In this document: in pieces, positions 1 through 51,428 of the stretch
Position numbering within the stretch: position 1 is the stretch's first letter
Layout: each line of letters opens with the position of its first letter
NCBI GenBank assembly: GCA_913061365.1
Contig: CAJXUT010000001.1
Coordinates: forward strand, 1 to 51,428
DNA from: an uncultured Colwellia sp.
GTDB lineage: Bacteria; Pseudomonadota; Gammaproteobacteria; Enterobacterales; Alteromonadaceae
DNA length: 51,428 bases
Direction: 5' to 3'
The notes under the pieces: model-generated
The model's database searches: none
The model's input: the letters and a program-made list of their open reading frames with translations, nothing else
Told to the model about the DNA's origin: nothing
Made by a program: the position numbers and the translations under genes

Positions 1-227
1 TACAATCTGAAAAGCGCCGTCAACACAATGCAAGCCGTCGCTCAATGATGCGTACTTTAGTTAAAAAAGTACTTTCAGCTATTGAAGCCGGTGATAAAGA
101 AGTAGCAACTAAAGAATTAGCTGCTGCTACGCCAATTTTAGATCGTTACGCAAGTAAAGGTCTTATTCATAAAAACAAAGCTGCTCGTAGTAAGAGCCGT
201 TTAAATGCTGCAATTAAAGCTCTATAG
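1..227 (+). CDS. rpsT: 30S ribosomal protein S20, C-terminal part (5' end outside window)
   Basis: In-frame translation from base 3: [23 protein letters not shown]...[22 protein letters not shown], the characteristic S20 sequence; the tracked ORF at 45 is an internal Met. Confidence 0.95.
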
Positions 228-272
228 GCTAAATAGCACATTACGTTTTTCTGATTAATTAGAATAGTATTT

Positions 273-299
273 AAAAAACCGACTTATGTCGGTTTTTTT
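273..299 (+). terminator. Rho-independent terminator of rpsT
   Basis: aaaaaaCCGAC ttat GTCGGtttttt stem-loop with T-run. Confidence 0.85.
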
Positions 300-429
300 A
301 TGCCTAGAATTTGATCTAACTATATGAACATTTATATTTACACCTTATTAACATTTATATTCACTTCAACTATTGCACTCACCAAAAAATTTTCATAGTC
401 TCATAACGAAATAACAATCGAGACTGACT

Positions 430-2133
430 ATGACACTCTTTAAATTTAAAGCACCGCTAACAAAAATTGCGGCAATTGTATTACTTGCAACAACTTCGTT
501 AACAGCATGTAACCAACAAACAACTAATTCTACGACAGTAGCGCCTTCAAAAAACCAGCTGCAACCCGCTATTCAATTAGTTGATAATTACTCTGATCGT
601 CTAGATATATACAAAGAAGTCATCTTAACTGCTGATTTAAGTCATTTATCAGCAAACCAAAAACAAATGCTTGCCTTGTTAATTGATGCTTCAAAAATAA
701 TGGACGATTTATTTTGGCAACAAGCTTTTTCACAAGATAAGCAAACATTCCTTGCCGCTATTAAAGATGAGAAGGTTCGCCGCTTTGCAGAAATAAATTA
801 TGGTCCTTGGGATAGATTAGACGGCGATAAAGTTTTTCTAACTCAAAGTGAAAAGAAAGCACACGGTGCTGAGTTTTATCCAAAAGATATGACTAAAGCT
901 GAGTTTGAACAAGCCGATTTAGCCAATAAAGATGGGCTATATTCAATGATCAGCCGTAATGATGATGGAAAATTAGTAACCGTTGCCTACTCTGAATTAT
1001 ACAGTGATGAGATCAATCGTGCGGCTGCTATTTTAGAAAAAGCAGCAACATTTGCTGATGATAAAGAATTTGCTAATTATCTAATAATGCGTGCTAATGC
1101 TCTACGTACCGATGATTATCAAGCATCAGATTTAGCTTGGATGGATATGAAAAACAATCCGATTGATGTTGTTATTGGTCCAATAGAAAACTATGAAGAT
1201 CAATTATTTGGTTATCGCGCAGCTTTTGAAGCCTACGTATTAATCAAAGATTTATCATGGAGTAAAAAGTTAGCTAAATATGCTCAATATCTACCTGAAT
1301 TACAAAAAGAGTTACCTGTATCTAAAAAATATAAAGCTGAAGTTCCGGGCTCTGATGCTGACTTAAATGCTTACGATGTAATTTATTATGGTGGCCACTC
1401 AAACGCAGGTAGTAAAACAATTGCAATCAATTTACCTAACGATGAACAAGTACAATTAGAAAAAGGTACTCGCCGTTTACAACTGAAAAATGCAATGCGT
1501 GCCAAGTTTGATACCATAATGCAGCCTATAGCTGAAACGTTAATTGTACCTGAGCAACGTAAGAACGTGACTTTTACAGGTTTCTTTGCAAATACTATGT
1601 TTCACGAAGTTGCACACGGTTTAGGCATCAAAAATACACTCAATAATAAAGGTACTGTCCGCCAATCACTTAAAGAGCACGCAAGTGCTCTAGAAGAAGG
1701 TAAAGCTGATATTTTAGGTTTGTACATGGTACGCCAACTACTTGATAAAGGTGTCATTACAGAAGGAACATTAGAAGAGTACTACACAACTTTTATGGCT
1801 GGAATATTCCGCTCTGTGCGTTTTGGTGCAAGTTCAGCACACGGCAAAGCTAATATGGTACGTTTTAATTACTTTCAAGAAGCTGGTGCGTTCAGCCGTA
1901 ATGAACAAGGCTTATATAGTGTGAATATGGATAAAATGACTGCTGCAATCGATTCACTTTCTAAGCTTATTTTAACTTTACAAGGGAATGGTGATTATCA
2001 AGGTGTGAATGATCTTGTTGCCAGTAAAGGGGTAATTAGCAAAACGTTATCAACTGATTTAGCACGTTTAGAAGCAGCTAACATTCCTGTTGATATTGTT
2101 TTTGAACAAGGTAAAAAAGTTTTAGGGCTATAA
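430..2133 (+). CDS. Putative lipoprotein, M49 (dipeptidyl peptidase III)-like zinc metallopeptidase
   Basis: Lipobox-like LTAC; MFHEVAHGLG (HExxH) plus EEGKADILGLYM (second zinc-ligand Glu motif); DVIYYGGHSNAGSKTIAINLPND segment as in M49-like/NUDT3-type proteins. Confidence 0.7.
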   Translation: MTLFKFKAPLTKIAAIVLLATTSLTACNQQTTNSTTVAPSKNQLQPAIQLVDNYSDRLDIYKEVILTADLSHLSANQKQMLALLIDASKIMDDLFWQQAFSQDKQTFLAAIKDEKVRRFAEINYGPWDRLDGDKVFLTQSEKKAHGAEFYPKDMTKAEFEQADLANKDGLYSMISRNDDGKLVTVAYSELYSDEINRAAAILEKAATFADDKEFANYLIMRANALRTDDYQASDLAWMDMKNNPIDVVIGPIENYEDQLFGYRAAFEAYVLIKDLSWSKKLAKYAQYLPELQKELPVSKKYKAEVPGSDADLNAYDVIYYGGHSNAGSKTIAINLPNDEQVQLEKGTRRLQLKNAMRAKFDTIMQPIAETLIVPEQRKNVTFTGFFANTMFHEVAHGLGIKNTLNNKGTVRQSLKEHASALEEGKADILGLYMVRQLLDKGVITEGTLEEYYTTFMAGIFRSVRFGASSAHGKANMVRFNYFQEAGAFSRNEQGLYSVNMDKMTAAIDSLSKLILTLQGNGDYQGVNDLVASKGVISKTLSTDLARLEAANIPVDIVFEQGKKVLGL

Positions 2134-2151
2134 TTTAAAAATAATATTCAC

Positions 2152-2191
2152 CTGCTACTTCAATAGAAAATTTTATCTGTTGATGTAGCAG
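2152..2191 (+). terminator. Hairpin, probable terminator downstream of M49-like gene
   Basis: CTGCTAC ... GTAGCAG inverted repeat followed by T-rich tract (ttatttatttt). Confidence 0.5.
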
Positions 2192-2320
2192 TTATTTATT
2201 TTGCAAAAATAATAAAAAACACAAACTTTGTACTACTTACTCAAAACTGAGTAAACCTCTGCAATAAAAATGACTGAACTAGGGTCTTCTTAATACAATT
2301 CAAATTTACCTAGTTTTTTT

Positions 2321-2812
2321 ATGAAAAAAATAAAATATTTTTCAAGCATACTTCTCCTTCTACTTTGGTATATTCCAAATGCTGCTGCAGAAGGTCCCCC
2401 AACAGCACCCGCTTGGCAATTAACAACACAAGCAGGCGAATCAATTTCACTCAGTGATTATCAAGGAAAACCCGTTATTTTACATTTCTGGGCAACTTGG
2501 TGTCCTTATTGTAAAAAATTACAGCCTAAGTTAGTTGAACTGGAAGAAAAGTATCAACAATCAGGTATTAAAATTGTTTCAATTAGCTTTAATGAAGATG
2601 ATGGTGCTTTACCACAAGATGAGATTAAAAATAGGGGTTATGACTTTATTACGGCTGTTCATGGGGAGTCTGTTGCTAGCCAATATGGAGTTAGAGGAAC
2701 ACCAACGACTTTTTTTATTAATCGCCAAGGTCAAGCAATATATAAATCGACTAGTTCAGACATTAACAACCCTAACTTAGAGTTGGCAGTACAAGAAATT
2801 ATCAAACCTTAA
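2321..2812 (+). CDS. TlpA-like thioredoxin-fold protein (secreted/periplasmic)
   Basis: N-terminal signal peptide, FWATWCPYCKKLQPKL active site, cis-Pro region RGTPTTFFINRQG. Confidence 0.9.
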   Translation: MKKIKYFSSILLLLLWYIPNAAAEGPPTAPAWQLTTQAGESISLSDYQGKPVILHFWATWCPYCKKLQPKLVELEEKYQQSGIKIVSISFNEDDGALPQDEIKNRGYDFITAVHGESVASQYGVRGTPTTFFINRQGQAIYKSTSSDINNPNLELAVQEIIKP

Positions 2813-2837
2813 TAATTGGTATATTTATAACTGAGAT

Positions 2838-2872
2838 TTAAAAAAAGGAAGCATATAGCTTCCTTTTTTTAA
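2838..2872. terminator. Bidirectional terminator between tlpA-like gene and acyl-CoA dehydrogenase
   Basis: aaaaaaaGGAAGC atat GCTTCC-type stem (aaggaagcatatagcttccttttttt) with A/T runs on both sides. Confidence 0.8.
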
Positions 2873-2890
2873 TTAACGGCAAATACCCTA

Positions 2891-4696
2891 TTAGAAAGCA
2901 AAATCATTTGCACTGAGTGCCATCATAGATTCACTACCACTTTCAAGACAAGCAGCATGCCCTTTGGCTCTTGGTAAAATGCGTTGAAAATAAAAGCGTG
3001 CTGTTTTAATTTTTGCTTGATAAAAAGCACTATCTTCATCACTTGACGCTAATTTATCTTGCGCCACTTTTGCCATTTTCGCCCAGAAATATGCCAGTGT
3101 TAAATAACCTGAATACATTAAATAATCTACCGACGCTGCACCAATTTCATCAGGATTTGACATCGCCTTTGCACCAACCATTTCAGTAATTTTTTGCCAA
3201 TCAGCACCAAAATCTGTAATCGGTTTGATGAACTCTAACATGTCTTCATTTTCACTATTCTCATGACAAAAAGCAGCTATTTCAGCACCAAATGGTTTTA
3301 ATATTTCCCCTTTTGAACCTAAGACTTTTCGAGCTAATAAATCCAGTGCTTGAATTCCTGTTGTTCCCTCATACAAACAGCTAATTTTTGTATCGCGCAT
3401 CAGTTGCTCCATGCCCCACTCTTTAATAAAGCCGTGGCCACCAAATACTTGTATACCATGGCTAGTACACTCTAAGCCTAACTCGGTTAAGAACGCTTTA
3501 GCAATTGGAGTCAGTAAGGCTAATTTTGATTCTGCGATTGCCTTTTCTTCTTCATTTACTTTATCAAGTGGCGCATGACCAACATCTACCAATTGTGATA
3601 AATAAGCAATTAATGCACGACCACCTTCAGCAATAGATTTTTGTGTAAGTAACATACGACGTACATCTGGGTGAACTATAATTGCATCAGCTGGCCCTTC
3701 TGGGTTTTTAACACCTGACAATGAGCGCATTTGTAGTCGATCTTTAGCATAAGTTAGTGCCCCTTGAAATGATGCTTCAGCTGCGGCAACACCTTCAGTA
3801 GCAACACCTAAACGCGCTGCATTCATAAAGGTAAACATACAATTTAAACCACGATCAATTTCACCAATTAAGTAGCCTTTAGCACCATCAAAATTAATTA
3901 CACAAGTTGCATTAGCATTAATTCCCATTTTATGTTCAATTGAGCCACAACTAACGGCATTTCTATCACTAACTTCACCTTCATCTGTTATGTTGAATTT
4001 AGGAACAATAAATAGTGAAATACCTCGGCTACCCTCTGGTGAACCTGGAATACGGGCGATGACTATATGTACAATATTATCTGATAAGTCATGTTCACCT
4101 GCTGAAATAAAAATCTTAGTTCCCGTTAGTGAATAACTACCATCATCATTAATTTCTGCTTTAGTACGCAGCATACCTAAATCTGTACCGCAATGAGGCT
4201 CTGTTAAGCACATAGTGCCTGTCCATGAACCTTCAACTAACTTTGGCATAAAGATATTTTTTTGATTATCAGTACCGTGTGCTTCAATTGTTGCTAATGC
4301 ACCATGGCTTAATCCAGGATACATAGCAAAACTATGATTAGCACTAGAGAAAAATTCTGTAATAGCTGTATTTAAGGAGTGCGGTAAACCTTGACCACCA
4401 AAGTCAACATTTTGCGCTAATGTTGGCCAACCGCCTTCAACATATTGTTGATACGCTTCTTTAAAGCCATCAGGAGTGGTTACATTACCATCTTTCCAAG
4501 TACATCCTTGCTCATCACCACTTTGATTAATTGGAGCAACAACTTGTTCTGTAAACTTGGCTGCCTCTGCAATAATAGCATCGATCATATCTAGGCTGGC
4601 ATCTTCATACCCAAGTCGTTGATAGTGACCGTCACAATCAAATAACTCTTGCATTACAAACTTCATATCTCTAATCGGTGCTTTATATTCAGGCAT
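2891..4696 (-). CDS. Acyl-CoA dehydrogenase (about 600-aa class with C-terminal extension)
   Basis: MCLTEPHCGTDLG, FGGHGFIKEWGMEQLMRDTKISCLYEGTTGIQALDL motifs of acyl-CoA dehydrogenases. Confidence 0.9.
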   Translation of the reverse strand: MPEYKAPIRDMKFVMQELFDCDGHYQRLGYEDASLDMIDAIIAEAAKFTEQVVAPINQSGDEQGCTWKDGNVTTPDGFKEAYQQYVEGGWPTLAQNVDFGGQGLPHSLNTAITEFFSSANHSFAMYPGLSHGALATIEAHGTDNQKNIFMPKLVEGSWTGTMCLTEPHCGTDLGMLRTKAEINDDGSYSLTGTKIFISAGEHDLSDNIVHIVIARIPGSPEGSRGISLFIVPKFNITDEGEVSDRNAVSCGSIEHKMGINANATCVINFDGAKGYLIGEIDRGLNCMFTFMNAARLGVATEGVAAAEASFQGALTYAKDRLQMRSLSGVKNPEGPADAIIVHPDVRRMLLTQKSIAEGGRALIAYLSQLVDVGHAPLDKVNEEEKAIAESKLALLTPIAKAFLTELGLECTSHGIQVFGGHGFIKEWGMEQLMRDTKISCLYEGTTGIQALDLLARKVLGSKGEILKPFGAEIAAFCHENSENEDMLEFIKPITDFGADWQKITEMVGAKAMSNPDEIGAASVDYLMYSGYLTLAYFWAKMAKVAQDKLASSDEDSAFYQAKIKTARFYFQRILPRAKGHAACLESGSESMMALSANDFAF

Positions 4697-4857
4697 AAGG
4701 GTATCTCCAATATTAATCTAGCAGTCCTACTCGACACTACAAATCAAGTGGTCAGACCTCGTATGAGTTTTTGATTAAATCATGTTATAAACATTTTCTC
4801 AAGTAAGAATAGTAATGATTTTTATAAAGTGGTTACTTTAAAAGTAAAATTTAGGCA

Positions 4858-4890
4858 TAAAAAAAGCGCAAAAAATGCGCTTTTTTTAAT
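4858..4890. terminator. Terminator downstream of DUF3010 gene
   Basis: aaaaaaAGCGCA aaaa TGCGCTttttttt stem with T-run. Confidence 0.8.
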
Positions 4891-4914
4891 AAGGATTAAG
4901 TTATCTAGTAGTGG

Positions 4915-5340
4915 TTACACTGTTTCTAAATAAGAAAAAACCGTAGTAAATGCTTGTTCTTGATACTGTTTTAAACCTGTATCTCTAAAGTCGATATCAA
5001 TTTGACTCTTAGCTAGTTCTTTTTTAATGAAAGTAGCTGACAGAACTTCAACATGTAATTCTTTGATTAATTGAATTGCCGCTTCTACTTTAAAGCCTAT
5101 AGGACCACCAGCAAACTTTCCTTTTAAAGCACGTCCTTTAATAAGTACATGGCTTACTTGGTAATCTTCCATTAACTTTGCAAAGGTAAACTGAAAATGC
5201 TGTACTTGCTCAGCTTCACCTGCGTTATCAAGGCTAATTTTTTGTACTCGCGTATGAGGAATATCATACAAATTATTTTCTTTAGACATAATACAAATAA
5301 TTGCATCATTACCTTTTATTTCAACGCCACATGCTCTCAT
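4915..5340 (-). CDS. DUF3010 family protein
   Basis: MRACGVEIKGNDAIICI...HVLIKGRALKGKFAGGPIGFKVEAAIQLI resembles DUF3010 proteins of gammaproteobacteria. Confidence 0.75.
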   Translation of the reverse strand: MRACGVEIKGNDAIICIMSKENNLYDIPHTRVQKISLDNAGEAEQVQHFQFTFAKLMEDYQVSHVLIKGRALKGKFAGGPIGFKVEAAIQLIKELHVEVLSATFIKKELAKSQIDIDFRDTGLKQYQEQAFTTVFSYLETV

Positions 5341-5468
5341 GGAAAAATCTCAACTTTTATAATTAGGCGCATTATAACGAATTTACTAAAATAAGAAAAT
5401 GGCACTTAACTGAACTTAACGTTATCATGACTAAAATGCTTTATTAACGATATAAATGGTTCAGTTAA

Positions 5469-6194
5469 ATGAAAAAAACATGTGTGGTTACCGGCGGTAG
5501 TTCAGGTATAGGTTTAAGTATTGTGAAACTATTTGAACAAAATAATTATCATGTTTTTAATTTAGACTTAGCGCCCTCTCCTGACGGTGAGTTTTGTCAC
5601 TGTGATGTGACCGATGTGAACCAAGTGAGCAATATCATCAATAATATTGCTCAGCAGCAGACAATTGACGTACTGGTTTCAAACGCAGGCATTCATTTTT
5701 CAGCCAATATAGAAAACACGTCAGAAGATGACTTTGATAAGGTTTTCAATATCAATGTTAAAGGCGCTTATGCCGCAGTAAAAGCGGTATTACCTAGCAT
5801 GAAAGCTAATAATAATGGCGCAATAATTCTCATGTCTTCCGACCAAGCCTTAATCGCTAAAAACAATTCTTTTGCCTATAACTTAAGTAAGGCTGCACTT
5901 GCTTCCATGGCAAAAACCACAGCGCTAGATTATGCTGAATTTAATATTCGCGCTAATGCTGTTTGCCCCGGTACTATTGAAACGCCACTTTATCACCAAG
6001 CGATTAATAATTATTGTGAAAAATCTGGCGCGGATAAAACTGAAATTCATCAAGAAGAAGCCAGCTTACAACCATTAAATCGCCTAGGTCAGCCAGAAGA
6101 AGTTGCTGAATTAGTCTTATTTTTAGCTTCTGATAAAGCTAAGTTTATTACAGGAAGCCTGCAGGTAATTGATGGCGGATATACTGCACAATAA
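5469..6194 (+). CDS. SDR family NAD(P)-dependent oxidoreductase
   Basis: TGGSSGIG, NAGIH, YNLSK active site, GG at C-terminus. Confidence 0.92.
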   Translation: MKKTCVVTGGSSGIGLSIVKLFEQNNYHVFNLDLAPSPDGEFCHCDVTDVNQVSNIINNIAQQQTIDVLVSNAGIHFSANIENTSEDDFDKVFNINVKGAYAAVKAVLPSMKANNNGAIILMSSDQALIAKNNSFAYNLSKAALASMAKTTALDYAEFNIRANAVCPGTIETPLYHQAINNYCEKSGADKTEIHQEEASLQPLNRLGQPEEVAELVLFLASDKAKFITGSLQVIDGGYTAQ

Positions 6195-6222
6195 TATTGA
6201 TTAAAAATAAACGAGTTATAAA

Positions 6223-7110
6223 GTGAAAATTATTGATCCTCACTTACATTTATTTGCACTTGAGCTAGGGCATTACCACTGGTTAAAGGCTGAAAATCCA
6301 CCTTTTTGGCCTGATAAGCAATGCATAAATAAAAGTTTCAATGAAACTGATTTACTACTTGAGGAACCGCTCTCTTTAGCTGGATTTGTTCATATTGAAG
6401 CTGGCTTTGATAACGAAAAGTCGTGGCGTGAACTTGAAGTGTTAGAAGAAATTTGTGATAAAGCTTTTCATACTATCGCTAATATAGATTTAACAACATC
6501 AAGCAATGATATTCTTGCAGTATTAAATAAATTAGTTGAACGCCCTTCTTTCGTTGGCATTCGTCATTTATTAGATGAACAAGCATTACCGCTTTTAAAA
6601 AACAAACAAGTACTTAAAAATATTAACCTACTCAATAACAAAGGTTTAATATTTGAAGTGCAACTATCGCTAACAGATCAAGAGGCAATTAATGCTTTGT
6701 GCGATGTTGTTGCTAGTAACACTAATATCAAATTCATTATTAATCATGCTGGCTTCCCACCTTTAAACGTTCACGCTAATGAATGGAAACATTGGCAAAA
6801 TAACTTAACAACATTATCTTCCTATCCCCATATTGCTATTAAGTGTTCTGGATGGGAAATGACAGATAGAGATTATCAAGCATCTTGGTTAAACAAAAAC
6901 CTCTCACTTATTTTTACTACTTTTGGCTCTGCAAGAGTGATGTTAGCCAGTAACTTTCCATTATGCTTATTTAGCCATAAAAGCTATCAGGCATATTGGC
7001 AATCAATAATATCAAGCAGCTTTTTTCAAGCCCTAAACGAGCAAGAAAAAAGCGCATTGTGTTATGACAATGCGCTCAATTGGTATTCAATGAACGAGAT
7101 ACTCAAATAA
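6223..7110 (+). CDS. Amidohydrolase family 2 (lactonase-like, COG3618 type)
   Basis: IDPHLHLF N-terminus, FIINHAGFPP, IKCSGWEM, VMLASNFPL motifs. Confidence 0.8.
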   Translation: MKIIDPHLHLFALELGHYHWLKAENPPFWPDKQCINKSFNETDLLLEEPLSLAGFVHIEAGFDNEKSWRELEVLEEICDKAFHTIANIDLTTSSNDILAVLNKLVERPSFVGIRHLLDEQALPLLKNKQVLKNINLLNNKGLIFEVQLSLTDQEAINALCDVVASNTNIKFIINHAGFPPLNVHANEWKHWQNNLTTLSSYPHIAIKCSGWEMTDRDYQASWLNKNLSLIFTTFGSARVMLASNFPLCLFSHKSYQAYWQSIISSSFFQALNEQEKSALCYDNALNWYSMNEILK

Positions 7111-7125
7111 ATTATTGTAGTAATT

Positions 7126-8301
7126 CTACTTGATTACAACATGCGGTGATTTCTTCACCACTTCATCATTTAACTCTATGCCTAATCCCGGTACTTCGGT
7201 TACTTGGAAAAAACCATCAACTGGTTGCGGATCTTGTAAACATAACTCACGGTTCCAATCTTTAATGGCATAAGTATGATGTTCATGTATTAAAAAGTTT
7301 GGAATAGCCGTTTCTAAGTGTAAAGAAGCGGCTGTAGCTACTGGGCCACCACAAACATGGGCTTGAATACGAATATCGTACACATCTGCATAATCACATA
7401 CTTTTTTCGCTTCAGTAAAGCCACCACATAAACCAACATCAGGCTGTAATACGTCAATACTTTGATCTTCAAAATAAGGTCGAACATCCCAACGATGATA
7501 TAAACGCTCCCCGCCAGCAATAGGTACATTAACGCGATCAGACACTTTTTTATGTACTGCAGGATTTAAGTAATTAACTGGCTCTTCATACATCATGCAG
7601 CCAACTTCTTCGATAACAGCGCCCATTTGAATCGCCGAAGCTGCACCCATTAATGAGTGTGATTCAAAAATGATATCAACATCTTCACCAACCGCATCAC
7701 GAATTGCACGCAATCTATCTCCAAATAAGCGCATTTGTGGTTTAGTAAATAATTTAGTGCGATCAAAAGATGAGCTGCCATCTTTGTTATAAACGATTGG
7801 ATCAACTTTAACAGCATCGTAACCTTCACTTACTGCTTTTAAGGCCGCTTGTGCATATTCTTCTGGTTCAATTAATTTATTAATTTCACTGTCCCAATCA
7901 AATTGTAATTGACTGGCGTAAGTACGTAATTTGTCGTTAACTTTGCCGCCTAACAATTGATAAACAGGTACGCCTAACGCTTTCGCTTTAATATCCCAAA
8001 GCGCTGTATCAATAGCACTCATCGCAGAATAAAGAACAGGCCCGCCACCTAGTCCCCAAAAGCTTTCTCTTAGCATACGTGACCACAGTAATTCGGTATT
8101 AAACGGGTTAAAACCAATTAATACCGCTTCACTAATTTCTTTGATCATAGCAGCGGCAGCGCTATGTCCCCAATCGTAAGCTAAACCTGCTTCGCCAACA
8201 CCACTAATACCTTCATCAGTATGTATACGAATAAAAACTGGGTTCCATGCCGTGCGTTTAGGACAATGAATATCAAATACTTCAATATGGGTAATTTTCA
8301 T
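7126..8301 (-). CDS. Enolase superfamily sugar-acid dehydratase (mandelate racemase/muconate lactonizing type)
   Basis: AMSAIDTALWDIKAKALGVPVYQLLGGK; EEPVNYLN; GGERLYHRWD; VLQPDVGLCGGFTEAKK; HVCGGPVATAASLH. Confidence 0.9.
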   Translation of the reverse strand: MKITHIEVFDIHCPKRTAWNPVFIRIHTDEGISGVGEAGLAYDWGHSAAAAMIKEISEAVLIGFNPFNTELLWSRMLRESFWGLGGGPVLYSAMSAIDTALWDIKAKALGVPVYQLLGGKVNDKLRTYASQLQFDWDSEINKLIEPEEYAQAALKAVSEGYDAVKVDPIVYNKDGSSSFDRTKLFTKPQMRLFGDRLRAIRDAVGEDVDIIFESHSLMGAASAIQMGAVIEEVGCMMYEEPVNYLNPAVHKKVSDRVNVPIAGGERLYHRWDVRPYFEDQSIDVLQPDVGLCGGFTEAKKVCDYADVYDIRIQAHVCGGPVATAASLHLETAIPNFLIHEHHTYAIKDWNRELCLQDPQPVDGFFQVTEVPGLGIELNDEVVKKSPHVVIK

Positions 8302-8385
8302 TTTTATCTCTTTAAATTAGGTTCTTCATTTTTCGAATCAATAAATTGCATATGTACGTTAAGCCACTATTCAACAAAATAAGAG

Positions 8386-9156
8386 TTACGAATTAAAATC
8401 TGGATGTGCTCTAGCCACTCTACGTAACATTGCTGGCCACGCGGTTTCTCCGCCTGTTTTTCCAGTATGTACAATGTTTGCTTGTGCCTTAATGCCATCA
8501 ATAATACTTTGAGGTGCATAGACTGGTTTCATGCCTGTAGCCATAACTTGCAATTGCACCTGACAGGCTCTAGTTAAATCATACATGTGCATAAAGGCAT
8601 CCCCAACCGTTTTGCCCAATGTGGCTGCACCATGGTTTCGCAATAGCATAAAATTGGCATTACCTAAGTCTTGTTGCAGTCTTAGTTTTTCATCTGCATT
8701 AACAGCAAGACCTTCATAATCATGGTAACTCATCGACGCAAGTGCAAACATAGAATACTGACTTAATGGCAGCAATCCTTCTTCAACACTTGCAACTGCA
8801 ATCGTTTCATTTGTATGAACATGCATTACACACATATCTTCATGGCGTGCTTCATGAATTGCACTATGAATAGTAAAGCCAGCAGGGTTAATCTCAAACA
8901 TACAATCTTTATCAATAATGTTACCTTCGATATCAATTTTAACTAAGTTTGATGCAGTAACTTCTTCAAATGCTAAGCCAAATGCATTAATCAATAAATA
9001 TTCTGTATCTGGAATACGGGCAGAGATATGAGTATGAATAAGATCATCCCAGCCGTGCATTACCATTAAACGATAACAAGCTGCTAAATCAACACGAGTT
9101 TGCCACTCTTGCGGTGACACTTTGTCTTTTAGGTTTATTTTTGGGAGTTCAAACAT
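8386..9156 (-). CDS. Class II aldolase/adducin family protein
   Basis: HTHISARIP, HVHTNETIAVAS, LLRNHGAATLGKTVGDAFMHMYDL motifs. Confidence 0.9.
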   Translation of the reverse strand: MFELPKINLKDKVSPQEWQTRVDLAACYRLMVMHGWDDLIHTHISARIPDTEYLLINAFGLAFEEVTASNLVKIDIEGNIIDKDCMFEINPAGFTIHSAIHEARHEDMCVMHVHTNETIAVASVEEGLLPLSQYSMFALASMSYHDYEGLAVNADEKLRLQQDLGNANFMLLRNHGAATLGKTVGDAFMHMYDLTRACQVQLQVMATGMKPVYAPQSIIDGIKAQANIVHTGKTGGETAWPAMLRRVARAHPDFNS

Positions 9157-9271
9157 TCGCTAATGCCTTGGTTAATTCATTCTATAAATAAATTCTACCT
9201 GAGCTAGCCCCTCGTATAAAGAAAGAGTTATCATAAGAACCAATTTCAAATCAATAAACGCTCTATTTGCT

Positions 9272-10024
9272 ATGTGTATTTTATTTTTTGCTATCAATCA
9301 ACATCCTAAATATCCTGTCATCATTTGTGCAAATCGCGATGAATTTCACGCAAGACCAACACAATCAATGCATTGGTGGTCAAATGATGAAGTATTAGCA
9401 GGTAAAGATTTACAAGCAGGAGGCACTTGGCTAGGTTTAAATAGGCAAGGACGATTTAGCGCACTTACCAATTTTCGCCAACCGCATTTGATTGACAAAA
9501 ACAAACAATCTCGCGGCGATCTAGTCTTGCAAGCATTGGCAAAGCAAGATGATGAAATGGCGCAATTATTAACAACTACATCGAATCAATATAACGGATT
9601 TAACTTAGTTTTCGGAGAGCTTAACAACCTTACCTGTTTTGATAACGTTTCACAAAAACATCAAGCCTTACGCTCTGGTTTTCATAGCTTATGTAATGGT
9701 GCGCTAGACGATATTTGGCCTAAAATGGCACTAGGACAAACTAACCTTGCTTCCGCCATTAACGATAAATCTTTAGATATTAATCAGCTTTTTACACTAA
9801 TGAAAAGTGATCAACAAGCGCAAACAGAGCATTTGCCCCAAACAGGCGTACCATTAAGTTGGGAACAACTATTAAGCTCTATTTTCATTGTTTCACCCGA
9901 ATATGGTACCCGAACAACAAATATTATAACTTTAGATAACGAAGGAAATGTTGATGTTTATGATCAAAGCTATAACGATCAAGGAGAATGCACGCAAACA
10001 CAAAGTTTTTCTATAGCACCATAA
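9272..10024 (+). CDS. NRDE family protein (TANGO2-like)
   Basis: MCILFFAINQHPKYPVIICANRDEFHARPT - the NRDE motif. Confidence 0.9.
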   Translation: MCILFFAINQHPKYPVIICANRDEFHARPTQSMHWWSNDEVLAGKDLQAGGTWLGLNRQGRFSALTNFRQPHLIDKNKQSRGDLVLQALAKQDDEMAQLLTTTSNQYNGFNLVFGELNNLTCFDNVSQKHQALRSGFHSLCNGALDDIWPKMALGQTNLASAINDKSLDINQLFTLMKSDQQAQTEHLPQTGVPLSWEQLLSSIFIVSPEYGTRTTNIITLDNEGNVDVYDQSYNDQGECTQTQSFSIAP

Positions 10025-10030
10025 AGTCAC

Positions 10031-10060
10031 ATCACCTTTAAGAGGTTAATGAAAGGTGAT
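10031..10060. terminator. Hairpin downstream of NRDE gene (possible terminator)
   Basis: ATCACCTTT ... AAAGGTGAT 9-bp inverted repeat; no strong T-run. Confidence 0.35.
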
Positions 10061-10180
10061 TGGATTGATTTAGCTGCTTGCTTAGCAAATGCTTCGAGTT
10101 CTTTCTTATTGATATTCTGCCTATCCTAAACCCTATATGGGTATTAATAATAGGCAGTTACACATATTTTATTACAGGGT

Positions 10181-10354
10181 CTACATTACCTGTTTTATCA
10201 ATGCTGCAAGTATGAGGACTACAACAAGAATCCAGCTTATTTTACTAAATTTTGCTTGCTGTTCTCCGCTCATAGGTTTACCGAATCGCTCTCCCAACAC
10301 GACCATCAGAGCCACAGCACCAAACACACATAATAATATAATTAATAATGTCAT
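10181..10354 (-). CDS. 57-aa small membrane protein, not in supplied ORF track
   Basis: Reverse-strand translation MTLLIILLCVFGAVALMVVLGERFGKPMSGEQQAKFSKISWILVVVLILAALIKQVM*; two hydrophobic segments, SD-like AGGGA just upstream of ATG. Confidence 0.75.
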   Translation of the reverse strand: MTLLIILLCVFGAVALMVVLGERFGKPMSGEQQAKFSKISWILVVVLILAALIKQVM

Positions 10355-10461
10355 CTATATTCCCTTCAGTTAACTAAGTTTATCTACCTAGATTTAACAA
10401 AATCATTTATGATTGCGCAAGATACCTCTTATTCATAATTTTAGCTAGAGACTGAGTTTAA

Positions 10462-11703
10462 ATGCCACACGTTGCACAAGCCCAAACAGATGATTTTTTT
10501 CAAAAACGTCGATTTATTATTCGTCTTGGCAAGGCATTGCACAAATTAGGCTCTACAGCACATCGTTTAGAAGACAACCTGCTTTCAATAGCACGCTTCT
10601 TGGATATTCGTGCCTCATTCATTATCACTCCAACAGCATTAACTTTTATCCTTTCAGATAATGAAGATGATCAACAATATAACCACTTAGTCCGAGTAAC
10701 TCCTGGTGAAATTGATTTAGGATCTTTAGCACGTATTGATGAGTTAGTAGATGAACTTGTTAATGGCGAACGAACATTAGATGAAGCACTAGAACGTTTA
10801 ACTGAAGTTGACTGTAAGCCACCCCCTTATGGCGTGATCTTACCGTTTTTTGCTTTTGGCGCTTCTAGCGGTGCATTTGCCATGTTAATGCAAACCAGTT
10901 GGCATGATGTGTTTTGGTCTACCATTCTTGGCTTTATTGTTTTCCTTTTTGTTATTTGGGCAGAACGTTCTCGTCGTATGACCGAAATGTTAGAACCCTT
11001 AGCTGCATTAACTACCTCTTTGTTAGCCTCATTTATTTCATTATTTGATCCTAGTATCAATATTCCCATGGTTATTTTATCGAGCATTATTGCCTTTATT
11101 CCTGGTTTATCACTTACCGTAGGTTTATCTGAACTTGCTGCCCGACATTTGATGTCAGGTACTGCACGTATAATGGATAGCGTTATGGTGCTATTTAAGC
11201 TGTATTTTGGTGCCGTTTTAGGTATGGCTTTTGGTAAGCTAATGTGGGGGGAAACGATTTTTATACCACCAGATACCATGCCCGTTTGGGCTTCATGGTT
11301 AGCTGTGACCACGTTATCAATTTCGTTAGTAATACTGTTCAGAGTAAGATTAAAAGATGCTCCTTGGGGCATGATTGCTGGGTATATTTCATTTAGCGTG
11401 AGTATTTGGGCAAGTAGCTATTTAGGTGTTGCTTTAGGCGCTTTTGTAGGAGCTTTTGCGTTAGGAATATACAGCAATTTATTCTCACGAATTATGAATT
11501 TACCTTCTTCTATTGTGCGTCTACTTGGCTTAGTTGTACTGGTACCCGGTAGTAAAGTTTATATTGGATTAAATAGCTTAGTTACAGGTAAACAAATGCT
11601 TGCAGTAACCGATCTTGGTTCGCAAACATTTTTAATTTTTATGTCACTTGTTGCTGGGCTTATTTTCTCAAATGTTGCACTACCCCATAGAAAAAACTTA
11701 TAA
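10462..11703 (+). CDS. Threonine/serine exporter ThrE family protein
   Basis: LGKALHKLGSTAHRLEDNL N-terminal domain, PGLSLTVGLSELAARHLMSGTARIMDS, C-terminal LVPGSKVYIGLNSL. Confidence 0.85.
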   Translation: MPHVAQAQTDDFFQKRRFIIRLGKALHKLGSTAHRLEDNLLSIARFLDIRASFIITPTALTFILSDNEDDQQYNHLVRVTPGEIDLGSLARIDELVDELVNGERTLDEALERLTEVDCKPPPYGVILPFFAFGASSGAFAMLMQTSWHDVFWSTILGFIVFLFVIWAERSRRMTEMLEPLAALTTSLLASFISLFDPSINIPMVILSSIIAFIPGLSLTVGLSELAARHLMSGTARIMDSVMVLFKLYFGAVLGMAFGKLMWGETIFIPPDTMPVWASWLAVTTLSISLVILFRVRLKDAPWGMIAGYISFSVSIWASSYLGVALGAFVGAFALGIYSNLFSRIMNLPSSIVRLLGLVVLVPGSKVYIGLNSLVTGKQMLAVTDLGSQTFLIFMSLVAGLIFSNVALPHRKNL

Positions 11704-11730
11704 CCTCAATTATTGAGCAACTAATAACGT

Positions 11731-12369
11731 ATGACGATAAAAGATCAAAAAGAGTTAGTTCAAGCAAAAACATCAGCAAATTATCATCATGGTGATTTGT
11801 ATAGTAGTTTACTCACTACCGCCACTAAAATGATCTCAGAAGGTGGTGTTGAGGCATTGTCATTAAGAAAATTAGCAATGCATATTGGTGTTTCACGCAC
11901 TGCGGCATACCATCATTTTAAAGATAAAAACGATTTACTTATTGCTATAGCTGCTCAAGGCTTTGTTTCATGGAAAGAACAAGCAGAACAAATATTCAAG
12001 CGAAAAGATGCATCCGAACAAGAGAAATATCAGGCATTTGTTCATTACTATGTAAAATTTGCCACTGAAAACTCAGCTATCTATCAACTGATGTTTGGTG
12101 GCACATTATGGAAAGATAAAAAAAGTCCTTCCAAACTAAAAGAAGTGGCTTACCCTAGCTTTCAGTTTCATCTTGAAATGACAAAAACGTGGCAAAAAGA
12201 AGGAATACTACCCAATTCACCAAAGACCCTACGTCTTGCACAAGTTACTTGGGCAACGCTACACGGTATAGCTCAGTTGGTGATTGATGGTATTTATGCT
12301 GACACTAGCCAAATTGATGAAATGTGCCAATGTGCTGTTGATTTGTTTGTAGTATCTAACGAAGAATAG
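11731..12369 (+). CDS. TetR/AcrR family transcriptional regulator
   Basis: N-terminal HTH: NYHHGDLYSSLLTTATKMISEGGVEALSLRKLAMHIGVSRTAAYHHFKDKNDLL. Confidence 0.92.
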   Translation: MTIKDQKELVQAKTSANYHHGDLYSSLLTTATKMISEGGVEALSLRKLAMHIGVSRTAAYHHFKDKNDLLIAIAAQGFVSWKEQAEQIFKRKDASEQEKYQAFVHYYVKFATENSAIYQLMFGGTLWKDKKSPSKLKEVAYPSFQFHLEMTKTWQKEGILPNSPKTLRLAQVTWATLHGIAQLVIDGIYADTSQIDEMCQCAVDLFVVSNEE

Positions 12370-12597
12370 CCATCATAAATATTTCGCAACACTTTACCTA
12401 TTACTTTTTCATTGTAAACAAAACGTAAATAGTTTATAAATTTAACGTTAAATTAGAATTTTAAAGGAAGTTTCACGAACTGAAACGTAACGTAAACTCC
12501 TCGTAATACCAATTCATTGCTTATATACCAAGTACTGGTAACTATTTATAAGCACATCAATACCCAATAATTAAAAATATAAAATGAGAGTAAAATA

Positions 12598-14664
12598 ATG
12601 AAAGCGATTATAACAAGCGCTGTATGCTCATCTTTACTGTTACTAAGCGGTTGTAGCAACAATGACAATACAACAACTGATTCTGCTCAAGTAATAGTAC
12701 AAAAAACAGCTTTAGCTTCAGGCATAGATAAGGCGAATATGAATAATAATATTCGCCCTCAAGACAACTTTTATCGCTACGTAAATGGTGGCTGGATGGA
12801 TCGTAATGAGATTCCTGGTGATAAAACCGCTATTGGATCTTTTTATGATCTACGTGATAAAGCTGACGGTGATGTTAAAGTAATTATTGAAAAACTTGCG
12901 GCAACTAAAGGACTAAAATCGGGTTCAGATGAGCAAAAAGTGGCAGATCTATTTCGCTCTTTTATGGATTCTGAGCAACGAGATGCAGCAGGAATCAAAC
13001 CTATTCAATCCATTTTGACGGCCATTAATAACCTACAAAACAAAAATGATTTAGCGGCGTTTTTTGGTAAATATTCATATGCTGGCATTAATAACCCGCT
13101 AGCCTTATATATTAGTGTCGATGCTAAAAACTCATCAAGTTACGCAATTCACATCTGGCAAAATGGTTTAAATCTGCCAGATAAAGATTACTATTTTAAT
13201 GATGCTGAACGCTTTGTTGAGTTGCGTAAAGGTTATGTAGAACATATTGAGAAAATGTATGACTTAGCAGATCTGAGCAATGGTAAAGATGCTGCTAACA
13301 ATATCATGGCATTAGAAACTAATTTAGCAAAATTTCATTGGACACGTGTAGAAAGTCGAGACAGTGAAAAGCGCTATAACAAGTTTGCCACGAATAACCT
13401 CAATAGCCTGACAAATGAATTTAATTGGTCTGCCTTTTTAGCCGCTGAAGGTGTTGGTGATCAAAAAGATATCATTATTAACCAGCCTGACTTCATTGAA
13501 GGCTTTGGTAAAGTATTTAATGAAACATCACTTGAAACTTGGAAGCAATATTTAACATTCAATACGCTAAGTACTTTTTCTAGTTACTTAACTGCTGGTT
13601 TAGATAATGAAAACTTCGACTTTTTCTCAAAACAACTTAGCGGTCGTCAAGAGCAACGTCCTCAATGGAAACGTGGTGTTGGTGTTGTAAACAGTAATTT
13701 AGGCGAAGTTATCGGCAAAGTGTATGTAGCCCATCATTTTACGCCACAAGCAAAATCAAGAATGAGTACTTTAGTAGAAAACTTACGTAATGCTTACGGT
13801 GCTAGTATTGATGATTTAGAGTGGATGTCTGACAACACTAAAAAAGCAGCACATGTTAAACTCGCCGCTTTTACACCAAAAATTGGGTATCCTGATAAAT
13901 GGGAAGACTATTCAGCATTAAACATTGCTGATGATGATCTTGTTGGTAATATCATCCGTTCACGTAAAGTGTCTAGCGAGAAAGAAATTTCAAAGCTTGG
14001 TGGTCCAATTCGTAAATGGGAATGGGGTATGACGCCACAAACAGTTAACGCTTACTATAATCCAACCGTAAACGAAATTGTTTTCCCTGCCGCTATTTTA
14101 CAAGCCCCTTTCTTTAATATGAAAGCTGACGATGCAGTAAACTACGGCGGTATAGGTGCTGTAATCGGTCATGAAATGGGACATGGTTTTGATGATCAAG
14201 GCAGTAAATATGATGCTAAAGGTAATCTACGTAACTGGTGGACAGAGCAAGATCTAAAAGAGTTTTCAACACGTACTAAAGCCCTAGTTGAGCAATACGC
14301 AGGTTATCAAGTTTTTGATGATTTACACGTTAATGGTAAATTAACCTTAGGTGAAAACATTGGTGATTTATCTGGCGTGACCATTGCTTATAAAGCTTAC
14401 AAAGCTTCATTAAATGGTAAAGAAGCACCAGTGATTGATGGCTTAACCGGTGATCAACGGTTCTTCATGGGTTATGCTCAAATTTGGCGCTCTAAAATTG
14501 TTGAAAAATCAATGCGTAATAGAGTCGCAACAGATCCTCATTCACCAGGAGAGTTTCGTGCTTTAGGCTCACTTTCTAATATGAATGAATTCTATGAAGC
14601 TTTTGATGTTAAATCGGGGGATGATATGTATATAGCACCAGAAAAGCGCGTTAAAATTTGGTAA
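12598..14664 (+). CDS. M13 family metallopeptidase (neprilysin/PepO-like), lipoprotein
   Basis: Lipobox LLSGC; VIGHEMGHGFDDQGSKYD, GENIGDLSG, NAYYNPTVNEIVFPAAILQAPFF. Confidence 0.95.
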   Translation: MKAIITSAVCSSLLLLSGCSNNDNTTTDSAQVIVQKTALASGIDKANMNNNIRPQDNFYRYVNGGWMDRNEIPGDKTAIGSFYDLRDKADGDVKVIIEKLAATKGLKSGSDEQKVADLFRSFMDSEQRDAAGIKPIQSILTAINNLQNKNDLAAFFGKYSYAGINNPLALYISVDAKNSSSYAIHIWQNGLNLPDKDYYFNDAERFVELRKGYVEHIEKMYDLADLSNGKDAANNIMALETNLAKFHWTRVESRDSEKRYNKFATNNLNSLTNEFNWSAFLAAEGVGDQKDIIINQPDFIEGFGKVFNETSLETWKQYLTFNTLSTFSSYLTAGLDNENFDFFSKQLSGRQEQRPQWKRGVGVVNSNLGEVIGKVYVAHHFTPQAKSRMSTLVENLRNAYGASIDDLEWMSDNTKKAAHVKLAAFTPKIGYPDKWEDYSALNIADDDLVGNIIRSRKVSSEKEISKLGGPIRKWEWGMTPQTVNAYYNPTVNEIVFPAAILQAPFFNMKADDAVNYGGIGAVIGHEMGHGFDDQGSKYDAKGNLRNWWTEQDLKEFSTRTKALVEQYAGYQVFDDLHVNGKLTLGENIGDLSGVTIAYKAYKASLNGKEAPVIDGLTGDQRFFMGYAQIWRSKIVEKSMRNRVATDPHSPGEFRALGSLSNMNEFYEAFDVKSGDDMYIAPEKRVKIW

Positions 14665-14755
14665 TTACACCAATCAAAAGACTTGTTGATTGTTATCTCG
14701 TTACTGAGCATTAGTAGTGGTTAAAATATCAACAATCTTTTCCTTCCTAAACTTT

Positions 14756-14782
14756 AAAAAGTAGCTTCGGCTACTTTTTTAC
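14756..14782 (+). terminator. Rho-independent terminator with UUCG tetraloop
   Basis: aaaaaGTAGC ttcg GCTACtttttt. Confidence 0.85.
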
Positions 14783-14890
14783 TTATTCGTTACGAAATAT
14801 GTACAATTTTACTAAAAAGCGTTTATATTAGCTTGTATTCGTTAATTAATTTGCTGTATTAAAATTATAGTGATGTAGTAGAGGTTAAGC

Positions 14891-16477
14891 ATGCAAGGTA
14901 AAGAACAGAAGTTTAAAGAGGGATCTACACTCATTTCTATCACTGACTTATCGGGTGTTATTCAATATTGTAATAAAGATTTTGTTCAAATTAGTGGTTA
15001 TACAGAACAAGAGTTAGTAAATTCTAACCATCATATTGTACGTCACCCTGATATGCCAAAAGCAGCATTTGAAGATTTATGGCACACAATAAAAAGTGAT
15101 AAACCTTGGCAAGGTATTGTTAAAAATCTTTGTAAAAATGGCGATTACTACTGGGTAGATGCTTACGTTACACCCGTATATGAAAAAGGTAAAAAAGTTG
15201 GCTACCAATCAGTTAGAAGTTGTCCAACAACAGAACAAGTTTCATCCGCAGAAAAACTTTATAAAGAATTAAACCAATCTCCAGGCAAAAAACTACCTAA
15301 ACCGGGCTTCTTCGAAAAACTCACATTAGCGACCAAATTTAATACCCTCATAACAGTATTGTTTGCCACATTTTTAATTTCAGGTGTTATGTCTGGAAGT
15401 TTATTTGAAACCGATATTATACATATTTTGATCAATGTATTTTTTGTAGGATCATTTATTGCCACGCTTTACCTTCTGCACAGTAATGTTTTCAAGAGGA
15501 TTGATACGCTTTCTGTCATTATAAAGAATCTATCCACGGGCGACTTAACTAGCAATATAAAAATAATGAGAAATGATGAAATTGGTGAAGCTGTTATTTC
15601 AGCTAAGATTCTTCAAGGTCGCCTTAAAGCCGTCATTGGCCGTTTTACAGAATCTTCGCAAAGCTTAACCGTTGCAACAGATGTGTTATCAGAAGCTAGT
15701 CGTCAAACCAAAGTAAGCATGGGACATCAACACTCAGAAACTGATTTAGTCGCTACGGCAATGAATGAAATGAGTGCAACTGTTGCTGAGATTTCTCAAA
15801 ACACAACACAAACATCTGAACTAGCAACTTCAGCAGATAAAGCGGCTTCAGAAGGTCAGAGAATGGTTGGGCTAACAAGACAAACCATTTTAGAATTATC
15901 GACTGATATCACTGAAATTTATGACACTATTAATGTATTGGCAGAAGAGTGCCAACAAATACGAGATATTACGGCAGCTATTAGTGGTATTGCCGATCAA
16001 ACCAATTTACTCGCACTAAACGCCGCGATAGAAGCTGCTCGAGCTGGTGAGCAAGGTCGAGGCTTTTCAGTTGTTGCAGATGAGGTTCGTGTGCTTTCCT
16101 CTCGTACTCAAGAGTCTACAGTCGAAATCAATAATATGATCAACCAACTACAAGACGGAAGTAGTAAGGCTGTAGTGGCAATGGAAAAAGGGCTTGAGAA
16201 GGTTAAAGAGTCAGTGGTTCAAATTCAAAATACGGAAGAGTCTTTTTCACAAATAGCCGCTTCAGTTGTTGATCTTAATGATATGAATATGCAAATAGCC
16301 ACCGCCGCTACTCAGCAAACTACGGTAACAGAAGAAATGAATGGCAATGTACACTCTATTAGCATTCAATCTGATAAAACATTAAGTAGTGTTGAGTTAT
16401 TAGAAAATAAGATTACTTCACTGACTGAAATGTCTGAATCTTTACAGCTGCAACTTCAACAGTATGATTTGGGTTAG
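14891..16477 (+). CDS. Methyl-accepting chemotaxis protein with N-terminal PAS (Aer-like)
   Basis: PAS segment ISITDLSGVIQYCNKDFVQISGY...HIVRHPDMP; TM region; HAMP; signalling hairpin ISGIADQTNLLALNAAIEAARAGEQGRGFSVVADEVRVLSSRTQ. Confidence 0.93.
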   Translation: MQGKEQKFKEGSTLISITDLSGVIQYCNKDFVQISGYTEQELVNSNHHIVRHPDMPKAAFEDLWHTIKSDKPWQGIVKNLCKNGDYYWVDAYVTPVYEKGKKVGYQSVRSCPTTEQVSSAEKLYKELNQSPGKKLPKPGFFEKLTLATKFNTLITVLFATFLISGVMSGSLFETDIIHILINVFFVGSFIATLYLLHSNVFKRIDTLSVIIKNLSTGDLTSNIKIMRNDEIGEAVISAKILQGRLKAVIGRFTESSQSLTVATDVLSEASRQTKVSMGHQHSETDLVATAMNEMSATVAEISQNTTQTSELATSADKAASEGQRMVGLTRQTILELSTDITEIYDTINVLAEECQQIRDITAAISGIADQTNLLALNAAIEAARAGEQGRGFSVVADEVRVLSSRTQESTVEINNMINQLQDGSSKAVVAMEKGLEKVKESVVQIQNTEESFSQIAASVVDLNDMNMQIATAATQQTTVTEEMNGNVHSISIQSDKTLSSVELLENKITSLTEMSESLQLQLQQYDLG

Positions 16478-16934
16478 GCAGCTACAGAATTTGGCTTTAG
16501 CCAAGCTAAAAAATCACTTAGTTTGGCTAATTATGTGTATAAACCTTTGTAGAAGATGATATTGCTATAATTTCATAAAACAAGTTTATCCCCATAAAGT
16601 GTGTGATTAGGTCGCTGATATTATTCATAGAGTACGAGCAAGTATAAAAACTCACCTAGCTTTAAAAGTATTGCTGAACCACACGCCTGTTTACAGCAAA
16701 TAGCACTTCTTTATTAGTAAGTGCTATTTGCTTTTATGACGTGAGCCTAAAGCGACTACTTACTCTACATTCCTCATTATTATTTTCTAAAAGTAATTAA
16801 TTCGAACAAAAACAAATCATCAGCATCATTTTTTATTCAATATAGATGGACGTTATTTTTCTATTTAATTACTATTCGCATATAAAATACTAATTGGCAC
16901 TCACCAAAGATAATAAGTTTGCAAAGGACAACAT

Positions 16935-17546
16935 ATGACAGATGAAACATCGGATACAAAAAGCGCTCAGCATAAAAAACGTATGCAAGGTATTAAAGAA
17001 AAGGTAGATCAGCGTATTGAAAATGCTCAAGAGGAACGAGGCCTAATTATCGTTATTACTGGCAACGGTAAAGGTAAATCTACTTCAGGGTTTGGTACTA
17101 TTGCTCGTGCTGTTGGCCATGGTTTAAATGCTGCTGTTGTGCAGTATATTAAAGGTACATGGGCATGTGGAGAACGTAATTTACTTGAAAATGCAGGCGT
17201 TCGCTTTGAGGTTATGGGCACTGGCTTTACCTGGAATACACAAGATAAAGAGCAAGATATTGCCGCAGCTCAAAAAGTTTGGCAGCGCAGTAAAGAATTA
17301 TTAAAAGATAATAGCATTGATGTTATTTTATTTGATGAATTAACCTACATGCTCAGCTATAAGTATATCGATCTAGATGAAGTGATTGAGGCTTTAAAAA
17401 ATAGACCAGTTAACCAACACGTTATTATTACGGGTAGAGGTTGTCATAGAAGTATTATCGAATTAGCAGATACCGTGAGTGAAGTACAATCAATAAAACA
17501 CGCCTTTAATGATGGCGTAAAAGCACAAAAAGGCATTGATTGGTAA
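16935..17546 (+). CDS. cobO: Cob(I)yrinic acid a,c-diamide adenosyltransferase
   Basis: GLIIVITGNGKGKSTSGFGTIARAVGHG P-loop; DVILFDELTYMLSYKYID; HVIITGRGCHRSIIELADTVSEV. Confidence 0.92.
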   Translation: MTDETSDTKSAQHKKRMQGIKEKVDQRIENAQEERGLIIVITGNGKGKSTSGFGTIARAVGHGLNAAVVQYIKGTWACGERNLLENAGVRFEVMGTGFTWNTQDKEQDIAAAQKVWQRSKELLKDNSIDVILFDELTYMLSYKYIDLDEVIEALKNRPVNQHVIITGRGCHRSIIELADTVSEVQSIKHAFNDGVKAQKGIDW

Positions 17547-17599
17547 ACTAAACTTCATCGTAACAAAAGACTAGTTCATCCAAATAGCCTTCAAAACAT

Positions 17600-17634
17600 A
17601 AAAAAACCACCGCTTATACAACGGTGGTTTTTTA
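17600..17634. terminator. Bidirectional terminator between cobO and RND permease
   Basis: aaaaaaCCACCG cttatacaa CGGTGGtttttt. Confidence 0.88.
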
Positions 17635-17656
17635 TTATCTACAACATTCTAAGCGA

Positions 17657-20600
17657 CTAACTTGAGGGTAATTCTTGTTGTGTTGCTACCGCATTATTAG
17701 TACTTTTCTTTTGCTTTTTTCGTGAAAAAACATTGCGTATATCTTCAATAATCATATACAAGGTAGGAATAAATACCAAAGTAACTATTGTGGCAAATAA
17801 CACCCCAAAAGATAATGAAACAGCCATTGGGATAACTATTTGTGCTTGTGCACTTGTTTCAAAAAAGATAATAGGAACTAAGCCAATAAAGGTTGTGAAT
17901 GATGTCAGCATAATTGCTCTAAAGCGTTTAGTTCCTGCATGCATCACTGCATCTTTCAATCTTTCACCACGCTTTCTGGCATTGTTAACGTAATCAACCA
18001 TGACGAGAGAATCATTCACGGCAACACCAGCTGCAGCTAAAATACCAAATACAGATAAAACACTTAAATCCATTCCTAACACAAAGTGACCAAAGACTGC
18101 GCCAATAATGCCAAAAGGGATAACAGTCATAATCATTACTGCTTGCGAATACGACTTTAATGGTATTGCTAGCAATGAAAAGATGACCATAAATGAAATC
18201 AGCCCATCACGAACTTGATCTGCAACCCCATCCATTTCTTCTTGAATTTTACCTGATAGTTTACTGCTAACTTTCGGGTATTTCTTTAATAGTTTAGGGA
18301 TATAGTTATCACGAATATCTTGAGCTACTTCAAACGGTTCAACTTGCTCAGCATCAACACTACTCCAGATATTAATAGTTCTGTTACCATTTTCACGACG
18401 AATTCGAGTCACACCATCAGTTAACGTGATATCAGCTAATTCAGACAGCGGCAACTCTGCACCATTCGGTGCTTGAATCAATACATCATCAACATGGCCA
18501 ACACTACTTCGTTGAGCTAATGGATAACGCACCATCACTTTAATCTCTTCACTGTCACGTAAAATACGCTGCGCTTCTAACCCATAAAAGCTATAGTTTA
18601 CTTGAGAAGCAATATCAGCTAACGATACGCCCATGCTATAAGCTAAAGGCTTTAAGGTAAACTGTACTTCTTTCGCACTCGTTTGACGTGAGTCGTTAAC
18701 ATCACCAACACCTTTAATGGTGTTCAGTTTACGTTTTAACTCTTGTGCTGCGGCAAGTAATTGAGCATCGTCTGTGCTTTCAAGTCTAAAGGCAACGTCA
18801 CCATCTTCACGCCCTCCCCCAAATAAGTTATCGCTAATATCTAGGGTTTTAACACCGGGGTAATTTGGAATAGCTTGACGCCATAAATCTGCAAGCTCAA
18901 AGGTATTAATCGGTCTTTCTTCTGGAATAACCAATTTCACCATAACTTGTCCACTCGTTCTGCTACGCAAATCTACTTGCATATCAGAAATCATTGACAC
19001 GCCGTACTTACTTTCAATATCTTTATCTACCGTAAAAATTGTTCGCTGTATATTAAGTAACGTATCCAAGGTTGATTTTTCTGACGCATCAATATTCATT
19101 TCAATACTGATTCGAGGAAAATCATGAGGAATTTTAGGTTGACCAATATAGCGCACAAAACCACCACTAAATAAACCGGCACTTAACAACATTAAACTGA
19201 TAAAAAACATCAACACGGCATAACGATATTCAATAAATAATGCGAGTGACGGTTTATAAACATTGTGAATGAAGTTCTTCAACTTGGTATCAATGAAACG
19301 ACGCAACCTATCCAGCGGGTTTTTCGGATTAAACTCTTTGGTTTTCATTTTTACTAAATGAGCAGGCAAAATAAGTTTTGACTCAATCAAAGAGAAAATC
19401 AAACAAAAGATAACCACGCCACCAATGGCTTTACCAAAGGCTGAAGAAGGCCCTTCACCAAATAAGAATGGTACAAATACGGCAATTGTTGTTAACACGC
19501 CAAAGGTTGCTGGCATAGCTACACGCTTAACACCTCGTATAACATTTTCTGTCGAATGGCCATGCTCTTCTATTTCATCATGAGCACTTTCTCCCATAAC
19601 GATGGCATCATCAACGACAATACCTAAGACAAGAATAAAGGCGAACAAACTAATAACGTTAATCGTAATATTAATGAACTCTACTGGCATTAATAACAAG
19701 GTACCCAAGAAACAAACAGGTAAGCCCATCATTACCCAAAAAGCTAAACGTACACGAAGAAATAAGGCTAACAACAAGAACACTAATACCGCACCGCTTT
19801 TCATGTTGTCTAACATCATATTTAAGCGACCATTTAGGTAATAGGTCATATCAACCCAAGTTTCTAATTTTACACCTTCAGGTAGAACTGCCGATTTTTC
19901 CTCAACATAGGTATTCATAAGTTCAGCAATTTCAGTGATACTTTGAATTTCTGACGCACCGATAAAGAGCGTTACCGAGTTTTCACCATTAAATTTAGAG
20001 TATTGTAAGCCTTCCTCAAACCCATCAATAATAGTGGCGACTTCTCCTAGTAAAATTTTAGTGCCATCAGCCAGTGTAATCAGTGGAATTTGTTCAAATT
20101 CATGCCCGCGATAAGCTTGGTTCTCAACTCTTAAGTTAATATAACCATTCGTTGCACGGATTTGCCCTGCTGACATATTACGAGAATAATTACGAACCGA
20201 ATTAGCTACATCATTAAAGCTTAAGTTATATTCACGTAGCTTATCTTTACTTACTTCAATAGAAATTTCATATGACAAACCACTGAATAATTCAGAAATA
20301 CTAATACCAGGAAGCTGTTGAATTTCATGGTGAATTTTTCGACCTAACTCTTTTAATTCACCATTAGTTAAATCACCATATAGACTAATGTACATAACTT
20401 CTTGACGAAACTTTTCACGCTCAACCTTAATTCGCTCCATGCCGTCAGGAAAGCTTGGAATAGCATCAATGGCAGACTTCACTTCTTCAAGAACAACTTG
20501 TGGATCGTAGTCAAGTTCAACTTCCAACCAACCATTTGAGTAGTTACGATTAGAATAGGATATAACTCTTTTAATACCCTGCACTGATTTCAGGGCTTCT

Positions 20601-20908
20601 TCTATCTTAATGGTAATCCCTTCTTCAACCTCTTGTGGAGCAGCACCCGGATAAGGCGCAGCATAAGATATCCAGTTAAGTTCAAGCTGAGGAAACATTT
20701 GTTTATTAATCGTTAGCGCAGTTAAGCCACCACCAATTAAAATAAAAACCATTAATAAATTTGCAGCAATACTATTACGAGCAAACCAAGCAATAATACC
20801 TTTATTAGTATCTATGCTGGTGTCTATTTTCTTACCGCTGTGGTCATTTACATCATCCGAATTATTGACTGACATATTGGTAGCATCATCTTGAGAATGT
20901 GTAGTCAT
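17657..20908 (-). CDS. RND efflux transporter permease subunit
   Basis: 1083 aa, AcrB-type repeats: GLPVCFLGTLLLM, VLGIVVDDAIVMGES, GVAVNDSLVMVDYVN, FTTFIGLVPIIFF. Confidence 0.93.
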   Translation of the reverse strand: MTTHSQDDATNMSVNNSDDVNDHSGKKIDTSIDTNKGIIAWFARNSIAANLLMVFILIGGGLTALTINKQMFPQLELNWISYAAPYPGAAPQEVEEGITIKIEEALKSVQGIKRVISYSNRNYSNGWLEVELDYDPQVVLEEVKSAIDAIPSFPDGMERIKVEREKFRQEVMYISLYGDLTNGELKELGRKIHHEIQQLPGISISELFSGLSYEISIEVSKDKLREYNLSFNDVANSVRNYSRNMSAGQIRATNGYINLRVENQAYRGHEFEQIPLITLADGTKILLGEVATIIDGFEEGLQYSKFNGENSVTLFIGASEIQSITEIAELMNTYVEEKSAVLPEGVKLETWVDMTYYLNGRLNMMLDNMKSGAVLVFLLLALFLRVRLAFWVMMGLPVCFLGTLLLMPVEFINITINVISLFAFILVLGIVVDDAIVMGESAHDEIEEHGHSTENVIRGVKRVAMPATFGVLTTIAVFVPFLFGEGPSSAFGKAIGGVVIFCLIFSLIESKLILPAHLVKMKTKEFNPKNPLDRLRRFIDTKLKNFIHNVYKPSLALFIEYRYAVLMFFISLMLLSAGLFSGGFVRYIGQPKIPHDFPRISIEMNIDASEKSTLDTLLNIQRTIFTVDKDIESKYGVSMISDMQVDLRSRTSGQVMVKLVIPEERPINTFELADLWRQAIPNYPGVKTLDISDNLFGGGREDGDVAFRLESTDDAQLLAAAQELKRKLNTIKGVGDVNDSRQTSAKEVQFTLKPLAYSMGVSLADIASQVNYSFYGLEAQRILRDSEEIKVMVRYPLAQRSSVGHVDDVLIQAPNGAELPLSELADITLTDGVTRIRRENGNRTINIWSSVDAEQVEPFEVAQDIRDNYIPKLLKKYPKVSSKLSGKIQEEMDGVADQVRDGLISFMVIFSLLAIPLKSYSQAVMIMTVIPFGIIGAVFGHFVLGMDLSVLSVFGILAAAGVAVNDSLVMVDYVNNARKRGERLKDAVMHAGTKRFRAIMLTSFTTFIGLVPIIFFETSAQAQIVIPMAVSLSFGVLFATIVTLVFIPTLYMIIEDIRNVFSRKKQKKSTNNAVATQQELPSS

Positions 20909-20910
20909 TA

Positions 20911-22137
20911 CTATTCTCCTTCATTATCAGCACTAACAATTTGTACTTCAGTATTTGCATCCGGTGATTCTTTTTTATCAGAAATTAGTGCAAGCTTCAT
21001 ACCATCAACAGGATATTCTAACGCCGACACTATTAATTTATCACCATCAAGTAAACCACCAGAAACTAAAACATTAGCGCCTTGTTGGCGTACTATATCA
21101 ATTGCCGCGTAATGTAATGTTGAGTCACTACTTAGCAAACCAACTTTATTATCAACAACCAAATAGCGCGGTATGATACTAGCATTCTCAACTTCTTGAC
21201 CTAATATCTCAGCCTGAACATAAGAACCAAAACGCAGAGGCATAAGAGAATTAGTATTTGAGTTAGCGTTTTTGTTGACTAGCTTTCCTTTGAGTAAATA
21301 AGGATTTTTAATTTCAGCAACTAGATAAGTCATACGACTTTGGTTATCTACCACACCTTCACTACGAGCGATGTGAGCAGACCATTCAACACTTTTACCT
21401 GCATAAGTACCTATTAATTTAACCGTTGCATCATGGCCTTGATCAATAAGAAACTGAAGTTGATTATCCGCAACAGGTAATCGAACTTCCGCTATAGCTG
21501 TTCCCAATAACTTACCTATGTCAGTACCAACACCAACAAAAGAACCTAAACCAATCATTCGATTATCAATCATGGCATCATAAGGCGCTCTAATCTCAGT
21601 ACGCTGTAAGTTACGCTTTGCACGTAAAATAGCAGCCTGTGCTGATTTAACCCGCGCAAGTTCTTGTGCTAATTGAGGTTTACGTAAACTTAATTCAGTA
21701 GGAGAAGAGTCCGTTATGAGCTTCCATTCACGTTCAGCAACCTTACCTTGTGCGACTTCTTGTTCTAATGCTGCTCTAGCTGATGCCATATCTGCTTGTG
21801 CATCAATTAACGCCGCATGGTAGTCATTTGGATCAATACGAGCTAATAACTGCCCTTTCTTAACAAAACCACCACGAACAAACGTATCATCTAACTCTAC
21901 AATTTCACCGTTAACCTGTGCGACTAACGATGTTTCATATTTTGGCTTAATGATTCCGTAAGAGCTTACATGTAAAGTCATTGGCGCTACGGCAATATCT
22001 TCTACCGCAACAATAGGCGTATTATCAACAGCAGCTTTTTCTTCTGGTGGGTTTTTCAGGCTAGAGAATCCCATAAATGCTGCAATGCCTGCCCCTAAAA
22101 TGGCAATAGGTATTATTATTTGTTTTTTGTGTGCCAC
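20911..22137 (-). CDS. RND efflux periplasmic adaptor (membrane fusion) protein
   Basis: HlyD-like VNGEIVELDDTFVRGGFVKKGQLLARIDPNDY, RTEIRAPYDAMIDNRMIGLGSFV; 2-bp gap to RND permease. Confidence 0.9.
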   Translation of the reverse strand: MAHKKQIIIPIAILGAGIAAFMGFSSLKNPPEEKAAVDNTPIVAVEDIAVAPMTLHVSSYGIIKPKYETSLVAQVNGEIVELDDTFVRGGFVKKGQLLARIDPNDYHAALIDAQADMASARAALEQEVAQGKVAEREWKLITDSSPTELSLRKPQLAQELARVKSAQAAILRAKRNLQRTEIRAPYDAMIDNRMIGLGSFVGVGTDIGKLLGTAIAEVRLPVADNQLQFLIDQGHDATVKLIGTYAGKSVEWSAHIARSEGVVDNQSRMTYLVAEIKNPYLLKGKLVNKNANSNTNSLMPLRFGSYVQAEILGQEVENASIIPRYLVVDNKVGLLSSDSTLHYAAIDIVRQQGANVLVSGGLLDGDKLIVSALEYPVDGMKLALISDKKESPDANTEVQIVSADNEGE

Positions 22138-22537
22138 TATATCGTCCCTTCATAATCTGTTTAACGTTGAACAACGTGTATATTTGCAACTTGCACTAAA
22201 TGATAGAAGTAATTAATGTCATTACTGAGTAGGCAGTTACACCATTTTATGTCATAAATAATAGCGAAATTATTACTATCAATTATCACAAAGTTGTAAC
22301 TGTCTATTACAAAATGCACGCCTACTTGCAAAAAAAATTAACATTTAAGCAAGAATAAAGTATAAATTCTTACATTTCATTAACTTAATAACTATTGTTT
22401 TTTTGCTGTTTTTACAAATAAAATAACCTAAACTAAAATACCTATTAACTATTTGGTTTTTTTCACCACTTTTTAAACATTTATAAAATATTAGTGGGCA
22501 AAATAACTAGTTATTTGAAACATAAAAGGAAATAAAG

Positions 22538-23020
22538 ATGCTAAATAAAATTAGCGTATTCTTTAATAAGTTAGTTGACGATTTTCAAGAGACAATCGAA
22601 CCAAAAAAAGATACTGAATTGTCATTAGAAATTTGTTGTGCTGTTTTATTATGCGAAGTAATGCGAGCTGATAGCGCTTTTACTGAAGAGGAACAAGAAG
22701 CTCTCAGCCTTATTTTACAAGAGCAGTTTAAGTTAACAACAGTAGAAGTATCAGAGATTCTAACAAAAGCATTTGAGTTAAGTGAAAATGCCAGTGACTT
22801 TTATCAATTCACTTCAAAAATCAATCAATACTATTCACTTGATGAACGTATCAAGATAGTCACGCTTTTATGGAAGGTCGCCTATGCTGACGGTGAACTT
22901 GCCAATATTGAAGAGCACATCATTAGAAAGATTGCTGATTTATTACACCTAAGACACAGCGAGTATATCGCCACAAAAATTACAGCTGAAGAATTTCATC
23001 TTAAAAATGAAAAGCAGTAA
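22538..23020 (+). CDS. TerB family tellurite-resistance-like protein
   Basis: CCAVLLCEVMRADSAFTEEEQEAL...LLWKVAYADGELANIEEHIIRKIADLLHL typical of TerB-like domain. Confidence 0.85.
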   Translation: MLNKISVFFNKLVDDFQETIEPKKDTELSLEICCAVLLCEVMRADSAFTEEEQEALSLILQEQFKLTTVEVSEILTKAFELSENASDFYQFTSKINQYYSLDERIKIVTLLWKVAYADGELANIEEHIIRKIADLLHLRHSEYIATKITAEEFHLKNEKQ

Positions 23021-23083
23021 GGAGCAATATCGGTTATTATATGCCACAGCAGTTACTAACACTTATCTCTACTTGGCAATTTA

Positions 23084-23938
23084 ATGACACAATCAACTCC
23101 AGACTCAAACGCTGAAATAGGCAAATACAATACTTTACGCATTATTGCACTAGCTGAAAACGGTGCTTATCTTGACGGCGGTGAATTAGGGGAAATATTA
23201 CTACCTAAACGCTTTATGCCTGAAGAATGTAATGTAGGTAATAGCATGCGTGTTTTTATCTATGTTGATGGTGCTGAACGATTAGTTGCTACAACAGAAA
23301 AAGCCTACGGTGAAGTGGGTGAATTTGTCTCACTAAAAGTGGTGCAAGTAAATAAAATGGGCGCCTTTTTAGATTGGGGCTTACCCAAAGACTTACTGGT
23401 TCCTTACAACCAACAACACTCTGACATGGAAGTTGGTAAATATTATTTAGTACGTATTTATCTAGACCAGCATACTGACCGTATTGCGGCTTCAAGTAAG
23501 CTAGATAAATTTATTGATATTTGGCCAGCTGAATATCAACAAGGCGATAAAGTAAAGCTTATCATTGGTGGTAAAACAGACTTAGGCTTTAAAGCCATAG
23601 TGAATGACTTACATTGGGGATTACTCTACGACAATGAGATCTTTCAGCCATTACGTATAGGCAGAAAAATTGATGGTTACATCAAGCAAGTGCGTGAAGA
23701 TGGACGTTTAGATTTAATTTTATCGCGCGGTAGTAAAAATAAAGTTAATGATTTTTCTGAGAAATTATTACAGCATATACGTGATAGTGATGGTTTTAGC
23801 CCACTACACGATAAAAGCGACCCAGAGCTAATTAAAAGAGTACTTGGCGTTAGTAAGAAAACCTTTAAAGCCACCATTGGTAACCTGATGAAAAATGGCA
23901 AGATAACCATTGAAAAAGGTGGTATTCGTTTAAAGTAA
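23084..23938 (+). CDS. CvfB-like S1 RNA-binding domain protein
   Basis: Tandem S1-like domains (VNKMGAFLDWGLPKDLLVPYNQQ) and C-terminal winged helix (GVSKKTFKATIGNLMKNGKITIEKGGI). Confidence 0.85.
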   Translation: MTQSTPDSNAEIGKYNTLRIIALAENGAYLDGGELGEILLPKRFMPEECNVGNSMRVFIYVDGAERLVATTEKAYGEVGEFVSLKVVQVNKMGAFLDWGLPKDLLVPYNQQHSDMEVGKYYLVRIYLDQHTDRIAASSKLDKFIDIWPAEYQQGDKVKLIIGGKTDLGFKAIVNDLHWGLLYDNEIFQPLRIGRKIDGYIKQVREDGRLDLILSRGSKNKVNDFSEKLLQHIRDSDGFSPLHDKSDPELIKRVLGVSKKTFKATIGNLMKNGKITIEKGGIRLK

Positions 23939-23965
23939 TAGAAATCGAAAATGATTATTGATTCT

Positions 23966-24000
23966 ACTTCCTAAAATATCATCTATTTAAGGAAGTTTTT
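23966..24000 (+). terminator. Probable terminator downstream of CvfB gene
   Basis: ACTTCCTaaa...tttAAGGAAGTttttc hairpin with T-run. Confidence 0.55.
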
Positions 24001-24060
24001 CACTTAAGCTTCGGTCTTAACAATCAACAATAATCCCCTTAGATAGTCAGTAACAAAAAT

Positions 24061-24639
24061 ATGAGTAGTAGCACCAAGAAAAAGTTATTTTATATCTTTA
24101 TATTGCTTAATATTGGCTTACTGATTTACGCTTGGCGCCAAGAAGATTTTTTAAACCCTGAGATGTTAAAGGCGCTATTAACAGGCGAAAATTTTTTAAT
24201 TTCTTATCTCGTTTATATCTTAATTTTAATTGTTCGCGGACTCACTCTTATTCCCGGTACCGCTTTTTTAATTGCAGGGATTTATGTTTTCTCTGCGGTT
24301 CAGGTTTTTATTGCCATCCAAATTGCTATTTTTTGTTACTGTTTAATTATCTATAATTTTGCCCACAAACTTAATTTTAAAATTCCACAAAAAATTCTAG
24401 ATTACGAAGAAAAAATCAAAAACAAAGAAATTCCCATCATTTTTTCGCTGTGTTTTATTCCAGGTATTTCAATCAATATCCTAATTTACTTCTTATCCAT
24501 TATTAACATTCGCCTAAGAAGTATTCTAATCGGCATCATTGTTGGCACCTCATTCACTTCCACTATTTATATCTTTTTGATTAAAGGCGCTTTTGAAGGT
24601 GCAAGCCTAGTTGGTTCATCGACTGGTTTGGTTAATTAA
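24061..24639 (+). CDS. TVP38/TMEM64 (SNARE-associated-like) family membrane protein
   Basis: Hydrophobic; RGLTLIPGTAFLIAGIYVFS and FIPGISINILIYFLSIINIRLRSILIGIIVGT motifs. Confidence 0.65.
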   Translation: MSSSTKKKLFYIFILLNIGLLIYAWRQEDFLNPEMLKALLTGENFLISYLVYILILIVRGLTLIPGTAFLIAGIYVFSAVQVFIAIQIAIFCYCLIIYNFAHKLNFKIPQKILDYEEKIKNKEIPIIFSLCFIPGISINILIYFLSIINIRLRSILIGIIVGTSFTSTIYIFLIKGAFEGASLVGSSTGLVN

Positions 24640-24764
24640 GCGCTGAAGTTCAAAAATTACCAGAGAATAAAGACAAGACGCAAAGGAGGCATTAGTCTAA
24701 TTTTTTTCAATACTTTTTCTAATGCGTTATTATCTATATATATTATTCTAAGATACTGAAAGTA

Positions 24765-25778
24765 ATGTCCACTCCTAATATCATCTTTATCGATACAAAT
24801 ATTTTTCGTGGTGTTGGCTTTAACTTCTCTGCAGCACGAATCGATGCCATTAAAGAGGTAGCTAAGCGTTCGAAAATCACATTGATCATCCCAAAGCCAG
24901 TAGAAATTGAAATTAAACGACACATGCATAACATGGCGTCAGAGAATGTAGCAGCTCTAAAAGCGGTAAACTCGAAATCGTTCCTTTTAAAAAAATTGAA
25001 TTTCTGGCACCTAAATATATACTCAGGAAAAGAGCTTGTTAATGAATTGTATAAAGGGCTTTTAGCTGACTATGATGAATTTCTCACGCTGTTTGAAGTA
25101 GAAAGGCTGGATTATAGTGAGTTAGACATGACAAATGTTATGCGTTGTTGGGAGTTTCATGAACCTCCTTTTTCAGTAAAAAAACCAAATGAATTTATTG
25201 ATGCAATATCTTTATCAATAATACAACAATATCAAAAATCAATTAGATCTAGAGTTGCCATTATTTCGGGTGATGGTGATTTAAAAAGCGCTTGTGAGGT
25301 ATCTTCAGAGCTGGTTCATTTCGAAAATATTTTGGCTTTTTCTGAATCGCATAACCCTGATGTAAATCGAATTATCAGCATCAAAAGAGCTTTATCAAGA
25401 AGTTCTGATATAACAAAAGCAATTCATAGCACTTTTTTGAAGTATAAATTTAACTATGAATTTGGATGGGATGCACACATAAGTGACCTTAAAATAGATA
25501 GCAAGCACTCCCGTTTAAATGAATTTTATGTGCTTTCATACAGCCCTACAGGTTGCACCGCTGTTTTTTCTGGAAACATTTCTGTTAACTTTGAGGTTTC
25601 CTATCAAGATATTGAAATAGACGACATTGAACTTGATTGCCCACAATTGATTGAAAAATCATGGGGCACTTCAGTAGCAGTGTCAGGTGCAATAACTTTC
25701 ATTATGGATGAAAAATTTGAAAGAGTTGTCGATTTAATCGATTTGAAATTTGATGTAGATGAATACACACTTCCATAA
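24765..25778 (+). CDS. PIN domain-containing protein (putative RNase) with uncharacterised C-terminal domain
   Basis: IIFIDTNIFRGVGFNFS N-terminal acidic motif; VAIISGDGDLKSACE distal acidic motif. Confidence 0.7.
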   Translation: MSTPNIIFIDTNIFRGVGFNFSAARIDAIKEVAKRSKITLIIPKPVEIEIKRHMHNMASENVAALKAVNSKSFLLKKLNFWHLNIYSGKELVNELYKGLLADYDEFLTLFEVERLDYSELDMTNVMRCWEFHEPPFSVKKPNEFIDAISLSIIQQYQKSIRSRVAIISGDGDLKSACEVSSELVHFENILAFSESHNPDVNRIISIKRALSRSSDITKAIHSTFLKYKFNYEFGWDAHISDLKIDSKHSRLNEFYVLSYSPTGCTAVFSGNISVNFEVSYQDIEIDDIELDCPQLIEKSWGTSVAVSGAITFIMDEKFERVVDLIDLKFDVDEYTLP

Positions 25779-25988
25779 TGTCTATTTGTCAGGTTTTATT
25801 ATATTACCTAATCTAAATTTTATTAAAGTGAATTGTCGCAAATGTCCGCAATATGGCATTAATGATCATACAGAAGATTTATTTAGCAAATTAGAGGCAC
25901 TCACCAAACGTAACTAATATACAGGTTTTATCATCCTGTAACCCGTTTATTATTATTTGTGACAATTCATAGAGAGCTTATATAAAAT

Positions 25989-26026
25989 AAAAAAGCTCAC
26001 TCATTTCTACAAATGATGTGAGCTTC
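25989..26026 (-). terminator. Terminator at the 3' end of the pfa operon (downstream of pfaD)
   Basis: Minus strand: AAGCTCACaTCATTTgtagAAATGAGTGAGCTTttttatttta, long stem with T-run. Confidence 0.85.
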
Positions 26027-26064
26027 TTAAATAACTATCAACTTTTTAGTTAAATTAACCTCGA

Positions 26065-27663
26065 TTAGTCAGAAGTTTTATAACTCGCTAACTCAGTAGA
26101 TAAACTTACGCCTTGTAATTTAAGCTGATTAACACGTTGTAAATACGCAGCGCCTTTTAACATATGCAAAGCCACATCAACCGCGCCACGACGCGTATAA
26201 TCTTCTAAATAACTACCTTTTACCCAGCTATTAAAGGCACCTAAACTTGGACCTGCCCAAATTTGATAATCCATTTCACGCCCCTTCTCACCAGTATTTG
26301 ACCAACGAGAGCTTAAACCTAAGTACCAACGGAATATTAATGCCATTTTACGCTTAGGGCTTGATTGCGCACGTGCTAACATTTCTGGATCACGCTCTTG
26401 GAAAAAGGCTTCGGTACCTGCCCATACATCATCTAAGTTTGAACGGAAAACTTGTTTTTCAATTTTCACTCGCTCGTCACTTGGAATATCTTCAATAGAG
26501 TCGTATGCAACATATAAGTCGTATAGCTTTTTAGCACGCATAGCGAACATAGAACCGCGCTTAACAACCTGTAATTTAACTCCCATTTCAAACATATCGG
26601 CAGCCGGAGCCATAGTAACATCAGCCATTTCAACATTAGCCAATAACTTACGTGTGTATTCAGAAGCGCCTGCTTCTACACACGCTTGGTTCACTGAACC
26701 TAGTACAATATATGCTGCGCCCATATTAAAGGCAGCAAGCGTTGCTTCTGGCGTACCGATACCACCACCTGCGCCTACGCGAAGTGCTGGTGAAAAGTTA
26801 TATTGTGCTTGTACTTCATCACGAAGGGCAATGATGGTTGGTAATAAGGTTAAGAATGGACGATTATCGGTATGACCACCGGAGTCAGCTTCAGCAGTAA
26901 TATCATCGGCCATCGGTACAAGTTTAGATAGCTCTGCTTGCTCTGGAGTGATCTTGCCTTGTGCTAATAGCTTATCAAGGAATTTTTGTGGTGCTGGCTC
27001 CATAAAGCGGCGACCGACTTCGGTACGAGACACTTTAGCAATCACTTTATTGCCAATATTCACAGTGCCATCTGCATTTTTTGAAAGACCGGCAACACGA
27101 TACCAAACAATATGCTCGGTCAAACCTAAATAAGCTGATGCTTCAACTGTTTTAACGCCTAGCTTAATAAAACGCTCAACCGCGCCACGTTCTAGTGCTT
27201 CTTCTGCTGGTGCATGAATTAAATTCACTGCATAAGGGCCATTAGGTAATTCTGCTTGAATACGACGAATCGCATCTTCTACCGCGTCAGGCACTAACCC
27301 AGCTGCGCCAAATGAACATAAAAATCCTGCTTTGCCTAAGGCAACCACTAACTCAACAGACGCAATACCATTAGCCATAGCGCCGCCATGATAAGCATAT
27401 TTAACGCCGTGTTGCTTTTTGTAAGCTTCATCACCTAAATCTTCAGGGTTTAGCTTTTGAGCAAAGGCTAATACATCGCTAGCACCTGATGTTGATGTAG
27501 CATTCACTAAACCAAACTCACTTCCTTTTTTAGCAACGTAAACAGGCGCAGTTAAATCCATTAACGCAGTTTTGATAGCACTGCTATCGGTTTTTATATT
27601 GTTACTATCAACTTGCCACGCCCAATCAATGGCGTTGTTATTATTAAAATCTAGGTTTGACAT
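26065..27663 (-). CDS. pfaD: PfaD: enoyl reductase of PUFA synthase (2-nitropropane dioxygenase-like)
   Basis: HGVKYAYHGGAMANGIASVELVVALGKAGFLCSFGAAGL; EADSGGHTDNRPF; RVGAGGGIGTPEAT; AAYIVLGSVNQACVEAG; position after pfaC. Confidence 0.97.
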   Translation of the reverse strand: MSNLDFNNNNAIDWAWQVDSNNIKTDSSAIKTALMDLTAPVYVAKKGSEFGLVNATSTSGASDVLAFAQKLNPEDLGDEAYKKQHGVKYAYHGGAMANGIASVELVVALGKAGFLCSFGAAGLVPDAVEDAIRRIQAELPNGPYAVNLIHAPAEEALERGAVERFIKLGVKTVEASAYLGLTEHIVWYRVAGLSKNADGTVNIGNKVIAKVSRTEVGRRFMEPAPQKFLDKLLAQGKITPEQAELSKLVPMADDITAEADSGGHTDNRPFLTLLPTIIALRDEVQAQYNFSPALRVGAGGGIGTPEATLAAFNMGAAYIVLGSVNQACVEAGASEYTRKLLANVEMADVTMAPAADMFEMGVKLQVVKRGSMFAMRAKKLYDLYVAYDSIEDIPSDERVKIEKQVFRSNLDDVWAGTEAFFQERDPEMLARAQSSPKRKMALIFRWYLGLSSRWSNTGEKGREMDYQIWAGPSLGAFNSWVKGSYLEDYTRRGAVDVALHMLKGAAYLQRVNQLKLQGVSLSTELASYKTSD

Positions 27664-27743
27664 ATTTGTTCCTGTTTTTCTTTTCGTTATCAGTTAGCAA
27701 TAAACTTATTCACTAACAAATAGTAATAACTCAATAATAGTTT

Positions 27744-27848
27744 AGCTCACAGCCACTTGGTGCTGTAGCAAAGAAGAAACACAGAATTGGTGCCTACCAA
27801 TGAGTATTTCTGATGCTGCTACAGTGCCAAATGGCAATGAGGTGAGCT
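27744..27848. repeat. Long imperfect inverted repeat / hairpin between pfaC and pfaD
   Basis: Arms agctcac-agccacttggtgctgtagca and tgctacagtgccaaatggcaatgag-gtgagct; central attggt gcct accaat hairpin. Confidence 0.75.
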
Positions 27849-27853
27849 GTTAT

Positions 27854-30800
27854 TTACGCTTCGATGAGTGACAATACAATATCTTTCACTTCATATATTC
27901 TTAGGCCATCTTTCGATAAGTTGGCATCACCTACTAAACGCACTTCGCCATCAGTTCGAATGATGTCAGTGATATGAACATCAAGTGACATTTGTTTATT
28001 TAATGGCGTAATTTGACCACGATATTTCCATTTAACTAACGTTGTTGGTGCAATAAATCTTGGGTTAGTAAAGTCTTTACCTAAGTCATTTTTCAGTGCG
28101 TAGGTTTGCATTAACTCAATAATCGCTTCAACACCTAATGAACCTGGCATAACAGGATCTTGATGGAAGTGATAACGGAAGAACCAATCGGTTGCATCAA
28201 TAGTACGTTCACCATGCACATAAGCAACGCCAGCTTTACCACCACCTTCAACAATTGATACGGTATCAATGAAGTTCATTTGACCACCGGCCAATTTATA
28301 ATGCGGCTTGTTGTTTGGCGCTTGATAAAGTGCTAAATCATTATTCGATAAATCAATCACTTCAATATCAGATTTTGGCGTGTTGTTATCTTCAAACCAA
28401 GGATACGTTGTTCTGCCGTTATCTATACCAAGTTGGTTAGTTAATGCATCACCGCCAAAGTAACCAAAAACAGCCGTACCTTTATAGAATAAATCATGCT
28501 TTTCAAGTGATTGCGCTGCACAGTTTTCATCTTTAACATAAAGCTCAAAGGTGAAGCTCTGTACTATCATGCCGCCAGCCATGGTGGTGCTCAACAATAC
28601 TGATTTATTAACAATAGTTTTATTGCGTAAATCAACCTGCTTAATTAAGTCGCCACTGCCGTCTAAGTTACGGAAGAATAAATCTTTTTCAGGGTATTTT
28701 AATGTTGTGCCCATATAGCCTGAAATAAAGCCATTCGGTTGTAATGCAATTTCCATAATTAATGAATATGGCATCCAGTTTTCAACACTGTTTTTAGTGA
28801 AATACCAAGCGTCACTTGGCACAAAGTATTCAGCAATACAGCTAGAAGTCTTTTTCAGATCAAGACGTGTGCCTTGTACTTCAACCACTTGCGTTACAAC
28901 TTGTAAATCACCACATGGCGTACGCGGCGGAATTCTACCTTTATATACATCAAAGTCAGGACCAAAACATTTTGAGATATCACCAGTAGCAAATTCAAAC
29001 ATGTGCCATGGTGTAAACGGTGCTTGGTTTGGCACACGATTTTGTCCAGCAACCATTGGCGCTTCAAAATGTTGAATTGGCGTAACGCCCTTCTCTTTTG
29101 GTGCATTAAGATCCGACATCACTTTCATTAACGGACGTTCAATGTGTTTGAATGGTTCAACACCACGCTCATCAAGCTCAACGCTATTAGTTGTAATATT
29201 GGTAGTGCTTTCACTAGCCGTCTCATTACTCGCAATGCTTTGAGTCATTAATTGCACATTGTCAGGCAAGCTTACTGGGTAAGGCGAGTTTTCATCTTGC
29301 TCGGTGATCATTACACATAGATTTTTAAAATCAACAACCGCTTTGCCATCAAGAATTATTTCAATATTAGCTTTTAAGAATGGGTAAGGTTTCATACCCA
29401 TTTCGGTGACTTCCATGCGATACGTTAATGTATTGTGCTGTGGAATAACTTGCCCACGACAACGTACCGTTTGTGATTCACCTGGCATAGGTTGGAAACG
29501 CGCGTTATTCACATTCGCGTGCATACCTAATTTAAGCATTAAGAACATCGCCATTTGGCCACAGCCTTCACTCATTAATGAGCCAGCCATAACTTGATCA
29601 CCTTTGAAGTGACATGGGAAGTACCAGTGCTGTGGATCTAAATCTTTTTGGCCTTCTAATAAACCTAAGCCCCAATGACCACCCTTGGCATCAATTTTAG
29701 TAATGCGCTCAATCATTAAGAACTTTTTCGACGAGAATTTTAATGACGGGTTACGACCTTGTTGGTTATATTCTTCACCAAAACAGCCAGCAACATCACC
29801 ATCAACCAACTTCATCATATCGTTATAATCGAAATGTTGTTTGGCTTGTTTAGCTGCATCAATATTGGTAATTAATGGCGTGAAGTCCGTTTTAACGGCA
29901 TTAGCTAATTCAGCTTTGTCTTTATCATTTAAGATAACGCCTTTACCGTCAGCAAGCTCTTCATCAGTGAAGAAACCAGCACAACCATTGCGCATGATTA
30001 ATACTTTCTTGTCGCCAACATAACAATCGTAGTGGAAGAAGAATAATAGTTGTTCGCCATTTCTCGCGTATGAGTCAATGTGAATTTCATAGCGCAGTGT
30101 TTCACCACCAAAGGCCATTTCTTCTAAGAAAGTTAACTCACAATCAAGTAAACGATAAACACGCTCACCTTTGGCTTGAAAATCGATACCAATATAAGAG
30201 ATTAACAATAAATCACATTGGCCTGATTCTACCGATACTGACCATGGAATTTGACCATCAATTAAAAATGGTGCATCAACAGGAATATCGTACTCGGTGC
30301 ACATGTAAGATTTTTTATATTCGTTCACTGTCGCTTCTAGCTCAGTGACACGCGATACTAATAAGTAATCTGTGGTAGGTAAGCGAACGCGGCGCGAATA
30401 GCTATCGATTATTTTAAACTCATCACCAAAAACTTTTGCAATATCACCTTCGGCAAACTCGACTAAATCAGCAGTATCCCAAATAATTTCTTTTGGTTGA
30501 TTAAAACGCTCTTCCAGTTGCAATGGTGGGTAATGGTAACCATCAGGGCCCTTGATTTGGAAGCCTGATTCATTAGCCCAATGTTCATTAACAGCCACTA
30601 AATCATCGGTGTGCGTATTTTCAGTTACTACTGATAACTCAGGTGTTTGAGTTATTGCAGGTGTAGCTTCTGCACGATAAGCAGGTATTTTAAATCCAGT
30701 ATTGGCACTGACATTGGCTTGCATTTCTATCAGTTTAGAAATCTGCTGTCCCGCCATTTGACGCGTAGTTAAAAATGCTTGATGCGTAGCAGACTCTTGA

Positions 30801-33800
30801 TAAATTTCTTTACTCGCCTGATGTTTAACATCGACATTATGTTTTGTAGTCGCTTGTGAGATACTTTTCACTTTTGCTCCAGTAACGATAGTTGATCGTG
30901 CTTTGGCTTGAGTTGTGCTCATACTTTCTGTGTTAGCTTGTTCTTGAGCTTTTATTTGGGCTTGAGCAGTTAACTGGCTAACAGCCTTAGGTGTTAAGTT
31001 ACTCAAGTTGATACCTTGTTTAACGTTTGCTAGTACTTTGCCGGTAAATGACTGTTTAACACTCGCCATTTCCGCACATTTACTCTGATTAATAATGGCA
31101 TCATAAATTGAATTGCCACCCAAGCTAATGGTTTTAATTAATTTAGGGCGTTGCTTACCTGTGGGTGCAGGTGCACTTTGGTGAGATTGTTTGCTCGATG
31201 ATAAAATCAAATGAGCACAACTTTCATCTTTGCCTAAGCCACTAATTGCAATAGCTGATTTATGCGTAGTACGCTTATCTAAAACCAGTGCCGTTTTAAC
31301 AATGCTGGCAATACCCGAAGCATTAAAAGTATGACCAATATTACTTTTAACCGAGCTAATTACTTTGCCTGAATACAGTTTAGGTAACACTTGATTTTCA
31401 GCTGAATTTTCACGGCCAAAGCCACTAGCATGCGCTTCTACTTCACTTATATCTGCTGCATTAATGCCGGCAAGTGCTAACGCTTTATTAGCAGCGGTGG
31501 TAATAGCTTTATCATCCGTACCATTAGCAAAGCTTAAGCTATCAATATTGGCATAAATCTGTTGCTCAGTAACTTTCGATGCAGGCTTAACCACAAATGC
31601 GGCCGCGCCTTCACCGACAAGCCATTGGCCTTGTTCAAGCACATTACTTGTCGCTTTTGCTTCAACAGAAACGTTACCGTAATGTTGTCTCAGGGTGATA
31701 TTTTCTACTGAGCCAGCTAAATCAACCGAGGCAATAACAACGGCATCAATATCAGATGTTTGGAATAGGTTTTCAGCCAATTCCACACAACGATAAACAG
31801 AGTTTTCTTCTGCTGATAAGGTAATGGCTGGACCTGAGAAATCCCATAAGGCTGAGATACGTGACGCCATGATATTACCAATAAAACTGGTATATTGGTT
31901 AAGCTGCGCAGCAAAAGCAACGCCATCTTTGGCAATGTTAGTTAAGGTTTCACGTTGCTCGTCAGTTAAGGTAACACCTTGCTGTAATAAGCTTTCTTCA
32001 ATTTGTGTACTTAAATTAACGCGACCACGATACTGATGAAGTTCAAGCTCGATGCCCATTGCCACTAATACGGCAACATTGCTGCCTTCTTTAAGGCCAG
32101 CATCTTTAGCGGCATTATCAGCAACTTTCATCATCATCAGTTGTTGAGGAATTAAACAGTCTTGCTCATTTGGCGGTACTTTAAAGCGTAAGAAATCAAT
32201 ATCAAATTCTTCAACATAACCACCTTTGGGTGCTTTAGTTAACGATAAGGCATTCATTACTTGGCTATTTTGCTCAATACCTTTCCAACGCTTACTTGGC
32301 AATTCTCTAAAGGTATTGCCGTTTGTTTCTATCAACGTTTTAAAGCTAGCTAAATCTTTAGCCCCGCCAAAGTGTGCATCCATACCAATAATGGCTAACG
32401 GCTCACGATCTTTGGCTTTTGTTGTTATAGGCTCTAGGTTTTGACTCGGCTGCTGTAAAACCAAATGAGCATTGGAACCACCAAAACCAAAAACACTCAC
32501 ACCCGCAGTGCGTGGTTTAGTGCTGTTTTCTTGCGGCCAATCGATGGTATCTGTCGGCATTTGTGCGCCAGATAAATAACCATTTTTAGAGCTAAGTGGT
32601 TCGTTTAAATTAATGGTTGCAGGTATTTTAGCTTCATTCAAAGCCCAAATTGCTTTGGTCATGCCCGGCATACCTGCTGCGGTAAGTAAGTGACCTAAGT
32701 TAGATTTAACTGAGCCAAGTAGTGGCTTGTTGCCATTTTCTCTTGGAAAGCGGCTGAAGAAGGTATCCATTGAACCTAGCTCAACGTTATCCCCTTTAGG
32801 CGTACCTGTTGCGTGACATTCAATGTAGTCAACATCACGAGGATCAACATCAGCATCATCATAAGCACGTTCATAAACAAGCACTTGCCCTTTAGTATTT
32901 GGGCTTAGAACAAACTCACCTTTACCATCATTAGATAACGCGCCACCTTTAATAATAGCGTGAATTTTATCGCCATCACGTACCGCATCACTATGGCGTT
33001 TAAGTACCATCATGCCAGCGCCTTCGCCAGCAAATAAACCTTGCGAGTTTTTGTCAAACGGGGCGTGAATATTATTCGCAGGATAAGCTTGGAAAATTGA
33101 AAAGCCCATATTAACAAACATAGGATCAGAGCCAGAAACTGCGCCCGCTAACATCATGTCAGCTTTACCTGTGTGTAAGTAATCACAGGCCAACTTCACT
33201 GAATAACAACTAGATGCACAAGCTGCATCAAGAGCAAAATGTGTTCCACCTAGCCCTGCTGCTTTAGCAAGTAACGCTGCAGGGTAACCAGCCACTAAAG
33301 CATTATCTGCATGAATATCTTTTTGCGCGATATCAGTTTCAGAAAAATGGCTTAATTGAAAGTCGTTATTCAAAGCCTGTTTTAAAGCGCCATCAACTAC
33401 TTGGTGATAAAGGGGCATAAATAAATGATTTGATGATTTTGTCGGAAACGATAAGTTACCTAAAATAACGCCACAATCTTCAAGTTTATCACTGCCCCAA
33501 TAACCTGCATCGGTTAAGGCTTGCTGGGTTACATATAGTGCCCACTGATTTAAATCATCTAACTGGTTTAAGTAATCCGTTGTTAAGCCATTTTGATTAT
33601 TAGCCTGCCCCTGTTGATTATTAGCAACAAAAGCACTGGCGTCAAAATTAAAGTCTCGAATATAACCGCCGTGTACACAATAAAACTTATCGGTATCACC
33701 CTTTTTACCTGTATATTTGTCAGGATCAACACCCATTTGTTCACTGGTTGCTTTGCTTCTGCAATCTTGTTTTTTAAGTAATTGTTGCCAAAATTCTTCT

Positions 33801-33856
33801 GGCGCAGAAGATCCTGGGAATAAATTAGCAATACCTACTACAGCAATATTTTCCAT
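27854..33856 (-). CDS. pfaC: PfaC: PUFA synthase KS-CLF-DH-DH subunit
   Basis: KS motif DAACASSCYSVKLA, second KS-like/CLF region, two FabA-like DH regions (HWYFPCHFKGDQVMAGSLMSEG; DWFFRYHFHQDPVMPGSLGVEA). Start placed at MENIAVVGIANLFPG (33856) rather than the tracked 33928, which extends into pfaB. Confidence 0.97.
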   Translation of the reverse strand: MENIAVVGIANLFPGSSAPEEFWQQLLKKQDCRSKATSEQMGVDPDKYTGKKGDTDKFYCVHGGYIRDFNFDASAFVANNQQGQANNQNGLTTDYLNQLDDLNQWALYVTQQALTDAGYWGSDKLEDCGVILGNLSFPTKSSNHLFMPLYHQVVDGALKQALNNDFQLSHFSETDIAQKDIHADNALVAGYPAALLAKAAGLGGTHFALDAACASSCYSVKLACDYLHTGKADMMLAGAVSGSDPMFVNMGFSIFQAYPANNIHAPFDKNSQGLFAGEGAGMMVLKRHSDAVRDGDKIHAIIKGGALSNDGKGEFVLSPNTKGQVLVYERAYDDADVDPRDVDYIECHATGTPKGDNVELGSMDTFFSRFPRENGNKPLLGSVKSNLGHLLTAAGMPGMTKAIWALNEAKIPATINLNEPLSSKNGYLSGAQMPTDTIDWPQENSTKPRTAGVSVFGFGGSNAHLVLQQPSQNLEPITTKAKDREPLAIIGMDAHFGGAKDLASFKTLIETNGNTFRELPSKRWKGIEQNSQVMNALSLTKAPKGGYVEEFDIDFLRFKVPPNEQDCLIPQQLMMMKVADNAAKDAGLKEGSNVAVLVAMGIELELHQYRGRVNLSTQIEESLLQQGVTLTDEQRETLTNIAKDGVAFAAQLNQYTSFIGNIMASRISALWDFSGPAITLSAEENSVYRCVELAENLFQTSDIDAVVIASVDLAGSVENITLRQHYGNVSVEAKATSNVLEQGQWLVGEGAAAFVVKPASKVTEQQIYANIDSLSFANGTDDKAITTAANKALALAGINAADISEVEAHASGFGRENSAENQVLPKLYSGKVISSVKSNIGHTFNASGIASIVKTALVLDKRTTHKSAIAISGLGKDESCAHLILSSSKQSHQSAPAPTGKQRPKLIKTISLGGNSIYDAIINQSKCAEMASVKQSFTGKVLANVKQGINLSNLTPKAVSQLTAQAQIKAQEQANTESMSTTQAKARSTIVTGAKVKSISQATTKHNVDVKHQASKEIYQESATHQAFLTTRQMAGQQISKLIEMQANVSANTGFKIPAYRAEATPAITQTPELSVVTENTHTDDLVAVNEHWANESGFQIKGPDGYHYPPLQLEERFNQPKEIIWDTADLVEFAEGDIAKVFGDEFKIIDSYSRRVRLPTTDYLLVSRVTELEATVNEYKKSYMCTEYDIPVDAPFLIDGQIPWSVSVESGQCDLLLISYIGIDFQAKGERVYRLLDCELTFLEEMAFGGETLRYEIHIDSYARNGEQLLFFFHYDCYVGDKKVLIMRNGCAGFFTDEELADGKGVILNDKDKAELANAVKTDFTPLITNIDAAKQAKQHFDYNDMMKLVDGDVAGCFGEEYNQQGRNPSLKFSSKKFLMIERITKIDAKGGHWGLGLLEGQKDLDPQHWYFPCHFKGDQVMAGSLMSEGCGQMAMFLMLKLGMHANVNNARFQPMPGESQTVRCRGQVIPQHNTLTYRMEVTEMGMKPYPFLKANIEIILDGKAVVDFKNLCVMITEQDENSPYPVSLPDNVQLMTQSIASNETASESTTNITTNSVELDERGVEPFKHIERPLMKVMSDLNAPKEKGVTPIQHFEAPMVAGQNRVPNQAPFTPWHMFEFATGDISKCFGPDFDVYKGRIPPRTPCGDLQVVTQVVEVQGTRLDLKKTSSCIAEYFVPSDAWYFTKNSVENWMPYSLIMEIALQPNGFISGYMGTTLKYPEKDLFFRNLDGSGDLIKQVDLRNKTIVNKSVLLSTTMAGGMIVQSFTFELYVKDENCAAQSLEKHDLFYKGTAVFGYFGGDALTNQLGIDNGRTTYPWFEDNNTPKSDIEVIDLSNNDLALYQAPNNKPHYKLAGGQMNFIDTVSIVEGGGKAGVAYVHGERTIDATDWFFRYHFHQDPVMPGSLGVEAIIELMQTYALKNDLGKDFTNPRFIAPTTLVKWKYRGQITPLNKQMSLDVHITDIIRTDGEVRLVGDANLSKDGLRIYEVKDIVLSLIEA

Positions 33857-33872
33857 ACTTTCCTCGAAAGTT

Positions 33873-36425
33873 TTATAATTCTTTTTTAGCGACAATAATT
33901 GAGCCAGTAAACAAGGTTTGAAGATCAAGCTTCACACCGTGGCTAGTTAGTTTTGCAATCGCTCTTAAATATGTTAATTCGTCACTTGTGCCTTTGGCAT
34001 TTACCGGTACGGCAACTCGTGCTTTATTTGCATTATCACTCGCTGAATTAGCTGATGATTTTTCAGCATAATCTAATGTTTTATCTACCCAACTACATAG
34101 CGAGCGCCCAGGTCCCATTTCAATAAATACTCGTGCACCTTTGTCATGCAAGGTATTGATCAAACGTGGAAAATCTACGCGATCACAAAGACATTTAGCC
34201 ACACTGTGAGCAATAGCTTTACTCAGTTGAGGGATAGGTAAATAACAAGAACTTGAATACATTTTTGTTGTTAAACGTGGTGTTACATCCATGGTGTATA
34301 GCTTAACCATGTCATCATGTTCTTTATTTGCAGGTGCGCTGTGGATAGCATTAGCCATATTTAATGGCATAGCACGAACACCTATTTTTTTAATCACACG
34401 TAAACAATCTTCTGGATAACCTGCCACTAATAAACTATCTGGCGTATTCACTATGGTGCAATAAACACGTTCTTCACCCTCGCTTGCTTTGATGAAGTCA
34501 TCAAGGGTTGCTTTAATGGTGTAAGTTTCCCAAATCAATTCATCTTGGGTACTTTCATCCAAGCCCCAATGTTCGCGCAAAGTTAATAACTCACCGCAAA
34601 GGCGATGATTGAAAGTGTCTGAATTAGCTAAACGAGCGCTCATTAAACCGGGCTGTTGCCAAGCACCAAGCGCTGCATACATGCTAACTTCACCCATAGA
34701 GTAACCGGTGGCGTAGTCAGCTTTAACATTAAACACATTTTCAAACACTTTGGTAAATACACAGGCAAAACCAACACCCGCTTCTGCGATATCAGCTAAG
34801 CTGCCTCTAAGATTTAAATCAAGTTGTTTAAGTTCTTTAAAATCAGGACGAACAATGGTACGTGGGTTTAATAGTTTATCTTTTAAACTCGCGCCAATAT
34901 CATCCGCTAGATCAGCAACGTCTTGGTGTATTTCCGGAAATAAATGGAATAAATCACGACCTAAACCAACATAAGTTGCACCAATACCTGGATATAAGAA
35001 GGTCACATTACCGGCTTTTTCATCCGTGTTCACTGGCGTAGCGCTAAAATAGCTACCTTTAGGTGTACGCCATTCATTATTAGCATTTTCAGAAGAGAGT
35101 GCGCTAACAATGCCCACTTTGGCTAATTGAATTTCTTTAATTAATTCTGCTTTTGATTCACATAACAAGGCAATAGTATAGCTATCACTTTCTGCTTTCG
35201 ACTGGTAACTGTGGTAGCACTCTAATGCCAGCTGTTTTATTTCACTCTCGTTTGCTTCAAGTTGAGTTTCAACAGTATCTAACTTTGCTAGTAAAGTGCT
35301 TTGATCACTACCACTAATAAGTACTAACTGCAGATCACTACAGGCAATAAAACCATTACGACGAATATCATCCGCTGGATGCTTTTCAGATGAATGAGTC
35401 ATTTTATTTTCAGCTAACACCACATGACAGTAATCGGTTTTCTCAGCAGTATTTGTTGTTAAACAACTATAAGCTGCAAGGTGAGCACTACCATCAACAT
35501 GAGGGTACCAAGGGCGAGATTCTGTAGGAAAATAAAAAACTGAGTTTTGCCATTGTGCTAACTCACTTGCTTGTGGCTGCTGCCAATCACTAATAGCGGG
35601 AATATAGCGTTGCTGCAATGCGATAACAGTGCGTAGTAAACCTAATACTTGCGAAAATCCTTTACCTTCACCCGTAACACTACGCGCACAAGTTATTGCA
35701 GCAGATAGCTTATCATCATGCTCATAGCTTGATATTAATGCGCTAGATTCTTGCACAGCAAAGTTTTTATCACTTAAACCTGAGACTTCAACTAAACCAA
35801 TATCACACGATTTAACATTAGCCTTTTGCAAAGCTGACTGCGTCGTTGTATGAATATCATCCCCAACAGCAAAACTTTTAACCCATGAATAAACATAACT
35901 GTTATTTACTTGAGCAAAACTAGAAGATGAAAACAATAAAGCGGCAATGCCATAACAATGCTGATACGCCGTAAAACTTTCATCAAAGCTTATAGTCGCT
36001 TGCGTTGCTTGTACTAGCTGCTCACTTTCTGAGGCTAATTGCTCAGCTAAGTTAACGCCAACTAGTGCCACTAAATGATTATCAGCAAGTAATAAGTCTA
36101 CTTGCTGCAATGCTTGGGCTAGCGAATTAACTACCAATACATTTTCAAGCAAGTTTGTATTGTCTTGATCAACCAATACTAGCTTAATATCAGCACTGCT
36201 AACTTGGTTAGCCAATGCCATACGAGCTACGGCTTGTTGAATATCACTAGTCGCAATGCCAGAAATACTATTGATTTGTTCATGCGATTCTGAGGTGCTT
36301 TGACCTTGTTCTTTACCTAAATAAAGTGCGCGCTCAACACGATCGATATCTTGCTGAACACTATTCTGGTTAATAAACTGAGCATCAAGTCCGATAATGG
36401 CACTGTTGTAATTACTCATTGTCAT
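33873..36425 (-). CDS. pfaB: PfaB: PUFA synthase acyltransferase-containing subunit
   Basis: YPGIGATYVGLGRDLFHLFPEIHQDV, GYSMGEVSMYAALGAWQQPG, position between pfaA and pfaC; start codon overlaps pfaA stop (taATG). Confidence 0.96.
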   Translation of the reverse strand: MTMSNYNSAIIGLDAQFINQNSVQQDIDRVERALYLGKEQGQSTSESHEQINSISGIATSDIQQAVARMALANQVSSADIKLVLVDQDNTNLLENVLVVNSLAQALQQVDLLLADNHLVALVGVNLAEQLASESEQLVQATQATISFDESFTAYQHCYGIAALLFSSSSFAQVNNSYVYSWVKSFAVGDDIHTTTQSALQKANVKSCDIGLVEVSGLSDKNFAVQESSALISSYEHDDKLSAAITCARSVTGEGKGFSQVLGLLRTVIALQQRYIPAISDWQQPQASELAQWQNSVFYFPTESRPWYPHVDGSAHLAAYSCLTTNTAEKTDYCHVVLAENKMTHSSEKHPADDIRRNGFIACSDLQLVLISGSDQSTLLAKLDTVETQLEANESEIKQLALECYHSYQSKAESDSYTIALLCESKAELIKEIQLAKVGIVSALSSENANNEWRTPKGSYFSATPVNTDEKAGNVTFLYPGIGATYVGLGRDLFHLFPEIHQDVADLADDIGASLKDKLLNPRTIVRPDFKELKQLDLNLRGSLADIAEAGVGFACVFTKVFENVFNVKADYATGYSMGEVSMYAALGAWQQPGLMSARLANSDTFNHRLCGELLTLREHWGLDESTQDELIWETYTIKATLDDFIKASEGEERVYCTIVNTPDSLLVAGYPEDCLRVIKKIGVRAMPLNMANAIHSAPANKEHDDMVKLYTMDVTPRLTTKMYSSSCYLPIPQLSKAIAHSVAKCLCDRVDFPRLINTLHDKGARVFIEMGPGRSLCSWVDKTLDYAEKSSANSASDNANKARVAVPVNAKGTSDELTYLRAIAKLTSHGVKLDLQTLFTGSIIVAKKEL

Positions 36426-39400
36426 TATACTTCTTTCTCAGTAAGAGCCGTCTCACTAAGTGTTTTTGGCAAAAATAAATCATTTAAATTAGCACTGGCG
36501 GTCACTTTGGCTGACTTTATCTCACTCAATACTTGATTACCTTCGCTGATTAGCTGTATATCTGCTGTTAATGCGCCTCGTTGCTTACCTTTACCCGAGC
36601 TTTTAACAACCGTTAATTGCAGGTAAAAACATTCATTAAGTGTCACTTCACGGTATACAGTCCAGCTTTGCGTACTTGACGGTAAGCTACCTAAGCCTAA
36701 CTCTTTTTTCGCCCAAACTAACATCGCTTGGTACGCTAAATCATTAGCAAAAATGTTACTTTGCTCACCAGTGCTACTTAACGGGAAATCACCTTGTTTG
36801 TCATTGGCTACGCTAGGTACTTGGCAGCGTAATAATAAACCTTGCTCATTACATTCAAGTACTTCATTAATACCTTGCAAACTAGGCCCGTGAAATAAGG
36901 TACCATTGCTGTAAAGTGCTTGTGCATTTTTGGCTGTTGTTGGTATCGTTAAATTAATCTCAGGGCTAACAGTACGCTTACTAGTTAACACTAATTGAGC
37001 ACCATAATGGAAAACGATTTTTCCTTGCGCATTAAAACTTGAAATTTTTGTATCAACCGTCAAGCTTGCACCGTCATCAACAACCTGAGCATTCATATCA
37101 ATTTGATATTCACTTGCTTCACTACCATCAAAGATGACACCTTTGAACAGCTTGTAATTCTCTAAGCCTTGATAGTGATAATCTAGATAAGCTTGCTCAC
37201 TGGCATCACGCATCCACGCGATTGCACATACTGTTGGGAAGACTTTATCTTCGCCAATAATATGGTCAGCTAAAAAAGTATTGTTAGTCGCTAAAAGTAT
37301 TTTATTAACACTGACGTTTAAGCGACTAACTTGTGGCTTTTTTGCAGCTGTACCCGCTTGATCTTTCGACAAATCATTACCTACTAAGATTTGTGCGCAA
37401 CGGTTATTATTTGCCCCTAACTCACTCACTAATAATTTAGCGCCGGCATCAAGTGGAATAATATAAACACCGCGATCATTAAACATACGTTTCAGCTCTG
37501 GTGTTACCATGCCACCATCCCAAGGTCCCCAGTTAAAACTAAGTACTTGCGCATTAGGGTTTAACGCTTTAAAGCGATAAGCCGTTTTATTTAAAATGTC
37601 GTTGGCGATAGAGTAATCTGATTGCCCTGGATTTCCGTGGAAACCTGCCGCTGACGAAAACAACACTAAGTGTTTAACTTTTTCCGCCGTTGTTGCCGCT
37701 AATAAAGAAAGTAAACCATCAATTTTGGTTGTATAAACTGAATTAAATTCCGCCAGTGTTTTTTGCTCTATAAACTTATCAGCTAAAACACCTGCACCGT
37801 GAATAATACCAGTAACTTCTCCAAGCTCTTTGGTGATTGGCGCTACTGCTGCTGAAACACTGCTACTGTTAGTTACATCAGCTGCCACATAGTGTGCTTG
37901 GCCGCCAGCGGCTTTAATTGCATTTAATGTTTGTGCAATTTCACGATTTGCTAAAACAGGACGAACAAATTGCGTTACTTTAACTGGCGTAGGTTTGTCA
38001 CCTGCAGCAATCAAGGCTTGCATCGCCGCTTTTTTCAAAGCAACTTCGTCAGTAATACCTTGCGCCCAACTTGGTTCGTTATCATCAAACGATGAACGAC
38101 CTAATAAGATAAATTTAGCTTGATACTGTTTGGCTATTTCTATCACACAATGAGCTGTTACACCTTTGGCGCCACCACTCACTAAAAATACTGAATCACT
38201 GGTAATGCTTTCCCCAGCTGTTAATTGATAACTATCAGTAGCCACACCGGTTAAGGTTAATCGCGTACCAATGTTATTACTTAGGTTATCTGTGTCATAA
38301 GCTACTTCAACAAAGCTAGTATCAATATCCAATAATTCGTCACTGATCATTGTTGCTGCTTTATCTGCCGCTAATTTAGCAGACAAATCAACTACTCGAC
38401 AGAATACGCTATCTTCACCTGCATTCCATTCGTGGTTAATGGTTTTAACTAAGCCTGCTAAACCTGCTTGTACTAAATCAGCATTAACATCTGCTTTAAC
38501 TTGTGCAGCACTGTCATCACCATTGGCGAAACCTAACGCGCCACCTTGACGTGTAACAACCATAAATGAAGCACGTACTTTGGTTGCTGCTTTTACTTTA
38601 GATAGTTTCGCTAATATAAACGCTAGCATTAAGCCTTGTTTTGCCGCTTCTGGGTAAGCAATAGCATCAACTGGATTACCAGATTGTAAGTATATCACCG
38701 CATCAAGTTGTTCATTTTTCTCGATGATATCGCTAACTTGCGCTTCATCAAGCGTTTTATCACTGTTACCAATTTCAATCACGTTAACTGATTTAGCAAA
38801 AGCTTTTTTCGAGTTAACTGTTATCCAGTTAGGCTTTAACGCGGTAACGTTCCAACCGGCTTTTACTAGTTTGCCACTTAATGCAACGGCTGCGCCTGTG
38901 CCATCGTCAACGATTAAAGCATTAGCACCTGTTACATCTTGAGCTATTTTATTAATTGAAGATAAAGCCGTTAATTCTACAGTAGCACTAGGTGCTCCTT
39001 GAAAGTCAGCCGTAACTTCAGTTGTTTTGTCTGCTGTTGGCACACTTGCTTTTGCACCTGGTGGTGTTGGTTCCGTCGGAGAAACTTTAGATTGCATATA
39101 ACTTACAATCTCGCCTAAGGTACGTAGCTCTGCTAAATCTTCAGGATTAAGCTCTGGTAAATCAGGAATCGTTTCCTGAACAGCCCCTAAAATCTCAACA
39201 CGTTTAATCGAATCAATACCCAAGTCTGCTTCCATATCCATGGCAAGCTCTAACATTTCTACTGGGTAACCTGTTTTCTCAGCAACCACTTCCATCATCA
39301 CTTTTTGGATGTAATCAGTGTCAATCGCCGGTGCCGCGCTTACTTCGTTACTCGTAACTATTAACTGCTCCGCAGGAGATACTTTAGACTGCATATAGCT

Positions 39401-42400
39401 AACAATTTCACCTAAGGTACGTAATTCAGCTAAATCTTCTGGGTTAAGCTCAGGTAAATCAGGAATCGTTTCTTGAACTGCCCCTAGAATTTCAACGCGT
39501 TTGATTGAGTCAATACCTAAATCTGCTTCCATGTCCATTTCAAGCTCTAACATATCAACAGGGTAACCAGTTTTCTCAGCAACCACGTCCATCATTACTT
39601 TTTGAATGTAATCAGTATCAATGGCAGGTGCAGCGCTTACAGCTGCTACGGGTGCGCTTTCTACAACAGGAGCAGATACTTTAGACTGCATGTAGCTAAC
39701 GATTTCACCTAAGGTACGTAATTCAGCTAAATCTTCTGGATTAAGCTCTGGTAAGTCTGGAATGGTTTCTTGAACCGAACCTAAGATTTCAACACGTTTA
39801 ATAGAGTCGATACCTAAATCTGCTTCCATGTCCATTTCAAGCTCTAGCATATCAACGGGATAACCAGTTTTCTCAGCAACCACTTCCATCATTACTTTTT
39901 GGATGTAAGCTGTATCAATGGCAGGTGCTGCACTTGTGTCAGCAACTGGTGCACTTTCTACAACAGCAGCTGGTGCAGCAGAGACTTTAGATTGCATGTA
40001 GCTAACGATTTCACCTAAGGTACGTAGCTCAGCTAAATCTTCTGGATTAAGCTCTGGTAAGTCTGGAATGGTTTCTTGCACTGAACCTAAGATTTCAACA
40101 CGTTTAATAGAGTCGATACCTAAATCTGCTTCCATATCCATTTCAAGCTCTAACATTTCTGTTGGATAGCCTGTTTTCTCAGCAACAACTTCCATCATCA
40201 CTGTTTGGATTTTTGCTAAATCAACTGCTGCAGCTTGCGCAGGAACAGCAATAACTGTTTCAGCAACAGGTGCCATCGCTACCGCAGTAGCGACTGTTTG
40301 TACTGGCGCTACTGGAGTATTAGTAACTACAGGCGTTACCGGAGTCGCTTGAGTAACAGGTTTTGAAACTTGAGCTGCTGGTTTTACAGGAGCTGGAGTT
40401 GATGCTTTAGGTGCTGCAGGTGTAACAACTTTCTCTACATTTTTTGCTACAACGGGTGCATCACTAGTTGATAACATGGCTGCCATATTATCTGTTTGAT
40501 TATTTAGATATTGTTCATGAACACGTAAAGTCTCAGATTGGAAGTCATGGTACATGCCTAAAGTGCGATCTAAACTTTCAGGTAACTCATCACCTTCTTG
40601 TGCAGAAAGTACAGTATCAAAGGTTTTAGCGTAATCTTTTGGACCTTGCATATATTGTTCATGCACGTTTAATAGCTGTTGTTGATGATCAACAAACTGG
40701 CTAACACTACGTTCAATGCTGTTGGCTAAATCTTCAGCACCTGCTCCACCAGTCACTGCAGCTGGCACATTAACCTCGTTTGGTTGAGCAATACTGCCAT
40801 CAGCATTTAAATAAACAATTTTTTCAACTTCGACAATTTTCTCTACTATCTTCTCTACTTCTACAATTTTTTCTACTACTTGTGCCGCTGGTACCGCAAC
40901 AGGTACAGAGGTAGCTTGCTTAATAGTAACACCGTCATTTAGGGCATCTTCAAATGCTTTGGTTGTTTTAGCACTAACATAAGAAGCACCTGTTAATTTC
41001 ATTCCTAAAGGAGACATTTTAGTTGCCGCTAACGGACGTTTAACCGCGCAATAAGGATCAACATCATTGAGTGTTAAACCTAATACCGCCATTTGCACAG
41101 CCGCTTGACGCATTTGCATATCAGCAGACTTTTTAGGATTTGCATTAACTGCAATTGCCACAACATCGTCTTTGTCTTGTAAGATATTTTCAACTAGTTT
41201 AGTTAAAACATTCTTTGGTCCAAATTCAACAAATACACGACCACCATCAGCATAAATATTATCAATTTCTTCATTAAAGTGAACTGATTCTAATATGTGA
41301 TTTTTTAAGCTCTTTTTAATATCAGCTGCTTTATTTGAATGTGCTTTTGCTGTGCCATTAGAGTAAACAGGTACACTTGGCTTATTAAATTTAGCGTTAT
41401 CAATTGCTGCTGCAAAAGGTTTTTGAGCATGGCCAACCAATGGTGTATGAAATGCTGCTGAAACAGGTAATGGAACAACTTTATAGCCTTTCGCTTTAAG
41501 CTCATCCATCGCGATAGCAATTTGACTTGTTACACCGGCAACCACCACTTGGTTGTTTGAGTTGTAATTAGCAATAGAGATATCTTTGATGTCCTTGATA
41601 TCTTCGGCCACTTTTTCAGGTGAACCCACCACGGCAATCATGGTACCTGTATCAACACTTGTATCTTCTGGTGCTGCCATTGCTTGACCGCGACTACGAG
41701 CTAACATCATATAATCGCTGTCGTTTAATACCCCCGCAGCCCAAAGTGCTGTCAACTCACCAAAACTGTGACCCGCAGTAAAATCAGCCTTAAAGCCCGC
41801 ATTGGTGAAAGTTTTATATAGGCCAACACTTAAGGTACCAATAGCAGGCTGCGCATGTTGAGTTAATCGCAGTGCTTCTTCTTGTGCTTTGCGTTCATCA
41901 TTACTAAAAACAGGAATTGGGTAGGTTGTTGGCGTTAATTGTCCTAAACCAGCAGTAGTAAATTCACTATCCATATCTTGTGCAGCTTGCATTACACTTG
42001 GGAAGTTACAAGCAAGCTCTCGTCCCATGTTCACATATTGTGAGCCCTGACCAGAGAAAAGTGCAACCACTTTACCTTCAACGGTTAAGGCTGATTTACG
42101 ATAGTAAACGCCTGTTGGAATAGACCAGTCATCTTGACCTGCTTTTGCTTTAAATTGTTTAAGCGCCGCTTCAATCATGCTAATTGCTTGCTCAGCATTT
42201 TTAGCAACAAAACCACAACGAGCTAATTCAGCTGCTGGTGTTTGCAAGGCATTTTCAGTCACTAAGGCATTAAACACATACGGTTGTGCTTCGCTATTAA
42301 CACTCAATTTAGCTTGCCAATCAGTTAAGTTAGCAATTAAAGCGTTCTCGCTTTCAGCCGCAACTAAAATAGTTTGTGGTACTGCATTTAAACGGTACTG

Positions 42401-43876
42401 CCCTTGTGCCGTTGGCGTGTATTCTTCTAATACCATGTGGTAGTTAGTACCACCAAAACCAAATGAGCTGATGCCTGCACGACGAGGTAAACCATCTTCT
42501 CTTGCCATCCAAGGACGTGTTTCACTGTTCAAATACATTGGGCTATTTTCAATTTCTAGCGCTGTATTTGGTTGATCAATATGAATAGTTGCCGGTAATA
42601 CTTTGTGGTGTAACGCTAAAATTGCTTTGATCATACCTGCAGAGCCAGCAGCTGCTTTAGTATGGCCAATTTGCGACTTAACTGAGCCTAATGCAATATG
42701 CTGTTTTTGATCGTTATTTGCACTAAAATGCTTAACCAAACCACCAAATTCAGCGGCATCGCCTGCTTTGGTACCCGTACCGTGGGCTTCAATTAAACCA
42801 CAAGAGCTAGGAGCAAAACCTGCATCATCATAAGCACGTTTTAATGCTTTTGCTTGTCCATCTGGACGCGGTGCATAAATAGATTTAAAACGGCCATCTG
42901 AAGAAGTACCAATACCTTTAAGTACCGCATAAATTTTATCGCCATCACGTTCAGCATCTTCAAGACGTTTAAACGCCATCATGCCGATACCTTCACCAAT
43001 CATCATGCCTTTTGAATCATTATCAAACGGGCGAATATCTTCACCGGTAGTAAAAGCAGGCGTTTTAGAGAATGACATGTACATAAACGGTGAGTTATCA
43101 CAACAAACACCACCAGAAATCATCACTTCTGAGCGATGCTCTAATAAGTCTGAAATGGCTAATTTAATTGCTGCTAATGAACCTGCACAAGCCGCATCAA
43201 CCACACAGTTAGTGCCACCAAAATCAAAACGGTTAGCAATACGACCTGAAATAACATTACCTAACATGCCAGGGAATGAATTTTCTTCCCAGCCAATATA
43301 AGCTTTCTTAAACTTTTCAATGATCATGGCGCGATCTTCAGCATCAACACCAGAGGCTTTTAATACTTTTTCTAAAACAGGGCCTTGTAAGCGAGACGTT
43401 AATGGTGAAATTTGTTTTTGTCCACCACCCACACCTAGCGTGATACCTACTTTGTCACGGTCATAGCCTGAGCCATCACCTATACCTGCATCATTTAGCA
43501 CATCACGAGCAACCACTAATGATAATAATTGTGCGATATCGGTTAATTCTAAGATATTTGGCGGTAAACCAAACTCCATAGGATCAAAGTCAATTTCAGG
43601 TAAAAAGCCACCGCGTTTACAGTAGGTTTTATCTGCTGCGCGTGGATCGCTATTATAATAATCGTCAACTGCCCAACGATCGCTAGGCACATCTTTAATG
43701 GTGTCTACTGATTCAAAAATATTGTCCCAGTAATCTTCTAAATTTTTAGCATCTGCAAAAATTGAGGCCATACCAACAACAGCAATTGGGCACTCTTGTA
43801 AGCGCGAGTTAAATTGCTGTTCATCAGTGAGGTTTTCTTCAGCTTTTACATTTGTTACATCTTGCTTATTAACCAT
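36425..43876 (-). CDS. pfaA: PfaA: PUFA synthase KS-AT-ACPx4-KR subunit (with C-terminal hotdog-like region)
   Basis: KS VDAACAGSLAAIK; AT TAGHSFGELTALWAAG; four LGIDSIKRVEILG ACP motifs; KR-type LVSGGAKGVTAHCVIEIAKQ and GVLADKFIEQKT. Confidence 0.98.
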   Translation of the reverse strand: MVNKQDVTNVKAEENLTDEQQFNSRLQECPIAVVGMASIFADAKNLEDYWDNIFESVDTIKDVPSDRWAVDDYYNSDPRAADKTYCKRGGFLPEIDFDPMEFGLPPNILELTDIAQLLSLVVARDVLNDAGIGDGSGYDRDKVGITLGVGGGQKQISPLTSRLQGPVLEKVLKASGVDAEDRAMIIEKFKKAYIGWEENSFPGMLGNVISGRIANRFDFGGTNCVVDAACAGSLAAIKLAISDLLEHRSEVMISGGVCCDNSPFMYMSFSKTPAFTTGEDIRPFDNDSKGMMIGEGIGMMAFKRLEDAERDGDKIYAVLKGIGTSSDGRFKSIYAPRPDGQAKALKRAYDDAGFAPSSCGLIEAHGTGTKAGDAAEFGGLVKHFSANNDQKQHIALGSVKSQIGHTKAAAGSAGMIKAILALHHKVLPATIHIDQPNTALEIENSPMYLNSETRPWMAREDGLPRRAGISSFGFGGTNYHMVLEEYTPTAQGQYRLNAVPQTILVAAESENALIANLTDWQAKLSVNSEAQPYVFNALVTENALQTPAAELARCGFVAKNAEQAISMIEAALKQFKAKAGQDDWSIPTGVYYRKSALTVEGKVVALFSGQGSQYVNMGRELACNFPSVMQAAQDMDSEFTTAGLGQLTPTTYPIPVFSNDERKAQEEALRLTQHAQPAIGTLSVGLYKTFTNAGFKADFTAGHSFGELTALWAAGVLNDSDYMMLARSRGQAMAAPEDTSVDTGTMIAVVGSPEKVAEDIKDIKDISIANYNSNNQVVVAGVTSQIAIAMDELKAKGYKVVPLPVSAAFHTPLVGHAQKPFAAAIDNAKFNKPSVPVYSNGTAKAHSNKAADIKKSLKNHILESVHFNEEIDNIYADGGRVFVEFGPKNVLTKLVENILQDKDDVVAIAVNANPKKSADMQMRQAAVQMAVLGLTLNDVDPYCAVKRPLAATKMSPLGMKLTGASYVSAKTTKAFEDALNDGVTIKQATSVPVAVPAAQVVEKIVEVEKIVEKIVEVEKIVYLNADGSIAQPNEVNVPAAVTGGAGAEDLANSIERSVSQFVDHQQQLLNVHEQYMQGPKDYAKTFDTVLSAQEGDELPESLDRTLGMYHDFQSETLRVHEQYLNNQTDNMAAMLSTSDAPVVAKNVEKVVTPAAPKASTPAPVKPAAQVSKPVTQATPVTPVVTNTPVAPVQTVATAVAMAPVAETVIAVPAQAAAVDLAKIQTVMMEVVAEKTGYPTEMLELEMDMEADLGIDSIKRVEILGSVQETIPDLPELNPEDLAELRTLGEIVSYMQSKVSAAPAAVVESAPVADTSAAPAIDTAYIQKVMMEVVAEKTGYPVDMLELEMDMEADLGIDSIKRVEILGSVQETIPDLPELNPEDLAELRTLGEIVSYMQSKVSAPVVESAPVAAVSAAPAIDTDYIQKVMMDVVAEKTGYPVDMLELEMDMEADLGIDSIKRVEILGAVQETIPDLPELNPEDLAELRTLGEIVSYMQSKVSPAEQLIVTSNEVSAAPAIDTDYIQKVMMEVVAEKTGYPVEMLELAMDMEADLGIDSIKRVEILGAVQETIPDLPELNPEDLAELRTLGEIVSYMQSKVSPTEPTPPGAKASVPTADKTTEVTADFQGAPSATVELTALSSINKIAQDVTGANALIVDDGTGAAVALSGKLVKAGWNVTALKPNWITVNSKKAFAKSVNVIEIGNSDKTLDEAQVSDIIEKNEQLDAVIYLQSGNPVDAIAYPEAAKQGLMLAFILAKLSKVKAATKVRASFMVVTRQGGALGFANGDDSAAQVKADVNADLVQAGLAGLVKTINHEWNAGEDSVFCRVVDLSAKLAADKAATMISDELLDIDTSFVEVAYDTDNLSNNIGTRLTLTGVATDSYQLTAGESITSDSVFLVSGGAKGVTAHCVIEIAKQYQAKFILLGRSSFDDNEPSWAQGITDEVALKKAAMQALIAAGDKPTPVKVTQFVRPVLANREIAQTLNAIKAAGGQAHYVAADVTNSSSVSAAVAPITKELGEVTGIIHGAGVLADKFIEQKTLAEFNSVYTTKIDGLLSLLAATTAEKVKHLVLFSSAAGFHGNPGQSDYSIANDILNKTAYRFKALNPNAQVLSFNWGPWDGGMVTPELKRMFNDRGVYIIPLDAGAKLLVSELGANNNRCAQILVGNDLSKDQAGTAAKKPQVSRLNVSVNKILLATNNTFLADHIIGEDKVFPTVCAIAWMRDASEQAYLDYHYQGLENYKLFKGVIFDGSEASEYQIDMNAQVVDDGASLTVDTKISSFNAQGKIVFHYGAQLVLTSKRTVSPEINLTIPTTAKNAQALYSNGTLFHGPSLQGINEVLECNEQGLLLRCQVPSVANDKQGDFPLSSTGEQSNIFANDLAYQAMLVWAKKELGLGSLPSSTQSWTVYREVTLNECFYLQLTVVKSSGKGKQRGALTADIQLISEGNQVLSEIKSAKVTASANLNDLFLPKTLSETALTEKEV
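39080..40222 (-). repeat. Four tandem ACP-encoding repeats within pfaA (unit about 300 bp)
   Basis: Near-identical protein units [MEVVAEKTGYP..MLEL.MDMEADLGIDSIKRVEILG[SA]VQETIPDLPELNPEDLAELRTLGEIVSYMQSKV], one each at about 39.99-40.22, 39.68-39.91, 39.39-39.62 and 39.09-39.32 kb. Confidence 0.97.
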
Positions 43877-43891
43877 TAAAGTATCTCCAGT

Positions 43892-44773
43892 TTAGGATTT
43901 TGTTGCGTTTTCGCGGTCACTATTGTCAATATCACTTGGGCGATTTTTTTCATCATCAGCACTATCAGTGGCATTGTTCGCTACATCATTTAGTAGACGA
44001 AAACGACTTAGAAATTCAGTATAATTACCCGCCAAAATTCGGCGAATATGGAATGGGGCTTTAGTGAGCACGTAGCTCATGTAACGACTCGCTGCATCAG
44101 CTTCGTTACCATCATAAATATCAACATATACCCAGCCAGAGCTAGGATCATTGGCGACGAGTAAACGTCGTTTATTCATTTGATCTTTTTCTTTTACTTC
44201 TTCAGAGTCAGCCGTTTGCTTTTCATTAGAAAAGTCTGGCAATTGTGTGACTTTTACTTGTACGACTTCATCTTCCGATAAATTATTAGTCCGATTCAGT
44301 ACTTCACGCATTGCTTGTGGTGAAATATCTGAATGGAGTACTTGGTGTTCAAGGGTATCTTCTAACGTGACTTGTACAGGTGACGACAGTGGGCTATCTG
44401 CATCGATAAATTCACCACTATCTTCCATATCAGCTAAACGCGAAACACCATGGCGTTTTAAACAACGTTGTAAGCCGGCACGAGATACATGTGGATTGAT
44501 AAACTGTTTACAGACCGCAAGTAATTCATCAAGAGAGAGCAATAATCGAGTTCTCAATTCAACAACAACATACTCTTGCGCTTCACTTAACGTAGTGTTT
44601 AATTGTTTTGGTACATGAGACGCATCTGACATCGATTCGCGTCGACGCCATTTGCGTACTGTTGACTCAGATATTTTAAGTAAACGTGCTAGAACCGCAG
44701 TTGGTAAATCTGATTCATGAATAAACGCACGCATTTCAGGCGTTGTAGTCGCATTCGCATGTTGTTTAGACAT
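43892..44773 (-). CDS. pfaR: PfaR-like transcriptional regulator with IS481-transposase-like architecture
   Basis: N-terminal HTH (LARLLKISESTVRKWRRR), LSLDELLAVCKQFINPHVSRAGLQRCLKRHGVSRL, degenerate rve-like segment; directly upstream of pfaA (15-bp gap). Confidence 0.85.
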   Translation of the reverse strand: MSKQHANATTTPEMRAFIHESDLPTAVLARLLKISESTVRKWRRRESMSDASHVPKQLNTTLSEAQEYVVVELRTRLLLSLDELLAVCKQFINPHVSRAGLQRCLKRHGVSRLADMEDSGEFIDADSPLSSPVQVTLEDTLEHQVLHSDISPQAMREVLNRTNNLSEDEVVQVKVTQLPDFSNEKQTADSEEVKEKDQMNKRRLLVANDPSSGWVYVDIYDGNEADAASRYMSYVLTKAPFHIRRILAGNYTEFLSRFRLLNDVANNATDSADDEKNRPSDIDNSDRENATKS

Positions 44774-44787
44774 TATTTACCTTTACC

Positions 44788-44807
44788 AAACAATATGCAT
44801 ATTGTTT
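44788..44807. promoter_or_regulatory. Perfect 20-bp palindrome upstream of pfaR, candidate operator
   Basis: AAACAATATGCATATTGTTT, 14 bp before the pfaR start codon. Confidence 0.6.
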
Positions 44808-45073
44808 ACTATGCTCTGCTGTAGTGGTTATGCTTACTTGCTGCTTTATCATCAATCGTCTTTCTTCATCGTGTATTAAATATAAAATACACTGAATATA
44901 TTTTATCAAGGTGGGCTAATATACACAGGTTTCATACCCAACACAATCACCCGATACAAGGTTAAATGTGAAAATAGACAAAAGTATTAGCTACCGATAA
45001 GTTCGAATGGACAACCAGTTGAAGCTGGCAGGTTTCCATTTTATAAAAATCAAGTATAAGTAAGTAAAAACCT

Positions 45074-45087
45074 TTGATTTGCATCAA
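45074..45087. promoter_or_regulatory. FNR/EtrA-type binding box
   Basis: TTGAT-TTGC-ATCAA, exact match to consensus TTGATnnnnATCAA in the pfaR-pfaE divergent intergenic region. Confidence 0.55.
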
Positions 45088-45218
45088 GGGTTTTCGATAA
45101 AAGCAGCATAAAAAGTTAAAATTCTGTCTAAATTTTATGATAGAGTCGCAGTTATTAAAATTAGTCTTTGTTATAAAACTTACATAGATTATTCAATACA
45201 ACCTTGTGATACTTTTTC

Positions 45219-46052
45219 ATGACTCTTGCTTTAACTGCACAAAAATCAAAAAACTCTCTGAAAATTAATCAGCATGAAATCCATTTGTGGCAAGTCAACC
45301 CGAGTGAAATAACACAAACTGAATTGCTCGATAAATATAAAGATTTACTCAGCGCTGATGAAACAGTTAAACAGCAAAGATACAAGTTTGCTAACGACAG
45401 GCATGATGCCTTAGTTACTCGAGCCTTTATACGAGATCTACTCTCGTATTATGCTGATATTGCGCCTAATGAGTGGCAATTCGAGAAAGGAGAAAAAGAT
45501 AAACCTGAAATTGTTAATCCGCCACTGCCTTTGCGATTTAATATAAGCCACACAAAAAATCTTATTATCTGTGTAGTTACTTTAGAAGACGATATTGGTT
45601 GTGATGTTGAGAACACAACACGCAATAACGATGTTTTAGCCATAGCAGATAGATACTTTTCAGTAACTGAGACTAATGAATTATTCTCTTTACCTAAAGA
45701 GCAACAACGTCATCGTTTTTTTGACTATTGGACGTTAAAAGAGTCATACATTAAAGCATGGGGACTAGGCTTAGCTATTCCCCTTAAAGACTTTAGTTTC
45801 AATATTATTGATACCTTCACAGAGACATCATTGCCCTTTGCTATTAAAAATAATATTAATTTGAGCTTTGCTCAACATAGGGTAGATAACGCAAGTATTT
45901 GGCAAAATTGGCTTTTATATCCAGTAGGTAATGAACAACATCGTATTGCCATTGCATTAAGAGCTAAAAATCAAAACCAAGATATTGATTATAAGCTACG
46001 CTGTTTTAATAGCATTCCATTACTAGGTTACCAAGAAACACTACTTACTTGA
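45219..46052 (+). CDS. pfaE: PfaE: 4'-phosphopantetheinyl transferase (Sfp-type)
   Basis: LPLRFNISHTKNLIICVV, DIGCDVENTTRNND, FFDYWTLKESYIKAWGLGL. Confidence 0.95.
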   Translation: MTLALTAQKSKNSLKINQHEIHLWQVNPSEITQTELLDKYKDLLSADETVKQQRYKFANDRHDALVTRAFIRDLLSYYADIAPNEWQFEKGEKDKPEIVNPPLPLRFNISHTKNLIICVVTLEDDIGCDVENTTRNNDVLAIADRYFSVTETNELFSLPKEQQRHRFFDYWTLKESYIKAWGLGLAIPLKDFSFNIIDTFTETSLPFAIKNNINLSFAQHRVDNASIWQNWLLYPVGNEQHRIAIALRAKNQNQDIDYKLRCFNSIPLLGYQETLLT

Positions 46053-46445
46053 TGTTAGTGGATTTAGTATTTCATCAGGAATTGGATGTAAGCGTTTTTC
46101 TTTATCTAGACAAACCATTTCAATATCGCCAATAACGGCAGGTTTAGTGGCATTAGGACGCCAAACTTCTTGTCGCCATAGCGTTTTATATTTTCCATCA
46201 AGTTTAAACGTTGTGCGAATATCACAAATTTCAGCAAACTCAACACCGTCTTGAAAAGTTAAATTTGCTTTATATACAGCAAAGCCTAAACTTTTTTCAT
46301 TCCATAATTTAGCTAAACGATCACTATCAATGACATGTTCACGTGCACGTTCAAAGTACTTTAAAAAATTGGGATGATAAACGACTCCTGAATGGTCAGT
46401 GTCTTCATAATAGATTTGTACTGGATGGTGGTAAATTTTACTCAT
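46041..46445 (-). CDS. YbgC/FadM-family acyl-CoA thioesterase (hotdog), Orf6-like
   Basis: VQIYYEDTDHSGVVYHPNFLKYFERARE 4HBT signature; 3' end overlaps pfaE convergently by 12 bp. Confidence 0.9.
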   Translation of the reverse strand: MSKIYHHPVQIYYEDTDHSGVVYHPNFLKYFERAREHVIDSDRLAKLWNEKSLGFAVYKANLTFQDGVEFAEICDIRTTFKLDGKYKTLWRQEVWRPNATKPAVIGDIEMVCLDKEKRLHPIPDEILNPLTSSK

Positions 46446-46681
46446 ATAGATATATTATTTTCTAGCGCTAGCGGATTAATTCCGGCTATTTTAACCCTAT
46501 AGCCTACATTAACAAAAGCGTTATAACATCAACATATTAAAAGCTTGATCGTTTTGTTAAAAAGTAACACTATTTTTGGGAAGATTTAAATTTACTCATT
46601 TAAACCTTCTAATTTTTAATGCTAAGTTATTGAATACTCTCACATGGAAGTTAACTCAATAACCTAGCCTATTAACGTTAA

Positions 46682-47077
46682 CTATTCGACCTGACTAAAC
46701 ACCATATTGGTGTAATCAACCATACCAATAATTTCTTTGTTTTCAATAACTGGAGCAAGATGAATTCTGAAGCGCTCAAATAATCGAGCACAATATCTTA
46801 CATCCATATCAGGTAGCACACTGATCAATGGTTTCGCCATTATTTCATATAAGTTTACGCGTTCAGGAGAACGATCTTTTGCTAAAACTTCTTTAGCGAT
46901 ATCAGCAAGCATTACTATGCCGTATTCGTCTTGCTCATTACGTTTATTAATAATTAATGCTGTGACATTATGCTCTTTAGCAAGCTTAATACCTTCAGAA
47001 GCAGTCATCATGCCATCGGCAAATTGATAATTATCGGTGGTCATTGCATCTTTGACTTGTACTAATTTATGGCTCAT
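46682..47077 (-). CDS. CBS domain protein
   Basis: VKDAMTTDNYQFADGMMTASEGIKLAKEHNVTALIINKR...IGMVDYTNMVF paired CBS pattern. Confidence 0.88.
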   Translation of the reverse strand: MSHKLVQVKDAMTTDNYQFADGMMTASEGIKLAKEHNVTALIINKRNEQDEYGIVMLADIAKEVLAKDRSPERVNLYEIMAKPLISVLPDMDVRYCARLFERFRIHLAPVIENKEIIGMVDYTNMVFSQVE

Positions 47078-47424
47078 AACTCTTCCTCAACTTTACCTTT
47101 TAATCGCTCTACTTGATGAGCTACGCCCACTGCATCTTCAACATTTAGCTGAATTGCAATGCCTTTACCTGAGTCTTCATCAAAACCCGCAATTTTACTA
47201 ATTCGCTCAAGGACTTTTCTTGATAAATGTTCTTCAACAACAAAAAGTAATACATCTCTTTGTGTCTCTAGCTGCATACCAAAGAAAGTACGTTGGCGTT
47301 TAACACCCTCGCCTCTAGCATGATTTATTATGGTTGCGCCTGTTGCGCCTGCCATTCTTGCCCCTTTCATAACGTCATCTGTTACAGAGTCGTCTACAAA
47401 GGCAACAATTAATTTGAATTGCAT
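47074..47424 (-). CDS. P-II family nitrogen regulator-like protein
   Basis: MQFKLIVAFVDDSVTDDVMKGARMAGATGATIINHARGEG... PII-like fold; 4-bp overlap with CBS gene. Confidence 0.8.
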   Translation of the reverse strand: MQFKLIVAFVDDSVTDDVMKGARMAGATGATIINHARGEGVKRQRTFFGMQLETQRDVLLFVVEEHLSRKVLERISKIAGFDEDSGKGIAIQLNVEDAVGVAHQVERLKGKVEEEL

Positions 47425-47449
47425 ATGATCACCTGTTTTATTAATCTTT

Positions 47450-48298
47450 TTAAGACTCGTTACTTGAGTCTTTTTGTATCTGTTTTAAATTACGTTTATT
47501 TACTTTAATACGTTTTCTTTTTTCTAATTTCTTTTCAACTCGACGCGCTTTAGCTTCTGTTATTTGAGCATAAGCCATAACTGCAATAATCGGGAATAAA
47601 CTAGCGAAAGCTATTAAGCCAAATCCATCAATAAGTGGGCTACGACCCGGAATTGTACTAGCTAAACCTAAACCTAATGCAGCAACTAAAGGCACGGTTA
47701 CTGTAGATGTGGTTACACCGCCAGAATCATAGGCTAATGGCACAATCAATTTAGGACAAAAGAAGGTTTGAATAACCACAACAATATAGCCAGCAATAAT
47801 GTAGTAATGAATAGGATGACCAACAACAATACGGTAACTTCCTAAAGCGATACCAATAGCAACACCAATAGCCACTGAAATGCGCAAACTGTTAGCATTG
47901 ATAGCACCACCAGAAACTTCTTCCGCCTTAATAGCAACCGCAATAAGTGAAGGCTCCGCAATGGTTGTACTAAAACCTATGGCAGCAGCAAATATATAAA
48001 CCCACTTATAGTCTGACCAATGGATGCTTGTTAGTACTGTCTCGCCTGCTTGGATGAACTCTGGCGCAGTGAGCTGCTCCGCCATCATTTTCCCTAACGG
48101 AAATAAAGCTTTTTCTAAGCCAAGTAAAAATAAAGCTAAACCTATAAGTACGTAGATAAAGCCAAAGCCCACTTGTTTGATATGAGGAATAGGTTTGCGA
48201 ATAACGAGTAATTGAAAGCCTAATATGATTGATAAGATAGGTAATACATCAACAACTGTATTTTTTAGCGTATTTAAAAATTCAAAAAGTAAGTCCAT
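47450..48298 (-). CDS. DUF1538 family membrane protein (second of pair)
   Basis: [70 protein letters not shown]. Confidence 0.82.
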   Translation of the reverse strand: MDLLFEFLNTLKNTVVDVLPILSIILGFQLLVIRKPIPHIKQVGFGFIYVLIGLALFLLGLEKALFPLGKMMAEQLTAPEFIQAGETVLTSIHWSDYKWVYIFAAAIGFSTTIAEPSLIAVAIKAEEVSGGAINANSLRISVAIGVAIGIALGSYRIVVGHPIHYYIIAGYIVVVIQTFFCPKLIVPLAYDSGGVTTSTVTVPLVAALGLGLASTIPGRSPLIDGFGLIAFASLFPIIAVMAYAQITEAKARRVEKKLEKRKRIKVNKRNLKQIQKDSSNES

Positions 48299-49035
48299 TA
48301 ACCAATCACCATGCCATACATCATCACAAAAATCATTGGCGTTAAGGAAGCAAAAGCAATTAAACCAAAGCCGTCAATCATGGGGTTTCGCCCCTTTATT
48401 GCCGATGCTAAACCAACACCTAGGGCAGTTACTAACGGAACCGTAATTGTAGACGTTGTAACGCCACCAGAATCATAAGCAATACCGATAATCCAACTAG
48501 GTGCTATGATTGTCATCAATACAACAACGACATAACCGCCTAGAATTAAGTATTGTATTGGCCAACCACGAAGTATACGTAAAACACCAATTACAATGGC
48601 AAGTCCAACAGCAAAGGCAACGGTAAAACGTAAGCCGTTAGCGTAGGAAAGTTGCGACTCGACTGTATCGGCAATTATCCCACCTGAGGCAGCAACAATT
48701 GCAGCTTCTTTTGCTACAGCTATTAAGGAGGGTTCAGCTACGGTAGTTCCAAATCCTAAACAAAAAGCAAAAGTAAGAAGCCAGCTAATACTGCCTTTTT
48801 TCGCGAAGGCTTGCGCCATCGACTCACCAATGGGAAACAACCCCATCTCTAATCCATAAATAAAGAAGGTAAGCCCCAAAACAACTAAGACTAACCCCAC
48901 TAAAATATCGCCAACATTAGGCATAGTTTGTTGTAAAACAACAAACTGAAAAAAGGCAATAACAAGAATTATAGGTAATAAGTCTTTACAGCTACCTAAT
49001 AATGCTTTTAAAAAAACGATAATTTGATTATTCAT
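48298..49035 (-). CDS. DUF1538 family membrane protein (first of pair)
   Basis: [72 protein letters not shown]. Confidence 0.82.
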
Positions 49036-49081
49036 AAAAAAATATGTGATTCAGAATACTGAGTATTATATTAAGAATTAA

Positions 49082-49115
49082 AACATTTACTTTGATTCAA
49101 TACAAAGTAAATGTT
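49082..49115 (-). terminator. 13-bp perfect stem hairpin, candidate terminator of the radical SAM gene
   Basis: AACATTTACTTTG attcaata CAAAGTAAATGTT; on the minus strand followed by ttttaattctt. Confidence 0.5.
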
Positions 49116-49168
49116 CATTTAAAATAAAAACATAACAATAAATTTATATTACTACACTCTAGTAAGTT

Positions 49169-50527
49169 TTATATTTTATCCATAGGTTCAGTAGAAGAAT
49201 AATCACAGCCATTTTGGCGGCATTGCTGACAAAATGGATGCTGATACTTCAAAGCTTCAATTTCGTGATGTGAACGCTCTAAAAAATTAACACCTAACAT
49301 ATTTTTTTTATCATACACACCACAACATAGAGCAACTTCTCCATCATAGTTGATAACTGTTTGGTTAAACCTTAATTCACAATCGTAATTACCTGAACGA
49401 TGTTTAATCACATTCGGTATATATTGACGAGGATCCATGAGCAATTCAGACAAAATATTCTTATCTGCATCATCTACCTGATCATTCATGAGCCTCACCA
49501 ATTTTTCAATTGGCTGGAAAAAAGCTTGCATAGGACTATGAGAAAAATTTAACTCATGACAAACTGAATTCACTACATCTTTTTCATGAAAGTTATTTTT
49601 ATATAGATGTTGTCCTACCCATACATGAGAGTTGCTTTTATATTTATCTAAATAGTAACGCAACAAATACATATTAGATTTGAGTAGTGATATTTTTCCA
49701 CGTTTATGTGTTTTACTATAAGTCTGTTCACTAAAACCCGACAAAGATATTTTTATCTCATCAGGATTAGCCTGTGCTAATTTTTCAATCCCTTGCTCTG
49801 TGTTTAAATTTGTGGAAATGTGAACACTGAAACCATGATCTTTAACTATTTTTATAATTTCTGATAATTTAGGGTGTAGCATAGGCTCTCCCCAATTATA
49901 GAGCCATATTTGAGGGTTATCACTAATAGATTCTTGCTTTATTTTATTTAATATTGATCTAAAAAGTGCCACCGGCATCATACCAATATTACGATCGGCA
50001 ATTGAAAAGTTACCTACAGGACAACTGGGGCATCGTAAGTTACATGTTCCACTTATATCAATGGTATAAACATATGTATCAGCTTCTCTAGGGCTATAAC
50101 GTAATAATGTTTTATTCGCTTGTGGATCATAAACTTCTGACTCTAAATAATCCCGAGGTTTAACTCGTTTAAGAAATGAGATGAGTTCTTGATCATTTGG
50201 GTTAACTGAAATTGCTTTTTCCAACCATGGGCGTGCAGCTTCCCAATGATTATTTCTATATAGTTCTTTTGCTAATAATTTATAGGTCGCATATTGTTCC
50301 TCATTATCAGGATCTTCTAGCACGACTTCATCAATTAACTTCAATGCCGTTTTCAATTTACCAAGAGATAAATTCAATGTGCCTAAGTTATGCTTTACCG
50401 CTAACGAAAAGAAATCAGCCGCAAGTAATTTCAAATAAAGTTCTTCTGCCTCTTCAAATTGACCACTTCGATGAAAAGTAACAGCTTGCTCTAATATTTC
50501 TCGGGCAGATGACTCAGTTAAAATCAT
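49169..50527 (-). CDS. TPR repeat-containing radical SAM/SPASM protein
   Basis: N-terminal TPR-like repeats; DISGTCNLRCPSCPVGN (CxxxCxxC); C-terminal GEVALCCGVYDKKNMLG...PFCQQCRQNGCDYSS SPASM-like cysteines. Confidence 0.9.
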   Translation of the reverse strand: MILTESSAREILEQAVTFHRSGQFEEAEELYLKLLAADFFSLAVKHNLGTLNLSLGKLKTALKLIDEVVLEDPDNEEQYATYKLLAKELYRNNHWEAARPWLEKAISVNPNDQELISFLKRVKPRDYLESEVYDPQANKTLLRYSPREADTYVYTIDISGTCNLRCPSCPVGNFSIADRNIGMMPVALFRSILNKIKQESISDNPQIWLYNWGEPMLHPKLSEIIKIVKDHGFSVHISTNLNTEQGIEKLAQANPDEIKISLSGFSEQTYSKTHKRGKISLLKSNMYLLRYYLDKYKSNSHVWVGQHLYKNNFHEKDVVNSVCHELNFSHSPMQAFFQPIEKLVRLMNDQVDDADKNILSELLMDPRQYIPNVIKHRSGNYDCELRFNQTVINYDGEVALCCGVYDKKNMLGVNFLERSHHEIEALKYQHPFCQQCRQNGCDYSSTEPMDKI

Positions 50528-50677
50528 ATTTACTTACCTGTTAATATACCTTAATTTTAAAATGGCTATTCATAAAATTATCTATGCTAGACGCACAAAA
50601 ATGTATAAACTATCACCAACAATTGTATTTATCATAACAGATTAAAGTTGGTCGTTAGATCATTATAAAGGACTAAA

Positions 50678-51428
50678 ATGAAAGAAAATTATTCAAAATA
50701 CTCATTACCCTTCAAATATTCATGCCTGGCTTTATCTCTATTCTCCATCAATGTTCTAGCTGACAATGGCTGTACTCCAGGTTTTTATAAACCAATAAGT
50801 GCTCCTGTTACTGATAGCTGTACTGCAGCACTTGCAGGATATTATGTGCCTAATTCAGGTGCAACTACAGCAATCATTGCCCCACCAGGAAGTTATGTAG
50901 CAAGTGTCGGTCAATCTGCGGCCACGTTAGCACCTGTTGGAAGCTATGTAGCCAATGCTGGCCAAACTACCGCTATCCAAGCACCTTTCGGTACGTATGT
51001 TAATGCTGAGGGAGCGAGTCAAACAACACCAGCACCTATTGGCAGCTTTGTTGATACCCAAGGAGCAAGCCAAGCAACACAAGCCCCAGCTGGCACTTAT
51101 GTTAGTACCGAAGGAGCAAGTGAAGCAACACCGGCACCTGCGGGTAGCTATGTCGCAAATGCTGGTCAATCTGCGGCTACAAATGCGCCTATTGGTAGCT
51201 ATGTAGCCAATACTGGCCAAACTACCGCTAGTCTAGCGCCTGTCGGAACGTATGTTGATACTGAGGGTGCAAGCCAAACCACATCAGCGCCAATCGGCAG
51301 CTATGTTGATACCCAAGGAGCAAGTCAAGCAACACCTGCTCCGATTGGTAGCTTTGTTGATACCATAGGTGCTAGCCAAGCAACACAAGCCCCAGCTGGC
51401 ACTTATGTTAGTACCGAAGGAGCAAGTG
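50678..51428 (+). CDS. Secreted repeat protein with 17-aa repeats (partial; continues beyond window)
   Basis: ATG at 50678 with upstream aaagga; translation MKENYSKYSLPFKYSCLALSLFSINVLADNGCTPGFYKP... followed by APxG[ST][YF]Vxxx G... repeats; frame open to window end (absent from ORF track because no stop). Confidence 0.88.
   Translation, partial: MKENYSKYSLPFKYSCLALSLFSINVLADNGCTPGFYKPISAPVTDSCTAALAGYYVPNSGATTAIIAPPGSYVASVGQSAATLAPVGSYVANAGQTTAIQAPFGTYVNAEGASQTTPAPIGSFVDTQGASQATQAPAGTYVSTEGASEATPAPAGSYVANAGQSAATNAPIGSYVANTGQTTASLAPVGTYVDTEGASQTTSAPIGSYVDTQGASQATPAPIGSFVDTIGASQATQAPAGTYVSTEGAS
50879..51428 (+). repeat. 51-bp in-frame tandem repeats (10 full units and a partial 11th)
   Basis: Units start at 50879, 50930, 50981, 51032, 51083, 51134, 51185, 51236, 51287, 51338, 51389; consensus APxG[ST][YF]VxxxGx[ST]xxTx. 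Confidence 0.95.

Follow-up and report, generated by a model that had tools for sequence, protein, structure and literature searches.

The closest described counterpart of the gene reported here is PfaR of Colwellia psychrerythraea 34H, which was described as a transcriptional regulator rather than an active transposase, with DDE residues that are not conserved, and which was modelled on MuA (4FCY) (Wan et al. 2016, PMC4744452). Regulation of the pfa genes by PfaR was stated without data (Wan et al. 2016, PMC4744452). The control of EPA/DHA synthesis in marine bacteria remains an open question with practical value. Our search of the open literature returned this one relevant paper on PfaR, and its sections bearing on PfaR neither assign the protein to IS481 nor count residues across the family, and they mention neither an operator nor a connection of the promoter with a transposon end. 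The core idea of a first-pass annotation of the DNA analysed here, an inactive DDE transposase serving as a regulator, had already been published in 2016 (PMC4744452). We found no report of the IS481 assignment, of the residue counts across the family or of the inverted-repeat operator in the open literature searched, subscription papers being outside the search.

We analysed a 51,428-nucleotide stretch of DNA from an uncultured Colwellia sp. (contig CAJXUT010000001.1), hereafter the window. The closest named relatives of the source genome are Colwellia, several of them from the deep sea, with 82-90% identity. The pfaR gene of the window is the same gene, at the same position in pfaRABCD, as that of C. 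psychrerythraea 34H. Our results support the view that PfaR is probably an IS481 transposase that has lost its mobility and become a DNA-binding regulator dedicated to the pfaRABCD operon, the binding and the control being inferred. The genes concerned are as follows.

43892..44773, minus strand: pfaR, an ATG-initiated ORF of 293 residues, IS481-derived and catalytically dead
36425..43876, minus strand: pfaA, the first synthase gene, with ketoacyl synthase, acyltransferase, tandem carrier and KR domains
33873..36425, minus strand: pfaB, from domain evidence
27854..33928, minus strand: pfaC, with two ketoacyl synthase and two FabA-like domains

A domain scan identified the pfaA, pfaB and pfaC domains downstream of pfaR, and the start of pfaA at 43876 leaves a gap of 15 bp, as the first-pass annotation had claimed. 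That annotation gave no strand; all the peptides it quoted are present in the 293-residue ORF of the minus strand, while the plus-strand frame at 43892-44773 is riddled with stops. A chance or artefactual ORF was ruled out. The source genome carries a single copy of pfaR and no further IS481 above the family cut-off, so that no intact IS481 was seen there that could act in trans.

PfaR is homologous to IS481 transposases across both the HTH region and the RNase H core. The protein matched the NCBIfam model transpos_IS481 with an E-value of 7.5e-26 (residues 18-259 against profile positions 9-208 of 284), and the score of 91.3 bits lies under the NCBI equivalog cut-off of 224 bits for the transposase. 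The same model was matched by all 48 PfaR family members scanned. In a tblastn search with PfaR, IS481 elements (ISKpn27, ISGlo3 and others) were matched in 1395 plasmid records, the best of them with 34-38% identity over nearly the whole length of the protein. Phylogenetically, all 31 PfaR rows of the tree fall into one clade with a support of 100/100, placed among IS481.

A rival reading holds that only the HTH part is common and that the C-terminal half is unrelated to transposases. In its favour, a Pfam scan of PfaR reported HTH models only, without rve, and the PDB fold search with the PfaR model was weak, with IstA first at E=0.024, MuA (4fcy) at E=0.55 and no Foldseek match below 0.001. 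A profile search of solved structures with PfaR likewise gave no match. However, the C-terminal half alone aligned with the IS481 RNase H core in a profile-profile comparison with 98.9% probability and E=1.3e-17 (hhalign), whereas the reversed control reached only 0.3% and an E-value of 0.2, and the NCBIfam match is one alignment running through both parts of PfaR. This rival can hardly be maintained. Since Pfam sees only the HTH models, the rve part appears to be too diverged for a single-sequence scan. The first-pass annotation had claimed IS481 ancestry, had proposed a phylogeny as a check, and had named a C-terminal half without significant similarity to rve/IS481 as refuting it; the claim held for both halves by NCBIfam, profile-profile comparison and tree, and the refutation was not met.

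The architecture of the protein and the positions of the lost catalytic residues are given below.

44453..44740, minus strand: DNA-binding region at the N-terminus (residues 12-107), predicted to form two HTH units of three helices each, and the best-conserved part of the protein
44267..44437, minus strand: PfaR-specific insertion, residues 113-169, between the HTH region and the RNase H remnant, with a predicted beta hairpin
43988..44266, minus strand: what is left of the RNase H-like transposase core (residues 170-262), the Glu helix being absent (the profile-profile match above)
44252..44254, minus strand: codon of K174, the first catalytic Asp position
44027..44029, minus strand: codon of G249, the second catalytic Asp position

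To locate the catalytic positions, 15 intact IS481 relatives served as the ruler against which 109 distinct PfaR proteins were aligned. Aspartate occupies the first catalytic position in 15/15 IS481 proteins and in 0/109 PfaR proteins, which carry K, V, E, S, Y, N, A, R, M or L instead; at the second position, aspartate is again present in 15/15 IS481 and 0/109 PfaR, where R, G, A, K, S, E or N is found. The Glu region is missing in all 109, and a median of 39 residues follows the second catalytic position in PfaR, compared with 123 in IS481. On the basis of these aligned residues, PfaR is catalytically dead across the whole family. Accordingly, the lysine that the first-pass annotation had read at the first Asp held (K174), as did the loss of the second, which it had read as AGNY in place of TDNG and where G249 stands, and the end of the protein before the Glu region, which proved family-wide; intact DDE residues after proper alignment, which it had named as a refutation, were not found at either Asp position.

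The linker between the HTH region and the core is longer in PfaR (66-104 residues) than in active IS481 (38-48 residues). The AlphaFold model of PfaR (pLDDT 80, pTM 0.68) shows two helical DNA-binding units, a hairpin and part of a sheet, with helices at residues 12-20, 25-32, 36-44, 64-77, 81-92 and 98-107 and the strands of the inserted hairpin at 134-139 and 144-149. A helix was modelled for the segment that aligns with the fourth core strand. The invariant columns of the family alignment support the N-terminal region as the most conserved part of PfaR.

The association of pfaR with the synthase genes is not confined to the window. Wherever the locus was informative (137/137), pfaA lies directly downstream of pfaR, with a gap between -58 and +115 bp (median 14). 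These loci come from a survey of 395 genomes of the order and from a separate named collection of 80 loci. Each of the 58 PfaR loci read in the survey is followed immediately by pfaA in the same orientation, which is not the case at 11 other loci; in the named collection, pfaA comes next at 79 loci, and the lone exception is cut by a contig end. Fixation beside pfaA, as claimed by the first-pass annotation, thus held across the family. PfaR is found in Colwellia, Psychromonas, Shewanella, Parashewanella, Motilimonas, Pseudoalteromonas and one Vibrio, and also in several genomes labelled Pseudomonadales or BD1-7 clade. The single PfaR clade would fit a domestication that happened once and then travelled with the pfa cluster.

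Could pfaR merely be a decaying insertion sequence hitch-hiking with the pfa cluster? That it encodes a truncated transposase would fit such a reading. However, the gene is under strong purifying selection, with a median dN/dS of 0.07 (range 0.014-0.14, 21 pairs), its ORF stays open through the conserved part, and it occupies the same position in many genera, which leaves next to no room for this rival. A decaying pseudogene was rejected by the dN/dS values. In Colwellia and Psychromonas pairs, dN is lower in the N half of pfaR than in the C half.

Upstream of pfaR, a block of sequence stays constant while its flanks diverge. The predicted elements of this promoter region are as follows.

44939..44957, minus strand: predicted PfaR operator GTATCGGGTGATTGTGTTG, matching the inner portion of the terminal inverted repeats of IS481, found with an IS481-end matrix and without binding data
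44941..44946, minus strand: -35 element TTGTGT, within the operator, its TTGT kept in 76/76 aligned promoters
44918..44923, minus strand: -10 element TATATT, with 17 bp between it and the -35 element, the same spacing as in nearly all of the 76 promoters

The predicted operator reads GTATCGGGTGATTGTGTTG in Colwellia, GTATCGGGTGATTGTATAG in Psychromonas and GTCYCRGGTGATTGTATYG in Shewanella, with the core GGGTGATTG. The 76 pfaR promoters share two blocks separated by a spacer of exactly 17 bp. In Colwellia and Psychromonas the -10 box at 17 bp (TATATT) is good, in Shewanella the -10 boxes are poor (TAATCT, TAGTCT), and the -35 box is weak everywhere; a generic promoter scan omits the pfaR promoter because of this weak -35.

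The IS481-end matrix was built from 22 ends of 11 elements without any PfaR sequence, and its inner 19 positions were used for scanning. The inverted repeats were set from symmetry, and two elements were verified by the boundaries of several copies. Over both strands of the window, about 102,800 positions, the site at 44939-44957 ranks first with 15.4 bits, the next reaching 12.8. Across 78 loci, the pfaR promoter site is first in 65 and among the top three in 75, whereas column-permuted matrices gave a mean of 0.5 and a maximum of 3 first places out of 78, and 3 of 1000 placed the site first in the window. Conversely, a reciprocal matrix of 26 distinct pfaR operators found an IS481 end as the best match in 9 elements, including one absent from the first matrix (L166), and the end was the top match in most of the nearer IS481 elements. 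As a sequence match, the correspondence between the operator and the inner, binding part of the IS481 inverted repeats is shown; there are no binding data. Three loci (L074, L121 and L124) have no good operator site by the IS481-end matrix, L121 retaining a diverged copy. In complete genomes, the operator pattern occurs within one mismatch in 10 of 13, all ten just upstream of pfaR, and further operators elsewhere in the genomes were either missing or did not exceed the reversed-pattern control. The first-pass annotation missed this IS481-end-like operator, which we regard as the strongest evidence for the exaptation it had proposed; its exaptation reading as a whole is supported.

Other features of a transposon end are missing. 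The TGT cleavage tip is not conserved at the pfaR operator and is not among the twelve commonest tips there, and a full-length end matrix including the tip misses the promoter site because the tip is lost. No right-end inverted repeat was found when the interval between pfaR and pfaA was searched. As neither the TGT tip nor any trace of a right end is kept, the insertion history is inferred. Two further observations concern such sites: a BD1-7 clade genome (L104) carries two tandem GGGTGATTG copies upstream of pfaR, and a GTGATTGTA-like site recurs inside active IS481 transposase ORFs, at about +840 on the minus strand (L159, L160, L165 and L166), possibly reflecting coding conservation only.

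The pfa clusters without pfaR provide a natural control. There are 21 pfaA-bearing genomes without a pfaR match, from two other families, one of which is likely to be Moritella, an identification that is inferred; Moritella lacks PfaR (PMC4744452). We examined the upstream regions of 12 such clusters (L189-L200), in which none of the three best sites falls in the 350 bp preceding pfaA and an ORF of at least 120 residues is mostly lacking from the final 600 bp before that gene. Separately, one pfaA of a Psychromonas-like family (L203) has no pfaR match though its relatives carry pfaR, a possible natural loss.

The promoter site might belong to another regulator, its likeness to an IS481 end being coincidental. 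Without binding data, another protein could indeed recognise it. Against this stand the permutation and reciprocal matrix controls, the lack of such a site in the 12 clusters examined that have no pfaR, the extra genomic copies being absent or at control level, and the IS481-like DNA-binding half retained by PfaR. We therefore give this explanation very little credence.

In the history we favour, an IS481-type element would have inserted upstream of an ancestral pfaA. Comparison shows that the right end and the Glu-bearing C-terminus were lost, that both catalytic aspartates decayed, and that the HTH half was retained under selection. The left inverted repeat would have lost its cleavage tip and kept its transposase-binding part, now overlapping the -35 box of pfaR; here the match is shown and the descent is inferred. 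PfaR is presumed to bind the retained repeat and thereby to control its own gene and the pfa genes behind it. That the operator descends from the old left end, rather than having been recruited independently, is inferred from its position and linkage. A bolder reading, which we also consider probable with binding again inferred, is that the promoter of the marine PUFA-synthase operon is a fossil IS481 left end bound by a dead transposase recognising its own former inverted repeat. The same joint claim implies that in bacteria a whole transposase/inverted-repeat pair probably turned into a regulator/operator pair.

The sign of the regulation is less certain. The first-pass annotation called PfaR an activator, which is not shown by the sequence, and activation versus repression remains unproven. 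We lean towards class II-type activation, given that the centre of the site falls at about -38 to -41 and that the Shewanella -10 boxes are poor, a preference inferred from sequence alone and held with only modest confidence. The main alternative is autorepression, in which PfaR bound at the -35 would block RNA polymerase at its own operon. The operator does cover the -35 hexamer, and the Colwellia and Psychromonas promoters have their good -10 at 17 bp. Some transposases are known to autorepress at their own left end. However, the poor Shewanella -10 and the universally weak -35 would fit a promoter needing help, again as far as the sequence alone permits inference. We give autorepression the smaller share of our confidence, without being able to dismiss it.

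PfaR may not be the only case. A second dead IS481-derived lineage (L061-L064 and L066-L069), separate from PfaR, comprises proteins of about 275 residues that have lost DDE and occur once per genome, in 8 of the 395 genomes, from five genera of two other families. It adjoins an operon of PTS IIB/EIIC, isoaspartyl peptidase/asparaginase and M17 leucyl aminopeptidase, to which it is divergent in some genera and convergent in others. An IS481-end-like operator was looked for in this lineage and not found. It may be another exapted regulator, and its place beside an unrelated operon suggests that the route from transposase to regulator was used more than once. In one genome only (L065, 3521-4360, minus strand), a third shortened IS481-derived gene without catalytic residues has a Ser/Thr kinase gene as its co-oriented neighbour, with a type VI secretion FHA gene close by.

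For the control of EPA/DHA synthesis, the analysis names a regulator and offers a 19-bp candidate operator together with a mapped, albeit predicted, promoter. If the proposal is true, PfaR would represent a clean bacterial conversion of a DDE transposase into a transcription factor whose operator is its own retained inverted repeat, a jumping gene becoming a switch in one step, as its binding site would have arrived already at the promoter.

Compared with IS481 elements such as ISKpn27, ISGlo3 and their relatives, PfaR shares the N-terminal HTH arrangement and the core motifs around the lost residues, and its operator corresponds to the inner portion of the inverted repeats at their ends. Unlike them, it lacks the DDE triad, the C-terminal part, the cleavage tip and the right end, and it has a single copy, a fixed locus and an extra linker. 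Transcription factors recruited from mobile elements, such as Ner/SfsB and antitoxins (PMC8987985, a review in which the term DDE is not present), are likewise mobile-element DNA-binding proteins controlling a host operon. Whereas these were already transcription factors, PfaR would be a recombinase turned regulator together with a transposon end. The TnpB-derived, RNA-guided transcription factors TldR are, as PfaR would be, inactivated transposon nucleases turned regulators. TldR is RNA-guided and unrelated in sequence to PfaR, whereas PfaR would rely on HTH recognition of an inherited repeat.
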